This document shows, piece by piece, positions 1 to 54,740 of a DNA stretch of 54,740 nucleotides (positions are counted from its first letter, which is position 1; every line of letters starts with the position of its first letter). The position numbers were made by a program, and so were the translations under genes. Below the pieces are notes generated by a model. It worked only from the letters and a program-made list of their open reading frames with translations, was not told the origin of the DNA and made no database searches. Source of the stretch: Desulfotignum sp. (GTDB taxonomy: Bacteria > Desulfobacterota > Desulfobacteria > Desulfobacterales > Desulfobacteraceae); NCBI GenBank assembly GCA_011390635.1, contig JAABSA010000024.1:1-54740 (forward strand), written 5' to 3'.

Positions 1-180
1 ACCCTGCTGGACATTGACTTTCTGGACCCCCAGAACCCGGATCACCTGCTGCGGACCTTCCGCCGCCTGTTCGGGGACGCCGGCCTGACCCCACGGGATG
101 TCCGGATACTCCAGGGCCTCATGAGCCGCATCGACTGGACGGAAAACCAGCGCAGAAAGCTTGCGGAAAACCGCTTTTGA
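1..180 (+). CDS. C-terminal end of a TrmJ-like tRNA/rRNA 2'-O-methyltransferase (partial)
   Basis: Only the last 59 codons lie in the window; the gene starts upstream and ends with TGA at 178-180. The translation contains FLDPQNPDHLL, then RRLFGDAGLTPRDVRILQGL. This matches the C-terminal tail of TrmJ-type SPOUT methyltransferases, where a 'LDP-NP' segment and a 'RLF..A.L...-VRILRGIL' helix follow the SAM-binding trefoil knot. TrmJ methylates the ribose at position 32 of tRNAs. The catalytic domain is outside the window, so only the family can be proposed. It could also be a close SpoU-family relative. Confidence 0.6.
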   Translation, partial: TLLDIDFLDPQNPDHLLRTFRRLFGDAGLTPRDVRILQGLMSRIDWTENQRRKLAENRF

Positions 181-338
181 CCCTGGCCTGTCCAGATTTC
201 AATTGCACTGCCGCTTGGGGTCTGGTAGGCTGAACAGCACACCGGTAACTGACACCAGAACCTTGTGCCGGGATACGGCGGAAGAGACGGGTAACCGGAT
301 CCGGCAGTCATCAACAGACTAAAAGGAGGGCCATCTTC

Positions 339-554
339 ATGACAATCCGCATTTGTGTGGCAGGTGCCACAGGCTGGGTGGGAAAAGAGCTGATCCGCAC
401 CATTTATCAGCCGGATACTTCTGAAAAATTCACCCTCGCAGCGTCAGTGGCACGCACTGCCGGCGGAAAACATATCGGCGAGATACTGCACCAGGGCTTG
501 TTTTTCTTGACAAATAATTTGCCCCGTGGCTTAAAAAGAATAACGGAAAATTAA
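339..554 (+). pseudogene. Truncated dapB-like (dihydrodipicolinate reductase) 5' remnant
   Basis: A strong ribosome binding site (AAGGAGG) precedes ATG 339. The first 50 or so residues look like the N-terminal Rossmann half of a DapB-like reductase: MTIRICVAGATGWVGKEL with the GxTGxxG nucleotide-binding loop, then an AASVAR strand and GKHIGEIL. From about residue 51 the similarity stops and a short unrelated tail leads to TAA at 552-554. DapB proteins are normally about 240-270 residues, so the catalytic domain is gone. The break at about 490-500 abuts the promoter-like sequence of the next gene, which suggests a deletion that fused the dapB 5' end to the usp-mrp promoter region. A translated 71-residue peptide is still possible. 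Confidence 0.55.
507..535 (+). promoter_or_regulatory. Candidate sigma-70 promoter of the usp-mrp operon
   Basis: A perfect -35 hexamer TTGACA lies at 507-512. With a 17-bp spacer the -10 position is CTTAAA (530-535), or TTAAAA one base later; both match TATAAT at only three positions. It lies inside the dapB-like remnant, about 45 bp before the usp start, and the long same-strand gene run that follows needs a promoter here. The weak -10 limits confidence. Confidence 0.4.
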
Positions 555-574
555 TATTGAGGAGACCATGACCT

Positions 575-1405
575 ATGATCAAAAGAATACTTGTGGGACT
601 GGGCGGAACCCCTTTTACAGCCGCTGCAACCCAGTGGGCCACTGAACTGGGGGATCTGCACCAGGCACAGCTCACCGGGGTTACCATCGTACACACAAAA
701 AAGCTGGAAAATGTAGGACCGGTTCCGGCCGGCGCCGATGCCTATGCCCAGCGCATGCGCGAAAAAAACATCAAAGTTTCCAAAGAAGGCACGGAGCAGG
801 CCATATCCATGTTCAAAGAACATTGCAGCAACCAGCAGGTGGTCTGCCGCCGCATCCAGTATGAACAGGGAGATACCTTTGAAGCAATGATTGACGAAGC
901 CCGATTCAATGACCTGATCGTGTTCGGACTCCGCAGCATATTTGAATATGGATTTGTCGCAGATCCGGACAAGGCCATCATCAAGCTGATGCGCAATGGG
1001 GTGCGGCCTATCCTGGCTGTGGCGGAAAATTATCGCCCTGTTAAAAAAGTGGTGGTGGCCATAAGCGGCTCCATGGAATCCGCCAAAGCCTTACGGGACT
1101 TTCTGCTGCTCAATCCCTGGCCCAAGGCAAGTATCCGGTTTGTACACTTCAAAAACAACAAAGAACCGGAACCCTTTCTTCTGGAAAAAGCGTCTGATTA
1201 CTGTCAGGCCCACGGATTTGAAGTACACACCGAAATGGTTGACGGCAATCCCCGGTCCGATTTGCTCTCCTACGCCCACGATCACCAGGCAGACCTCATT
1301 GTGATGGGCAACAGCTCCCAAAATATAATCAAGCGGAGCCTGCTGGGAGACACGGTCCTGGAAACCATTCATTCGGCGGACATCCCTTTGTTTTTGTCCC
1401 AGTAG
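575..1405 (+). CDS. Tandem-domain universal stress protein (UspA family)
   Basis: 276 residues in two UspA-like halves. The first starts MIKRILVGLGG (about 1-150). The second starts KKVVVAISGSMESAKAL (about 155-276) and ends with the typical ATP-binding-type segment DLIVMGNSSQN..KRSLLGDTV. The first half lacks a clear G-x2-G-x9-G loop. The start follows GGAG at 561-564 with 10-nt spacing; ATG 568 is in another frame. It is the first gene of the Mrp operon, and mrpA starts three bases after its stop, so expression is probably coupled. In this position it may tune the antiporter or report stress, but that is inference. No membrane segment or signal peptide is visible. Confidence 0.85.
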   Translation: MIKRILVGLGGTPFTAAATQWATELGDLHQAQLTGVTIVHTKKLENVGPVPAGADAYAQRMREKNIKVSKEGTEQAISMFKEHCSNQQVVCRRIQYEQGDTFEAMIDEARFNDLIVFGLRSIFEYGFVADPDKAIIKLMRNGVRPILAVAENYRPVKKVVVAISGSMESAKALRDFLLLNPWPKASIRFVHFKNNKEPEPFLLEKASDYCQAHGFEVHTEMVDGNPRSDLLSYAHDHQADLIVMGNSSQNIIKRSLLGDTVLETIHSADIPLFLSQ

Positions 1406-1407
1406 CC

Positions 1408-3678
1408 ATGAAAACACCCCTGCCCCCCATTGAAAGAGTTCCGGACTGCTGCAGGGGTGGCCTTGTTTCCAGTATTCTGCCCCTTCTGCTCTTCGGGCTT
1501 TTGTGCCTTGCCTGGCCCCGGGTGGTGCAAGGAAATATTTTTGCTGTCCAGTGGGCCTGGGTTCCCAGCCTGGACCTGGATCTGGCCTTTCGCCTGGACG
1601 GCCTGGGGCTGTTGTTCGGCCTCATCATCACCATGACCGGTTTTTTTGTCTCCCTGTATGCATCCAGTTACATGGCCGGGCACCAGCAACTGGGCCGGTT
1701 CTTTTTTTATCTGCACGGTTTCATGCTGGCCATGCTGGGCATTGTTTTGTCCGACAACCTGTTTTTGCTTTTCATTTTCTGGGAAGCCACCACCATTTTA
1801 TCCTTTCTGCTCATCGGGTTTGACCACCATAAAACTGCTGCCCGGGAAAGCGCTCGCCAGGCCCTGCTGATCACCGGCGGGGGCGGCCTTTTTCTGTTGA
1901 TGGGCATCCTGCTGCTGAAGATTGCCGGAGAATCCATGACCATAAGCCACTGGGCCGCATCAGGGGATATGATCCGTGACCATGCATTGTATCCGGCTGT
2001 TTTCATCTGTATCCTGATGGGGGCAATGACCAAATCCGCCCAGGTGCCGTTCCATTTCTGGCTGCCCAATGCCATGACCGCCCCCACACCCATCAGTGCA
2101 TTTTTGCATGCCGCCACCATGGTCAAGGCAGGCATCTACCTGCTCATGCGGTTTCATCCCCTGCTGGGGGGAACTTCCCTGTGGATGGCAACCCTTGTGA
2201 TCATCGGCGGAACCACCGCCCTGTGGGGAGCCATCCAGGCCCTGGGGCCCTGTGATCTCAAACGTATCCTGGCCTATACCACCCTCATGGCTTTGGGTGT
2301 CCTGACCCTGTTTCTCGGGGGCCGAACCGTTCTTTCCCTGACAGCCGCCGCCACTTTTCTCATGGTCCATGCCCTTTACAAGGCTGCTCTTTTTCTGGCT
2401 GTGGGCAGCATTGATCACCAGACCGGCACCAGGAACCTTGACCATCTGGGAGGATTGGTAAAATCCATGCCCCTGACAGCGCTTGCCGTCGCCGCCGCCA
2501 CCATGTCCATGGCAGGATTTCCCTTGTTTTTCGGGTTCATCGGAAAGGAGATCATGTATGAAGGAGCCCTGGCGGAAGACATGTTTCCGGTTTTTGCCAC
2601 CGTTGCCACCCTTTTTGCCAACTCCCTGATGACGGCTGTAGCCGCCATTATCTTCATTACTCCTTTCATGGGTTTCGGGCGGCAGAAAATGGACCCTGTA
2701 AAAGAAGCCCCCTGGACCATGCGCCTGGGCCCGGCCGTCATGGGGTTGCTGGGCATCGTGTTCGGCATCATGCCTGAATGGGTTTCCGCACATCTGATCC
2801 AGCCGGCGGTGTTTTCCTTTCAACCGGACAGAGAAGAGATCCGCCTGGTCTTTTTCCATGGTATCAATCTGCCCCTTGTGCTGAGTATCCTCACCCTGAC
2901 CCTGGGCAGTGTCATCTACCGGTACCGCACCTTTTTGCGGCACAGGATGAATACCGCCATTGACCGGCTGTGGATCACTACGCCCGGTCTTTACCAGTCC
3001 GGTCTGGATAATTTCCTTAGAAATGCAGGCATTTTCACAAACACTATTCAAAATGGGTCCCTGCACTTCTATCTTTTTATCATTATTCTCACCCTGGTGA
3101 TGGCTGTGGGCTGGGTCTGGCTGCCCCATGTTCCCGGGATCCTGATTTTTCCGGTGATATCCGGGCCATTGATTGCAATCGGTCTGTTTGCCTTTATTTT
3201 GGCATCCACCGGGGTGGTGGTTTTCGCCAAAAAACGGCTTAGCGCCATCGGCGGTCTGGGGGGTGTGGGCGCAGGCGTAGCCCTGACGTTCATGATCTTT
3301 GGTGCCCCTGACATTGCCTTAACCCAGCTGCTGGTGGAAACCTTAACACTTATTTTCATATCCCTGGTGCTGCTGCGGCTGCCCCCCATGGATGCGGTAA
3401 AAAAACGGTCCCGGTCCAGAACCATCCGGGATGCCTGCCTGTCCCTGGTTGCAGGGCTTTTGTTGACAACACTGATGATGGGGATTCTACAGGTTCCGCT
3501 GGACCGAAACCTCACCGCATTTTTCGAGGCCAACAGTTACATTGCCGCCCATGGCCGCAATATCGTCAATGTAATCCTGGTGGATTTCAGAAGCCTGGAC
3601 ACCTTGGGAGAAATCTGTGTGGTGGTGCTGGCAGCATGGGCAAGTGTGACCCTGATCCGCAGAACAAAGGAAGGATGA
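1408..3678 (+). CDS. mrpA: MrpA, large subunit of the multisubunit Na+/H+ antiporter
   Basis: 756 residues, very hydrophobic. The NuoL/MrpA core (about 50-450) carries the conserved run FWEATTILSFLLIGF, then TKSAQVPFHFWLPNAM.AP TPISAFLHAATMVKAG and the KRILAYTT loop. This is the proton-conducting fold shared with complex I. After a variable linker, about residues 560-690 form the MbhD-like domain (GGLGGVGAGVALTFMIFGAPDIA) and the tail (about 690-756, ending SLDTLGEICVVVLAAWA) the MbhE-like domain. It starts two bases after the usp stop without its own strong Shine-Dalgarno sequence, so translational coupling is likely. It is the first of seven Mrp subunits; all are needed for Na+/H+ exchange in studied systems. 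Confidence 0.95.
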   Translation: MKTPLPPIERVPDCCRGGLVSSILPLLLFGLLCLAWPRVVQGNIFAVQWAWVPSLDLDLAFRLDGLGLLFGLIITMTGFFVSLYASSYMAGHQQLGRFFFYLHGFMLAMLGIVLSDNLFLLFIFWEATTILSFLLIGFDHHKTAARESARQALLITGGGGLFLLMGILLLKIAGESMTISHWAASGDMIRDHALYPAVFICILMGAMTKSAQVPFHFWLPNAMTAPTPISAFLHAATMVKAGIYLLMRFHPLLGGTSLWMATLVIIGGTTALWGAIQALGPCDLKRILAYTTLMALGVLTLFLGGRTVLSLTAAATFLMVHALYKAALFLAVGSIDHQTGTRNLDHLGGLVKSMPLTALAVAAATMSMAGFPLFFGFIGKEIMYEGALAEDMFPVFATVATLFANSLMTAVAAIIFITPFMGFGRQKMDPVKEAPWTMRLGPAVMGLLGIVFGIMPEWVSAHLIQPAVFSFQPDREEIRLVFFHGINLPLVLSILTLTLGSVIYRYRTFLRHRMNTAIDRLWITTPGLYQSGLDNFLRNAGIFTNTIQNGSLHFYLFIIILTLVMAVGWVWLPHVPGILIFPVISGPLIAIGLFAFILASTGVVVFAKKRLSAIGGLGGVGAGVALTFMIFGAPDIALTQLLVETLTLIFISLVLLRLPPMDAVKKRSRSRTIRDACLSLVAGLLLTTLMMGILQVPLDRNLTAFFEANSYIAAHGRNIVNVILVDFRSLDTLGEICVVVLAAWASVTLIRRTKEG

Positions 3679-4077
3679 ATGCAGTCAACTATTTTACAAA
3701 CAGCCGCACACCTCATGGTGGGATTGATGCTGGTCTTTGCCGTGTATGTGCTGCTGCGGGGCCATCATGAGCCAGGAGGCGGATTTTCAGCCGCTCTTCT
3801 GGCAGGTACGGCATTTGCCCTGTTTGCCATCACCGAAGGCCCGGACCAGGTCCGCCGGGCTGTCCGTTTCCGTCCTGGTACCATTGCCATGACAGGTCTG
3901 GCCCTGGCCGCCATGGCCGGACTGCCGGCCCTTTTCATGGACAAGCCTTTTCTTACCGGTATCTGGTGGCATCAGGGACCTTTTTTTATGGGCACCCCCC
4001 TGATCTTTGACCTGGGCGTTTTCCTGGCCGTTCTCGGTGCCATACTGTCCGTTCTCCTGGCTCTGGAGGAGAACTGA
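3679..4077 (+). CDS. mrpB: MrpB subunit of the Na+/H+ antiporter
   Basis: 132 residues with four hydrophobic segments. It has the MrpB/MbhF signature: TAAHLMVGLMLVFAVYVLLRGHHEPGGGFS near the N-terminus, in which the HxPGGGF loop is diagnostic. The ATG directly abuts the mrpA stop (TGA 3676-3678), so the two are translated together. MrpB is a small membrane subunit that packs against the C-terminal part of MrpA. Length and order fit group 1 Mrp operons, where mrpA and mrpB are separate. Confidence 0.93.
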   Translation: MQSTILQTAAHLMVGLMLVFAVYVLLRGHHEPGGGFSAALLAGTAFALFAITEGPDQVRRAVRFRPGTIAMTGLALAAMAGLPALFMDKPFLTGIWWHQGPFFMGTPLIFDLGVFLAVLGAILSVLLALEEN

Positions 4078-4080
4078 ACC

Positions 4081-4476
4081 ATGGAATTTCTGCTGGCCCT
4101 GGTGGTGGGATTGATGTTTGGCAGCGCCCTGTTTCTGATGCTTTCCGGCATCCTGGTGCGGTTTGTTTTCGGGTTTGCCCTGATGGGAAATGCGGTCAAT
4201 CTTTTGATCTTTGCAGCCGGCCGGCTGACCCATGTGAACCCGCCCCTGATCGACCCTGACCAGACCATCCCTGCCGCATCGGTTGCCAATGCACTGCCCC
4301 AGGCGTTAATCCTCACCGCCATTGTGATCGGATTTGCCATGACCATTTTTTTGCTGGTACTGCTGTACCGGGCCTATGACCAGGCCCGCACCCTGGATGC
4401 GGATCTGAACTCGTTTCTTGTGGAAATACCGAAAACCACGGGCCAGCATGTATCTGAAAAAAAGGAACCGGCATGA
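4081..4476 (+). CDS. mrpC: MrpC subunit (NuoK-like) of the Na+/H+ antiporter
   Basis: 131 residues with three hydrophobic helices, in the NuoK/MnhC family. Characteristic stretches are GSALFLMLSGILVRFVFG, LMGNAVNLLIF, and DPLPQALILTAIVIG-type sequence (here NALPQALILTAIVIGFAM). NuoK-like subunits carry glutamates that contribute to the ion path; here the membrane part is mostly apolar with polar breaks at N and T. It starts three bases after mrpB, and its end overlaps the mrpD start by four bases (ATGA). Confidence 0.93.
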   Translation: MEFLLALVVGLMFGSALFLMLSGILVRFVFGFALMGNAVNLLIFAAGRLTHVNPPLIDPDQTIPAASVANALPQALILTAIVIGFAMTIFLLVLLYRAYDQARTLDADLNSFLVEIPKTTGQHVSEKKEPA

Positions 4477-5963
4477 CAAACCTGCTGATCCTTCCCATTT
4501 TACTGCCCATGGTTTTTGCCGTTCTCACCATACTTTTTCGGACACATCACCGCCATGCCAATACAATGGCCATTATCGGTGCTGTGCTGCATCTTTTCGT
4601 CTCCTGCCTGCTCATGGCAGCGGTTCTGGACCGGAAGGTAATTTCCCTGTGGGTAGGCAGCTGGCCTTCTCCTGCCGGCATCAGTCTGGTGGCCGACTAC
4701 CTGGGTGCCATAATGGTTCTTGTCACCGCCGTACTCCACACTGCCGTGGTCGTGTACGCCCGCATCGATATAACGGTCCGGCAGATCCAAAGCGGATTCT
4801 ATCCATTCATGCTGCTTTTGACAGCAGCTATCTGCGGGGCATTTCTCACCGGAGACCTGTTCAATCTGTATGTCTGGTTTGAGGTCATGCTCATGACCTC
4901 CTTCGGTATCATGGTCATGGAAAATCCGGCCGGACGGCTGACCAATGCGGTCAAATACGTCACCCTGAATCTGGTATCCACCATGGTGCTGCTGACAGGC
5001 ATCGGGTTGCTCTATGGCCTCACCGGCACGCTGAATCTGGCGGATCTGCATGACAAAGCGGCCCGGGTGGAAAATACCGCTTTGCTCACCAGCACTGCCT
5101 TGATGCTGATGACGGCATTCGGGATCAAGGCCGCCCTGTTTCCCTTGTTTTTCTGGCTGCCGGCATCCTATCATACCCTGCCCGCATCTGTGGCGGCTTT
5201 TTTCGGCGGCATGCTCACCAAGGTGGGGGTCTATGCCCTTATCCGACTGTTCACCCTGGTATTTGTCACCCAGACCCACATCACCCACACGGCACTGATG
5301 ATCGCAGGGATTTTGACAATGGTATCCGGTGTGGTGACAGCGGCATCCCAGATGGATATCCGTCGTATTTTATCGTTTCACATCATCAGCCAGGTAGGGT
5401 ACATGGTTCTGGGGCTTTCCGTATTAACCCCCCTTGCTCTGGCAGCCGCCCTGATCTTTATGGTACACAACATCATTGCCAAAGCCAACCTGTTCCTGGT
5501 GGGCGGACTCATGCACAGGGTTACGGGCTCCTTTCACCTGACACAGATGGGCAGCCTGTATAAAACCCATGGATTGCTTTCCCTGGCCTTCTTCATCCCG
5601 GCTTTTTCTCTGGCCGGGTTCCCCCCCCTGTCAGGATTCTGGGGCAAACTGCTCATTATATATGCCTGTCTGGAAAGCCGGCATTATCTTTCGGCTGCCC
5701 TGGCCGCACTGGTGGGGCTGCTCACCCTGTTCTCCATGGTCAAAATCTGGTCTGAAGCTTTCTGGAAACCATCGCCCCGGTCGGACACCACCCCGGCTGG
5801 AGAAAAACTTTCCTTCTGGAGTTTGGCACCTGTTTTGTGCCTGTGTCTTTTCACGGTACTGCTGGGGCTTTTCATTGAACCGGTACTCCAACTGGCCCTT
5901 GTAGCCGGCGAACAGCTCTTGAACCCCGCAGCCTATATCCTTGCCGTTAAAGGAGGTGGCTGA
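4473..5963 (+). CDS. mrpD: MrpD subunit (NuoM/N-like) of the Na+/H+ antiporter
   Basis: 496 residues, about 13-14 membrane segments. It has the proton-pump core LFNLYVWFEVMLMTSFGIMV, the lysine-bearing FGIKAALFPLFFWLPASY helix, GMLTKVGVYALIRLF, the IRRILSFHIISQVGYMVLGL loop helix and the KANLFLVGGLMHR helix. These helices hold the conserved Lys and Glu residues that relay ions in MrpD and NuoM. The ATG overlaps the mrpC stop by four bases and its TGA shares a base with the mrpE start, so translation is continuous. Confidence 0.95.
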   Translation: MTNLLILPILLPMVFAVLTILFRTHHRHANTMAIIGAVLHLFVSCLLMAAVLDRKVISLWVGSWPSPAGISLVADYLGAIMVLVTAVLHTAVVVYARIDITVRQIQSGFYPFMLLLTAAICGAFLTGDLFNLYVWFEVMLMTSFGIMVMENPAGRLTNAVKYVTLNLVSTMVLLTGIGLLYGLTGTLNLADLHDKAARVENTALLTSTALMLMTAFGIKAALFPLFFWLPASYHTLPASVAAFFGGMLTKVGVYALIRLFTLVFVTQTHITHTALMIAGILTMVSGVVTAASQMDIRRILSFHIISQVGYMVLGLSVLTPLALAAALIFMVHNIIAKANLFLVGGLMHRVTGSFHLTQMGSLYKTHGLLSLAFFIPAFSLAGFPPLSGFWGKLLIIYACLESRHYLSAALAALVGLLTLFSMVKIWSEAFWKPSPRSDTTPAGEKLSFWSLAPVLCLCLFTVLLGLFIEPVLQLALVAGEQLLNPAAYILAVKGGG

Positions 5964-6436
5964 TGCCGCTGTTCATGCTCAATCTCTTTTTTGCCGCTGT
6001 ATTCACCCTGCTGCTCGGCAGCACCAGTATCAGTGTCTTTTTGGTGGGATTTGTCCTGGGATATGGTGTTTTATGGGTATCCAGCCCTTTGTATCCAGAT
6101 ACCAGGTATTTTACAAAGCTGCCCAAAACCCTTAACCTGACCGTTTTTTTTCTAAAGGAACTGGCAATATCCAGCCTGCGGGTTTCCTGGGATGTTATTA
6201 CCCCCCGGCATATCAATCGGCCGGGTATCATCGGGGTTCCCTTGACCGCCCGGACAAATCTGGAAATTTTTCTGGTAGCCAACCTGGTTTCACTGACTCC
6301 GGGCACCCTTAGTGTGGACCTGTCCGAAGACAAAAAAACCCTGTTTGTCCATGTCATGTTTCTGGAAGACATTGACAAAACCCGGGCAGATATCAAAAAC
6401 GGTCTGGAAAGACGAATTCTGGAGGTGATGCGATAA
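5963..6436 (+). CDS. mrpE: MrpE subunit of the Na+/H+ antiporter
   Basis: 157 residues. Two N-terminal hydrophobic helices are followed by a cytoplasmic ferredoxin-like domain typical of MrpE/MnhE. Recognisable segments are FFLKELAISSLRVSWDVI, the LTARTNLEIFLVANLVSLTPGTLSVDLSED core with the LTPGTL signature, and VHVMFLEDID. A strong site (AAAGGAGGTGG) in the end of mrpD precedes the ATG, which overlaps the mrpD TGA. MrpE is needed for full activity and assembly in Bacillus. Confidence 0.93.
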   Translation: MPLFMLNLFFAAVFTLLLGSTSISVFLVGFVLGYGVLWVSSPLYPDTRYFTKLPKTLNLTVFFLKELAISSLRVSWDVITPRHINRPGIIGVPLTARTNLEIFLVANLVSLTPGTLSVDLSEDKKTLFVHVMFLEDIDKTRADIKNGLERRILEVMR

Positions 6437-6810
6437 TGCTGACCAATGATGTTTTTTTAGCGGGCGCGATCCAGACTGCCATGGCACTCCTGCTGATCAG
6501 TATGGTCCTGGTGCTCTGGCGCCTGTCAAAAGGCCCCACCGCAGCCGACCGGGTCATCAGCATGGATCTGCTGTCTGTATTGGTGGTGGCCTTTCTGGTG
6601 ACCCTTTCCTTCCATACCCGGCAAACCAGTTACCTGGATGTAGCCATTGCCTATGCCTGCATTGCCTTTTTAGGGACCATCGCCCTGGCCAGATTTATCC
6701 ACCGGGCTTCCCGGAACAAAGGTTTTCCACCACCCGGGCACGCGGCATCCAAAAATATCACGGCTTCTGAATCCGAACCCGACCTGTCTGAAGGAGAATC
6801 ACATGATTGA
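6436..6810 (+). CDS. mrpF: MrpF subunit of the Na+/H+ antiporter
   Basis: 124 residues. Three membrane helices (about 10-85) carry the MrpF signature: LWRLSKGPTAADRVISMDLLSVLVV and YLDVAIAYACIAFLGTIALARFI. The GPxxxDR motif contains the membrane-proximal aspartate important for activity. The C-terminal 35 residues are hydrophilic and longer than in most MrpF proteins (typically about 85-95 residues). The start overlaps the mrpE stop by one base and the end overlaps mrpG by eight. Confidence 0.92.
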   Translation: MLTNDVFLAGAIQTAMALLLISMVLVLWRLSKGPTAADRVISMDLLSVLVVAFLVTLSFHTRQTSYLDVAIAYACIAFLGTIALARFIHRASRNKGFPPPGHAASKNITASESEPDLSEGESHD

Positions 6811-7123
6811 ATATCTTAGCGGCATTGTCCTGGTATTGGGCAGCCTGTTCTGTCTGGTTGCGGCACTGGGTGTGATCAGAATGCCGGATACCCTCACGCG
6901 CATGCATGCGGTCACCAAGGCCGGATCACTGGGCGCAGGCCTGGTGGTCCTGGCCCATGCCCTTTTTCACCAGCACCCGGGAATTTTTCTCCGGGCAGTC
7001 TCCATCATCGCCCTGCTGCTGCTCACAGCACCTGTGGCAGCCCATATCATCGCCCGTGCTTCTTACAGAAGCAACATTCCACTTTCCGAACGTACCTGGG
7101 TGGATGAACTCAATAAGAAATAA
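6803..7123 (+). CDS. mrpG: MrpG subunit of the Na+/H+ antiporter
   Basis: 106 residues with three hydrophobic helices and the PhaG/MnhG signature: GSLFCLVAALGVIRMPDTLTRMHAVTKAGSLGAGLVVL. The RMPD-x-xTRMHA-TKA loop is diagnostic. It follows a GAAGGAGAATC site and overlaps mrpF by eight bases. It is the last gene of a complete seven-subunit operon, consistent with a functional Mrp complex that uses the proton gradient to expel sodium, or the reverse. No clear T-rich terminator hairpin follows; the AT-rich palindrome at 7145 comes next. Confidence 0.92.
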   Translation: MIEYLSGIVLVLGSLFCLVAALGVIRMPDTLTRMHAVTKAGSLGAGLVVLAHALFHQHPGIFLRAVSIIALLLLTAPVAAHIIARASYRSNIPLSERTWVDELNKK

Positions 7124-7144
7124 TTCCTCATTTTTTTAAATATT

Positions 7145-7172
7145 AATCATATATATGATCATATATATGATT
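7145..7172. promoter_or_regulatory. Perfect 28-bp nested palindrome, candidate operator
   Basis: The 28 bases are a perfect inverted repeat. They are built from two copies of the self-palindromic 14-mer ATCATATATATGAT (7146-7159 and 7158-7171) that overlap by two bases, giving a 12-bp period of about one helical turn. It ends five bases before a TTGACA -35 element. Two turn-spaced palindromes beside a promoter suggest cooperative binding of two dimers of a regulator, which I cannot identify. It could also act as the end of the mrp transcript, but it lacks GC and a T-run. Confidence 0.55.
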
Positions 7173-7177
7173 ACATG

Positions 7178-7206
7178 TTGACAACTCTCCGGGTATGGAT
7201 TAGGCT
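7178..7206 (+). promoter_or_regulatory. Sigma-70 promoter of oadG-oadB-biotin carrier
   Basis: TTGACA (7178-7183), a 17-bp spacer, then TAGGCT (7201-7206). The -10 keeps the three most conserved positions (T1, A2, T6). Transcription would start near 7213, leaving a leader of about 65 nt before the oadG ATG. The 28-bp palindrome directly upstream makes this the probable regulated promoter of the operon. Confidence 0.55.
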
Positions 7207-7277
7207 TATCAACATTTTTTAATGGTTGTGCATAACAACTTTTTGCACAACCAAAACAATAAAAAAGGAATGCTAAC

Positions 7278-7421
7278 ATGTCGCCAGGCGGTATATTCAT
7301 ACAAGGTATTATCAGTGTTTTTTTCGGGATGACCCTTCTTTACCTGTCCATTAAATTGACTGCCTTTATCGTGGACCGGATCGCCGGCAAAGCCAAAGGA
7401 GGGGCGCAGGATGATAAATAA
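7278..7421 (+). CDS. Small OadG-like gamma subunit of a sodium-pumping decarboxylase
   Basis: 47 residues starting MSPGGIFIQGIISVFFGM. One membrane helix (about 7-35, ISVFFGMTLLYLSIKLTAFIV) is followed by a short charged tail. This is the layout of OadG/GcdD subunits, which hold the carboxyltransferase and membrane subunits together. It is shorter than most OadG proteins (about 80-90 residues) and lacks a proline/histidine-rich zinc-binding tail. The start has AAAAAAGGAATGCTAAC upstream. The 3' end overlaps the oadB-type gene by 11 bases in another frame and contains that gene's ribosome binding site. Confidence 0.7.
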   Translation: MSPGGIFIQGIISVFFGMTLLYLSIKLTAFIVDRIAGKAKGGAQDDK

Positions 7422-8532
7422 TCTATATTCGTTGCTCAACACAACCGGTTTTGTGCACCTGACCCCGGGAATGATCGTGATGTGGTGTATCGGTCTGATT
7501 CTGATTTATCTGGCCATAAAAAAACAATATGAACCGCTGTTGCTGTTGCCCATTGGATTCGGCATTCTGCTGGTAAATCTGCCTTTAAGCGGGTTGATGG
7601 AACCTGATGTCGGGCTATTGTGGAAATTTTACCACTATGGCATCCACTGGGAAATCATACCGCCGTTGATTTTTCTGGGTATCGGCGCATTCACAGACTT
7701 CGGTCCCCTGCTTGCCAATCCCCGGTTGATCTTTCTGGGGGCCGGCGCCCAGGCAGGGGTGTATCTCACCTTTTTTGCCGCTCATGCCATGGGATACAAT
7801 ATCATGGAAGCTGCCACCATCGGTATGATCGGCGGTGCTGACGGACCCACTACCATTTTTATTTCATCCAAACTGGCACCCCAGCTGTTAGGGGCATGTG
7901 CGGTGGCAGCCTATTCCTATATGGCAATGGTACCCATTATTCAGCCGCCGATTATGCGGCTGATGACCACCAAAGCGGAACGTAAAATAAAAATGGCCAA
8001 GCCCCGGCCGGTGAGCAAAAGAGAAAAAATGCTTTTCCCCATTGTATCCACCTTTCTCATTATTCTGCTGATCCCGGCGTCTGCGCCTCTGATTGCCATG
8101 CTCATGCTGGGAAACCTTTTCAGGGAATCCGGTGTGGTGGAGCGGCTCAAAGGAGCAGCCCAGAATGAATTGATGAATATCGTCACCATTTTCCTGGGAC
8201 TGCCCATCGGTGCCACCATGCACGCAGACATCTTTTTACAGCCAAAGGTACTGTTTATCTTTGTTCTGGGGCTGATCGCTTTTATATTGAGCACGATGAC
8301 AGGTCTTTTGCTGGCCAAACTCATGAACCTGTTTTCAAAGGAAAAAATAAACCCGCTGCTCGGGGCTGCCGGTGTGTCTGCTGTTCCCATGGCAGCGCGG
8401 GTGGTACACAAGGTCGGCATAGAGGCTGACAAACGAAACTATCTGATCATGTATGCCATGGGTCCCAATGTGGCAGGGGTTATCGGCACGGTAATCGCCG
8501 CAGGCATATTCATCACCCTGCTGGCTCCCTGA
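7411..8532 (+). CDS. Na+-translocating decarboxylase beta subunit (OadB/GcdB family)
   Basis: 373 residues and about 9-11 membrane segments. It shows the family's ion-path signatures: [17 protein letters not shown] (with the essential Asp region), [33 protein letters not shown], and near the end [19 protein letters not shown] followed by [16 protein letters not shown]. This subunit decarboxylates carboxybiotin and exports Na+. A carboxyltransferase alpha subunit is not present in this operon; a biotin carrier follows instead. The substrate may therefore be set by an alpha subunit elsewhere (for example glutaconyl-CoA, methylmalonyl-CoA or oxaloacetate). Excellent Shine-Dalgarno (AAAGGAGGGG). 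Confidence 0.92.
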   Translation: MINNLYSLLNTTGFVHLTPGMIVMWCIGLILIYLAIKKQYEPLLLLPIGFGILLVNLPLSGLMEPDVGLLWKFYHYGIHWEIIPPLIFLGIGAFTDFGPLLANPRLIFLGAGAQAGVYLTFFAAHAMGYNIMEAATIGMIGGADGPTTIFISSKLAPQLLGACAVAAYSYMAMVPIIQPPIMRLMTTKAERKIKMAKPRPVSKREKMLFPIVSTFLIILLIPASAPLIAMLMLGNLFRESGVVERLKGAAQNELMNIVTIFLGLPIGATMHADIFLQPKVLFIFVLGLIAFILSTMTGLLLAKLMNLFSKEKINPLLGAAGVSAVPMAARVVHKVGIEADKRNYLIMYAMGPNVAGVIGTVIAAGIFITLLAP

Positions 8533-8621
8533 TGAACAAGGACAGATGCGTTGCTTTTACGGTAAAACACTACAGGTAAAAATATTTGTAAGATAATCAA
8601 CAACACCCAAAGGAGAAAAAA

Positions 8622-8837
8622 ATGGCCAACGAAATAACCGCACCATTACCAGGAAAAATCATCAGACTGGATATTGAACCCGGCACATCCATTGAGCAGG
8701 AAACCGAAATCATGGTAATCGAAGCCATGAAAATGGAAACCATTGTGTATGCACCCTGTGACGGGGTGATTGAAAAAGTGATGAAAAAACCGGGAGATGA
8801 AGTGGAAGAAGGTGATCTGATCGCCACGGTTGCGTAA
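8622..8837 (+). CDS. Stand-alone biotin carboxyl carrier protein
   Basis: 71 residues forming only a biotinyl domain. The biotin acceptor is K37 in VIEAMKMET, and the fold markers APLPGKI and PGDEVEEGDLI are present. It lacks the Pro/Ala-rich linker usual in GcdC or MmdC, so it is a minimal carrier. A clear AAAGGAG precedes the ATG. As third gene after gamma- and beta-type subunits, it most likely shuttles carboxyl groups between a carboxyltransferase encoded elsewhere and the membrane pump. Confidence 0.88.
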   Translation: MANEITAPLPGKIIRLDIEPGTSIEQETEIMVIEAMKMETIVYAPCDGVIEKVMKKPGDEVEEGDLIATVA

Positions 8838-8873
8838 GATGTCAGGAGCCTGACACCATCAGAAAAAAAAACA

Positions 8874-8916
8874 AAAAAGCTGCCTGCCGGTGTAACACAC
8901 CGGCAGGCAGCTTTTT
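8874..8916. terminator. Bidirectional intrinsic terminator between the two decarboxylase operons
   Basis: A perfect 20-bp stem (8874-8893 with 8897-8916) closes a 3-nt loop. The GC-rich core CTGCCTGCCGGTG is flanked by A5/T5. On + the hairpin ends in TTTTT; on - it is followed by a longer T-rich run (the A-rich 8861-8878 on +). It sits between two convergent transcription units, the biotin carrier on + and the ABM protein on -, and can stop both. Confidence 0.92.
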
Positions 8917-8989
8917 GTTATCGTGTAAACAACCCATATGAATTATGGTCTGGTACCGGGCATCATCCCGGTGAAAATGCTTTTACCTA

Positions 8990-9298
8990 TCAGTCATAAC
9001 TGAAAACCTTATAGACCGTTGAGGACCCGAGCAGCGCATCAATCCGGCCTTCCAGTTCTGCCCGTTCGGCATTGGCCATCCACCATTTCCAGGCTTCAAG
9101 GGATTTCCAGGTACTGATCACAAGGTATTCATGGAGATCATCCACATTTCTCAAAGTTTCTCCGGAAATATATCCTGGCTGGCGATCCGCCATAGCCCGC
9201 AGTTCAATGAGCATTTCAGACAAGGTCGGCAGCAGGGCCAAATCCATGCCGGATGTCAATCTCGGGACTCTTCTGGTCATCAATACACGGATGGTCAT
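8990..9298 (-). CDS. Small antibiotic-biosynthesis-monooxygenase-fold (ABM) protein
   Basis: 102 residues starting MTIRVLMTRRVPR. The pattern RQPGYISGETL..DDLHEYLVISTWKSLEAWKWWMAN is the dimeric alpha-beta barrel of the ABM superfamily, where E..L..STW..-EAW..W is typical. Members include heme-degrading and quinol monooxygenases, but many are uncharacterised. In an anaerobe an oxygen-dependent role is unlikely; heme or quinone binding, or an EthD-like role, is possible. The start at 9298 is preceded by GGGAGGAAG; an upstream in-frame Met gives a less plausible extension. It lies about 100 bp downstream of oadB in the same direction and may be co-transcribed. Confidence 0.7.
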   Translation of the reverse strand: MTIRVLMTRRVPRLTSGMDLALLPTLSEMLIELRAMADRQPGYISGETLRNVDDLHEYLVISTWKSLEAWKWWMANAERAELEGRIDALLGSSTVYKVFSYD

Positions 9299-9396
9299 TT
9301 TCTTCCTCCCTGATTTATGGAACAAGCATCATTCACGCACCTTTTTGTGCAGCACCTGACCGGCTGTGATACAAAGCCAGTGGCTGAGTACCGATA

Positions 9397-10695
9397 TTAC
9401 ACCACCAGGCTCTTTAATGTCAACAAAACACCGGCTGCCACTGCAGACCCGATAACTCCGGCCACATTGGGGCCCATGGCATGCATGAGCAGATGATTCT
9501 GGGGATCGGCTTCCATGCCCAGCTTCTGGCTCACACGGGCGGCCATGGGAACAGCAGATACGCCGGCTGAACCGATGAGGGGGTTGATTTTTGTCGTAAG
9601 AAACAGGTTCATCAGTTTTACCATGAGGATACCGGAAGCGGTTCCAATGGAAAAGGCAATGGAACCGAGCAGAAGAATCCCCAGCGTTGACAGATTTAAA
9701 AATTGATGCGCAGACAGCTGTGCCCCCACCCCCAGACCCAGCAGAATAGTGACAATATTGATCATGGCATTCTGAGCTGTCTGGGAAAGCCGGTCCACCA
9801 CCCCGCATTCGCGCATCAGGTTTCCGAACATGAAAAACCCGATAAGAGGTGCGGCTGAGGGAAGCAGCAGCACACACAGGCCCAGAACAATCAGGGGAAA
9901 TATTATTTTTTCCACCTTGCCCACAGGCCGCAACTGGCTCATGCGGATTTTACGTTCCGCTTTGGTGGTCAACGCCCGCATGATGGGCGGCTGGATCATG
10001 GGCACCAGGGCCATATAGGAATAGGCGGCCACGGCAATGGGACCCACCAGATGCGGTGACAGCTGGCTGGACAAAAATATGGCTGTGGGGCCGTCAGCTC
10101 CGCCGATGATACCGATTGAAGCGGCATCAAACAGATCGAAATGAATACCCGGCACAAATTCAGACAACAGCAGCGCACCGATGAGGGTTATAAAAATACC
10201 CACCTGGGCGGCTGCCCCCAGAAGCACGGTTTTGGGATTGGCCAGCAGAGGGCCGAAATCTGTCATTGCCCCGACACCCATAAATATAAACAAGGGGAAA
10301 ACCCCTGTTTTAATACCAATGGTATAAATATAGTACAGTATCCCCCCGGGATCACCCATTGCTGCTACAGGTGTATTGACCAGGATGGCACCGAATCCTA
10401 TGGGAACCAGCAGCAGAGGTTCAAATCTTTTGTTGATAGCAAGGTATAACAGCAAAATCCCTATGCCGATCATGATAAATTGACCAATTCCGTCAAAAAA
10501 ATTGTCTGCTCCGGAAGCAAAAAAACCGAACAAACCGGTGGATCGGCCGAAATTGGCAACCATATCAACGATAGGCGGAAGCAGGATCGGCTCCTGGCCA
10601 CCTGTCTGAGATGTACCTGCATGGGCCATGGACACCATTGAAAACAGCAGCACAACACCGCACAGGAAAGTGCTGAATGGATTTTTCTTACACAT
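9397..10695 (-). CDS. oadB: Oxaloacetate decarboxylase beta subunit (second OadB copy)
   Basis: 432 residues. An N-terminal hydrophobic leader ([24 protein letters not shown]) precedes the usual family start. The core repeats all OadB signatures: [48 protein letters not shown], and [18 protein letters not shown] with [16 protein letters not shown]. The leader is about 60 residues longer than in the other copy (7411-8532), and the two are clearly distinct paralogues. AAAAGGATTC precedes the chosen ATG at 10695. It follows oadA by 25 bp, giving the order G-A-B as in the Klebsiella oadGAB operon. It exports Na+ driven by carboxybiotin decarboxylation. Confidence 0.92.
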
Positions 10696-10720
10696 GATAA
10701 GAATCCTTTTTATCTTAAAG

Positions 10721-12553
10721 CTATTCTTCAAGAGTTAAAAGCACCTGTCCTGACTGCACTGTCTGCCCTTTCACCACCTGCACTGACGTGATGATACCGC
10801 TGCCCGGCGACATCACCGGTGTTTCCATTTTCATGGCTTCTAAAATCACCAGGGTTTCTCCTTCTGTCACTTCATCCCCCACTTCAAACAGAATCTGGTA
10901 AACATTCCCCGGCAGCTGGGCTTTGACTTCCAGCTTTGGTTTTTCTTTGGGAGCTTGCGCAGGCGTGGATGAAGGCTGGCTGATACCGGTAACATCACCG
11001 GTTTCATCTTCCACCGTGACCTCATATGTTTTGCCGTCAACCGTTACCTTGTAATTAAAGGAAACCGGTTCCTTTGTTCCGGCCGCAGATGCAGCCGGGT
11101 TGGAAACAGGCTCAGGGGGTGGTTGCGCAATAGTTTTGGCGGTATCGGTTTGTCTCCTGTTCTTGCGCACATTGACGGGTTTGTCTCCTTTGAGAAAATC
11201 CAACCCCTTGTTTCCTCCGGGGGTGGCCAATGCACCGATGATAAAGATATTCTCGTCTGTTACAGGAAGACCCTCGTGCTCGAGAATTTTTTTTGCTTTG
11301 GGGATACCCGGTTCCAGCAGATCCACGGGATCACCGTCAAACATCTTCATCCCCAGCTGTTTTTCAGCGATTTTTATGATTTCCGGGTCAGGGGGTATGG
11401 GAGTCCTGCCGAAATATCCCAGCACCATTTTGCCATACCCGTCTGTCATTTTCTGCCAGTTTCCCTGGGTCACATTGGCATAGGCCTGCTGAAAATAAAA
11501 CTGGGATACCGGGGTGACAGATGTGCCGAATCCGCCTTTGGCAATACATTCCGCCATGGCTTTGATCACTTTGGGGTACAAATGCAGCGTGCCGGTATCA
11601 CGCATCATCATGGTGTTGGCTGTCAATGCCCCGCCGGGCATGGGAGACAGGATCACCTCCGATGACACCTTCAGTGCCTCGGGCGGGAAAAAATAATCTT
11701 TGAGACAATCTTCCTGGATTCGATTGGCTTCCAGAATTTTTGTAATATCAATATCCAGAAAAAACTCCGTGCCTTTTAATGCATGCCACATGGAAATCAT
11801 ATCCGGCTGGCAGGTGCCGCCGGACAAGGGGGACCTGGCCAGACAGACACCGTCGCATCCCGCCTCAACCGCTGCCTTGTACTGGGAAATACCGATACCT
11901 GCGGTTTCATGGGAGTGCATCCAGATGGCGGTGTCATCCCCCAGCAGCTTTCTTGCTGCCTTGACCGTGTCATACACTTTGGCAGGATTTGAGGTGCCCG
12001 ATGCATCCTTGAAGCAGATAGAATCATAAGGAACCCCTGAATCCAGAATTTCCTGCAGGGTCTTGAGATAAAAAACAGGGTCATGGGCACCGGTGCACCC
12101 GGGAGGCAGTTCCATCATGGTGACCACCACCTGATGGTGCAGCCCGGCATCCTTGATACAGTTCCCTGAATACACCAGGTTGCGCACATCATTAAGCGCA
12201 TCGAAATTGCGGATATGGGTCATACCGTGTTTTTTAAACATTTTGGCGTGCAGATTGATCATATCCTTTGGCTGGGCGGAAAGTGCCACCACATTGATGC
12301 CCCTGGCAAGGGTCTGGAGACTGGCATCCGGACCGGCAGCCTCCCGAAACCGGTCCATCATGGAAAAAGCAGATTCACCGCAATACATGAAAAGGCTTTG
12401 AAACCTTGCACCGCCCCCGGCTTCCAAGTGATCAATCCCTGCTTCCACAGCTGCTTCCACAGCGGGAAGAAAATCATCTGTCAGTGCGCGTGCCCCGAAA
12501 ACCGATTGAAAACCGTCCCGAAACGATGTGTCCATAATGCGAATTTTTTTCAT
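10721..12553 (-). CDS. oadA: Oxaloacetate decarboxylase-type alpha subunit with C-terminal biotinyl domain (divergent)
   Basis: 610 residues. About 1-270 is the TIM-barrel carboxyltransferase: [12 protein letters not shown] with metal ligand D13, the carboxylated-lysine strand [13 protein letters not shown], and the metal-binding MHSHETAG. About 280-470 is the PYC_OADA/conserved carboxylase domain. A Pro/Ala-rich linker (about 480-540) leads to a biotinyl domain with acceptor Lys in ILEAMKMET (about 575). The canonical RDAHQS signature reads RDGFQS here (H to F), and the region after it ([12 protein letters not shown]) is also atypical. Partners OadG and OadB are adjacent, so it is a Na+-pumping 2-oxoacid decarboxylase component; oxaloacetate is the likely but unproved substrate. 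Confidence 0.85.
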
Positions 12554-12583
12554 TGGTAACCATCCTTGAGGTGTGTAAAACAG

Positions 12584-12844
12584 CTATCTGTGGCGGCCCA
12601 TATGGGCCCTGTGGGTTGCGATTGCTGCACTGATAACGGCTGTCAGTTTCAGGGTGTCATCAGAACCCTTTTTTTCCCTGGCCCGTGCCCGTACCGGTTT
12701 TTTGATTTTGGCCAGTGACATTTCTTTTTCTGTAAAAGGTGCCAGCAGTTTTGAAGAAAGATATATAAGGGCAAACAGCAGGACAAGAAAACAAAAAACC
12801 ACCCCCATACCAAGTATGGTGAGTTTTAATCCTTGAATAATCAT
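12584..12844 (-). CDS. oadG: OadG-like gamma subunit
   Basis: 86 residues starting MIIQGLKLTILGMGVVFCFLVLLF. One N-terminal membrane helix (about 8-33) with the OadG-type L-x2-GMGVVF-x-FL signature is followed by a basic, Arg/Lys-rich cytosolic tail ending in HRAHMGRHR. Histidines in this tail resemble the zinc-binding C-terminus of OadG. GGAGATG precedes the ATG at 12844; the longer frame upstream has no site. It is the first gene of the oadG-oadA-oadB operon, 31 bp before oadA. It is probably needed for complex assembly. Confidence 0.75.
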   Translation of the reverse strand: MIIQGLKLTILGMGVVFCFLVLLFALIYLSSKLLAPFTEKEMSLAKIKKPVRARAREKKGSDDTLKLTAVISAAIATHRAHMGRHR

Positions 12845-13283
12845 GTATTTCACATCTCCAGAAACTTTTTTTCGGTCTTGATGCAATATTATTCCACCCA
12901 CTTACATACACAAGATATCCCCTAAAGTAAAGTCGGTAAATGCTGTATCTTTTTGTAAGAATTTTTCTGATCCAGCGAATCGGACCGGTCAGGTAACCCA
13001 ATCCGTATAAAAGCACGGGCAGGCAAAAAACCAGACCTGCCGCGTCCAGGTGTGGGGCCCGGTGTTATGCAGATCAGACATACAAATTCCTGTTGCTGCT
13101 CCTGTCCCCCATGCTGCCTGAAATACAGCCCGTTTGAACGCACTTTTTCAGCAGCGTGTGGACAAATAATTCATCCAGGCATGATGGTTGCTTTGGACAT
13201 GTCTGAACAGCAGTGCGGCCTTACCGGCCGGTGACAAAAAAACGGATACATTTTCCAACCAGGCAAAAACACAAGGAGACATC
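12845..13283. other. Intergenic region between divergent oadGAB and the kamA-like operon
   Basis: About 440 bp without a convincing gene. Short open frames on - (for example within 12922-13143) have no ribosome binding site or recognisable family. Promoters for both operons should lie here, but no clear consensus is visible. On - a sigma-54-like TGGAATAATATTGCA occurs near 12883-12900, but with 9 rather than 10 bases between GG and GC. The kamA-proximal part contains ACAAGGAGAC, the site that sets the ATG at 13284. Confidence 0.5.
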
Positions 13284-14600
13284 ATGCAAAAGGCAGACGC
13301 ACCTGCAGAAACGCTTATAATTGAAGATGACGAGCCTCCAAGCGGCAGGCTTGTCCTGAAATCTTTTTACCCTTCCCCTGTGGCCGATTTCGGCCCTGTT
13401 TCCAGAAAACGGCACACCTTCATCGTCCCTGTAAAAACAAGACCCATAAAAGGTCTTGCCAAAACCACCCCGAAAACCCGTGCATTTATTAAAAAATATT
13501 TCCCCCAGGCGTCCACCCGGGACTGGCATGACTGGCAATGGCAGGTGCGCAACCGCGTGCGCACATATGAAAAGCTCAACCAGATACTGCCCCTTTGTCC
13601 GGAAGAATTGCTTGCCGATAAAGCCTCCCAGCTCCCTTTGGGTATTACACCCTATTACCTGAGTCTTTTTTCAGACAGCACCCCTGAGCACCCCTTGCGC
13701 AGGTCGGTTGTTCCCACGGTAAATGAATGGATCAAAATGCCCTGCGAGTCTGACGATCCTCTGGGTGAAGACCATCAGAGCCCGGTTCCCGGACTGGTAC
13801 ACCGGTATCCGGACAGGGTATTGTTTTTGCTTTTGGATTTTTGCTCCACCTACTGCAGGTACTGCACCCGGTCCCGGGTGGTGGGTCACGGCGGCATACT
13901 GGCCAGCCGGGCCAGATGGGAAAAAGCCATAGAATATATCCGCAACACCCCGACCATCCGTGATGTACTTTTATCCGGCGGTGATCCGCTGACCCTCAGT
14001 AATGACCGGCTGGAATGGGTGCTTTCACGGTTGCGCCAGATTCCCCATGTGCAGATCATCCGCATCGGCACCAAGGTGCCTGCGGTGCTGCCCCAGCGCA
14101 TTACGCCGGCACTTGTAAAAATGCTCAAGCAGTATCATCCGTTGTGGTTGAGCCTGCATTTCACCCATCCGGATGAATGTACACCTGAAACCCACAAAGC
14201 CTGCACCATGCTGGCGGACGCCGGTATTCCCTTAGGCTCCCAGACCGTGCTGCTCAAGGGCATCAATGATTCAGTAGAAACCATGACCGACCTGATGCAC
14301 AAACTGATGAAAATGCGTGTCCGGCCCTATTACCTGTACCAGTGTGATCCCATCACCGGGTCCGGTCACTTCAGGACCACCATACACCAGGGGCTGGATA
14401 TTATCCGGGGGATGCGGGGCTTTACCACCGGCTATGCCGTGCCCACCTATGTGGTGGATGCCCCGGGGGGCGGGGGTAAGATTCCGCTGATGCCCGATTA
14501 TGTGTGCGGCCACACCACAGAAGACCTGATGCTGACCAATTATGAAAACAAACCCTTTACCTATCCCGATCCGGTCCAGGCAATGCCTGTGCAGGGGTGA
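13284..14600 (+). CDS. kamA: Lysine 2,3-aminomutase-family radical SAM enzyme
   Basis: 438 residues. The radical SAM cysteines are C187, C191 and C194 (CSTYCRYC), followed by R196, the position that binds the substrate carboxylate in Clostridium aminomutase (R134). PLP would bind K399 in DAPGGGGK. The two aspartates that hold the epsilon-amino group of lysine (D293/D330) are present as D355 (YQCD) and D392 (VVDAPGGGG), with identical 37-residue spacing. Lysine or a similar diamine is therefore more likely than glutamate. The N-terminus is about 60 residues longer, and the C-terminal tail after K399 is only 39 residues, much shorter than classical KamA. The expected product is beta-lysine, made in the cytoplasm. 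AAGGAGAC precedes ATG 13284. First gene of a four-gene operon. Confidence 0.85.
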   Translation: MQKADAPAETLIIEDDEPPSGRLVLKSFYPSPVADFGPVSRKRHTFIVPVKTRPIKGLAKTTPKTRAFIKKYFPQASTRDWHDWQWQVRNRVRTYEKLNQILPLCPEELLADKASQLPLGITPYYLSLFSDSTPEHPLRRSVVPTVNEWIKMPCESDDPLGEDHQSPVPGLVHRYPDRVLFLLLDFCSTYCRYCTRSRVVGHGGILASRARWEKAIEYIRNTPTIRDVLLSGGDPLTLSNDRLEWVLSRLRQIPHVQIIRIGTKVPAVLPQRITPALVKMLKQYHPLWLSLHFTHPDECTPETHKACTMLADAGIPLGSQTVLLKGINDSVETMTDLMHKLMKMRVRPYYLYQCDPITGSGHFRTTIHQGLDIIRGMRGFTTGYAVPTYVVDAPGGGGKIPLMPDYVCGHTTEDLMLTNYENKPFTYPDPVQAMPVQG

Positions 14601-14620
14601 CAGGGCACAGGAGAAAAACA

Positions 14621-15637
14621 ATGATCATCGGATTGACCTATGACCTGCGCCAGGACTACCTGGACATGGGATACACCGCCCTTGAAACCGCTGAATTTGA
14701 TTCAGTGGAAACCATTGAGGCCATTGAACAAGCCCTGTTCGATTTAGGGCATACGCCGGTGCGCATCGGCAGCGGGAGACAGCTGACCGAGCGCCTGGTG
14801 CAGGGCGAACGCTGGGACCTGGTGTTCAACATTGCCGAAGGTCTGCATGGCATGGGCAGAGAAGCCCAGGTGCCGGCCATGCTGGAACTGTACCAGATCC
14901 CCTATACCTTTTCAGACCCCCTGGTCATGTCCCTGAGTCTGCACAAGGGCATGACCAAGCGCATCATCCGGGATGCCGGGCTTGCCACGGGGCATTTTTT
15001 CACGGCCCGGTCCCCGGAAGAGGCCCGTCAGGTGCCTTTTGGGCCGCCCTGGTTTGTCAAGCCCGTGGCCCAGGGAACCGGCATGGGCATAACGGCGGAT
15101 TCCGTAGTCCGGCAAAAACAGGATCTGCCTGAAATCTGCAAAAACCTGCTGCACCAGTTCGGCCAGCCAGTGCTCATCGAACAGTTTCTGTGCGGCCGGG
15201 AATTTACCACCGGGCTTGTGGGCACCGGCGCCCGGGCCAAGGTGATGGGCACCATGGAAATCATTGTACTGGCACAGCAGGGAAAAGAGATCTATTCCTT
15301 TGAGAACAAGGAAGGGTGGAAGGGCCGGGTCCAGTACCAGCCCCTGTCTCCTGACATGGATCCCCTGATCAGGGAGGTGGAGGCACTGGCCCTTAGTGCC
15401 TGGCAGGTGCTGGAGTGCCGGGACGGGGGACGGATCGACATCCGGTGTGATGACACAGGCACCCCCTGTTTTATCGAGGTCAATCCCCTGGCCGGTCTGC
15501 GGCCCCATTATTCAGACCTGCCCATGGTGTGTGAATTTTTTAAGACATCCTATGTCCGACTCATAGAAATGATCCTGACATCCGCACTGGACAGGGTGCC
15601 TGACAAAAACCTCACCCCCTGCCCGGAGCCGGCATGA
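14621..15637 (+). CDS. D-alanine-D-alanine ligase-like ATP-grasp enzyme 1
   Basis: 338 residues starting MIIGLTYDLRQDYL. The ATP-grasp fold is visible: the N-terminal domain with DLVFNIAEGLHGMGREAQVPAMLE (the Ddl E-G-xxREA pattern), the lysine strand PWFVKPVAQGTGMGI, the adenine-binding EQFLCGREFTTGL, and the metal-binding GGRIDIRCDD..CFIEVNPLAGL. Such enzymes form an amide bond through an acyl phosphate. A peptidoglycan Ddl would sit with mur genes; here it follows an aminomutase by 20 bp and overlaps a second ligase by four bases. It more likely joins an amino acid (perhaps beta-lysine) to a partner. ACAGGAG precedes ATG 14621. Confidence 0.8.
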   Translation: MIIGLTYDLRQDYLDMGYTALETAEFDSVETIEAIEQALFDLGHTPVRIGSGRQLTERLVQGERWDLVFNIAEGLHGMGREAQVPAMLELYQIPYTFSDPLVMSLSLHKGMTKRIIRDAGLATGHFFTARSPEEARQVPFGPPWFVKPVAQGTGMGITADSVVRQKQDLPEICKNLLHQFGQPVLIEQFLCGREFTTGLVGTGARAKVMGTMEIIVLAQQGKEIYSFENKEGWKGRVQYQPLSPDMDPLIREVEALALSAWQVLECRDGGRIDIRCDDTGTPCFIEVNPLAGLRPHYSDLPMVCEFFKTSYVRLIEMILTSALDRVPDKNLTPCPEPA

Positions 15638-16680
15638 AGCGTACCATTGCCATTGTGCACAATACCGTGACCAACCCTGCTCTGCCGGACGAGGCAGATG
15701 TCCTGGTCCAGGTGGAAGCGGTATCCCGGGCCCTGACCAGCCTGGGATACCACCCGGTGGCGGTGCCCTGCGACCTCAACCTGGCCGCTCTGACGCATAC
15801 CCTTAAGGATATCCGGCCCCTGGGGGTGTTCAACCTGGTGGAGTCCCTGGAAAACCGGGGCAGCCTGATCCATGTGGTGCCCTCTCTTCTGGCAGCCCTG
15901 AACATCCCCTATACCGGGTGCCCGGCACAGGCTGTGTATGCCACCTCCCACAAGGTGATGGCCAAAGAACGGATGCATCTTACTGGTCTGCCTACCCCTG
16001 CCTGGATCAATCCGTTTCCTGCCGACATGCCCTGGCAGGGTGCTCTTTGTCCGGGGGGGGATGGATACATCGAAAACGGACGCGCCCCGCAAGGAGGTAT
16101 CTCCCCGAGCTTATGGATCATCAAATCCCTGTGGGAACATGCATCTTTGGGGCTGGAAAGGGAAAACCTGGTGACCGGCACAGCCGCTGATGTACAAAAA
16201 CAGCTGGCGCTTCGTACCAAAGATCTGGGAGGTGCCTGTTTTGCCGAACTATTCATCCAGGGAAGGGAATTCAACCTGTCGCTGCTGGGCACCCCGTCCG
16301 GGGTGAGGGTGCTGCCGCCGGCTGAGATCCAGTTTTTGGATATACCAGCTGACCAGCCCGCCATGGTGGGGTACCGGGCCAAATGGCTGCCGGATGCACA
16401 AGAATACCACAACACCCCCCGGCGGTTTGATTTCCTTAGAAAAGATGCCGCCCTTGTCAGCACCCTCAAGTCCCTGGCCTGCCGCTGCTGGCAGGATTTT
16501 AACCTTCAGGGATACGCCCGGGTGGACTTCCGGGTGGATACCCTGGGCAACCCGTTTATCCTTGAAATAAACACCAATCCCTGCCTGTCACCGGATGCCG
16601 GATTTGCTGCCGCTTTAGACCGGGCAGGAATTTGCTTTGCCGACGGTATCAACCATATTGTGAATCTTTGTCTATGTTAA
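15634..16680 (+). CDS. D-alanine-D-alanine ligase-like ATP-grasp enzyme 2
   Basis: 348 residues starting MKRTIAIVHNTVTNP. It is a paralogue of the preceding ligase. Visible elements are GVFNLVESLENRGSLIHVVPSLLAALNIPYTG (substrate loop), SLWIIKSLWEHAS in the ATP-lysine region, FAELFIQGREFNLSLLG, and the metal site YARVDFRVDT..PFILEINTNPCLS. An insert of about 25 residues (near 135-155) separates the two ATP-grasp lobes. The start overlaps the previous gene by four bases (ATGA), and its own end overlaps the next start. Two different ligases in one operon suggest two successive amide bonds or a heterodimer. Confidence 0.78.
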   Translation: MKRTIAIVHNTVTNPALPDEADVLVQVEAVSRALTSLGYHPVAVPCDLNLAALTHTLKDIRPLGVFNLVESLENRGSLIHVVPSLLAALNIPYTGCPAQAVYATSHKVMAKERMHLTGLPTPAWINPFPADMPWQGALCPGGDGYIENGRAPQGGISPSLWIIKSLWEHASLGLERENLVTGTAADVQKQLALRTKDLGGACFAELFIQGREFNLSLLGTPSGVRVLPPAEIQFLDIPADQPAMVGYRAKWLPDAQEYHNTPRRFDFLRKDAALVSTLKSLACRCWQDFNLQGYARVDFRVDTLGNPFILEINTNPCLSPDAGFAAALDRAGICFADGINHIVNLCLC

Positions 16681-18947
16681 AAATAAGAAGAATCTTTGAT
16701 GATGTCATCCCCGTGAACCAGGATGCCATCCGCCAGGTCAAAGAGATCATAAAAAAGCGGTTTCCTTCCGTGTCTGAAGAAGAGATCACCCATCTGGGGG
16801 ACAAACTGCGCAACCCTTTCAAACTCCGGTTCCGACCCATTTTGTTTGTGGCGGAAAACATGCGGCACAAGGTGTTGGGATTTGCCATGGTTCTGCATGA
16901 ACCGGAAATCAACTTCTGCTACCTGGACTGGATCGCCACGGCAAAAGACACCCTGCGGGGAGGCCTTGGCAGCGCTCTGTATGAACGGGTCAGAAGTGAG
17001 TGCGCATCCTTGGGGGTCAAGGGGCTTTTTTTTGAATGCCTGCCCGACACCCCGGGAGAATGTGACCCCGAACTGCGCAAAGACAATATTGCCCGGTTGC
17101 GGTTTTACGAACGGTACGGGGCCCGGCCCATTGTGGGCACAGGATATGAAAGCCCGGTCAACCCGGATGACACCTGCATGCCGTTTCTGGTCTATGATGA
17201 CCTGGGATCGGACACGCCGCTTGCCCGGGCCCATGTCAAGAATGTGGTGCGGGCCATTCTGGAGCGCAAATACAAAGACCTTTGCCCCGCAGCATACGTG
17301 GAACAGGTGGTGGCCTCCATCCGAGACAACCCGGTGAAACGCAGAGCCTTTTGTCATGTGCCGCCCAAAAAAACCCGCCGGGCAGTCAATGAAAACTTTA
17401 ATGAAAAAATAGTTCTGGTACTCAACCAGGACCATGAAATTCACCATATCCATGAACGCGGGTATGTGGAATCTCCGGTGCGCATCAAAAGCATTCTGTC
17501 CCAATTGGAAAAAACCAGTCTGTTTGAAACCCTGGAAACCCGGCATTTCCCCGACTCCCATATCCACGGGGTCCATGACGCGGATTTCATCGCCTTTCTG
17601 GCCCGGGCCTGTGAAGAGGTGCCCCGGGATAAATCCCTGTACCCCTATGTGTTTCCCATCAGAAACAAAACCCGGCCGCCCAGAGAATCCACGGTGCTGC
17701 CTGGCTATTACTGCATTGACACCTTCACTCCGATCCACCGCAATGCATATCCTGCGGCCCGGGCCGGGGTCAATGCCGCCCTCACGGCGGCCACCGCTGT
17801 GTTGGACGGCCGCAGGATCGCCTATGCCCTGGTGCGGCCCCCGGGACACCATGCAGAACGCCGGGCCTTTGGCGGATTCTGCTACCTCAATAACGCGGCC
17901 ATTGCAGCCCGGTATCTGCGGGAACATGGCCGGGTGGCCATTCTGGACATCGACTACCACCACGGCAACGGTCAGCAGGATATCTTCTATCACCGCTCCG
18001 ATATCCTCACCGTGTCCATCCACGGCCATCCTGAATTTGCATATCCCTATTTTACCGGATTTGAAGATGAAAAAGGCGCGGGCGAGGGTGAGGGATTCAA
18101 TCTCAACCTGCCCCTGGGAGAAACCATTGACGGCAAGGCCTATCGCAATACCCTGGCCCAGGCCCTGCGCCGTATTTCCGGATTTGAACCCGATTTTCTG
18201 GTGGTCTGCCTGGGGCTGGACACCGCCAGAAACGATCCCACCGGCACCTGGTCTTTGACCCGGAAAGATTTTTTCCTGAACGGACGGATGATCGGTGATA
18301 CCGGCCTGCCTGTCCTGGTTATCCAGGAAGGTGGATACAAAACCCGGAACCTGGGAATCAATGCCCGGCACTTTTTTGAAGGCCTGGCTGAAGCGGTGTT
18401 CAAAATCACCAGTCAAAAATCTTTGCACACCCTGCAAAACAAAGGTTTGCACATCCGGTATGAGCCGGTACAAAAGGATGTGGCAGATATCCGGCATCTG
18501 ACGGCCGCCACTGGATTTTTCAGGGCCGATGAAGTGGACATCGCGGCCCAGCTGGTGCAGGAACGCCTGGAAAAAGGCACGGCCAGCGGCTACTATTTTG
18601 TATTTATCACCCGGGCCGGCAAGCTGGTGGGATATGGGTGCTACGGCCCCATTCCGTGCACTTTGGCCAGTTTTGACATCTACTGGATAGCGGTGGCGCC
18701 TGAATTTCAGGGCAAAGGCTTAGGGCAAATCCTCCTGGCCCGGATGGAACAGCTCATCAAAGACATTGGGGGCCACAAAATTTATGTGGAAACCGCTTCA
18801 CAGCCCAAATACGCCCCGACCCGCTCCTTTTACGAACGTTGCGGCTATACGGTTGAAGCCACCCTGGCCGATTTCTACGGCCCGGAAGATGCCAAGGTGA
18901 TTTACAGCAAATCCATGAAACCCGTCAGGTCAGAACCTGTTGTATAA
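16674..18947 (+). CDS. GNAT - acetylpolyamine amidohydrolase (HDAC-like) - GNAT fusion protein
   Basis: 757 residues with three domains. About 1-175 is a GNAT fold (LFVAENMRHKVLGFAMVLHEP, LRGGLGSALYERV as acetyl-CoA loop, NIARLRFYERYGARP). About 245-585 is a class II HDAC-like acetylpolyamine amidohydrolase: RPPGHHAERR with H392/H393, zinc ligands D427 and H429 in DIDYHHGNG and D521 in LDTARNDPTG, catalytic Tyr555 in QEGGY. About 590-750 is a second GNAT with VAPEFQGKGLG and RSFYERCGY. All hydrolase residues are intact. It may acetylate and deacetylate an amine in one polypeptide, for example the aminomutase product. The start overlaps the preceding ligase stop by seven bases. An in-frame upstream ATG at 16632 is less likely. 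Confidence 0.85.
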   Translation: MLKIRRIFDDVIPVNQDAIRQVKEIIKKRFPSVSEEEITHLGDKLRNPFKLRFRPILFVAENMRHKVLGFAMVLHEPEINFCYLDWIATAKDTLRGGLGSALYERVRSECASLGVKGLFFECLPDTPGECDPELRKDNIARLRFYERYGARPIVGTGYESPVNPDDTCMPFLVYDDLGSDTPLARAHVKNVVRAILERKYKDLCPAAYVEQVVASIRDNPVKRRAFCHVPPKKTRRAVNENFNEKIVLVLNQDHEIHHIHERGYVESPVRIKSILSQLEKTSLFETLETRHFPDSHIHGVHDADFIAFLARACEEVPRDKSLYPYVFPIRNKTRPPRESTVLPGYYCIDTFTPIHRNAYPAARAGVNAALTAATAVLDGRRIAYALVRPPGHHAERRAFGGFCYLNNAAIAARYLREHGRVAILDIDYHHGNGQQDIFYHRSDILTVSIHGHPEFAYPYFTGFEDEKGAGEGEGFNLNLPLGETIDGKAYRNTLAQALRRISGFEPDFLVVCLGLDTARNDPTGTWSLTRKDFFLNGRMIGDTGLPVLVIQEGGYKTRNLGINARHFFEGLAEAVFKITSQKSLHTLQNKGLHIRYEPVQKDVADIRHLTAATGFFRADEVDIAAQLVQERLEKGTASGYYFVFITRAGKLVGYGCYGPIPCTLASFDIYWIAVAPEFQGKGLGQILLARMEQLIKDIGGHKIYVETASQPKYAPTRSFYERCGYTVEATLADFYGPEDAKVIYSKSMKPVRSEPVV

Positions 18948-19080
18948 AAATTTTACCGCCCCGGAGTAATCATAAATATCGTGTATAATCAAACTGATCC
19001 AGGGGGAGGTATCTGTGGATTACATATAACCGCTGCGCACAAGTTTTTGGCGACTCCGGTCATCCGCAGGCCTGGATACG

Positions 19081-19524
19081 CTATGTTGCAGCATCATCCT
19101 GGCCGTCAGAACGGATCTGCAAAAGACTCTGTATGGTAATTTTATCCAGCCGCCGGAACATGGCTTTACCGGCCTCAACCCACACCCACCTGGACAGACA
19201 GTCGCCTGCCTGGTTACAGATACCGCAGAGCTTTTGATCTTCTTCAGCACAATCTGTAATTGCCGTGGAGTCTTCCAGGGTGCGGACGATGTCCCCCACA
19301 GTGATGGCTGCTGGTTTTTTGGCCAGCATATGACCACCGAAAGGACCGCGATGGCTGGTAATAATGTTGGCTTTTTTCAATTTCCCGGTCAGCTGTTCAA
19401 GGTATTTGACGGAAATATTCTGGCGCCTGGACACATCACTGAGGGGGACGGGTTTGTCCCCTCCGTATATGGCCAGATCTATGATCAGCCGGGTACCGTA
19501 CCTGCTTTTGGTTGTTAATCTCAT
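19081..19524 (-). CDS. Rrf2-family Fe-S transcription regulator of the hmc locus
   Basis: 147 residues. The winged helix begins MRLTTKSRYGTRLIIDLA; recognition helix ISVKYLEQLTGKLKKANII and the wing SHRGPFGGHMLAK are typical. Cysteines C92, C100, C103 and C109 lie in the cluster-binding segment (DC..LCGIC...DC), as in IscR/NsrR-type Rrf2 proteins, so an Fe-S cluster sensing redox state or NO is probable. In D. vulgaris, rrf2 closes the hmc operon and its loss raises hmc expression. Here it also is the last gene of the hmc run, 51 bp after the kinase gene. The Shine-Dalgarno is weak (CGAGAT). Probable product: repressor of hmc. Confidence 0.85.
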   Translation of the reverse strand: MRLTTKSRYGTRLIIDLAIYGGDKPVPLSDVSRRQNISVKYLEQLTGKLKKANIITSHRGPFGGHMLAKKPAAITVGDIVRTLEDSTAITDCAEEDQKLCGICNQAGDCLSRWVWVEAGKAMFRRLDKITIQSLLQIRSDGQDDAAT

Positions 19525-19575
19525 GGTATCTCGTTATTTTTCCCCCCGCCCCGGGCGGGTCATGGCCGCAACTGT

Positions 19576-21069
19576 TCAGGGAATGGCCGGGGGCAATCCG
19601 TTGGATGTAAGGTGGGTCGGACGTTTTCTGGGCAAATTGATTGTAAAGACAGAACCCTGCTTCTGCTCGGATGTCACATCAACCGTTCCACCATGCTGAC
19701 AGATGACCCGATGGGCAATAAAAAGCCCCAGTCCGGTTCCCTGGGATCCTTTGGACGTAAAAAACAGGGTGAACATTTTTTCCCGGGTTTCCTGGTCCAT
19801 GCCGATGCCATTGTCTGTAATTTCAAAACAAATGGTATCATTTTTTGAAGAGGTCACGGCCAAAGTAACCTGGTGTTCTGATTTCTCCCGGTCGAACGCA
19901 CAGGCATCCACAGCATTTTCCAAAAAATTTATCAGGGCAGCCTCCATCCAGCTGGGATCTACTTCCATTTCGCCCGGGTTATCGGGCACGGATACGACAA
20001 AATCCACATTGCTGCGCAAGGCCACAGGTTTGATACTGTTTACAACGCTGGCCACAACAGCAGAAATTTCCATGGTGGTATACTGTAATTCCCGAGATTT
20101 TGCATAATACAATATTTCAAGGACCATTTTCTTTATTTTATCGGTCATCATCTTGACCTGGCCAAAGGCTTTGAAAACCCGAAGCTCATCTTTCTGGTTC
20201 AGGCCGGTTTCCAGCTGATAAACACCACCATCCAGAGCTGTCAGCATGCCCTTTACACCATGGGACATGGAACCGAGCATCAGGCCCAAAGATGTCAGGT
20301 GATCCTGAAGCTGACGGATCTGGGTGATATTGGTGGATATTTCCATGACCTGGGTGATGTCCCCTTTTCGATTTTTAATCGGTGCTGTCTGGGTCAGAAC
20401 GTTGTACTGCTTTCCGGAAATGGAAGTGACAATTTCTTCGGTACTGTGCGTTTTACCGTCCTGGAACGTCTGCACCACGGGGCATTTGTCGCACTGGCTG
20501 GTGCGGTGCTTGTAAATCTTGTAGCAATGCCCGCCGATATGGTTGCCGAAATGCTGTTCAAACCGGCTGTTCATCGCGGTTATCCGAAGATTTTTATCCT
20601 GGACGGTGATATAGCAGGGAACGGCATCAAACAGCTGGTTGAACTGATTCTGGGCATTGTGAAGATCGGTCAGCCGTTCAACATACCGATAATTTTTGCG
20701 CATTTGAAAATTGATTTTTTTTGCCCGTTTCAGAGAAAGTGCCAGGGCCTTACTGTTCAGCGGAAGGAGCAGGTATTCTACCACTTTGAGTCCGAACCGG
20801 TCCATGGCCTGATTCAACCGGATTTCTGATCCATATGCAATCATCTGGGTATAGTGCTTGGATCCCGTGATGCGCATAACGCATTCAGCTGTTTTTTCAT
20901 CCATCAGCAAATTGCCGAGCACGATATCCCAGGCGGCATTTTCCAGATAGTGAAACACCTCGTCAAATGTTGCTGCCAGGGTGACATCATATTGCAGCCG
21001 CTCAAGATAGGTTTTTAACGCATCACTATGTTCGAGATCATCATCAATGAGCAAAATCTGTTCTGCCAT
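19576..21069 (-). CDS. Sensor histidine kinase with N-terminal pseudo-receiver and PAS domain
   Basis: 497 residues. About 1-120 is a receiver fold (ILLIDDDLEH), but the phospho-acceptor position is N53 instead of Asp (DIVLGNLLMD) and the conserved Lys is Leu (YLLLPL), so it is probably not phosphorylated. A linker helix leads to a PAS domain (about 140-250) with a cysteine group HCYKIY...QCDKCPV. The dimerisation helix has H270 in GSMSHGVKGMLTAL. The ATPase domain shows NFLENAVDAC, DNGIGMD and GTGLGLFIAH. No membrane segment, so it is cytosolic. It follows the response regulator gene by 20 bp and is its likely partner. Confidence 0.85.
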   Translation of the reverse strand: MAEQILLIDDDLEHSDALKTYLERLQYDVTLAATFDEVFHYLENAAWDIVLGNLLMDEKTAECVMRITGSKHYTQMIAYGSEIRLNQAMDRFGLKVVEYLLLPLNSKALALSLKRAKKINFQMRKNYRYVERLTDLHNAQNQFNQLFDAVPCYITVQDKNLRITAMNSRFEQHFGNHIGGHCYKIYKHRTSQCDKCPVVQTFQDGKTHSTEEIVTSISGKQYNVLTQTAPIKNRKGDITQVMEISTNITQIRQLQDHLTSLGLMLGSMSHGVKGMLTALDGGVYQLETGLNQKDELRVFKAFGQVKMMTDKIKKMVLEILYYAKSRELQYTTMEISAVVASVVNSIKPVALRSNVDFVVSVPDNPGEMEVDPSWMEAALINFLENAVDACAFDREKSEHQVTLAVTSSKNDTICFEITDNGIGMDQETREKMFTLFFTSKGSQGTGLGLFIAHRVICQHGGTVDVTSEQKQGSVFTINLPRKRPTHLTSNGLPPAIP

Positions 21070-21089
21070 GGTTTTTCTCTTCTGCCGGA

Positions 21090-21443
21090 TCAGCCGATGG
21101 CATCTTTTACAATACCGAGCAGCTTTTCACGATCAAATGGTTTTTTAATGGATGCAATGGCCTTTGGGATGGCATGCACATTTCCGGAAAGACCTGAGAT
21201 AACAATGACCGGAACATTTTTAAGCGATTTTTCCTGAATCATCTGCCGATAAAATCGCGGACCCCAGTCACCCGGCATTTCAATATCCAGAGTAACCAGA
21301 TCCGGCTTGTGCTCCATGGCCATTTTCAACCCTTCCTTTGCGTCCCTGGCAGTGTATGCATCATATCCATTGTCTTTGAACAGGGCTTCCAGGTAATCCA
21401 GAATATTCGGATCATCATCCACAATCAAAATTCTTTTTTTCAT
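21090..21443 (-). CDS. Single-domain response regulator (Rrf1-like)
   Basis: 117 residues, a receiver domain only. The acidic pocket is D9-D11, phospho-acceptor D53 (LVTLDIEMPG), then VIVISG and the Lys in SIKKPFD. There is no DNA-binding output. In D. vulgaris the hmc operon is followed by rrf1, also a response regulator, then rrf2; this gene holds the same place. It could receive phosphate from the adjacent kinase and act by protein contact. GGAGAC precedes the start. The gap to usp is 17 bp. Confidence 0.85.
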   Translation of the reverse strand: MKKRILIVDDDPNILDYLEALFKDNGYDAYTARDAKEGLKMAMEHKPDLVTLDIEMPGDWGPRFYRQMIQEKSLKNVPVIVISGLSGNVHAIPKAIASIKKPFDREKLLGIVKDAIG

Positions 21444-21460
21444 GATATTATTGTCTCCAA

Positions 21461-22360
21461 TTATCGATTTACGCTGATAACAGGGCAGCCTGCCCTGACA
21501 ATTACCTGTTCGACATTGCTGCCAAGGATGGCATCCGCCTTTTCAGTTTTTTTGGAATGATGCGCCATAACAATCAGATCAGAATGAATATCCCTGGCGT
21601 ATTTCACAATTTCAATAAAGGGAATGCCTTCCCAGACATCCATGGAATAGTGTTTCAATTCCTTGAGCCGTGATTCATAACGGCCCCGGATCATCCGCAA
21701 TGCTTCCCGGATTTTCTGCTCAATCTCATCCTGGGACAGCATTTCTCCCGTGGCACCGGACGTAATATCCAGGGCATGAAAAACATTGAGTTCACAATCC
21801 AGGTTTTTGGCCACTTTCATGGCAAATTCAAAGGCTTTATCAGAGGCTTTTGAAAAATCCGTGCCAAAAGTGATATTGGATAATCCGCCCCAGAATGAGG
21901 CTGCGGGACGGTTCACTACCAGTACCGGGCATTTGGCAGATCTGGCGATTTTCTGCAAGGTGGTACCAGCCATACTTTTCTTGTAAACCGCTTCCTCTTC
22001 ATCCCCGGTGCTGCCGCCCAGCAGGATCAAATCCGGTTCTGTATCCTTTGCCTGGCGGAGAATTTCCCTTGCAGGAAACCCGATGGCGACGGTAATATCA
22101 TATCTCAGCCCGTTTTCCAGATATTTGGCATAATAGGTTCTGATCTCATCTTTGACCCATTCCAAATAATCGTCATCAACATCCACCCGCTCTTTGGTTT
22201 TCACATCAACCACCACCTGGCTGTATCCTCTGGAAGGCACCCCCGGTACATGGAAAATATCCAGATGGGCATCATAGCTTCCGGCAATGTTGAATGCGAC
22301 TCTGGCGGCATGATCGCTTTCTTTGGTTGCAGATGTCGCAAATAGAATCTTTGTAAACAT
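21461..22360 (-). CDS. Tandem universal stress protein in the hmc gene run
   Basis: 299 residues with two UspA domains. Half one (about 1-152) begins FTKILFATSATKESDHAARVA and has LILLGGSTGDEEEAVYKKSMAGTTLQKIARSAKCPVLVV, a complete ATP-binding loop. Half two (about 155-299) begins LSNITFGTDFSKASDKAFEFA and ends DLIVMAHHSKKTEKADAILGSNVEQVIVRAGCPVISV. Such proteins bind ATP/AMP and respond to energy status. AGAGAGGTG precedes the ATG. It lies 25 bp after hmcF, between it and the regulators, a gene not found at that place in D. vulgaris as I know it. Confidence 0.85.
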   Translation of the reverse strand: MFTKILFATSATKESDHAARVAFNIAGSYDAHLDIFHVPGVPSRGYSQVVVDVKTKERVDVDDDYLEWVKDEIRTYYAKYLENGLRYDITVAIGFPAREILRQAKDTEPDLILLGGSTGDEEEAVYKKSMAGTTLQKIARSAKCPVLVVNRPAASFWGGLSNITFGTDFSKASDKAFEFAMKVAKNLDCELNVFHALDITSGATGEMLSQDEIEQKIREALRMIRGRYESRLKELKHYSMDVWEGIPFIEIVKYARDIHSDLIVMAHHSKKTEKADAILGSNVEQVIVRAGCPVISVNR

Positions 22361-22385
22361 GATACACCTCTCTTCGTTAGGCGTT

Positions 22386-23774
22386 CTATTCCTCGGGTTT
22401 CATATGATCCGGCAACACCAGCATCTTGATAATGATGGGTTTTAAAAAAGACCACCTGATTCCGATTTTGAATTCTTCCTCCAGGTCTCGAATGGCATCC
22501 CAGCAGTTATGGCAGGGCGCCAGAACAAGTTTTGCTCCGGTGGCAAGAATCTGATCCCGCTTTTTTTCCAGCCCCTTGTTGCGCTGTTTTCGGAACAGGC
22601 CGATACCATTAAACCCGCCACCACCACCGCAGCAGAAATTATGCTCCTTGTTGGGGGACATCTCAACAAAATATCCCGGTTCAACAATATGGCTCATGAT
22701 CTCACGGGTGGCGTTCTTCAGCCCCTGGTTCCGGACATAGTTGCAGGAATCCTGCATAGTGACCAGTTCCCTGATACGTTTGGATGGATCAATTTTTAAT
22801 TTGCCTTCTCTTAGCGCCTCTGCCAGCCATTCAACGTAATGGATGGATTCCACCGGCGGCAGTCCGTTTTCCCGTCCGGCCCAGTAGGGACCTTCAATCA
22901 CGGTGGCCCGGTGGGCATGACCGCACTCGGTTCCGATCATCCGTTTGGGTTTGAGTTTTTCCATGGCGGCATACACCGATTCCACCTGCATCTTGCAGGC
23001 GGCCCAGTCACCGGCAAACATGGCCAGACTGGTCTGCTCCCATCCCTCGGATGGAACAGTCCAGTTTTCACCGGCAGCATGGAACAAAATAGCGGCTTCT
23101 GCCAGATCTTCCGGATAATGTTTTACCTCCCTGGCATTGACGGTATACATAATATCGGCATTTTCAACATCAACCGGCACGGTGAGACCGATGTATTCTT
23201 CTTCGTTCTCTTCCACCATCCATTCAAAGGTCTCGACAAAATCTTCGTTGGTGACATCCATCTGGGCACGGTAGGCACGGTGCATGCCGGCACCGATTTT
23301 CATTTCCCAGGGCACAAAACCCTGCTGATACAAGAGTCCGCGCAGATACCCGAACATGATGCCCGTGTCAATGCCATGGGGGCAGTAGGTGCCGCAGCGG
23401 TTGCAACAGGTGCACTGTGCCCATGCCACTTCCATGGCATGACGCATAAAGGCGTTGTCCACCTTGCCTTTCCGTTTTATGATCTCGCCCAGGGTGGATT
23501 GAATCTTATAGGCCGGAACCTGTTTGGGATCACGGTCGTTGACCAGATACAGAAAACAGCTGTCCGCACACATCCCGCAATGGGCACAGATTTCAAGCCA
23601 GGTACGCAGTCTTGACTTCAAGGTTTTCTGGATGGTGGCCCACAGGAGATCGGAATCCACCTCAAGGTTTTTCATTTCTTTATAGTATTGATTTCCACTG
23701 GTATCTGACAACAGAAAATTCACTTCTTCCGGTGTATTGACCGGTGTCTTATTACAATATTTTCCTTCCGGCAT
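22386..23774 (-). CDS. hmcF: HmcF, cytoplasmic Fe-S/CCG-domain subunit of the Hmc complex
   Basis: 462 residues. An N-terminal pair of [4Fe-4S] motifs ([11 protein letters not shown] and [14 protein letters not shown]) is followed by heterodisulfide-reductase-like CCG domains; the second reads CNYVRNQG...[13 protein letters not shown]. This architecture matches HmcF and the related DsrK and TmcB, which face the cytoplasm and handle thiol/disulfide or ferredoxin electrons. A helix lies in the region between about 150 and 230. It follows hmcE by 42 bp, the known gene order. The start ATG 23774 has AAGGAG 12 bases upstream. Confidence 0.9.
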
Positions 23775-23816
23775 GAATGTACATCTCCTTACATGGTGTT
23801 TTTGTCAACAGCGCTG

Positions 23817-24494
23817 CTACCAGGCCATTTTGGTGCCCTTCATCCCGCCGCGCTTGATACCGAAATCCATTCCCAGCTGCGCCCGTGATGCAAAAAACAG
23901 GAAAACGTGGGACATTTTGGTAAACGGAATGGCGATCAAGAGGAGTTCACCGCAGAAAATATGCAGGTTGAGCCAGAAAGAATAATCGCCCACATGGTAC
24001 CGGGCCGTCAGTCCTGTGAGAAAAGGTGCCAGTGCGATGAAAAGGATAAAATAATCATACAGTGTGGTTAAGATCCGAACTTCCGGCAGAACAATACGCC
24101 GGAGGATCAAGAAAAATGCACAGACCACAGCCAGCCAGGTCAGAAAATCCGCAACTCCAGCGTTCAGCGTGAACAATGAAAATCCCACCTTGTTTTCGAG
24201 AAAAATATTATGGGCAGACAAAAACAGCGGAACAACCACCGCGCCGATATGAAACCCGAAAAATGCGGCTGCCATAAACGGCTGGGTGCGCCATCCATAG
24301 GTTCCATAGGGAATCAACCATTTGTATATGGAGCGGAACGCCCCTTTCATTCCAGCCTTTGGGTGGGCTTTATAGGCCACCCGGTCCAGCTGCCAGCTCA
24401 GCCCCCGAAAATACAGAACAAATCGAACCAGCATTCCCACCAGGCAGACCGTGATGGCAAACCAGAAAAAGATCCCTGTTAGAAATTCATGCAT
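23817..24494 (-). CDS. hmcE: HmcE, NarI-like membrane cytochrome b subunit
   Basis: 225 residues with about five membrane helices, starting MHEFLTGIFFWFAITVCLVGMLVRF. It belongs to the NarI/DsrM type. Histidines suited to bind heme b occur in helices (GFHIGAVVVPLFLSAHN, NLHIFCGEL, KMSHVFLFF). It takes electrons across or from the membrane and would pass them to HmcF. The 117-bp gap to hmcD holds no gene. Confidence 0.88.
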   Translation of the reverse strand: MHEFLTGIFFWFAITVCLVGMLVRFVLYFRGLSWQLDRVAYKAHPKAGMKGAFRSIYKWLIPYGTYGWRTQPFMAAAFFGFHIGAVVVPLFLSAHNIFLENKVGFSLFTLNAGVADFLTWLAVVCAFFLILRRIVLPEVRILTTLYDYFILFIALAPFLTGLTARYHVGDYSFWLNLHIFCGELLLIAIPFTKMSHVFLFFASRAQLGMDFGIKRGGMKGTKMAW

Positions 24495-24611
24495 TTATAT
24501 GTGCCTCCATTTTGAATAACGACCATACCCTGACGGGCACAACAAATCATGAAAGAATTCATATCGTTACATGTTCTTTCATATACATTGTTGGTGCACT
24601 GCCGGCATTGG

Positions 24612-24743
24612 TCAGTCTTTTTCCCTTTCGTTTAAAAACAACCAGAACAGCGGCAGGAATATCAGAATACCGCCCATGATCAGATAGGTGATGTTCTTGG
24701 TGTGTGTCATAAAATCATGAAGTGTATACATTATGGTTTCCAT
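24612..24743 (-). CDS. hmcD: HmcD, small single-helix subunit of the Hmc complex
   Basis: 43 residues with one membrane helix (about 18-37, ITYLIMGGILIFLPLFWLFL) and a charged end, NEREKD. AAGGAGACACAAA precedes the ATG at 24743; the longer open frame upstream has no site. Position between hmcC and hmcE, size and single helix match HmcD, which has a structural role. Sequence alone would not identify it. Confidence 0.8.
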   Translation of the reverse strand: METIMYTLHDFMTHTKNITYLIMGGILIFLPLFWLFLNEREKD

Positions 24744-24771
24744 TTTGTGTCTCCTTATATTCTGGCAAAAT

Positions 24772-25941
24772 TCAGTGGGTTTTATAATCCGGGTGTTCAT
24801 ACAGCACCGGCATCCGGGTTGCGACAAACCGATATACCACAATACCGATGGTGACGATAAATACGGATGTGCCGATCTCCATGAGGCTCGGAAAGTACCG
24901 GTCTGCCGACGGCAGGTGGTAATTAAAGGCAATGATGGAAATGTTGAGCCGGTTCAGAACAATGCCCAGCACCGTCAGCACTGCAGCAATCCGGACAAAC
25001 ATCAGATTTTTCTCTCTGAAACCCATGGCAAAGAGAATGGCCGGAAATGCGACAAAGCCCACCAGCTCGATCAGGAACCAGAGTCCCCAGCCGGTAGCCA
25101 GATAGTTCCAGTTGTTATCAATGGAAAGACCGACAATCTTTATGGCCAGATATCCCATCATGATAAACGAGGCGGCCTTGGCAAACCCGAAGGCCACACC
25201 ATGGGATTCTTCGTGGTGGGCATGATCCATTTTATGACTCAGGTACCGGTGGGCCAGAGTGCTTTCAAAAATCACCATGGACATGCCGGCGAACATGCTG
25301 GATATGAAGAAATATACCGGCAGATACCCCGAATACCACAAAGGATGCAGCTTTGACGGTGCAATCATGAACAGGGCGCCCAGTGACGACTGGTGAAGGG
25401 TGGACAGCACCACACCGAAAATGGTGAGCACCAGGGTGAGCTTGACCACAATCTGCCGGATCTTTTTCAATCCCAGCCACTCAAAGGCGGCAGGCGTAAA
25501 TTCAATAAAAAGAACGGTGAGATACAAAAAAACACACAATCCCACTTCAAAGAGGAGCGACGAGGTCCCCTGGGATACAAAAATGGGATACGGCAGACGC
25601 CATGGCCGCCCCACATCGTAATGCAGGGCAAACACCACCAGGGCATACCCCAAAAATGCCGTCAGGATGGCAGGGCGCACGGCGGAATGGTAGCGCTTGA
25701 GTCCGAATACATAGCAGGCGGCAGAAGTGACATACCCGCCCGCTGCCAGGGCGACACCGCACAGCAGATCAAATCCGATCCAGATGCCCCAGGGATTATT
25801 GTTGTCCAGGTTGGTGACTGCGCCGAGTCCCTTTGTAAACCGCAGAATAGTCAAGATTGCACCAACCACCAATATGATACCGATAATCACATTGGTGGCT
25901 GTAAATTTTTGGGTGTTGGATTGCGTCTTTTCCACGGCCAT
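24772..25941 (-). CDS. hmcC: HmcC, NrfD/HybB-like integral membrane subunit
   Basis: 389 residues with about ten membrane helices. It belongs to the NrfD/HybB (PsrC) family of quinone-site subunits: NNPWGIWIGFDLLCGVALAAGGY near the N-terminus, HYDVGRPWRLPYP, and FEVGLCVFLYLTVLFIEF are the familiar elements. It lacks cofactor ligands of its own and would exchange electrons between menaquinone and HmcB. Its stop nearly abuts hmcD (28 bp); its start abuts hmcB directly. Confidence 0.9.
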   Translation of the reverse strand: MAVEKTQSNTQKFTATNVIIGIILVVGAILTILRFTKGLGAVTNLDNNNPWGIWIGFDLLCGVALAAGGYVTSAACYVFGLKRYHSAVRPAILTAFLGYALVVFALHYDVGRPWRLPYPIFVSQGTSSLLFEVGLCVFLYLTVLFIEFTPAAFEWLGLKKIRQIVVKLTLVLTIFGVVLSTLHQSSLGALFMIAPSKLHPLWYSGYLPVYFFISSMFAGMSMVIFESTLAHRYLSHKMDHAHHEESHGVAFGFAKAASFIMMGYLAIKIVGLSIDNNWNYLATGWGLWFLIELVGFVAFPAILFAMGFREKNLMFVRIAAVLTVLGIVLNRLNISIIAFNYHLPSADRYFPSLMEIGTSVFIVTIGIVVYRFVATRMPVLYEHPDYKTH

Positions 25942-27054
25942 TTATTTATCCTCCTCGATGGATTCCCCAGAATCACTGCCCGCTTCGGGTTCTGGTTTCT
26001 GCTCCTGGTCAGCAGTTTCCTGTGCTTCTTTTTCGGCTTCTTCCAATGCCTTTTTAACCTCAAAATTAATAGCAGCTGTTTTTTCCCTTGTCATTTTTTC
26101 CCTGAGCGCATCCAGCTTATTCTGCGTTTCTTCCTGGCTCAAAGCGATGGTTTCGGCCACGGCTGCCGCCTTTTCCTCCTGGGCGATCCTGTCTTTGCGT
26201 TTTGAAATGGCATACATGCCGGTGAGCAGCACCGGCCAGAGACCTACAACAATCGGAACAGCGGACAAGGGACCCGCGGTCAGTTCCGGGGCAGAGGTGA
26301 TGCCGAGATCCTCTCTCATGCCCACCTCGGAAAAAGAGACTCCTGAAATGTACAGCCAGCTGGTACCCCCCATTTCGTGTTCACCATATACATGATCGGT
26401 ATACTGATCCGGATAGGCATAAATCCTTTTCCAGGCATACTTGAGCAGTTCATCGCGTTTACCGAACACCAGAGCATTCTTGGGACAGGCTTCCACACAG
26501 CCGGGCAGCTTGCCTTCCAGCAGTCTGGGGTAGCACATGGTGCATTTGGTCACCCGGGGGGTCAAGGCTTTATGGTACTCATAGGCAGGAACGTCAAACG
26601 GACAGGCTACCATGCAATACCGGCATCCTACACACAGGCTTTCATCATAAATTACGGCACCCTGCTTTGTTTTTGTAAACGCCTTGACAAAGCAGGCCGA
26701 TGCACAGGCCGGTTCCAGACAATGGTTGCACTGTTTTTTGGCAAACACGTAAGGTTCGTGTTGAAACCGGTTCACCACCGTAAAGACATCAGCATCTGTC
26801 CTGCGCCGGGTATCGAGCACAGACAGGTCATCAAACGGAACCCTGGGTTCTGGCAGATCGTTCACCGCATTGCAGGCGCTTTCACATTTTCTGCATCCAA
26901 TACATTTTGTAATATCATGAAGAACGCCGAAACTGTCTGGATAGCCTTTGAAATGTTTGTTGGAGGCCCCATAGGCTTTGCCCAGGGCACCAGTGGCATT
27001 TCCCAGCGCGGCAGCACCGATACAGCCTATAAACTTTCTTCGCGAAATAGCCAT
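25942..27054 (-). CDS. hmcB: HmcB, periplasmic ferredoxin-like subunit with four [4Fe-4S] sites
   Basis: 370 residues. The N-terminus [17 protein letters not shown] is a Tat-type signal (SRRKFIG). Four cysteine groups follow between about 50 and 210: [35 protein letters not shown] and CTMCYPR...CVEAC, the DmsB/HybA pattern. One membrane helix near 270-290 anchors it. The C-terminal 80 residues are a charged, Glu/Ala-rich coiled coil, longer than usual. It links the 16-heme HmcA to HmcC. It follows hmcA by 39 bp. Confidence 0.9.
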
Positions 27055-27093
27055 AATTTTTCCTCTGTTTGTATGGTATCCATCATACTTGTC

Positions 27094-28662
27094 TTATTTT
27101 TTTTCATGACATTTAATACAATCCGTTGCCAACACCGTCTGGATCTCCATTTTCTGATGACAGGTGATGCACTGCCCGTGGTAAGCGCTTTTCAGGTCGG
27201 GCTTATTGTTGGCGATGTCTGTGGTCTTTCCATGACAGGATGCACATTTGGGCGGGTCCAGAGATTTGGGGCTGTTGTGATGACACCCCAAGCACAAGGT
27301 CTGCTGATCCTGATGAAAAGCCCTGGCCAGATCACTGGTCTGGGCGCGGTTTGCAATGGCCAGAAACACTTTGCGATGGGGAAATTCACTGGGCTTGTAT
27401 TCATCTGCCAGTTCTGCGATGGTGACGATTTCAGGAATTTTGTCAACCGCAACTGCAGTGAATTCAGCAGGCCGGCCGGAAATGATCTGTCCGGCCATCA
27501 TTTTTCGCTGATCCGCATCTGTGATCACCTTGTTATCCGGTGCATTATGGCAAACGACACAAGCGTTTTCCCCGGGCTTTTTTCCGGGCATCATGTTATG
27601 GCAGCCGGCACAATCTGAAGATGCCGTCACACGGGTATGGCACCCGACACAGCTGCTGTCGGACTGAGTGGTATGCATGGCTTCTTCCAGGCGGACAAAC
27701 CCGCCTTTGACATTCCCTTTAGGTGTATGACACGCACTGCAGCTTTCAAGAGATTCATGGTGACAGACCTTGCAGCTGATGGCTGTTTCTTCATGGCCTT
27801 TATGATCAAACGCCACCGGCGTCATCAGATATCCGGGGGATTCCCCTTCAGATGCCAGTCCCGTCATGAAAACAGCATCCGGCTGATTTCTTTTAAGGCG
27901 GGAAATGTTTTCCACTACCTTTATTTTGGCCTGTTCCTGTTCATCATGGCAACCGTAACAGGTGACAGGACCGGCCGGCAGTTTTTTTTCAGCTGTCCTT
28001 ACATGGCAGCCCACACAGGCATCATGGGCTGCGGTCTGCATGGAACGGATACCATCTGTTTCTGTTTGTTTGTGACAATAGACACAGGCGGATTCCGCCC
28101 CTTTGGTATAAAATGTCTCTTTTGTCTTTTCGTTGTATTCATGATGGCAGGCGCTGCAATTATCTGTATCCGATTGCGCACGGGACGAAATATTTTCAGA
28201 TTTTTCATGGATGTAGTGCAGCGATTTATCAAAAACGAGTTTTTTCCATTCCGCATCTGCAGGCTCCGATGCTGCGCCATGGCAGCTTCTGCATTCTGCC
28301 GCCAAAGGTCCTGATGATTTTCCTGCAGATTTTTTTTCTTCATGACAGGACAGGCAGTTTTCATGGTACAGGTCCATTGAAGGTGCCTGATCTGTCCGTT
28401 GAAAGGCAAAGAAAAGGGTCTCATCATCTTTACGGATGTGGCACTGGTCGCATCTGCCGTCAACCGCCTGATTGTGAATGGCATGGGGAAAATCAACTGC
28501 CGGCATTTCGTTGCCAGAAATGTCAGCCGGAAGATCAATTGTGATCAGATCCGGCCCGTTTACCCTGCCGGTATCTTTTATTTTGGTCTGGGCCAAAAGA
28601 GGGAGCAGGCACAAGGCTATCGTCACAATCATTATCAGTTGAAATGATTTTACTTTTGACAT
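27094..28662 (-). CDS. hmcA: HmcA, 16-heme high-molecular-weight cytochrome c
   Basis: 522 residues with a Sec-type signal peptide (MSKVKSFQLIMIVTIALCLLPLLAQT). I count exactly 16 CxxCH heme motifs, from CDQCH near residue 70 to CIKCH at the C-terminus. The number and length match HmcA of Desulfovibrio, which receives electrons from the periplasmic hydrogenase/type I cytochrome c3 network and passes them to the membrane subunits. AGAGGATTTGACC sets the ATG at 28662, seven codons inside the longer frame. First gene of the hmc operon. Confidence 0.93.
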   Translation of the reverse strand: MSKVKSFQLIMIVTIALCLLPLLAQTKIKDTGRVNGPDLITIDLPADISGNEMPAVDFPHAIHNQAVDGRCDQCHIRKDDETLFFAFQRTDQAPSMDLYHENCLSCHEEKKSAGKSSGPLAAECRSCHGAASEPADAEWKKLVFDKSLHYIHEKSENISSRAQSDTDNCSACHHEYNEKTKETFYTKGAESACVYCHKQTETDGIRSMQTAAHDACVGCHVRTAEKKLPAGPVTCYGCHDEQEQAKIKVVENISRLKRNQPDAVFMTGLASEGESPGYLMTPVAFDHKGHEETAISCKVCHHESLESCSACHTPKGNVKGGFVRLEEAMHTTQSDSSCVGCHTRVTASSDCAGCHNMMPGKKPGENACVVCHNAPDNKVITDADQRKMMAGQIISGRPAEFTAVAVDKIPEIVTIAELADEYKPSEFPHRKVFLAIANRAQTSDLARAFHQDQQTLCLGCHHNSPKSLDPPKCASCHGKTTDIANNKPDLKSAYHGQCITCHQKMEIQTVLATDCIKCHEKK

Positions 28663-28728
28663 GGTCAAATCCTCTGATTGCATGGTTCTGGAACGGGTTT
28701 ATAAAACCAACTGTTTTTATCGGGATAT

Positions 28729-28757
28729 TCCCTACTATTTTTGTATGATTAAGTCAA
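28729..28757 (-). promoter_or_regulatory. Candidate promoter of the hmc operon, overlapped by a GGGA-N3-TCCC repeat
   Basis: On - a TTGACT -35 (28757-28752) is followed after 17 bp by TAGGGA (28734-28729), which keeps the TA of the -10. The inverted repeat GGGATATTCCC (28722-28732) overlaps this -10 and the likely start site. A regulator bound there, perhaps the Rrf2 protein encoded at the operon end, would block initiation. The link is inference. Confidence 0.4.
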
Positions 28758-28873
28758 TAAAAAAAGATATGCTTCTTTCTTTGAACTGAAAAAACGCACC
28801 CAATAATGCGGCCCAAAAAGGGTACACCGGCAGATAGGCCAAAGCATATCCGGTCTTACATTGCTACACGAAA

Positions 28874-29149
28874 TCAGGAGCCGGCAACTTCTGTTCCGGT
28901 TCCCAGGCTGTTCAAAACGGAGATTTTCCTGCCGGCCGGCAGTTGCTTGATCTGATATTCCAGTTTCAAAGCCGCTGATTTCCCCAGGTTTTCCCGGACC
29001 GCTGCCAGGGTCACCGGCCGCCGTGCCCGGGTATATCTGGAAGCTTTGCCCTGGTTGTGCTTCAACAAGCGGGTATCTATATCTGTGGTGACACCGCAGT
29101 ACAGGGATTTATCCGCGCATTCCAGCAGGTATACCGACCAGGCAGCCAT
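28874..29149 (-). CDS. GIY-YIG nuclease-domain protein (YhbQ-like)
   Basis: 91 residues starting MAAWSVYLLECADKSLYCGVTTDIDTRLLKHNQGKASRYTRARRPVTL. The pair 'VYLLEC...LYCGVT' is the GIY-YIG motif, and R/H and the KxLE helix (ALKLEYQIKQL) supply the other conserved residues of this UPF0213/YhbQ group. These small proteins have a predicted single-strand nuclease fold; cellular roles are poorly known. AAGGAAGGTG precedes the ATG at 29149. It stands alone between hcp and hmc. Confidence 0.85.
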   Translation of the reverse strand: MAAWSVYLLECADKSLYCGVTTDIDTRLLKHNQGKASRYTRARRPVTLAAVRENLGKSAALKLEYQIKQLPAGRKISVLNSLGTGTEVAGS

Positions 29150-29298
29150 ATTCACCTTCCTTGATTCATGACCGCCCGCGACTGCTTCATTTTCCCGATT
29201 GCTGCCATATCTTTCAAATGCCCCCTGGCCCTGACGGGCAGTCATATTGTTTGTCTATCCTGCATACCCGTCTGTATGGTATTTGTCAAGCGGTTCAC

Positions 29299-29328
29299 AA
29301 AAAACCCCCCGGCGGTTTCGCCGGGGGG
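29299..29328 (-). terminator. Intrinsic terminator of the hcp gene
   Basis: On - the stem CCCCCCGGCG/CGCCGGGGGG (10 bp, 4-nt loop AAAC) is followed by TTTTTT. It begins 47 bp after the hcp stop codon. Confidence 0.92.
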
Positions 29329-29374
29329 CTTGCTGTCAGACCTGAATATCCTGTATCTATCTATTCAAGGCAGG

Positions 29375-31135
29375 CTATCCCAGGATTTGTTTCAGGTCTT
29401 CCTCCGGGGTGCTGATGGGTTTGATGTTGTAGTTTTTCACCAGCACATCCAGGACATTGGGAGTGATGAAGGCCGGCAGGGAAGGCCCCAGGTGGATATC
29501 CTGGATACCTAAGTGCAGCAGGCTCAGCAGGATGGCCACGGCTTTTTGTTCATACCAGGACAGAATGAAGGACAGGGGCAGGCCATTGACATCCGTATCA
29601 AAGGCTTTGGTCAATGCCAGGGCGATGAGTACTGCGGAATGGGCGTCGTTGCACTGGCCCACATCCAGAAGCCTCGGGATGCCGTTGATGTCGCCCAGCT
29701 GTTTTTTGAAAAACTTGAATTTGCCGCAGGCCAGGGTCAGCACAATGCTGTTGTCCGGGGTTTTTTCCACAAATTCGGTGTAGTAGTTTCGGGATTTTTT
29801 TACCCCGTCACAGCCGCCCACCAGGAAGAAATGCCCGATGGAGCCGTCCTTGACACCGGCCACGATCTTGTCTGCCACCCCAAGGACCGCATCATGACCA
29901 AATCCCACCAAAACCTCCATGTCCGGTTTGTCTTCAGTGTATCCGGGCAGTTCCAGGGCCCGGTCGATCAACGGTTTGAGATTGTTCTTGTTCACATGAG
30001 CGACTCCTGGCCATCCCACGGTACCGGTGGTGAAGATGTTCTGCTTGTAGGTCTGTTTGGGCTTCTGGATGCAGTTGGTGGTCATGAGGATGGCACCGGG
30101 AAACTGTTCAAATTCGCTTCTCTGATTCTGCCAGGCCGTGCCGTAATGGCCGTAAAAATGGGGAAACCGCACCTTGAGTTTTGGATAACCGTGTGTGGGC
30201 AGCATCTCTCCATGGGTGTAGACATAAATGCCTTTGCCTTCACTGGCCTTGAGCACCGCCTCCAGATCAATGAGATCATGGCCGGACACCATGATTGCCT
30301 TGCCTTTTTTGGCACCCAGGGGCACCTTGGTGGGAACCGGGTGTCCATAGGCCAGGGTATTGCCGATATTGAGCAGTTCCATGGCCCGCAAATTTTTCTC
30401 ACCGCACTCCAGGACCAGACCCAGCAGCTGATCCATGCCTAAGGTTTTGTCTTCCAGAGCCGCCAGCGCCCGGTGGACAAATTCATAATTGCCTTCATCT
30501 TCCTGGTCAAACTCGGCCGCATGATCGGTATAGGCGGCCATTCCCTTGATGCCGAACAGCAGCATGTGCTGGAGAGACCGGATGTCCGGATCCACATCCG
30601 GATCTGACATCAGGCCGTAATTGCCGCCTTGCTTTACCATGCCCTCCAGGGTGGGTTTTAGTTTCAGGGTCAGGGCATCGCTGGTGGAGGTAATTTTTCC
30701 ACCGGCAGCATGTACGCGCTGGATCATCTTGTCCCGCAGGGAAACCGAATGATGCAGCAGGTCCTCCAGCCGGTATGGGTCGAATTCCACATTGGTGAGG
30801 GTGGCGAACATGGCCTCACAGGTAAACCGGTCGGTTGCATTGTCGGAAATATGGTTTTTTCTGCCGGCCACACAGGCAATAGCAAGCCCTTTAATGGAAT
30901 GTACCAGCAGGTCCTGGAGCGCAGCCACCTCCGGGGTCTTGCCGCACACACCCATGACTGTGCATCCCCTGCCCCCCATGGTCTGTTCACACTGGTAGCA
31001 GAACATTTTGGTTTTGTTTGCCGGTGCGGCAAACGCGGACGAGGTTCTCAAGAATGCGGGAAGCAGGGCGCTTCCGGTAACAGCCAGGGTGCTTTTCTTT
31101 AAAAAATGTCGGCGGGAAATCTCTTTCTTTTTCAT
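29375..31135 (-). CDS. hcp: Hybrid cluster protein (hydroxylamine reductase / NO reductase) with a Tat signal peptide
   Basis: 586 residues. Residues 1-36 form a Tat signal: S7-R8-R9-H10-F11-L12-K13, a hydrophobic stretch, then AFA/A cleavage near 36. The Hcp body starts at M44. C46, C49, C58 and C64 (C-x2-C-x8-C-x5-C) are the class I [4Fe-4S] ligands found in sulfate reducers. Hybrid-cluster ligands are visible as TNCIQ, GGCDG (persulfide Cys), LACGK, GQCND and the WYEQK Glu/Lys pair. Hcp is normally cytoplasmic and starts at MFCYQC, so export would be unusual. AAAAGGAGG precedes the ATG at 31135. A Crp/Fnr-type site and -10 lie upstream, a terminator downstream; it is a single-gene unit. 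Confidence 0.9.
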   Translation of the reverse strand: MKKKEISRRHFLKKSTLAVTGSALLPAFLRTSSAFAAPANKTKMFCYQCEQTMGGRGCTVMGVCGKTPEVAALQDLLVHSIKGLAIACVAGRKNHISDNATDRFTCEAMFATLTNVEFDPYRLEDLLHHSVSLRDKMIQRVHAAGGKITSTSDALTLKLKPTLEGMVKQGGNYGLMSDPDVDPDIRSLQHMLLFGIKGMAAYTDHAAEFDQEDEGNYEFVHRALAALEDKTLGMDQLLGLVLECGEKNLRAMELLNIGNTLAYGHPVPTKVPLGAKKGKAIMVSGHDLIDLEAVLKASEGKGIYVYTHGEMLPTHGYPKLKVRFPHFYGHYGTAWQNQRSEFEQFPGAILMTTNCIQKPKQTYKQNIFTTGTVGWPGVAHVNKNNLKPLIDRALELPGYTEDKPDMEVLVGFGHDAVLGVADKIVAGVKDGSIGHFFLVGGCDGVKKSRNYYTEFVEKTPDNSIVLTLACGKFKFFKKQLGDINGIPRLLDVGQCNDAHSAVLIALALTKAFDTDVNGLPLSFILSWYEQKAVAILLSLLHLGIQDIHLGPSLPAFITPNVLDVLVKNYNIKPISTPEEDLKQILG

Positions 31136-31208
31136 GGCATTCCTCCTTTTGGATGCAATTGCGGGCAACCGTTGCCGGATACCCGGGTGTTTTTTCAAAC
31201 CTGCACCC

Positions 31209-31250
31209 AGCATAAAGGAACCATCACACCCGATCCTTGACCTGAATCAA
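31209..31250 (-). promoter_or_regulatory. HcpR/FNR-type operator and class II promoter of hcp
   Basis: The site TTGACCTGAATCAA (31237-31250; on - TTGATTCAGGTCAA) fits TTGAC/T-N4-A/GTCAA, the type described for HcpR of sulfate reducers and close to FNR. On - a TATGCT -10 lies at 31214-31209. The distance from operator centre (31243.5) to -10 centre is 32 bp, exactly that of a class II activator site at -41.5. No -35 hexamer is needed. The start point would be near 31202, 67 nt before the ATG. Confidence 0.7.
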
Positions 31251-31349
31251 GAATTCAAAAAAAATCCCCTTTTTTACATTTATTTTGGAATAGACTCCGG
31301 AAAAATCAGAACATTTTTGGCGTCCATTCCAATGACAAACCGTTTTTGT

Positions 31350-32111
31350 CTACAGGATCAAACTGTGGGGGTCACACTTTTCCCGGAGCAGGGTCAGTTC
31401 GGTCTGTGTGGGAACAGCAATTTCCACGGCCCGGTCGGTCCGGATTTCGAACTCCATGTTGTCCAGGATCCGGTCCGGGGTAATCCCCGGAAAACAGCCT
31501 ATTAAAAACATCTGTCTGGTGTGTTCATCAAACCCCATCACCCCCATGTCTGTGATCACCTTGTCCGGACCGCCCGGGGGAAGACCCGCCTTTTCACGGC
31601 CTTCGGGTCCGTCCAGATAGCCGGGACTGGTGAGGTAGTCCAGTTTTTTCTTGAATTTTCGCTTTTCCATCTTCATAAAAATGATGCTGCGGGAGACGAA
31701 AGAGGCCACATCACAGGCCCCGCCGCTGCCGGAAAAACGCACGGCTGGTGCCTCATACTCTCCAATCACCGTAGAGTTTAGGTTGCCGTAGATATCGATC
31801 TGGGCCGCTCCCAGAATTCCTACGATCCTGGCCCCTGACATGGGGTTCTGCATGGTGCAGAAGGCTTCCATAAGACCGCCGTTGGCAGAGGTGTGGTACA
31901 TGATCCGGGGATCTGCCACTGCCAGGGGGATATCTTCCAGCTTTGAATCAATGGCGCCGGTCTCAAAAAAGATGACACTGTCCGGTGCATTGATATTTTT
32001 GGCTGCCATGGCCGCCAGCATGGAGATGCCGGTACCGCAGAAAACGATATCCCCGTTTTTGATCTCTCTGGCCGCACAGATGGTCATTAATTCCTTTAAT
32101 GTATAGTCCAT
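31350..32111 (-). CDS. CoA-transferase beta subunit (glutaconate CoA-transferase type)
   Basis: 253 residues of the family I CoA-transferase fold. The probable catalytic glutamate is E50 in VIFFETGAID, which forms the glutamyl-CoA thioester. The stretches RFSGSGGACDVASFV and ITDMGVMGFDE..M.L are typical of GctB/IpdB-like proteins. It is 12 bp downstream of the alpha subunit and ends the TRAP operon. The acid it activates is not evident from sequence; succinate, glutarate or a similar product of the neighbouring aminotransferase/oxidoreductase route is an inference. Confidence 0.88.
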   Translation of the reverse strand: MDYTLKELMTICAAREIKNGDIVFCGTGISMLAAMAAKNINAPDSVIFFETGAIDSKLEDIPLAVADPRIMYHTSANGGLMEAFCTMQNPMSGARIVGILGAAQIDIYGNLNSTVIGEYEAPAVRFSGSGGACDVASFVSRSIIFMKMEKRKFKKKLDYLTSPGYLDGPEGREKAGLPPGGPDKVITDMGVMGFDEHTRQMFLIGCFPGITPDRILDNMEFEIRTDRAVEIAVPTQTELTLLREKCDPHSLIL

Positions 32112-32123
32112 GGCTTTTTTCCC

Positions 32124-33101
32124 TTATTTTCTGTCCAGATGCTTTGCATATCCTCTGTTTTTGTCCGCCAGTATGGATTCCACGCGGCCTCTGCCCACCT
32201 TGTCCAGCAGGTGGGTATGGGTGGGGCAGTCAAAGATATACTCTGTCAGATACTGCTGATATGCATCATCGTTTTTTGCTGCCCGGGCATAGGCGTTCAT
32301 GTATGCGGCATCATAGTCATAATACCGGTAACAGGCCGTGGGGTAGGCCCCGAAAGGCACCTTTACCACGGCATCCGCGTGAATGAACGGGATCTGGTTT
32401 CTGTCCGGATCCGTTTTGAGATAATCATCATCCAGCAGTTCTTCGCAGGTGATGATCAATGTCTTTGCCGCCTTGGCCTGCTCCACATCGGCAAAGGTCA
32501 GTCCCTCAATGCGGCAGTTGCCACGGAAATCCGCCATCTGCACATGGATAATGGTCACATCCGGTATGATAGCCGGCACCAGCACCACTCTTTTGGTGTC
32601 ACACCACCCGTCAAAGGGGTTGTCCATCACCACCAGCTTCTGGTTGGGAATCCGGTCATGCTGTTCCCTGAATTCTTCAGGAAATCCCCATTTACTGATG
32701 ATGTCGGTTCCTAAAGAAGACCGGGTGGGCAGAAAGGCAATGCCCATGGCCCCGGCCAGAAACCTGAGGGTCATCTGGAAGTTGGAATAATCCTCCACCG
32801 TGATGGCCTGTTCCTGGACCGCTTTTTTGAACCGGATACAGGTGGACATGAACTTGCCGGTGCCGCCATAGGCGATCTCCAGACGGGAGACACACCCGCC
32901 CCCGATCAGTTCATCCACCCCCTGGCCGTTGGAATGGGCATACACATGCAGATCTCTTGTTTTCTGCCGGATGATTTCATACACCGCCGCCATGGGGTTG
33001 CGGTTGAGGGTAAACCCGCCGATGGACAGGTGGCACCCTTCTGTGACATATTTTTCAACGGCATCCTGCAGCCGCATCACCTTGCTGTCTTCTGGTTTCA
33101 T
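32124..33101 (-). CDS. CoA-transferase alpha subunit (glutaconate CoA-transferase type)
   Basis: 325 residues. The family fold is clear: GCHLSIGGFTLNRNPMAAVYEIIR, GGGCVSRLEIAYGG, RSSLGTDIIS, and VQMADFRGNCRIEG followed by AKTLIITCEEL. It has the length and G-x-GG-F glycine loop of GctA. Paired with the beta gene just downstream, it would form the (alpha-beta)n enzyme that moves CoA between acids. It starts 54 bp after the TRAP large permease, so uptake and activation are encoded together. Confidence 0.88.
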   Translation of the reverse strand: MKPEDSKVMRLQDAVEKYVTEGCHLSIGGFTLNRNPMAAVYEIIRQKTRDLHVYAHSNGQGVDELIGGGCVSRLEIAYGGTGKFMSTCIRFKKAVQEQAITVEDYSNFQMTLRFLAGAMGIAFLPTRSSLGTDIISKWGFPEEFREQHDRIPNQKLVVMDNPFDGWCDTKRVVLVPAIIPDVTIIHVQMADFRGNCRIEGLTFADVEQAKAAKTLIITCEELLDDDYLKTDPDRNQIPFIHADAVVKVPFGAYPTACYRYYDYDAAYMNAYARAAKNDDAYQQYLTEYIFDCPTHTHLLDKVGRGRVESILADKNRGYAKHLDRK

Positions 33102-33155
33102 AATCCAATCCTGGTTTCAAATCAAATAATTACGCTGTGAATCTCCCCATTCACA

Positions 33156-34466
33156 TCATCCCATCATGGAGGGCAGCCACAAACAGATCTGGGGGAAAAG
33201 CATGACAATGATCAGGCCTATGGCCTGGAGAAAAATAAAAGGCCCCACGGACCGGTAAATATCTCCCATGGTAATACCTTCGGGAACCACACCTTTCATG
33301 TAAAAAAGCACAAATCCGAACGGGGGGGTTAAATAGGCCATCTGCATGTTCAAAATAAACAGGATCCCGTACCAGAGGGGATCAAAGCCCAGACTGGTGA
33401 TGATGGGCACATAGATGGGGGTGGTGATCATGATAATGGGCAGATCATCCATGATCATACCCAGAAAAAAAAGACTGATCATCATGGCAATGAGGACGGT
33501 CCAGGGATTCAGGCCCACAGTTTCAATGATCTGGGTTAAAAAAGAAGGAAGGGCCAGAGAATTGATGACCGTAGAAAAAGCCAAAGCCCCGATAATAATC
33601 CACAACACCATACTGCCGAGCCGGGAGGTTCTGTACAAGGAAGAGGAAAAAACCTCCCAGGACAGCTTGCCGTGAAGGCCCACCACCCCGATGGCGGCCA
33701 GTGCCCCAACGGCGGATGCCTCTGTGGGAGTGGCCAGACCCATGAAAATCGTACCCATGATGGAAAAAATGAGCAGAAAAGGAAGGAACAGGCCTTTGAG
33801 GGCCAGAAATTTTTCCCCCCAGGTGGCGCGTTCCTCTTTGGGGATGGCTGGACAGATACCGGGCTGGGCAAAACTCCTGATGATGATGTAAGTGATATAC
33901 AACACGGCAAGGAGCAGGCCGGGAAGAATTCCTCCCAGAAACATTTTTCCAATGGAAACGCCGGTAACCGAGGAATAGACGATCATGGTCACACTGGGAG
34001 GAATGAGAAACCCTAAGGCCCCCCCGCTGGAAATACAGCCGATGGCGATCTCTTTTTTATAATTTCGACTGAGCATGGCCGGCAGGGCGATCAACCCCAT
34101 GGTCACGGTGGCGGCCCCCACGATTCCCACGATGGCGGCGATGACCACGCAGACCAGGACGGTGCCCACTGCCAGCCCACCGGGCATTGGCCCCAACCAT
34201 TTATAGATCAGCTCGAACATGTCATCGGCAATCCCGGACTTATCCAGGAGGCTGCCGATGAGAATAAATAAGGGAATCGCCATGAGCACCTCCCCGGACA
34301 TCTGGGCAAAGACCGCATGGGGCAGAATCTGAAGCTTGGCAGGACCAAGTACCATCACAATGAACGTCAGCCCCACAGTACCCAGGGCAAAGGCCACCGG
34401 GGTACCCAGAACAAAGAGAAACACCAGGGCCAGGAACATCAAAAGAACGATAATGACAGGGCTCAT
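33156..34466 (-). CDS. TRAP transporter large permease (DctM family)
   Basis: 436 residues, about 12-13 membrane helices. DctM markers are LGTPVAFALGTVGL, EVLMAIPLFILIGSLLDKSGIADDMFELI, GAATVTMGLIALPAMLSRNY, GALGFLIPPSVTMIVYSSVTGVSIGKMFLGGILPG and GMIMDDLPIIMITTPIY. It imports an organic acid using the Na+ or proton gradient, together with the small permease and binding protein. Its start overlaps the DctQ gene end by four bases. Confidence 0.93.
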   Translation of the reverse strand: MSPVIIVLLMFLALVFLFVLGTPVAFALGTVGLTFIVMVLGPAKLQILPHAVFAQMSGEVLMAIPLFILIGSLLDKSGIADDMFELIYKWLGPMPGGLAVGTVLVCVVIAAIVGIVGAATVTMGLIALPAMLSRNYKKEIAIGCISSGGALGFLIPPSVTMIVYSSVTGVSIGKMFLGGILPGLLLAVLYITYIIIRSFAQPGICPAIPKEERATWGEKFLALKGLFLPFLLIFSIMGTIFMGLATPTEASAVGALAAIGVVGLHGKLSWEVFSSSLYRTSRLGSMVLWIIIGALAFSTVINSLALPSFLTQIIETVGLNPWTVLIAMMISLFFLGMIMDDLPIIMITTPIYVPIITSLGFDPLWYGILFILNMQMAYLTPPFGFVLFYMKGVVPEGITMGDIYRSVGPFIFLQAIGLIIVMLFPQICLWLPSMMG

Positions 34467-34972
34467 TTGGTTGATTCCTCCCTGAATTTGAGCACGGTTT
34501 CACAGATACCGGCAGCTGCCTGCAGAATAAACAGCACCGCAGCAATGGGGACAAAGAGCTTTACCGGACCCAGGGGCGGCCCCCAGACGGTGTAGGAATG
34601 CTGGTTTATTTTAAAGGTGTGCAGGACATCTTTGCCACCCACCCATAAAAGGACCACAAAAAAAATGATGCACACGAGATACGCGATGATGTCGGCGATC
34701 AGCCTCCACCGGCAGGAAAATGTGCTGTAGATGATGTCCACACTGACATGCTCTTTTCGCTGCAGCAGCCAGGGACCGGTCAGGGCCAGATAAAACGCAA
34801 AGGAGAACCCGGAAAGTTCATGGGCCCAGATGGTGGGAGAGTTAAAAAAATAGCGCATCAACACTTCATAACACAAAAATAGCATGATCAGGATCAGCAC
34901 AAAGGAAGATATCTTCCCCAGCTGGCGATTCATGCCGCCGATAAACCCTATGGATTGTTCCAGTTTTCCCAT
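34463..34972 (-). CDS. TRAP transporter small permease (DctQ family)
   Basis: 169 residues with four membrane helices. MRYFFNSPTIWAHELSGFSFAFYLALTG and LQRKEHVSVDIIY are DctQ signatures. The ATG at 34972 follows GGGGTG closely; a GTG at 34978 is an alternative start that adds two residues. The gene end overlaps the large permease start by four bases, and the binding-protein gene ends 87 bp upstream. Confidence 0.9.
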   Translation of the reverse strand: MGKLEQSIGFIGGMNRQLGKISSFVLILIMLFLCYEVLMRYFFNSPTIWAHELSGFSFAFYLALTGPWLLQRKEHVSVDIIYSTFSCRWRLIADIIAYLVCIIFFVVLLWVGGKDVLHTFKINQHSYTVWGPPLGPVKLFVPIAAVLFILQAAAGICETVLKFREESTK

Positions 34973-35059
34973 GTTCACCCCGATGGTTTGCGTTTGTTTT
35001 TACATCCGTCAACAGAATCGGTATTCCAGGCTGGTTTCCCAGCCCGGAATGCCAGACAT

Positions 35060-36091
35060 TCAGTACCCCAGATCTTTCAAGTTCTTCCGGATCATCTGGA
35101 TATACTGGGCAGAAAATTCATCTTTTTCAGACACTTCATCCCAGATCTCATCCGCCGCTTTTTGAATTTCATCCACCGTGGACTGGGGCAGCACCACCTT
35201 TTCAACACCGGCATTCAACATGTCGGTTTCCGCTCTCTTTTCCATCTGCATAAAAGATCGGGTAAAGTCTAAAGATGACTTTCGAATGGCGGTTTCAAAC
35301 ATCACCTGGAGGTGCTTCGGCATGGAATCAAATTTGGCTTTATTCACCAGCACTTCAAGGGTCTGCACTCCGGAAAAATCCGGTACCACCATGTATTTAC
35401 CTACCTCATGCAGGTTCTGGAGGTAGTTTTCCGCATGGGATCCGCTGACCGTCGCATCAATGGCGCCCCTGGACATGGCCACATAGATCTCGGCAAAGGG
35501 AATGAAGGTCGTGGACACACCCATTCGGTGAAGCATCGTGGCCATGGTCCCGGCGGCCCTGACCTTGAGATTCTGGATATCATCCAGGCTCTCTACTTTT
35601 TTTCTGGAAAACATGGCATAACCGGGCCATACCATGGCGCCGGCATAATACACCCCGTGTTTGGCATATTGTTCCCGCAAAAAGTCCAGACCGCCTTCAT
35701 CATAATAAAAGTTGAGTGTTTCCCACATGTCCCTGGGATCTCCGGGCAGCGCAAAACTGGTGGCTGCCACCGGCACAATCCCCCCATGATAGGCACCATA
35801 GGTAATGGCCATGTCAATGGCCCCGGACCCGGTTGTTTCAAATGTCTGGGGAGATTTGACCAGACCGCCGGGCCCGACCTGATCGATGAGGATCTGTCCT
35901 TCGCTCATGATTTTCAGGTCATCTGCCATCTGGGCGATAACTTTCCAGCCCGGGTGTTCCATGGCATTGACATTCTGACAGGTGAACCGGAAGGTTTTGG
36001 CCTGGACCGTGGCAGCCATTCCCATGAAAAAGATGAGACACAAGACCGCTGTCAGCATTTTTGTACAGGTATTTTCGCGTTTTTTTGTCAT
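35060..36091 (-). CDS. TRAP transporter substrate-binding protein (DctP family)
   Basis: 343 residues. Signal peptide: basic MTKKRENTCTK, hydrophobic core, cleavage near MAATVQA. The mature part has the DctP fold: FRFTCQNV...HPGWKVIAQMADDL, IDQVGPGGLV, DDIQNLKVRAAGTMATMLHRMGVSTTFIPFAEIYVAMSRGAIDAT. The Arg in KVRAAG usually binds a carboxylate, so an organic acid or amino acid is likely. First gene of the TRAP/CoA-transferase operon, with a sigma-54 promoter 77-92 bp upstream. Confidence 0.93.
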   Translation of the reverse strand: MTKKRENTCTKMLTAVLCLIFFMGMAATVQAKTFRFTCQNVNAMEHPGWKVIAQMADDLKIMSEGQILIDQVGPGGLVKSPQTFETTGSGAIDMAITYGAYHGGIVPVAATSFALPGDPRDMWETLNFYYDEGGLDFLREQYAKHGVYYAGAMVWPGYAMFSRKKVESLDDIQNLKVRAAGTMATMLHRMGVSTTFIPFAEIYVAMSRGAIDATVSGSHAENYLQNLHEVGKYMVVPDFSGVQTLEVLVNKAKFDSMPKHLQVMFETAIRKSSLDFTRSFMQMEKRAETDMLNAGVEKVVLPQSTVDEIQKAADEIWDEVSEKDEFSAQYIQMIRKNLKDLGY

Positions 36092-36167
36092 ACTTTCCTC
36101 CTGAATAAAAGTTCATTACATGCATTGACCCACAACATCCATTCCAATCAATCTGAAATAGTCTGTG

Positions 36168-36183
36168 AGCAAGTACCGTGCCA
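36168..36183 (-). promoter_or_regulatory. Sigma-54 promoter of the TRAP/CoA-transferase operon
   Basis: On - the sequence is TGGCACGGTACTTGCT: -24 GG and -12 GC separated by exactly 10 bases, matching TGGCACG-N4-TTGCW at every position. Transcription would start near 36156, 65 nt before the dctP ATG. An enhancer-binding activator gene is nearby (39764-41524). Confidence 0.88.
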
Positions 36184-36235
36184 TTCATCAAATATGGCCC
36201 GTCTGCAACGGATTCAAAAACATCCACCCACCCGG

Positions 36236-36277
36236 AACCATGGAATAATATGCAAATTTGCATATTATTCCATGGTT
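36236..36277. promoter_or_regulatory. Perfect 42-bp palindrome holding operator ATATGCA-N4-TGCATAT (copy 1)
   Basis: A perfect inverted repeat, 21+21 bases, centre between 36256 and 36257. Its core at 36248-36265 is ATATGCA-AATT-TGCATAT, and the same 7+4+7 arrangement occurs at 36339-36356. It lies about 100 bp upstream of the start site from the - strand sigma-54 promoter, a normal place for an activator enhancer site. The outer arms (CCATGGAATA...) are unique to this copy and could also fold as a hairpin. Confidence 0.75.
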
Positions 36278-36338
36278 TCATCACTGGAGAAAAATAACTT
36301 TATTTATAAAAACAGGATCTTAAGAAAGAATTCTCCCA

Positions 36339-36356
36339 TTATATGCAAAACTGCAT
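36339..36356. promoter_or_regulatory. Operator ATATGCA-N4-TGCATAT (copy 2)
   Basis: The 7-base arms are identical to those of copy 1; the centre is AAAC. It lies 91 bp from copy 1 (centre to centre) and about 150 bp upstream of the start point of the + strand sigma-54 promoter. Two identical operators between two sigma-54 promoters point to one activator serving both. Confidence 0.72.
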
Positions 36357-36474
36357 ATTTATGCGGATCTGAGCGGTTTCAACCGCACTGCCCTGGGCCC
36401 CACCTGGATGTAAAATCCGCCAAAACCCCTGACCGCACCTTTCCATGCCCGATATTTCAAATAAAATCCGACAC

Positions 36475-36490
36475 TGGCATATGTTTTGCT
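36475..36490 (+). promoter_or_regulatory. Sigma-54 promoter of the aminotransferase-AOR operon
   Basis: TGGCATATGTTTTGCT: GG (36476-36477) and GC (36488-36489) separated by 10 bases, with only small departures from TGGCACG-N4-TTGCW. The start site would be near 36501, 40 nt before the ATG at 36542. Confidence 0.8.
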
Positions 36491-36541
36491 GTGTTCTCCT
36501 TATACGGAAAACCATCAACCCAAATCTTTGGAGACATAAAA

Positions 36542-37849
36542 ATGACTTCCACCAACACCCAGTATTACAACAAACTGCGGCAGGAACATGTGGCACAGGG
36601 ACCTGCCAACCTGACCCCTGCTGTCATCGCAAAAGCCAGCGGAGCAACCATGACGGACGTGGACGGCAAAGAATTCATCGATTTTGCCGGCGGTATCGGC
36701 GTGAACAATGTGGGCCATGCCCATCCCAAGGTGGTCAAGGCCATCAAGGACCAGGCAGATCAATTCATCCATACCTGTTTTCATGTGGGCATGTATGATT
36801 CCTACATCGAGCTGGCCCAAAAACTAAACACCCTGGCACCGGGAAATTTTCCCAAGAAGACCATGTTTGCCAACTCTGGGGCTGAAGCCGTTGAAAATGC
36901 GGTAAAGGTGGCCCGGTACGCCACCAAACGGCCGGCGGTGATCGCCTTTGAAAACGGATTTCACGGCCGGACCCTCATGACCATGTCTTTGACCAGCAAG
37001 ATCAAGCCCTATAAATATGGTTTCGGTCCGTTTGCGCCCGAAGTGTACCGGGTCCCCTATGCCTATTGTTACAGATGCCCTTTAGGGTGTACCTATCCTT
37101 CTTGTGACATTGCCTGTGCCGACCTGCTGGAATCCTATTTCATCACCCATGTGGATCCGGAATCCTGTGCCGCCATTATCGCCGAACCCATCCAGGGAGA
37201 GGGTGGTTTCATCACCCCGCCGCCGGAATATTTCCCGAAACTGGCCGGGATTGCCAAAAAATACGGGATTCTGCTGATCATGGATGAGGTCCAGTCCGGG
37301 GCCGGCAGAACCGGCAAGTTTCTGGCCTCTGAACACTGGGATATTGAGCCTGATATCATCACCCAGGCCAAAAGCCTGGCCGGGGGCATGCCCCTGAGTG
37401 CTGTCACCGGCAGAAAAGAACTGATGGATGCCCCGCATGCCGGCGGCCTTGGCGGCACTTACAGCGGCAACCCGTTGTCCTGTAAGGCAGCTCTGGCAGT
37501 CTTGGAGATCCTGCTGGAAGACAACCTGCTGGAACGTTCCCGGCAGCTGGGAGAGATCCTGCAACAGCGTTTCACCCAACTGGCAGACACCCATGAGATC
37601 ATCGGTGAGGTCAGGGGCAAAGGTCCCATGCTGGCACTGGAGCTGGTCAAGGACCGAAAGACAAAGGAACCCGCTTCCGAGGCAGCCAAAGAACTGACCC
37701 GGATCTGTTATGAAAAAGGGCTGGTGATCCTTTCCTGCGGCAATTTCGGCAATGTCATCCGGACCCTGATGCCGTTTGTGATTACCGATGAGCAACTTGA
37801 CAGGGGGCTGTCCATCCTGGAAGACGGGTTACAGCAAGTGATAAAATAA
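36542..37849 (+). CDS. gabT: Class III aminotransferase (4-aminobutyrate / omega-amino acid aminotransferase)
   Basis: 435 residues of fold type I. The PLP lysine is in DIITQAKSLAGGMPLSAV; DEVQSGAGRTGKF is the class III signature, and ANSGAEAVENAVKVAR with NGFHGRT are phosphate/cofactor segments. An insert with CYRCPLGCTYPSC (about residues 180-195) has a CxxC pair like the [2Fe-2S] site of mammalian GABA transaminase. Likely substrates are GABA or 5-aminovalerate, giving a semialdehyde that the next gene product could oxidise. TTTGGAGAC precedes ATG 36542; an in-frame extension upstream runs through the promoter and is not real. Confidence 0.85.
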   Translation: MTSTNTQYYNKLRQEHVAQGPANLTPAVIAKASGATMTDVDGKEFIDFAGGIGVNNVGHAHPKVVKAIKDQADQFIHTCFHVGMYDSYIELAQKLNTLAPGNFPKKTMFANSGAEAVENAVKVARYATKRPAVIAFENGFHGRTLMTMSLTSKIKPYKYGFGPFAPEVYRVPYAYCYRCPLGCTYPSCDIACADLLESYFITHVDPESCAAIIAEPIQGEGGFITPPPEYFPKLAGIAKKYGILLIMDEVQSGAGRTGKFLASEHWDIEPDIITQAKSLAGGMPLSAVTGRKELMDAPHAGGLGGTYSGNPLSCKAALAVLEILLEDNLLERSRQLGEILQQRFTQLADTHEIIGEVRGKGPMLALELVKDRKTKEPASEAAKELTRICYEKGLVILSCGNFGNVIRTLMPFVITDEQLDRGLSILEDGLQQVIK

Positions 37850-37921
37850 CCTGGCAGATCTTTGTGAAAAAGCAAACCCATATGCAGGAAAATACCGGAA
37901 CAACCGGTATAAGGAGCCAGT

Positions 37922-39685
37922 ATGAAAGGATTTTTCAACCGCATTCTCCTCATTGATTGCAGCAGCCGGACCACCCGGGTTGAACCCATTGATGACAAAA
38001 CCCTGGAACAATACATGGGGGGCAAGGGGTTGGCCACGCATCTTTTGTTACAGTACAACCCGCCCGGGGTGGACCCCCTGGCACCGGAAAACCACCTGAT
38101 CGTAGGACTGGGGCCCATGACCGACAGCCTGATTTACGGCAGCTGCCGGTACGGCATCTTTTCCAAATCACCCTTGACCGGATTTTACGCCGAAAGTTAC
38201 TCCGGCGGCCGGGCCGCCCCGGCTATCAGCCGGGCGGGATATGATGCAGTCCTGATCACGGGCGCGGCTGCATCTGCTGTGTGGATAGAAATATGTGACA
38301 CCGCCATTGTGTTTCATGATGCCACACATCTGTGGGGCAAAGACACCTATGAGACAGAAGATGCAGTCAAACAATTGTGCGGTATAAAAGATGCCGCCGC
38401 CCTGGTCATCGGCCCTGCCGGTGAAAACCTGGTGAAATTTGCCGTTATCGAAAACGACTACTGGCGGTCCGCCGGCCGCACCGGCATGGGCGCGGTGATG
38501 GGATCCAAAAACATCAAGGCCCTGGTGTTCCATGGGGAGCAGAAAAAAACATTTCATGATCCAAAAGCCATCAAACAATACGCCAAAACCATGGTCAAAG
38601 ACCTGAACCAGCACCCGGCCACACGCACCTACCGAAGCCAGGGTACCCCGGTCATGGTGGATGGATTGAACAAGGCCGGTGCGTTTCCAGCCAGATACTG
38701 GTCCCAGGGCACCTGTGATCACTTTGAACAGATCAATGCCACCCGCATGGCCGAAGACTTGAATGCCAGGCCCCGTTCCTGCAAGACCTGCTTTATGGGA
38801 TGCGGCAAACTGGTCACGATCAAGCAGGGCCGCCATGCCGGACTGAAACTGGAAGGGCCGGAGTATGAAACCATCTATGCATTCGGCGGGCTGTGCATGA
38901 TAAAGAGCATCGAAGAGATCACCTGGCTCAATGATATCTGTGACCGCCTGGGAATGGACACCATCACCGCCGGCAACCTGGCGGCCCTGGCCATTGAATC
39001 ATCCGGCCGGGGAAATATCAAAGAAAAGCTGGCATACGGGGATGCAGATGCTGTGGCAGATCTGCTGGAAAAAATCGCCCGGCGGGAAGGGATCGGCGGC
39101 CTGCTGGCAGACGGCATCAAAACCGCAGCACCGGAAATGGGCATGGCGGACATGGCTGTTCATGTCAAGGGAATGGAGCCGGCCGGGTATGATCCCCGCA
39201 CACTCAAAGGCATGGGACTGGCCTATGCAGTCTCTCCCCGGGGGGCGTGTCATTTGAGAAGCACCTTTTACAAACCCGAGCTGGCCGGCATGATCGACCC
39301 GGATCAAATTGAAGGCAAGGCGGAAATGTTTCTTGATTTTGAGGACCGGTGCACCCTGTTCGACACCTTTATTCTGTGCCGGTTTTACAGGGATTTTTAT
39401 CCCTGGGAAGAATTGTCCACCCTGGTATCCATGACAACCGGCATGAATCTGTCCAAAGAAGAACTGACAGCAATGGCTTCCCGGGTCACCAACCTGACCC
39501 GCCGGTTCAATCTCCAGGAGGGCCTGACCCGGGCCGATGATTTTCTGCCCAAACGGCTGCTCACCGAAAAGCTGCCCAACGGCAACGGCATCACCGAAGC
39601 CGAACTCACCCAACTGGTTCAGGATTATTACCGCCTCAGGGGATGGGATGAAAACGGCATTCCCGCCTCAGAATCCGGCAAATAA
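37922..39685 (+). CDS. aor: Aldehyde:ferredoxin oxidoreductase (tungsten/molybdopterin)
   Basis: 587 residues, usual AOR length. It begins NRILLIDCSSRTTRVEP and YMGGKGLATHLL, with GYDAVLITG and the pterin-binding RTGMGAVMGSKNIKALV. The [4Fe-4S] ligands are CKTCFMGC near residue 290 plus a downstream Cys (FILCRFY, near 485). It oxidises aldehydes to acids and reduces ferredoxin. It starts 72 bp after the aminotransferase with AAGGAGCC, so the two are co-transcribed. A semialdehyde from the aminotransferase is the obvious candidate substrate; ferredoxin rather than NADH would be gained. Confidence 0.9.
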   Translation: MKGFFNRILLIDCSSRTTRVEPIDDKTLEQYMGGKGLATHLLLQYNPPGVDPLAPENHLIVGLGPMTDSLIYGSCRYGIFSKSPLTGFYAESYSGGRAAPAISRAGYDAVLITGAAASAVWIEICDTAIVFHDATHLWGKDTYETEDAVKQLCGIKDAAALVIGPAGENLVKFAVIENDYWRSAGRTGMGAVMGSKNIKALVFHGEQKKTFHDPKAIKQYAKTMVKDLNQHPATRTYRSQGTPVMVDGLNKAGAFPARYWSQGTCDHFEQINATRMAEDLNARPRSCKTCFMGCGKLVTIKQGRHAGLKLEGPEYETIYAFGGLCMIKSIEEITWLNDICDRLGMDTITAGNLAALAIESSGRGNIKEKLAYGDADAVADLLEKIARREGIGGLLADGIKTAAPEMGMADMAVHVKGMEPAGYDPRTLKGMGLAYAVSPRGACHLRSTFYKPELAGMIDPDQIEGKAEMFLDFEDRCTLFDTFILCRFYRDFYPWEELSTLVSMTTGMNLSKEELTAMASRVTNLTRRFNLQEGLTRADDFLPKRLLTEKLPNGNGITEAELTQLVQDYYRLRGWDENGIPASESGK

Positions 39686-39736
39686 CTTACATTTTTGAAA
39701 ACCAAAACATAACGACCCCAAACAAATAAACCTCTG

Positions 39737-39757
39737 GGGCCTTCAATGTGAAGGCCC
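39737..39757. terminator. Hairpin between convergent aor and sigma-54 activator genes
   Basis: GGGCCTTCA (39737-39745) pairs perfectly with TGAAGGCCC (39749-39757) around a 3-nt loop. It lies between the aor stop and the stop of the - strand activator gene, where both transcripts should end. Neither side has a strong T-run, so termination efficiency is uncertain. Confidence 0.5.
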
Positions 39758-39763
39758 TTCCCC

Positions 39764-41524
39764 CTACAGTACAACACCGGGTTTGGCCAGGCCGTATTTT
39801 TTCAATTTCCTGGCAATGGTGGACTGGTTGATCCCCAGCATCTTTGCCGCATTCACCTGGGTCTTTGCTGTTTTCAATGCCGCGGCCAGCACCTTTTTTT
39901 CAAACCGGGCCGTCATCTGCTCAAGGGTCTGATCCGGGGGCAAGGCATCCAAAGACGCCTCATTGGCAGCCATATGTTTTCTGATGCTGCCGGGAAGGTC
40001 CTCATACCGGACATTGCTGCTCCTGGACATGACCACCAGGCGTTCGCAGATATTGATCAATTCCCTGACATTGCCCGGAAACAGATAAGCTGTCAAGGCA
40101 TCCACAGCCTCTCTATCCAGGGTCATTTCAGGTTTTCCATATTTCTGGGAAAAAACCTCCAGGTACCGGGTGATCAATGGTACCAGACATTCTGAGCGTT
40201 CCCGCAGCGGTGGTATCTTTACAGGAATGACATTGAGCCGGTAGTAAAGATCGTTTCGAAACTGCTTTGTCTCAATCATGTCTTTTAAATCCCGGTTGGT
40301 AGCGGCAATAATCCGCACATCTACGGGTTTGCTGGCGGTGCTGCCCACCCGGGAAATCACGCCGTCTTCCAAAAATTTCAACAATTTGACCTGGGATGCC
40401 AGGGGCAGTTCCGCGATTTCGTCCAGAAAAATGATTCCCTTGTCCGCAGTTTCAAACTTACCGGGCTTTCCTTTGTGGCCGGCTCCTGTAAATGCGCCTT
40501 TTTCATATCCGAACAGCTCACTTTCCACAAGGGTTTCCGGGATGGATCCGCAATTGATTTTTACCATGGGATGATCCGCCCGGGAGGAGTATTTATGGAT
40601 CAGATCGGCAATCACCCCTTTGCCCGTGCCTGATTCTCCCAGAATCAATACCGTGGAATCCACCTGTGCCAGCTTGATGGTCTTTTGCACTATGTTCCGG
40701 TAATTGGCGCTCTTGGCAATAATCTGGCGGGACTCGGTTTCTTCAATCTGCTTTTCCAGAATATCCCGTTTGTATTGTTCGGTAATCTCGGCATTTTCTT
40801 TTAATTGTTCCTGCAGCCGGGTAATTTCCGTGATATCCCTTTCATTGACCACCACCCGGAAAAGCTCCCCGTTTTTATCGAACACCGGGGTCCCGGTCAG
40901 AAACAGGTCTCTGCCGATGCGGGTTTTCTGAATCAAAGATACTTTTTTTCTTGTTTTGAGCACCTCCAGGGTCACGGACCGGTCCACCAGTTTTTTTCTC
41001 ACCAGCTCCGACATGTGCTTGCCCACAACTTCGGCTGCTGAAAGACCGATCATCTTTTCAGATGCCGGGTTGACTCTCACCACCACCCCGCTGCCGTCGC
41101 AGATCCACAACCCGTCATTGGAGCTGTCTATGATGGTATCCAGCTCGATAGACAGCTGCTGGAACCCCTTCATCCGGTTGGTCATGTTGGTGAGTGCCGT
41201 CATGTCCTCAAACACCGCCAGTACACCGATGGCAGCATCATTATGGCGGATGGGAGCCAGCAGCACCGAATACCGGCTGTCGTTTTTTTTCACCACCATC
41301 CCGGTTTCAACGGTTTTGGCGGACAGCACCTGCTGGGCCGCTGCCGTGAGTGACGGCACCGTGGCAGACAAAAACGCCCCGGGATAAAGGTCCAGGCTGT
41401 CTCTGGCCAGCCGGTTGGAGATCACTGCCTGAAGGGTATTGTCAAACACCGCCACGCCGTTGGGTGTGGCATTGAGCAATGCGCTGCCGAACTCTTTCCA
41501 GTTCAGGTCAATGGATTCCCGCAT
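39764..41524 (-). CDS. Sigma-54 enhancer-binding activator with two PAS domains
   Basis: 586 residues. Two PAS-like sensor domains (about 10-115 and 125-235) are joined by a coiled coil (about 235-275) to an AAA+ domain with Walker A GESGTGKG, the sigma-54 contact loop YEKGAFTGAG, Walker B GIIFLDEIAELP and the R-finger region LYYRLNVIPVKIPPLRER. The C-terminal Fis-type helix-turn-helix is VNAAKMLGINQSTIARKLKKYGL. No receiver or membrane domain is present, so a small cytosolic ligand probably signals. It lies next to the aor operon and two sigma-54 promoters with shared operators, which it most likely controls. Confidence 0.92.
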   Translation of the reverse strand: MRESIDLNWKEFGSALLNATPNGVAVFDNTLQAVISNRLARDSLDLYPGAFLSATVPSLTAAAQQVLSAKTVETGMVVKKNDSRYSVLLAPIRHNDAAIGVLAVFEDMTALTNMTNRMKGFQQLSIELDTIIDSSNDGLWICDGSGVVVRVNPASEKMIGLSAAEVVGKHMSELVRKKLVDRSVTLEVLKTRKKVSLIQKTRIGRDLFLTGTPVFDKNGELFRVVVNERDITEITRLQEQLKENAEITEQYKRDILEKQIEETESRQIIAKSANYRNIVQKTIKLAQVDSTVLILGESGTGKGVIADLIHKYSSRADHPMVKINCGSIPETLVESELFGYEKGAFTGAGHKGKPGKFETADKGIIFLDEIAELPLASQVKLLKFLEDGVISRVGSTASKPVDVRIIAATNRDLKDMIETKQFRNDLYYRLNVIPVKIPPLRERSECLVPLITRYLEVFSQKYGKPEMTLDREAVDALTAYLFPGNVRELINICERLVVMSRSSNVRYEDLPGSIRKHMAANEASLDALPPDQTLEQMTARFEKKVLAAALKTAKTQVNAAKMLGINQSTIARKLKKYGLAKPGVVL

Positions 41525-41641
41525 GACGTCTCCCCAATAGTTATATCCAGATTCTCAAAACGGCAAATCATTGCACCAAATACGGCAAAAAGTCAAACCC
41601 CGGTTTTTTCCCATTGCAATGGTTTAGGGCATTTCTTTTGC

Positions 41642-41678
41642 TTGACAAGACAAAACTTATAGCTTACGTAAACGTTAA
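41642..41678 (+). promoter_or_regulatory. Promoter/operator region of the merR - acyl-CoA dehydrogenase operon
   Basis: TTGACA (41642-41647) is followed by an ACGT-rich site TTACGTAAACGTTAA (41664-41678) in the place of the spacer and -10. From memory this resembles operators proposed for LiuR, a MerR-family regulator of branched-chain acid catabolism (two ACGT cores six bases apart). The merR gene starts 38 bp downstream, suggesting autoregulation. No good -10 hexamer is visible, as is common for MerR-controlled promoters. Confidence 0.5.
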
Positions 41679-41715
41679 TTATAAACAGCCATATATTTTC
41701 CACAGGGAAGCAGAC

Positions 41716-42129
41716 ATGAACGGTGATAAGAATGTACGCACATTTACCATATCCCAGATAGCAGATGAACTGGATATCAGTACCCGTACGATACGGTTTT
41801 ATGAGGAAAAGGGCTTGATCAAACCCGGTCGGACCGCCGGAAACCAGCGGATATACACCGCCAGAAACAAGGCCAGGCTCAAGCTGATCCTGAGGGGCAA
41901 ACGCTTTGGATTCTCCCTGGATGACATTTCAGAAATGATCGGCATGGCGGACACAGACATGGATGAACTGGCCCAGATTGAAAAAAGCCTGTATTTTGGC
42001 GAGGCCAAACTAAAGGAGATTCAGGACAGAAAAAAAGAATTGTCACTTCTGGAACAGGATATTCTGGCAACCAGAAAAAAACTGCTGCAGCGTATCAACA
42101 AAATCAGAAAGGAAATAAACCATGTTTGA
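41716..42129 (+). CDS. MerR-family transcription regulator (LiuR-like)
   Basis: 137 residues. An N-terminal MerR winged helix (TFTISQIADELDISTRTIRFYEEKGLIKPGRTAGNQRIYTARNKARLKLILRGKRFGFSLDDISEMIGM) is followed by a long dimerisation helix (about 90-135, K/E-rich). There are no metal-binding cysteines, which separates it from CueR/ZntR sensors and fits the LiuR type that sense acyl-CoAs. ATG 41716 follows CAGGGAAG. The gene end overlaps the acyl-CoA dehydrogenase start by eight bases, so that gene is its probable target. Confidence 0.82.
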   Translation: MNGDKNVRTFTISQIADELDISTRTIRFYEEKGLIKPGRTAGNQRIYTARNKARLKLILRGKRFGFSLDDISEMIGMADTDMDELAQIEKSLYFGEAKLKEIQDRKKELSLLEQDILATRKKLLQRINKIRKEINHV

Positions 42130-43366
42130 TTATCTTTTAAATGATGAACAAAAAGCGCTGAAAAAAGAAGCCAGAGAGTTTGTCAAAACCATCCCCAGGC
42201 AGATGATCCTGGATATGGATGCGGACAAGATCCAGTTCCCCAAAGAATTTTTACAGGAAGCCGGGCGCCGCAACCTTATGGGGTGCCGGTACCCGGAAAA
42301 ATGGGGTGGAAGGGGCATGGACTGGGTATCCACCTGCATGGTGATGGAGGAGATCGGGATTTTGGGATATATTTTTGCCTGCACCTTCGGGGTGGGGGCG
42401 GAGCTGGTGTGCGATGCCGTCATCCTCCACGGCACCGATGCCCAGAAGGAAAAATATGTCAAACCCCTGCTCAGAGGCGAGATGTTTGCGGCGGAATGCC
42501 TCACCGAGCCCCGGGGCGGGTCTGATTTTTTCGGCACCACCACCACGGCACAGGACAAGGGGGACCATTTTGTCCTCAACGGCCAGAAACGGTTCATCGT
42601 GGGCGGCGAAGGGGCGGATTATTTTCTGGTGTATGCCAGAACCGACCCGGACGCAGACCCCCGCAACGGCATCTCCTGCTTTATCGTGGACAAGACACAA
42701 GGGGTGGAGGCCCAATACCTTTACGGGCTGATGGGATGCCGGGGCGGCGGCGCCGCACGGATGGTGTTCAAGGATGTGAAGGTGCCCAAAGAAAATCTCC
42801 TGGGAGAACCAAACCAGGGGGTGAAGGTGTTCAACACCATGATGATTCCCGAGCGCCTGGGCACAGCCGCCATGACCATCGGCGCGGCCGTGCCGGCCGT
42901 GGATATCGCCACCGGGTATACCTCGAAACGCAAGGCGTTCGGGCAGCCTGTGGCCCAGTTCCAGGGGGTGTCTTTTCAGGTGGCGGAAGCCGTGACCCTG
43001 CTGGATGCCTCCCGGTCCATGATCTATACCACGGCCAGGGCCGTGGATGAAAAGATCCATGAAAAGCAGATCCGCCGAATGGTGTCTGAATCCAAAAAAT
43101 TTGTCACCGAATCCTGCCAGAAAGCGGTGCACAACGCCATGCAGGTCATGGGCGGCATCGGGTACACCAACATCTACCCGGTGGAACGGATCTTCAGGGA
43201 CCTGCGGTTGGCCTCCATCTGGACCGGCACCAATGAGGTGATGGCCATGATCATTGCCAATGAGTGGTACAAGGCATACTGGAAAAACAAACCAGCCGGA
43301 AAAATCCGGGACATGGAACCTGATGCGGCGGAAGCCGCGGCAGCTGATGAAAAGATTTTTGAATGA
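42122..43366 (+). CDS. Acyl-CoA dehydrogenase, catalytic base at the isovaleryl-CoA dehydrogenase position
   Basis: 414 residues with the three ACAD domains: helical (to about 125), beta (CLTEPRGGSD to about 235) and C-terminal helical (QFQGVSFQVAEA..., QVMGGIGYTNIYPVERIFRD). The usual catalytic Glu of the IYEGT motif is replaced (SIWTGTNEV). A Glu in helix G, E244 in MMIPERLG, takes the place seen in isovaleryl- and long-chain acyl-CoA dehydrogenases. The FAD enzyme would desaturate a branched or medium acyl-CoA and pass electrons to ETF. It overlaps merR by 8 and the photolyase by 4 bases. The substrate is not determined; isovaleryl-CoA fits the LiuR-like context. Confidence 0.88.
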   Translation: MFDYLLNDEQKALKKEAREFVKTIPRQMILDMDADKIQFPKEFLQEAGRRNLMGCRYPEKWGGRGMDWVSTCMVMEEIGILGYIFACTFGVGAELVCDAVILHGTDAQKEKYVKPLLRGEMFAAECLTEPRGGSDFFGTTTTAQDKGDHFVLNGQKRFIVGGEGADYFLVYARTDPDADPRNGISCFIVDKTQGVEAQYLYGLMGCRGGGAARMVFKDVKVPKENLLGEPNQGVKVFNTMMIPERLGTAAMTIGAAVPAVDIATGYTSKRKAFGQPVAQFQGVSFQVAEAVTLLDASRSMIYTTARAVDEKIHEKQIRRMVSESKKFVTESCQKAVHNAMQVMGGIGYTNIYPVERIFRDLRLASIWTGTNEVMAMIIANEWYKAYWKNKPAGKIRDMEPDAAEAAAADEKIFE

Positions 43367-44775
43367 CCATCCATCCGGAGCGCATACAGCGGTTGAATGA
43401 CACCCCGGCCCGGAAAGGGGATTACGTGCTGTACTGGATGCAGCAGTCCCAGCGGGCAGCCTGGAACCATGCCCTGGAATATGCTGTTGACCGGGCCAAC
43501 CAGCTGGACCTGCCCCTGGTGACCGGGTTCGGCCTCACCGATGCCTATCCCGAAGCCAACCTGCGGCATTACACCTTTATGCTGGAGGGGTTGGCCAAAA
43601 CCAGTACAGCACTTGCAGACAGGGGCATCCAGCTGGTGGTGCAAAAAGGAATCCCGCCCGACGTGGCCCTGGGCTTGGGGAAACAGGCTGCCCTGATCGT
43701 GTGTGACGCAGGATACCTGCGGCATCAGCGGCAATGGCGGCGCAAGGTGGCCCAAAATGCCGGATGTCCTGTCATCCAGGTGGAAACCGATGTGGTGGTG
43801 CCGGTGGCAGCGGCCTCGGACAAGGCGGAATATGCAGCCCGGACCATCCGGCCCAGACTCCACCGGGTTCTGGCCGATTTTCTGATGCCCCTGTCTGCCC
43901 GGACCGTCAAAAAAACCTCATTGCACCTGTCTTTTCCCGGCCTGAACAGTATAGACGTGCAGGCCCCGGAAACCCTGGTGAATACCCTGTCACTGGACAA
44001 CACCGTACCGCCGGTATCCCGGTTTTTCCCCGGCGGCACCTGTCATGCAAAAAAACGGTTTCAGGCCTTTCTGGCAAAGAGTCTGGAAAATTATGAAAAG
44101 CACGGCAACCAGCCCCAGACCGATGACATATCTCATATGGGTCCCTACCTGCATTTCGGCCAGATCTCTCCCCTGTATCTGGCCATGGCCCTGATGAACG
44201 TGCCGGCATCCATGGCAGAAGCCAGGGATGCCTTCCTGGAACAGCTGATCATCCGGCGGGAGCTGGCCGTCAATTTTGTGTATTACACCACGAATTATGA
44301 CACCTTTGACGTGATTCCCGGGTGGGCAAAAAAAACCCTGGCCGACCATGAATCCGACACCCGAAAATACCTCTATACAGCGGATGAGCTGGCACAGGCC
44401 AACACCCACGACCCTTACTGGAACGCGGCCATGATGGAGATGACACACACCGGATTCATGCACAACTACATGCGCATGTACTGGGGCAAAAAAATCCTGG
44501 AATGGTCCCCTTCCCCGAAGCAGGCATATGAGACCACCCTGGCCCTGAACAACCGCTATTTTCTGGACGGCAGAGACCCCAACTCATACACCGGCGTGGC
44601 CTGGCTCTATGGAGTCCACGACCGGGCCTGGGCCGAACGCGCCATTTTCGGCAAGGTCAGGTACATGGCAGCTTCCGGCCTTGAACGCAAATGCAACATC
44701 GCTGCTTATGTGGACAAAGTCCACCAACTCTGCACGCCTGCCGATGCAAATCACCCGCCACCCAGCGATTCATGA
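43363..44775 (+). CDS. phr: Class II CPD DNA photolyase
   Basis: 470 residues. N-terminal antenna-type Rossmann domain (DYVLYWMQQSQRAAWNHALEYAVDRAN) and a C-terminal FAD domain with class II marks: LHFGQISPLYLA, FLEQLIIRRELAVNFVYY, MHNYMRMYWGKKILEWS and DGRDPNSYTGVAWLYG followed by RAIFGKVRYMA. It repairs cyclobutane pyrimidine dimers using light. Its start overlaps the dehydrogenase stop (ATGA) and has no strong site of its own, so translation is coupled. A photolyase in a probable sediment anaerobe, joined to a catabolic gene, is unexpected. Confidence 0.93.
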   Translation: MTIHPERIQRLNDTPARKGDYVLYWMQQSQRAAWNHALEYAVDRANQLDLPLVTGFGLTDAYPEANLRHYTFMLEGLAKTSTALADRGIQLVVQKGIPPDVALGLGKQAALIVCDAGYLRHQRQWRRKVAQNAGCPVIQVETDVVVPVAAASDKAEYAARTIRPRLHRVLADFLMPLSARTVKKTSLHLSFPGLNSIDVQAPETLVNTLSLDNTVPPVSRFFPGGTCHAKKRFQAFLAKSLENYEKHGNQPQTDDISHMGPYLHFGQISPLYLAMALMNVPASMAEARDAFLEQLIIRRELAVNFVYYTTNYDTFDVIPGWAKKTLADHESDTRKYLYTADELAQANTHDPYWNAAMMEMTHTGFMHNYMRMYWGKKILEWSPSPKQAYETTLALNNRYFLDGRDPNSYTGVAWLYGVHDRAWAERAIFGKVRYMAASGLERKCNIAAYVDKVHQLCTPADANHPPPSDS

Positions 44776-44779
44776 ATGA

Positions 44780-44831
44780 TAATCCAAAAATTTATATGAA
44801 ATACTGGATTGTAATCCAAAAATTTATATGA
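44780..44831. repeat. Two 20-bp direct repeats before the AAA/DUF4143 ATPase gene
   Basis: The same 20 bases, beginning TAATCCAAAAATTT and ending ATATGA, occur at 44780-44799 and 44812-44831, a 32-bp period (three helical turns). Between them TGGATT-GT-AATCCA forms a small palindrome. The ATPase start is 14 bp further on. They could be operator sites for autoregulation or a duplication mark; no regulator is known. Confidence 0.7.
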
Positions 44832-44844
44832 TATTCAGGATTAT

Positions 44845-45972
44845 ATGATACAGAGAACCATCTCAGATCCCATTCTGAACAACATCGGAAAGGGTAAAAT
44901 TATTTTGATTTTCGGCCCCCGCCAGGTGGGAAAGACCACTCTTGCCCAGCAGATGGTCAAAAAAATTGAAACCGGTTTTGTCTGGCTGAACGGAGATGAG
45001 CCGGATATCCGGAATATACTGACTGGTGCCACCTCATCGGTATTGAAAACCCTTTCCGGGGAAAAACCCATCGTGGTGATCGATGAAGCCCAGCAGATCA
45101 AAGATATCGGACTGACATTGAAACTGTTCCATGACACGTTTCCTGAAAAACAGCTGATCGTGACCGGTTCGTCCGCGTTTGACCTGGCCAACGAAATCGC
45201 AGAGCCCTTGACCGGCCGAAAATATGAATATCACCTGTTTCCATTTTCATTCAAAGAGATGGTCGAAACCCATGGTCTGATCGAAGAAAAAAGACTGCTT
45301 GAACATCGGCTGATTTTTGGATACTATCCGGAAGTCGTCAAGGCCAAGGGGGATGAGATGGATATTCTGATGTCGCTTTCCGGCAGCTACCTGTACAAGG
45401 ATGTCCTGGCCTGGGGAAAACTCAAAAGGCCGCGGATCCTGGAAAAACTGCTCCAGGCCCTGGCTCTCCAGATCGGCAGTGAAGTCAAATACCATGAAGT
45501 CGGGCAAATCATTGGGGCAGACCCCAAAACCGTTGAAAATTACGTTGATCTTCTTGAAAAAGCGTTTGTGGTTTTCCGTGTCCACTCGTTGAGCAGAAAC
45601 ATGCGCAATGAAATCAAAAAAGGAAAAAAAATATATTTTTATGACAACGGTATACGCAATGCCATACTGAAAAATTTCTCCCCTTTGGGCATGCGCCAGG
45701 ATGTCGGCGGGTTATGGGAAAATTTTCTGATCACGGAACGAATGAAAAAAAATCATTACAGCCGCACCTATGTCAACATCTTTTTCTGGCGCAATCACGC
45801 ACAACAGGAAATTGATTATATCGAAGAAGCGCAAGGCAGATTTTGCGCCTTTGAATTCAAGTGGAACGTGAAGAAAAAAGCATTTTTTTCACAAACATTT
45901 TTAAACGCCTATCCCGGCACCCGGACCCGGGCGATCAATCCGGACAATTTCATTGAGTTTGTCATGGAATAA
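44845..45972 (+). CDS. AAA_14/DUF4143 ATPase
   Basis: 375 residues. Walker A is GPRQVGKTTL (about 28-37), Walker B IVVIDEAQQI (about 73-82), then VTGSSAFDLAN, the sensor motif typical of this family. The C-terminal DUF4143 part includes GSYLYKDVL and VENYVDLLEKAFVVFRV, with a PD-(D/E)xK-like end (FFWRNHAQQEIDYIEE...FCAFEFKW). Members occur widely in anaerobes and archaea, often in variable copy number; function is unknown and may involve DNA binding or defence. Its base composition is richer in A/T than its neighbours, and direct repeats precede it, which hints at transfer. Confidence 0.85.
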   Translation: MIQRTISDPILNNIGKGKIILIFGPRQVGKTTLAQQMVKKIETGFVWLNGDEPDIRNILTGATSSVLKTLSGEKPIVVIDEAQQIKDIGLTLKLFHDTFPEKQLIVTGSSAFDLANEIAEPLTGRKYEYHLFPFSFKEMVETHGLIEEKRLLEHRLIFGYYPEVVKAKGDEMDILMSLSGSYLYKDVLAWGKLKRPRILEKLLQALALQIGSEVKYHEVGQIIGADPKTVENYVDLLEKAFVVFRVHSLSRNMRNEIKKGKKIYFYDNGIRNAILKNFSPLGMRQDVGGLWENFLITERMKKNHYSRTYVNIFFWRNHAQQEIDYIEEAQGRFCAFEFKWNVKKKAFFSQTFLNAYPGTRTRAINPDNFIEFVME

Positions 45973-46007
45973 ATAAAGCCAATCCAAAACCAACATGAGG
46001 TGATACC

Positions 46008-46511
46008 GTGGAAGTTAAAATGGCAGACCTGCCCGGTGTGGGCAAAAAAATCTCTTTTCAGACCGCTGAGCAGCAAAAGATCGTCGTCATTGTCCATCAT
46101 TCCGGCAAGCGGGACCTGTATTTTTTTCAGGACGTAGATGAAGATGAAGCCGATTATTTTCTGTCTTTAACATCCGAGGAAACCCGGGAGCTGGGTGCCC
46201 AGCTGCTGGGGGCCACCTACCAGCCCGTGGATGATGAAAAAATGAAAATTTTCCAGAGGCAGCTGGTGATGGAATGGATCAAGCTGACCCCGGATTCCCC
46301 GTTTGTGGACAAACAGATTTCCGAATCCCGCATCCGAACCCACACCGGGGCCTCTATCATCGCGGTGATGCAGGGGGATGACATGAGCGTCAGCCCGGAT
46401 ATCGATTTTGTGCTCAAGGCCGGAGACACGGTCATGGCAGCGGGGAAAAGGGACCAGATCCGCCGGTTTGAAGAGCTGGCCACCGGAAAAACAGACAGGG
46501 GAGATGCATGA
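46008..46511 (+). CDS. khtT: KhtT-like regulatory subunit (RCK_C domain) of a K+/H+ antiporter
   Basis: 167 residues starting with GTG (MEVKMADLPGVGKKISFQTAEQQKIVVIVHHSGKRDLYFF), which matches the N-terminal domain of KhtT/YhaT. Residues about 85-160 form a TrkA-C (RCK_C) domain: LTPDSPFVDKQISESRIRTHTGASIIAVMQGDDMSVSPDIDFVLKAGDTVMAAG. Such domains bind small ligands (cyclic di-AMP or nucleotides) and gate the partner. GAGGTG lies eight bases before the GTG. The end overlaps the antiporter start by four bases. Confidence 0.85.
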   Translation: MEVKMADLPGVGKKISFQTAEQQKIVVIVHHSGKRDLYFFQDVDEDEADYFLSLTSEETRELGAQLLGATYQPVDDEKMKIFQRQLVMEWIKLTPDSPFVDKQISESRIRTHTGASIIAVMQGDDMSVSPDIDFVLKAGDTVMAAGKRDQIRRFEELATGKTDRGDA

Positions 46512-47692
46512 TGGGGGAAGTTTCCTTCCCTGTTCTGTTCATTGCCGGGGCGGTTTTCATCCTGCTGTTTGTTGTGGGATTTGTCGGCTTGAAGGTCCGG
46601 ATTCCCGGGGTGGTGCTGTATATCCTGCTGGGCATCGGCCTGGGGGGCCATTTTTCCGGCAATCACCTGCTGCACCTGGCCGGAGAAGTGGGGATCGTCC
46701 TTTTGTTTTTCATGCTGGGCATGGAGTTTCCGGTACGCCGTCTGGCCGGCATTGCCAAAAGAGTGGCCCCGGCCGGCACCCTGGACCTGGTGCTCAACCT
46801 GTTTCTCACCATGGGAATCTGCATGGCCTTCGGCCTGGACTGGATCACCGCCTTTCTCATGGGCAGCATGGTGTATGCCACCTCCTCCTCCATCACCGCC
46901 AAGATCCTGGAAACCTCCAAACGCATGGCCAATCCGGAATCGGAATTCCTGCTGGGTCTGTTGATATTTGAAGACATTGCAGCACCTGTGGCGGTGGCGG
47001 TCCTTGTGGGCCTCACCGCAGGGGCCGCCTTGACCGCAATGACCTTCGGGTTGATCATGACAAAAATCGTGGGCCTGATCATCGGTGCCGTGATCATCGG
47101 GCATCTCATATTCAGCCGGCTGGGCGGATTCGTGGACCGATACATCAGCCAGGATATTTTCATCCTGCTGATGGTGGGTATCGCCCTTTCCTATGGCGGC
47201 CTGGCCCTTATGCTGGGCCTGTCCGAGGTACTCGGAGCGTTTCTGGCCGGAATTGTACTGGCGGAAATGCAGCGGACCGAGAACTTAGAGCATGCGGTCC
47301 TGCCGATCCGGGACCTTTTTCTGCCCCTTTTCTTCTTTTATTTCGGCACCACCATCACCTTCGGGGACGGGATTCCCATGATCCCCCTGTTGATCACCCT
47401 GCTGATATGGTCCATCGCCGGAAAAATCATAACAGGGTATTACGGTGCCAGGCTCTACGGGCTGTCAAAAAAAGTGTCTCTGCGGGCCGGGCTGTCCTTT
47501 ACCCAGCGGGGCGAATTTTCCGTGATCATCGCTGCCATGGCCACAGACACCATCCGGGTGCTCAGCGGTGCCTTCATCCTGTCTTCGGCCATGCTCGGCA
47601 TTCTGCTCTTTGAACTGGCCCCGAAAATCACCAGCGCCCTGTTTCCCAGAAAAGACAAACCCCGGAAATACAAGGTGCCGGGCAGCAGCTGA
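46508..47692 (+). CDS. khtU: KhtU-like CPA2 cation/H+ antiporter
   Basis: 394 residues and about 12 membrane helices. KefB/CPA2 marks are VLLFFMLGMEFPVRRL, MVYATSSSITAKILE, LLIFEDIAAPVAVAVL (the ED pair in the ion site), and SFTQRGEFSVIIA. It lacks a C-terminal RCK domain; that function is in the separate preceding protein, as in Bacillus khtTU. It would expel K+ (or Na+) for protons during alkaline or osmotic stress. Confidence 0.9.
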   Translation: MMGEVSFPVLFIAGAVFILLFVVGFVGLKVRIPGVVLYILLGIGLGGHFSGNHLLHLAGEVGIVLLFFMLGMEFPVRRLAGIAKRVAPAGTLDLVLNLFLTMGICMAFGLDWITAFLMGSMVYATSSSITAKILETSKRMANPESEFLLGLLIFEDIAAPVAVAVLVGLTAGAALTAMTFGLIMTKIVGLIIGAVIIGHLIFSRLGGFVDRYISQDIFILLMVGIALSYGGLALMLGLSEVLGAFLAGIVLAEMQRTENLEHAVLPIRDLFLPLFFFYFGTTITFGDGIPMIPLLITLLIWSIAGKIITGYYGARLYGLSKKVSLRAGLSFTQRGEFSVIIAAMATDTIRVLSGAFILSSAMLGILLFELAPKITSALFPRKDKPRKYKVPGSS

Positions 47693-47706
47693 CACCCCTG
47701 AAGCCG

Positions 47707-49182
47707 TTACAATCCCCTGGCCTCGTCCGACAGCAGCTTTTCCTGGATACCGAAAGGATCTATGAATTCCTGTTCCGGCCTGAAATTGAGATTGGCCCTG
47801 CCCCGGTTGGTAAGGGGTTTGCCCAGATCCAGAGCCACTTCCAGACCCGGATCCATGCCGGCATTTGCCAGCAGCTGCCGCAGCAGGGCTTCGCTTTTTC
47901 CGGAAAAGGCAATGGCATCCCCCAGGACCCGGCCGGCCTCAGCCGGATTGTGGAACCCGGAGGAGTTTTCCGCATTGATGAAGACCACCCGCAAAAACGC
48001 CTGGATGTAATGGTTTTTGGCTTCGGTGTACACGGCCTCATCCACAGCCGCCCCCTGATCTTTTGCCTGGTGCAGGGTTTCAAACAGCCGGGCGCAGGTG
48101 GCAGCGCTGTAGCCGGCCCTGAGAATCAAAGAGGTAGTCCGGTCCTGGGTATGAAAAATCCGGTCCGTGAGCCATTCTTTAGACTGGGTGTGGCACTGGG
48201 CACACGCCGTAAGATCCGCTTTCAAAGGACTTGTGACATCATGGTCGGAGATCTTGTAACTGCCGGACCGGGTAAAAGGCATGTGGCAGTCGGCACAGGC
48301 CACCCCGGCATTGAAGTGCACACTGCCCCTGGAGAACAGCTCAAATTCCGGGTGGCGGATAAAGGGCATCTTGAATCCGGTGACTTTCTGGGTCCATTCC
48401 AGCCGGGAGCTGTCTGACAACAGGTCCTCAATAATGCCTTCTATGGAAATATCTCCCCATTTGCCGTCCTGCCAGGGCAGGATGACATCCCCGGCCACTT
48501 TCATGCCGGCATCTCTGGGCACATAATAGGTGACATGGCACTGGGCACAGGCAAGTATCCGCAATTCCTGGCGGGAGGTATCGGTTTTACCGATCATGTC
48601 CAAAGCTTTTTCCAGGTGCGCTTTTTTAAACGTCAGCTCCATGGGATCAGGCAGATGGCAGTCATAACAGGCCGGTCCAAGTTCCTGGAGTTTTTCAGGC
48701 AGCATGGCCACGGCCTCCAGGTAGGGTTTTGTCAGATAATCCATACCATGGGTTTCGGTCATTTCTCTGTGGAACGGGGTTTTACATGCCAGGCACACCC
48801 CGCCGGGAGATACCCGGGAGGGATCGATCTCGATCTGGTCGATCACGGCATAATAATGGCCCCGGGGCTCATTGTATTCAATACCGAATCCCCAGCCCTG
48901 GTATAACAGCCCCAGAAACGGAAATTCACTGAGCTTGTCATACACCACCTTGTCGGTATCCCATCCCCGTTTGTACCGGCTTTTGCCCACCGGTTTCGGG
49001 TCCTTTGTCGCAAGCCAGGATTCATAATGCAGCGGATAGGCTTTTCCCCATTTTTCCGGGTCATACTCATCCTGGTCTATCTGGACCGACAGATAGGGTT
49101 CCGGCTTCGAGGAATCACATCCGGTCAGGAACAGACACGCGACGAACAGACTGGTTAACATCATTACTGCATTTTTTACCAT
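47707..49182 (-). CDS. nrfA: NrfA, pentaheme ammonia-forming nitrite reductase (lipoprotein-type leader)
   Basis: 491 residues. The active-site heme motif is CLACK (lysine ligand), followed by four CxxCH motifs (CYDCH, CAQCH, CADCH, CAQCH), five in all. It reduces nitrite to ammonium with six electrons and also acts on NO and hydroxylamine. The leader MVKNAVMMLTSLFVACLFLTGC ends in a lipobox (LTGC) with Asp at +2, so the protein is probably lipid-anchored in the inner membrane. AAGGAGCG sets the ATG at 49182. It follows nrfH by 35 bp. Confidence 0.93.
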   Translation of the reverse strand: MVKNAVMMLTSLFVACLFLTGCDSSKPEPYLSVQIDQDEYDPEKWGKAYPLHYESWLATKDPKPVGKSRYKRGWDTDKVVYDKLSEFPFLGLLYQGWGFGIEYNEPRGHYYAVIDQIEIDPSRVSPGGVCLACKTPFHREMTETHGMDYLTKPYLEAVAMLPEKLQELGPACYDCHLPDPMELTFKKAHLEKALDMIGKTDTSRQELRILACAQCHVTYYVPRDAGMKVAGDVILPWQDGKWGDISIEGIIEDLLSDSSRLEWTQKVTGFKMPFIRHPEFELFSRGSVHFNAGVACADCHMPFTRSGSYKISDHDVTSPLKADLTACAQCHTQSKEWLTDRIFHTQDRTTSLILRAGYSAATCARLFETLHQAKDQGAAVDEAVYTEAKNHYIQAFLRVVFINAENSSGFHNPAEAGRVLGDAIAFSGKSEALLRQLLANAGMDPGLEVALDLGKPLTNRGRANLNFRPEQEFIDPFGIQEKLLSDEARGL

Positions 49183-49217
49183 GGGTATACGCTCCTTGGA
49201 AAAATCGGCATGCCGTA

Positions 49218-49670
49218 TCAATTGACAGCAGCATTGAATATGGCAGCCTTGTGGTTCATTCTTCTATGACAGGACCAGCACTCCTGGCCGTCGGTTGCAA
49301 TACGGGACACAACACCCTGGTGGCACCGGATACAGTTTTCCTGGATAAATCCTCTGCCCCGGTCCGTGATTTCAATGGGTTCGGGATAAGTCCCGGTGTG
49401 GAAGGACACCAGGTCCCGGGTACCGTCAATGCTTTTCCACAACATATGTTCCGCAAAATTGCCGTTGGGCAGGTGGCAGTCGATACATTGAATGGTCCGG
49501 TGCACGCCGGTCAGAAACCAGGCTTCATACTGGTCGTTCATGACATGGCAGGAGTTACAGAACTTCGGAGTGGATGACCAGGCAATGAGCTTCGGGGTGG
49601 CGGCCGCCCCCAGAATGACGACACCTGCCAGAACGATCACACCGGTTAAAAGAAGTCTTTTACGTGTCAT
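49218..49670 (-). CDS. nrfH: NrfH, tetraheme quinol dehydrogenase of nitrite reductase
   Basis: 150 residues. One N-terminal membrane helix (about 8-27) and four CxxCH motifs: CNSCHVM (the following Met is the NrfH heme 1 ligand), CIDCH, CIRCH and CWSCH. It takes electrons from menaquinol and passes them to NrfA. First gene of the nrfHA operon; no Fnr- or HcpR-type site was found upstream. Confidence 0.93.
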   Translation of the reverse strand: MTRKRLLLTGVIVLAGVVILGAAATPKLIAWSSTPKFCNSCHVMNDQYEAWFLTGVHRTIQCIDCHLPNGNFAEHMLWKSIDGTRDLVSFHTGTYPEPIEITDRGRGFIQENCIRCHQGVVSRIATDGQECWSCHRRMNHKAAIFNAAVN

Positions 49671-49889
49671 CCGAATAATCCTTCTTCGCTCGATACGGGG
49701 TTCATAAACGGGTTGCTCACCATGGACTGAAGCAATGTTTCAGAGACTACAGCTTTAATTTACTTACAACAGATCCATTTTCGTTTCAAGCCTTTTTCAT
49801 GGATTGTGGTCCGGCTTTTCGCCGCGCCGGTCTGATTTGCCGCTGCAATGCAGGATGCTTCACCCCGCCCCAGGCATGTCAGTAAACAA

Positions 49890-49924
49890 AAAGAGGTGCA
49901 CCCCATGTAAAGGTGCACCTCTTT
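49890..49924 (-). terminator. Intrinsic terminator of the thiolase gene
   Basis: AAAGAGGTGCACC (49890-49902) pairs with GGTGCACCTCTTT (49912-49924), 13 bp with a 9-nt loop. On - the stem runs into TTTTTGTTT. It starts 31 bp after the thiolase stop. Confidence 0.88.
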
Positions 49925-49954
49925 GGTCTCAATGTACTCGGTGTAACAGCGGTT

Positions 49955-51130
49955 CTATTTTCGTTCCACAATCAGGGCCATGCCCTGGCCCCCGCCGATG
50001 CACAGGGTGGCCAGGCCGTACCTTGCATTCCGATCGGCCATTCCATACAACAGCTTGGTCAGAATGGCACCGCCGCTTGCGGAAACCGGATGCCCAAGGG
50101 CGATGGCACCACCGTTAACGTTCACTTTATCCATATCCATGTCCAGCTCCCGGATGCAGGCCAGGGCCTGGGAGGCAAACGCTTCATTGAGCTCGATCAG
50201 GTCAATGTCGTTCATGGTCAGGCCGGCTTTTTCCAGGGCCATGCGGGTGGCAGGGATGGGACCGATACCCATGTAAGCCGGATCCACCCCCACAGAGGCA
50301 TAGGACACAATGGAGGCCATGGGTTTGATCCCCAAAGCGTCGGCCTTGTCCTTTGCCATGACCACCAGGGCAGAGGCACCGTCGTTCATGCCGCTGGCAT
50401 TTCCGGCTGTCACCGAACCCCCTTTACGGAAAGGGGGTTTCAGTTTTTGCAGCGCTTCAATGGTGGTGCCGAACCGGGGATGCTCATCTGTGTCAAATAT
50501 CTTTGGATCACCTTTTCTCTGGGGAATTTCCACCGGCACGATCTGTTCCTTAAACCTGCCTTCCTTGATGGCTTTTTCCGCCAGGTTCTGGCTCCGCAGC
50601 CCAAAGGCATCCTGGTCTTCTCTGGACACATTGTATTTTTCCGCCACGTTTTCCGCAGTTTCTCCCATGGTGTTGCCGCTCAGGGGGTCAAACAGGATCA
50701 GCTGGTCCTGGAGCTGGCCATGGCCCAGGCGGTATCCCCACCGGGCTTTTTTGAGCATGAACGTGGCATTGCTCATGCTTTCCATACCGCCGGCCACCAC
50801 CGTGTCCACATCACCGGATTTGATCACCTGGGCAGCCAGGGTCACGGCTTTGATGCTGCCGGCACAGGCCTTGGAAATGGTAAACTGGGGTTTTTCCTGG
50901 GGAATACCGGCCTTAACCGCCACCACCCGGGCCGAGTTGATGGGCAGGTCTCCGGTGCGGTAACCGGATGCGTAAATCACCTCATCAATCTGATCCCCGG
51001 TAAGCCCGGCCCGTTTGATCACCTCTTTGATGGGAATGGGGCCGAAATCTATATCACTCAACGGGGCCAGAGCCCCCCCGAATCCGCCGATTGCCGTTCT
51101 GCATGCACTTGCGATCACTACTTCTCTCAT
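49955..51130 (-). CDS. Thiolase (acetyl-CoA C-acetyltransferase type)
   Basis: 391 residues. The nucleophile Cys is in ISKACAGSIKAV (about 89); the catalytic His is in GGAIALGHPVSASG (about 348), and the second Cys in CIGGGQG (about 378). VAGGMESMSN and NEAFASQALA are further signatures. The enzyme can condense two acetyl-CoA or cleave a 3-oxoacyl-CoA. It is a single-gene unit with its own promoter, operator-like palindrome and terminator. Together with the acyl-CoA dehydrogenase it fits oxidation of acyl-CoAs. Confidence 0.92.
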   Translation of the reverse strand: MREVVIASACRTAIGGFGGALAPLSDIDFGPIPIKEVIKRAGLTGDQIDEVIYASGYRTGDLPINSARVVAVKAGIPQEKPQFTISKACAGSIKAVTLAAQVIKSGDVDTVVAGGMESMSNATFMLKKARWGYRLGHGQLQDQLILFDPLSGNTMGETAENVAEKYNVSREDQDAFGLRSQNLAEKAIKEGRFKEQIVPVEIPQRKGDPKIFDTDEHPRFGTTIEALQKLKPPFRKGGSVTAGNASGMNDGASALVVMAKDKADALGIKPMASIVSYASVGVDPAYMGIGPIPATRMALEKAGLTMNDIDLIELNEAFASQALACIRELDMDMDKVNVNGGAIALGHPVSASGGAILTKLLYGMADRNARYGLATLCIGGGQGMALIVERK

Positions 51131-51179
51131 GTAACCCTCCTGAAAATTGATATTGTCCCGCTTTTATAGCTTCGATATA

Positions 51180-51208
51180 GCTGTATTATAAATACACAGG
51201 CCTGTCAA
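51180..51208 (-). promoter_or_regulatory. Promoter and overlapping palindrome of the thiolase gene
   Basis: On - TTGACA (51208-51203) is followed after 17 bp by TACAGC (51185-51180), three matches to TATAAT. The spacer holds a palindrome TGTATT-ATA-AATACA (51182-51196) that would overlap bound polymerase, so a repressor site is plausible. The start codon is about 43 nt after the predicted start point. Confidence 0.45.
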
Positions 51209-51735
51209 TATAAATCATACCCTCCGCAGGGTCAGTGCAAATACCCCTTCTGAAATTCCTGTGGGTTCCAAACTTGTGCAAGACGGTATTTGCGGGTCTC
51301 AGACCCTTGCCGGGCGGTTCCTGTGGGCCTCACCCCTCTTCCGTGTTTGACATGGCGTAAGGCATGCTGCGCTAAACGGCAAAAACTGCGGGCAGGTATG
51401 TCCTCAAACAGTTTGCCGCTCTTAACGCTGCGCATGCCCAACGCCATGTAGCAAACACGTCAGAATGGGATTCGACCCACAGGAACCGCCCGGCACTAGC
51501 CGTTGATGGCAGCGGTGACAGGGACGTCCTCCCGGATCTGGGTTCTTCTTGCGCGGCAAAAAATTTGATTTGTGAAGCGGGGCCGGAAATTTCCTGCACA
51601 CACGATCTGAATGGCGAAGCGGGACCCCTAGGTGGAGGGTACCTTGCTGACGGACTGTCGGAGCCCAACAGGGATTCCAGGCCGGCAGTAAGGTATCCGC
51701 ACCCGGGGCGGCCTGATGCCGGCCCGGGTGCGGCA
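51209..51735. other. Gene-free stretch between thiolase promoter and ftcd
   Basis: About 530 bp without a credible gene: the open frames on both strands lack ribosome sites and known families. Besides the 188-nt rod it holds GGGTCTCAGACCC (51295-51307), an extra direct copy of TTCCTGTGGG near 51258, two similar GAAGCGGG segments around 51575-51625, and overlapping GC-rich hairpins (51699-51707/51723-51731 and 51712-51721/51731-51740) at the ftcd stop. The last hairpins may end ftcd transcripts, though no T-run follows. Confidence 0.5.
51308..51495. other. 188-nt rod-like inverted-repeat element (structured RNA or mobile palindrome)
   Basis: A perfect 20-bp outer stem (51308-51327 with 51476-51495) encloses an unpaired zone of 15 and 17 nt (51328-51342 and 51459-51475). 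Inside are further paired blocks: 51343-51349/51452-51458, 51351-51357/51442-51448, 51361-51367/51432-51438 and 51377-51383/51411-51418, with an apical loop of about 20-25 nt. A closing stem, central bubble and long interrupted apical stem recall 6S RNA in shape and size. A palindromic mobile repeat is equally possible. I see no clear promoter or T-run on either strand. Confidence 0.6.
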
Positions 51736-53355
51736 TCAGGCGCGGGAATCCAAAATCTCCAGCACCTGCCGGCTCATTGCTTCGGCACGGTCTTTCAGAG
51801 ATTGTGCCTCTGCCAGGATCTCTTTTTTATAGGTTTCATCCGTGATATCCGTCATATTGATGAGCACATTTTTGTACGCCCCCCAGATGCCCATCTCCAT
51901 GGCCCTGGCCCCCACTTCCACATCGGATTTGGAAGCGATATTGCCGTATTCTGCCACTTTGGCAAGCGCGTCCCAGGCCGCATCCGCGGTTTTCATCACC
52001 GACAGCGGGGTGTCAATGGCTTTTTTCAATCCCAGCTGCAGCTGCTCTGCACGGTATGCCCGGTCCGCCTCGGTGTCCTTTGGCAGGCCAAGGGCTGCAA
52101 CATAGTCATTGAATGCATTGGTGTCCGCGTCAATCATGGGGATAAGGTCATGGGCTGCCTGGTGCAGCGGGGGAATCAGTTCCCGCATTTTTGCATCCAC
52201 ATCCTCAAATTTTCTCACCCCCAGGGTCAGCTTGGCCACCATGGACCCTAAGCCCGCGCCCATGGCTGCGATGGCCGCTGATACCGATCCGCCGCCCGGG
52301 GCGGAACTGCGGGATGCCACCTCTTCGATGAACTGCCGGACACTCAACCCGGCAAGGGGCTCATCCGGTGCTTCGGCAATGATATACTCAATGATCTTTT
52401 CTTTGGGGTTGAACGGGGCCACGGCATTCAATCCCAGCCGCTCCACCGCCAGGCGCACCTTCTGGTCCTCATCCAGGACAAACAGGTTTTCTTTTTCAAT
52501 ATAGTAATCAGCTGCCGCAAGAACCGCTTCCAGGGGCACCACGCCGACAATTTCAGACCCGGTCACCGCCACATTGAGCAGGGCCGCCTCTTTTTTCACC
52601 TCCTCAAACAGGACATGGGGCGGGGTGATCCGGTAATTATTCAGGTTCACCGTGACCTGGGCCAGGTTGTAGTCGTCCACATACCAGCCCATGCCCTTGA
52701 CCTCTTTGAGCCGGCCCGGTTCATCCGGTCCCCTGCCTGCTTCCCGCAGGTTCAGCGCAATGCGGTGGGCCTGGTTGGGGGTGGACAGCAGGTTGACATT
52801 GTAGGCGATGAGAAAAAACCGGGCCCCGGTGACCGTGGCCCCCCATTCGGGAATGAATTTCGCCGGGCCGAAATCCGGTTTCCACTCCGGCTTCACAATC
52901 CGGTCCTTGATGGCCTCGTACTGGCCTTCCCGAATCTGCGGCAGTTTTCTGCGGTAATCTTTGGTGGCAGATGCCTCATACAGGTACACGGGAATACCCA
53001 GCTCATCTGCGGCCCTTTGTCCGAACGCCTTTGAAAGGGCCACGCACTCCTCCATGGTCACATTGGCCACCGGAATGAACGGGCATACATCCAACGCCCC
53101 CATTCGGTGGTGTTCGCCCTTGTGGGTGGTCATGTCGATCTTTTCCCTGGCCACCCGTGCCCCGGCCAGGGCCCCTTCCACCACCGCATCCGGCTCCCCC
53201 ACAAAGGTGTACACCGTGCGGTTGGTGGACCGCCCCGGGTCCACATCCAGCAGGGTGCACCCGGCCGTGTTGCGGATGGCATCGGCAATGGCGTCAATGG
53301 TTTCCCTGTTGCGGCCTTCGGAAAAATTGGGTACGCATTCAACAATCTTTTTCAT
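51736..53355 (-). CDS. ftcD: Bifunctional glutamate formiminotransferase / formiminotetrahydrofolate cyclodeaminase
   Basis: 539 residues in three parts. About 1-178 is FTCD N (MKKIVECVPNFSEGRNRETIDAIADAI, HKGEHHRMGALDVCPFIPV with the catalytic His). About 180-325 is the FTCD middle domain (ARFFLIAYNVNLLST). About 340-539 is the all-helical cyclodeaminase (FIEEVASRSSAPGGGSVSAAIAAMGAGLGSMV). It transfers the formimino group of N-formiminoglutamate, from histidine, to tetrahydrofolate and releases ammonia to give methenyl-THF. The full fusion resembles the mammalian enzyme. ATG 53355 follows AAAGGTAAG. The corrinoid-activator gene lies upstream in the same direction. Confidence 0.93.
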   Translation of the reverse strand: MKKIVECVPNFSEGRNRETIDAIADAIRNTAGCTLLDVDPGRSTNRTVYTFVGEPDAVVEGALAGARVAREKIDMTTHKGEHHRMGALDVCPFIPVANVTMEECVALSKAFGQRAADELGIPVYLYEASATKDYRRKLPQIREGQYEAIKDRIVKPEWKPDFGPAKFIPEWGATVTGARFFLIAYNVNLLSTPNQAHRIALNLREAGRGPDEPGRLKEVKGMGWYVDDYNLAQVTVNLNNYRITPPHVLFEEVKKEAALLNVAVTGSEIVGVVPLEAVLAAADYYIEKENLFVLDEDQKVRLAVERLGLNAVAPFNPKEKIIEYIIAEAPDEPLAGLSVRQFIEEVASRSSAPGGGSVSAAIAAMGAGLGSMVAKLTLGVRKFEDVDAKMRELIPPLHQAAHDLIPMIDADTNAFNDYVAALGLPKDTEADRAYRAEQLQLGLKKAIDTPLSVMKTADAAWDALAKVAEYGNIASKSDVEVGARAMEMGIWGAYKNVLINMTDITDETYKKEILAEAQSLKDRAEAMSRQVLEILDSRA

Positions 53356-53515
53356 GATAGAGCTTACCTTTCTCATTTGTTCACGGTTTTGCTGTTATGT
53401 AAAATGTAAAAAAACTGTATCACAATCCAGGCTGGTTGTATATACAGGTATACATAATTTATCAACAAGCACACACGCCGATCATTTTGGTTTTTTAATG
53501 GATTTCAAGACCAGG

Positions 53516-54740
53516 TCAGACCTGCACTGACGGAAACCGTGACCGGTCGGTATGGGGATAGAACTTGGCACCGGAAAACAGGTTCATGAAAGACTGGTTC
53601 ACGTTCAGCTCGATGTAGGTGATGTTGTCCCTCACCGCCATGACCCGGTCAAAGGCATCCGGGTCGGTCAAAACCTGCCGGGCACCTTTCAGGGAGGTGT
53701 TGCCCAGCACCTGGAACCGGTCCACCGGGATATCAGGCAGCATACCGATGGATATGGCGGACTTGGGGTTGATGAAAGACCCGAACGTACCGGCCACATA
53801 AAATGTCTCCAGGTCCTCAAATAAAAGCCCTGCAGTCTGGGCCACGATCACCTCCAGGATGGTGTACATGGCTGCCTTGGCACTGGTCAGAGAGTTCAGG
53901 TCCACCTGGGTGAGGCAGATGGGATCTTTTGTACCGGAATCCGCCGCATCCACCAGCACGAATGAAGGGATCCCGTCCTGGTCTGTCAGTCGTCCTTCAC
54001 AGGCTTCGGGCACCAGCTTTCCCCGGATATCGATGCGGCCGGTGAGAAACAGGGCAGCTGCCAGATCGATCATGCCGGACCCGCAGATGCCCACAGGCGG
54101 CCGGTCTTCAATGGTGTGGATGACCAGCTCTCTTGTGGAAGGATCCACTGCCACCCGGTCGATCACCCCGGGCTTTGCGGTCATGCCTATCTGGCTGACC
54201 CCGCTTTCCAGGGCCGGTCCGGCAGCCCCGGCACAGGCCATCAGCCAGTCTTTGCTGCCCAGGACAATTTCCGCGTTGGTGCCCACATCCACCATGATGC
54301 AGGGAGCCTCTTTGAGATCCAGATCCGCCGCCAGAATGCCGGCCAGCAGGTCCCCGCCGAAATAGGACCCGATATTGGGAAACAAAAACACCTGCCCTTC
54401 TGGATGCATGTCCAGCCCGATCCTTTGTGCTGCCAGGGTATCGGGAATATTGGTGCAGGGGATGTAGGGTTCCTGGATGATGCCGAAGGCCGGCAGCCCG
54501 GCAAACAGATGGGTCATGGCGGTGTTGCCGGCCCCGGCCAGCAGAAACACCCGGTCCGGGGCTGTCCTGTTTTCTGTGCACAGCTGTGCCAGGTGCCGGT
54601 TCACCGCCGTCACTGCCAGGTCCTGGAGTTGGGCCCGGCCCGCCGGGGTCCGGGCATGGTGAATCCGGGTGAGCACATCCGGTCCGATATCCGCCTGGGG
54701 ATTATCAAACCCTATTTCGGCAAGCGTTTCCCCGGTATTC
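53516..54740 (-). CDS. RACo-like ATP-dependent activator of corrinoid proteins (DUF4445/ASKHA), 5' end outside window
   Basis: The last 406 residues of a protein whose N-terminus is beyond 54740; a [2Fe-2S] domain expected there is not visible. The ASKHA-type actin-like fold shows VFLLAGAGNTAMTHLF, PNIGSYFGGDLLAGIL, CIMVDVGTNAEIVLG, CAGAAGPALESG, GICGSGMIDLAAAL and FYVAGTFGSFINPKSAISIGMLPD. Such proteins (COG3894) use ATP to reduce Co(II) of corrinoid methyltransferase systems. The substrate protein is unknown here. An in-frame ATG at 54676 is internal, because the frame runs openly to the window edge. Confidence 0.85.
   Translation of the reverse strand, partial: NTGETLAEIGFDNPQADIGPDVLTRIHHARTPAGRAQLQDLAVTAVNRHLAQLCTENRTAPDRVFLLAGAGNTAMTHLFAGLPAFGIIQEPYIPCTNIPDTLAAQRIGLDMHPEGQVFLFPNIGSYFGGDLLAGILAADLDLKEAPCIMVDVGTNAEIVLGSKDWLMACAGAAGPALESGVSQIGMTAKPGVIDRVAVDPSTRELVIHTIEDRPPVGICGSGMIDLAAALFLTGRIDIRGKLVPEACEGRLTDQDGIPSFVLVDAADSGTKDPICLTQVDLNSLTSAKAAMYTILEVIVAQTAGLLFEDLETFYVAGTFGSFINPKSAISIGMLPDIPVDRFQVLGNTSLKGARQVLTDPDAFDRVMAVRDNITYIELNVNQSFMNLFSGAKFYPHTDRSRFPSVQV

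Follow-up and report, generated by a model that had tools for sequence, protein, structure and literature searches.

A conserved gene set of a lysine 2,3-aminomutase-type enzyme, two Ddl-fold ligases and GNAT domains, with a predicted role in making an acetylated beta-lysine conjugate

The locus and its aminomutase

The window, a stretch of 54,740 nucleotides from Desulfotignum sp., carries a four-gene set on the + strand at positions 13284–18947, encoding KamA, the ligases Lig1 and Lig2, and a GNAT-deacetylase-GNAT protein (protein 4). The features are as follows.

13284..14600, + strand: KamA, radical-SAM enzyme of the lysine 2,3-aminomutase type (TIGR00238, 2a5h match, conserved residues)
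14621..15637, + strand: Lig1, Ddl-fold ATP-grasp ligase (PF07478, E 7.6e-22; AlphaFold model and Foldseek)
15634..16680, + strand: Lig2, second, divergent Ddl-fold ATP-grasp ligase (PF07478, E 4.8e-13; model and Foldseek)
16674-18947, + strand: protein 4, GNAT-deacetylase-GNAT (Pfam Hist_deacetyl flanked by GNAT domains)
16674..17378, + strand: GNATn, N-terminal GNAT domain of protein 4, residues ~1-235 (Acetyltransf_1)
17379..18413, + strand: HDAC, acetylpolyamine-amidohydrolase-like deacetylase domain of protein 4, residues ~236-580 (PF00850)
18414..18947, + strand: GNATc, C-terminal GNAT domain of protein 4, residues ~581-757 (2r7h match; conserved core)

KamA begins at ATG 13284, preceded by AGGAG (13274-13278), and ends at TGA 14598-14600. 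To judge from the sequence, ATG 14621 is most likely the true start of Lig1, with AGGAG at 14609-14613 and a gap of 20 bp to KamA; the alternative start GTG 14597 would give a 4-bp overlap. Lig1 and Lig2 overlap by 4 bp, and Lig2 and protein 4 by 7 bp. The positions of the open reading frames thus confirm the four tightly packed genes of the first-pass annotation. A scan for osmotic control by a riboswitch gave no match at the Rfam gathering score, either in the window or across 17 related loci, where the Rfam matches are three tRNAs only. Promoter-like sites show no excess (4 vs a shuffle mean of 5.1). Terminator-like sites are above the shuffles (16 vs 9.5, sd 3.3).

Aligning KamA to lysine 2,3-aminomutase 2a5h, its sole PDB match at E<=0.001 (E 1e-140), revealed that C187, C191, C194, R196, D355, D392 and K399 are present in the window protein. 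Across 127 aligned KamA rows (L062-L223 and the window, near-copies included), the radical-SAM cysteines CxxxCxxC (C187, C191, C194) are kept in 127/127, and D355, D392 and K399 are likewise invariant. We take the equivalent LAM residues D293 and D330 to be the epsilon-amine-binding aspartates and K337 to be the PLP lysine. Meanwhile, KamA passes the KamA subfamily cut-off (TIGR00238, 342.7 vs 199.2 bits). A KamA-type radical SAM enzyme of lysine type, with both lysine-binding aspartates, had been proposed on first reading, and this assignment is upheld. At the equivalog level, KamA stays under the NCBIfam cut-offs for AblA (479.8 vs 525.4 bits) and EpmB (244.1 vs 369.3 bits), and its LAM_C match spans model positions 1-62 of 127 only.

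The operon KamA is the single KamA-family match of the window genome at E<=1e-30. EpmA is present above its cut-off (309.6 vs 286.9 bits), as it is in 52 of 59 near genomes. Given the presence of EpmA, the sole KamA might serve EF-P instead of, or besides, the conjugate pathway proposed below. A broader version seems improbable to us, in which EpmA would receive its beta-lysine for EF-P from KamA, and proteins would be the targets of the ligases, the GNAT domains and the deacetylase. KamA falls short of the EpmB cut-off, EpmA is present in G009 (86% complete), where no Lig2 was found, and no Lig gene is marked in the displayed parts of seven regions that surround EpmA or a second KamA. In addition, EpmA uses (R)-beta-lysine, whereas KamA enzymes make the other hand.

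The two ligases and protein 4

Lig1 and Lig2 each carry PF07478, the C-terminal domain of Ddl, which bears out the earlier description of two different Ddl-like ATP-grasp ligases. The models of Lig1 and Lig2 (mean pLDDT 87.4 and 86.1) have DdlA 8evx as their top Foldseek match (E 9.4e-23 and 1.4e-23), and the matches listed, 50 per model, are all Ddl or D-Ala:D-lactate kin. The R-x-D and E-x-N residues of Ddl align with R279/D281/E294/N296 in Lig1 and R296/D298/E311/N313 in Lig2.

On the other hand, Lig1 (144.4 bits) and Lig2 (78.7 bits) miss the Ddl family cut-off (best model, 243 bits), whereas a separate Ddl of the window genome passes that of the same NCBIfam model with 344 bits. We notice that Asp321 and Ala322 of Lig2 align onto His280 and Ser281 of DdlB; the contrast at Ala322 presumes a role of Ser281. 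The first-pass annotation had held that its reading would fail if the two proteins proved to be D-Ala-D-Ala ligases, and the scores speak against this. The comparison supports the prediction that Lig1 and Lig2 are distinct from the D-Ala-D-Ala ligase of the cell. An accessory D-Ala-D-Ala ligase role in cell-wall synthesis would agree with the shared fold and with the putative D-alanine N-acetyltransferase name of 2r7h, yet we hold it highly improbable in view of these low scores, the Ddl encoded elsewhere and the two exchanged Lig2 residues.

In protein 4, a Hist_deacetyl domain (PF00850, E 2.5e-75) lies between two GNAT domains. Acetyltransf_1 matches the protein in two stretches, and a related protein, that of L083, has the same domain (E 7.3e-6). 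The HDAC domain has RPPGHH, D425, D427, H429, D516 and Y555, at least 95% conserved across 50 collected rows, and the tandem H392-H393 is present. Presumably, D427, H429, D516, H392-H393 and Y555 are residues of the deacetylase zinc-site or catalytic type. This agrees with the GNAT-amidohydrolase-GNAT protein with an intact zinc site noted before. The best PDB match of HDAC is the acetylpolyamine amidohydrolase 6phr (E 2.6e-74), and both marks of that family are found in the domain, the zinc-site residues and the RPPxHH motif, whose meaning is treated in PMC11532494. GNATc, which stands alone in L064 and L074, has 2r7h as its best PDB match and nearest solved relative (E 1.3e-40). The PDB name of 2r7h is putative D-alanine N-acetyltransferase, a name that the context of GNATc would call into question.

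Conservation of the gene set and its polyamine-linked group

We read 184 distinct Lig1 loci, of which 137 are full-view loci with at least 3 kb visible on both sides of Lig1. Within 6 kb of Lig1, the full-view loci contain KamA in 119/137, Lig2 in 123/137, GNATc in 111/137 and the deacetylase in 44/137 cases; a nearby KamA, Lig2 or GNATc is missing in 18, 14 and 26 of them, respectively. By source, KamA lies near Lig1 in 15/15 loci of near relatives, 51/52 of named records and 26/35 of the own phylum, and in 15/18 and 12/17 full-view loci of two other phyla. A neighbourhood search for the four families, suggested by the first-pass annotation, thus finds the set kept together across many genomes of several phyla, and the refuting condition named there, a lack of joint conservation, does not apply. 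Because of this conservation, the genes are not chance neighbours.

Of 247 sampled genomes of the own phylum, 84 have Lig1 or a close relative (E<=1e-60), as do 39/198 and 34/199 genomes of two further phyla (E<=1e-55), centre genomes included; plasmids gave no Lig1 match at E<=1e-20. KamA (E<=1e-100) is present in 84/84 own-phylum genomes with Lig1 vs 49/163 without it, and the Fisher tests on co-occurrence ignore genome relatedness. Searching 24 genomes without a KamA seen near Lig1 (14 of the polyamine-gene type, two with an aminotransferase in the place of KamA, eight others; the genome behind L146 left out) revealed a KamA elsewhere in all 24 (E<=1e-30). Some of the eight others are weak cases: G118, with matches at 1e-111 in the ordinary KamA range, G509, a fragment, and G442, a split gene.

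Fusions in the 184 loci comprise GNATn-HDAC-GNATc (38), GNATc-Lig2 in one reading frame (19) and Lig1-Lig2 (1). Of the 23 near genomes with Lig2, 18 have GNATn-HDAC, vs 0/36 without Lig2, and in G053, one of the 23, Lig2 is by itself. The deacetylase is unlinked to Lig1 in L082-L085, and the GNATn-deacetylase module is absent or unlinked in many genomes. The data establish that the set is conserved, along with its gene order, its fusions and its co-occurrence. The core is KamA, Lig1, Lig2 and GNATc, and GNATn with the deacetylase is a separate module. Of the four-gene operon described at first, this core stands, but the four genes are not equal partners, with the deacetylase near Lig1 in 44/137 loci.

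AblB (TIGR03827) has no match in the window genome at E<=1e-10. The locus might thus be read as a plain N-epsilon-acetyl-beta-lysine pathway with unrelated ligases, in which GNATc could fill the role of AblB. We find this distinctly improbable, since the two ligases stay together with KamA across several phyla, Lig2 is fused to a GNAT domain in 19 loci, and protein 4 scores 20.9 bits against an AblB cut-off of 205.1. AblB and the gene set as exclusive alternatives are likewise unsupported (AblB in 1/23 near genomes with Lig2 and 6/36 others; Fisher p 0.23, relatedness ignored).

In 12 loci, Lig1-Lig2 sits behind a pyruvoyl-dependent arginine decarboxylase gene (PvlArgDC), together with an agmatinase in 10, a deoxyhypusine-synthase-like gene in seven and GNATc in five; Pfam was run on members of L181, L185 and L188 only. 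No deacetylase was seen in these loci, which make up a single group nested in one branch of the Lig1 tree. KamA and PvlArgDC never co-occur near Lig1 (119 and 8 of 137 full-view loci; both, 0), and because of this exclusion the polyamine genes looked like an exchanged diamine supplier. However, a replacement of KamA is ruled out, as all 14 genomes of this type carry one KamA elsewhere; the surviving point is the link of one Lig1 group to polyamine genes only. Lig1 position 307 (rows not thinned) is D in 139/160 KamA-linked rows and C in 12/12 ArgDC-linked rows. C is shared by 17 KamA-linked rows, and the residue was rejected as a marker of supplier or substrate. It marks a branch, because the 16 of those 17 rows that are in the tree share the branch of the ArgDC-linked rows.

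These genes raise the alternative that the ligases couple the carboxylate of beta-lysine to the amines of a polyamine such as putrescine or homospermidine, the GNAT and deacetylase domains handling the acetylated form. Since the 14 genomes keep KamA, both a polyamine route and beta-lysine would be at hand, and the HDAC domain is nearest to acetylpolyamine amidohydrolases. Six loci of one family have a regulator gene upstream of KamA, with PuuR as its top NCBIfam match (68 bits; cut-off 211). Four carbons separate the two nitrogens in beta-lysine and in putrescine alike, and glutathionylspermidine synthetase also makes a peptide-polyamine amide. We nevertheless regard this alternative as unlikely: the polyamine genes are confined to one group, which lacks the deacetylase and whose decarboxylase gene may be a mere neighbour, and PvlArgDC was not found in the window genome or 12 other searched genomes of its genus.

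The proposed pathway and known systems

On balance, we consider it somewhat probable that the gene set is one version of a widespread pathway that builds an N-acetylated conjugate of beta-lysine, in which the ligases make up to two bonds. KamA, with its intact catalytic and lysine-binding residues, would convert L-lysine into beta-lysine. Lig1 and Lig2 would each form one amide bond, joining beta-lysine to partner molecules. GNATc, fused to Lig2 in 19 loci, would then acetylate an amine of the ligase product. In some lineages, the GNAT-deacetylase module, of the acetylpolyamine-hydrolase type, may add and remove acetyl groups, and would therefore set the acetylated share of the product. We count for this pathway the fusions, the linkage of KamA, Lig2 and GNATc, the presence of KamA in every own-phylum genome with Lig1, the invariant D355, D392 and K399, the absence of AblB, the sole KamA and the separate Ddl; we count against it the KamA score below AblA, the partial LAM_C match, the presence of EpmA, the 49 KamA genomes without Lig1, the full-view loci that lack KamA, Lig2 or GNATc near Lig1, the lone Lig2 of G053 and the negative riboswitch scan. 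The product is possibly a compatible solute or a nitrogen store, as the first-pass annotation had suggested together with a possible recycling by the amidohydrolase.

We found no account of the gene set in the open-licence PMC literature, a scope that makes this weak evidence for the first-pass statement that no described pathway with these genes is known. A product made by so many bacteria, yet unnamed, would be a real gap, and the enzyme set is small. A further proposal, which we hold doubtful, is an undescribed metabolite class of amide-linked beta-lysyl-polyamine (or bis-beta-lysyl) conjugates in several phyla, switched between free and acetylated forms by the fused acetyltransferase-deacetylase in some lineages. 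If so, the lineage with ArgDC, agmatinase, the deoxyhypusine-synthase-like gene and a KamA elsewhere would display both halves of the molecule.

AblA/AblB is the pathway to N-epsilon-acetyl-beta-lysine. Like it, the present set places a GNAT after a lysine 2,3-aminomutase; unlike it, the set adds two ATP-grasp ligases, lacks AblB and has a deacetylase module in some lineages. In the N-acetylglutaminylglutamine amide pathway, GNAT and ATP-grasp chemistry makes an acetylated peptide, and the cluster has an asparagine-synthetase-like enzyme. Both systems share GNAT and ATP-grasp enzymes, but the present one has an aminomutase instead, and Pfam finds no asparagine-synthetase-like or peptidase domain in the four operon proteins. 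Compared with Ddl, Lig1 and Lig2 share the fold and the aligned R-x-D and E-x-N residues, and differ in their far lower scores, changed second-substrate loop and genome context. Acetylpolyamine amidohydrolases are the nearest solved relatives of the HDAC domain and share its RPPxHH motif, whereas HDAC is fused here between two GNAT domains. The EpmB/EpmA system of EF-P beta-lysylation likewise has a KamA-family enzyme making beta-lysine, as predicted here, and EpmA is in the genome; however, EpmA is not adjacent, KamA lies below the EpmB cut-off, and the operon contains ATP-grasp ligases.

Predicted enzymes of the operon

The first-pass annotation had described four tightly packed genes at 13284-18947, and all four are confirmed with its gap and overlaps:

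13284-14600, + strand: KamA, lysine 2,3-aminomutase-type radical-SAM enzyme (open reading frame from ATG 13284; stop ends at 14600)
from 14621, + strand: Lig1, Ddl-fold ATP-grasp ligase (likeliest start ATG 14621 with AGGAG in front; 20-bp gap after KamA)
15634-16680, + strand: Lig2, second Ddl-fold ATP-grasp ligase (4-bp overlap with Lig1)
16674-18947, + strand: protein 4, GNAT-deacetylase-GNAT (7-bp overlap with Lig2)

A GTG at 14597 is a possible alternative start of Lig1. The window is the entire contig 22; the genome measures 4.09 Mb and is 96.4% complete. By Lig1, the closest named records among the best 80 of at least 584 matches are Desulfotignum, and the host is accordingly placed in or near that genus. 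Immediately upstream, a divergent Na+-pumping decarboxylase set (OAD beta, biotin-carrying alpha, gamma) occupies 9397-12901 on the minus strand. An electron-transfer gene run at 22386-28683, also minus, includes a CCG-domain Fe-S protein, a nitrate-reductase-gamma-like membrane protein and, assigned by eye, further membrane and Fe-S subunits and a multihaem cytochrome.

KamA scores 342.7 bits, above the KamA subfamily cut-off of 199.2, and falls below the AblA, glutamate, arginine and EpmB equivalog cut-offs. At E ≤ 0.001 it hits a single PDB entry, lysine 2,3-aminomutase 2a5h (E 1e-140). The lysine-binding aspartates claimed earlier, D355 and D392, are present and identical in 127 of 127 aligned rows, as is K399 (the rows are loci L062-L223 plus the window, with near-copies kept and loci of two other phyla left out). 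D355 and D392 align with the lysine-binding aspartates of 2a5h, and K399 with its PLP lysine.

Both ligases match the C-terminal domain of D-alanine-D-alanine ligase (Ddl), score far under the Ddl cut-offs, and adopt a Ddl-like fold in AlphaFold models searched with Foldseek (mean pLDDT 87 for Lig1 and 86 for Lig2). In the alignment to Ddl, S306 of Lig1 meets the serine equivalent to DdlB Ser281, with D307 adjoining. Since D321 and A322 of Lig2 occupy the positions of DdlB His280 and Ser281, the predicted second-substrate site departs from that of Ddl, at least in Lig2. Lig1 and Lig2 are fused once, as a single 721-residue protein (L248). Loci L079 (7677-9827), L080 and L081 encode proteins of 717-747 residues whose N-terminal half is a Ddl-like ATP-grasp; their C-terminal half, checked against Pfam in L079 alone, gives no match there.

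Protein 4 comprises a GNAT, a deacetylase and a second GNAT (GNATc). The nearest relatives of the deacetylase domain are acetylpolyamine amidohydrolases, and it carries the RPPxHH motif, which PMC11532494 associates with enzymes that deacetylate lysine side chains or polyamines, rather than with those hydrolysing longer acyl chains. GNATc is closest to 2r7h, labelled a putative D-alanine N-acetyltransferase.

Conservation of the gene set

In the near genomes, Lig2 occurs in 23 of 59 (E ≤ 1e-50), and neighbourhood reading gives the core as KamA-Lig1-Lig2-GNATc; one genome (G053) shows Lig2 alone. The GNAT-deacetylase protein is found in 18 of the 23 genomes with Lig2 versus none of the 36 others (Fisher p 5e-11, ignoring kinship). 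GNATc takes three forms: C-terminal part of the GNAT-deacetylase protein, C-terminal part of Lig2, or a protein of its own. Four genomes (L082-L085) carry it on the Lig2 end, with the GNAT-deacetylase gene elsewhere.

A scan of named genomes returned at least 584 Lig1 relatives, almost all in assemblies from mixed samples. The best 80 of these, which were kept, include records named Desulfobacterales and kin, Planctomycetes, Bacteroidetes, Acidobacteria, Calditrichaceae, KSB1, Krumholzibacteriia, Marinimicrobia, Kiritimatiellae and others; a 3.5-kb Patescibacteria contig with Lig1 may be contamination. Phylum-wide draws were added so that the nearest relatives alone do not set the picture. The window's own phylum has Lig1 in 84 of the 247 genomes drawn (E ≤ 1e-60); the phyla of a Bacteroidetes and a Planctomycetaceae record have it in 39 of 198 and 34 of 199 (both E ≤ 1e-55), centre genomes counted. 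Of the Lig1 sites in these draws, 52 of 85, 20 of 39 and 20 of 35 were read, respectively, selected by hand and thus non-random.

In total, 192 Lig1 loci were read (184 distinct, the window itself excluded), and 137 are in full view, with at least 3 kb visible on either side. The joint conservation that the first-pass annotation proposed to look for in gene neighbourhoods is found in this set: within 6 kb of Lig1 and on the same strand lie KamA in 119 of 137, Lig2 in 123, GNATc in 111 and the deacetylase in 44, and all four are absent in six. By source, the loci with KamA near Lig1 number 15/15 for near relatives, 51/52 for named records, 26/35 for the own-phylum draw, and 15/18 and 12/17 for the phyla of the Bacteroidetes and Planctomycetaceae records. 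KamA comes first in most own-phylum loci; in the Bacteroidetes-record phylum it follows Lig1 in 16 of 20 loci read, and the other four show no KamA. Because gene order varies between phyla, the grouping is more than one inherited chromosome stretch.

A CxxCxxCC (YkgJ-like) protein of about 190 residues is encoded at L102 9439-10020 and in 22 other loci, mostly between KamA and Lig1 and downstream in L135; its Pfam score is slightly under the cut-off in the one tested. In the Planctomycetaceae-record phylum, an aminotransferase class V gene fills the slot before Lig1 in L244 (6283-7470) and L245 (8951-10132), and both genomes have KamA elsewhere.

Across the own-phylum draw, KamA at E ≤ 1e-100 occurs in 133 of 247 genomes: 84/84 with Lig1 versus 49/163 without. 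Tightening the limit to 1e-136 leaves 79/84 and 12/163; one of those 12 (G058) does carry the cluster, with just a 74-residue piece of Lig1 recognised (L069). KamA of some kind is widespread, which makes its mere presence a weaker argument than the neighbourhoods.

Loci with polyamine genes

In 12 loci, Lig1-Lig2 lies behind a pyruvoyl-dependent arginine decarboxylase, accompanied by agmatinase in 10, a deoxyhypusine-synthase-like gene in seven and GNATc in five; Pfam and NCBIfam assignments in this group cover members of L181, L185 and L188 only. No locus read holds both the decarboxylase and KamA. As beta-lysine has the N-C4-N skeleton of putrescine, we had first proposed that the polyamine genes replace KamA as a putrescine route. 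This exchange is ruled out, since 14 of 14 such genomes (12 with the decarboxylase in view, two cut by contig ends) have one KamA elsewhere. The surroundings of the distant KamA, viewed in nine of the 14, contain no Lig gene, and in five of these nine a short gene, a MerR-type regulator by eye, adjoins KamA. KamA therefore accompanies Lig1 whether adjoining or not, and one group has the polyamine genes in addition. In a Lig1 tree (quick method, 131 rows), the decarboxylase-type rows sit inside a well-supported 28-row branch with 17 KamA-linked, seven decarboxylase-linked and four other rows.

One family (L178-L180, L208-L210) has an HTH-cupin regulator directly upstream of KamA, whose best NCBIfam match, in L180 as tested, is the putrescine regulator PuuR, below cut-off. 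A third, RimK-like ATP-grasp protein lies between the decarboxylase and Lig1 in L185 (7634-8557) and between KamA and Lig1 in L175 (2091-3050); the two share 44% identity and have weak Pfam scores.

Proposed pathway and known systems

KamA would produce beta-lysine, and Lig1 and Lig2, neighbouring ligases that are once fused, would form two amide bonds. The GNAT that is fused to Lig2 in 19 loci may acetylate an amine, and the GNAT-deacetylase module, joined to that GNAT in 38 loci, may reverse or tune the acetylation. We infer the steps past fold level.

KamA may additionally serve EF-P, since the EF-P beta-lysylation enzyme EpmA is above its cut-off in the window's genome and the operon KamA is the only KamA-family match there at E ≤ 1e-30; such a supply role leaves the ligases unexplained. 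EpmA in this genome adjoins an AcuC-like deacetylase gene and a hydantoinase/oxoprolinase-like gene (L284 6729-10644), and BLAST plus inspection by eye gives the same neighbourhood for three relatives (L285, L287, L290), in one of which (L290, genome G009) Lig2 was not found. A deacetylase adjoining an EF-P lysylation gene is perhaps worth attention.

In Dehalobacter, according to PMC9337991, a lysine 2,3-aminomutase gene is under Na+ and c-di-AMP riboswitches, a form of osmolyte control; neither riboswitch was found, at Rfam gathering scores, in the window or the 17 related loci searched. That the operon makes a new, polyamine-type class of metabolite seems to us improbable. The single enzyme types are already known and their combination is absent from the literature searched, and we regard the gene set as a variant form of the beta-lysine pathways.
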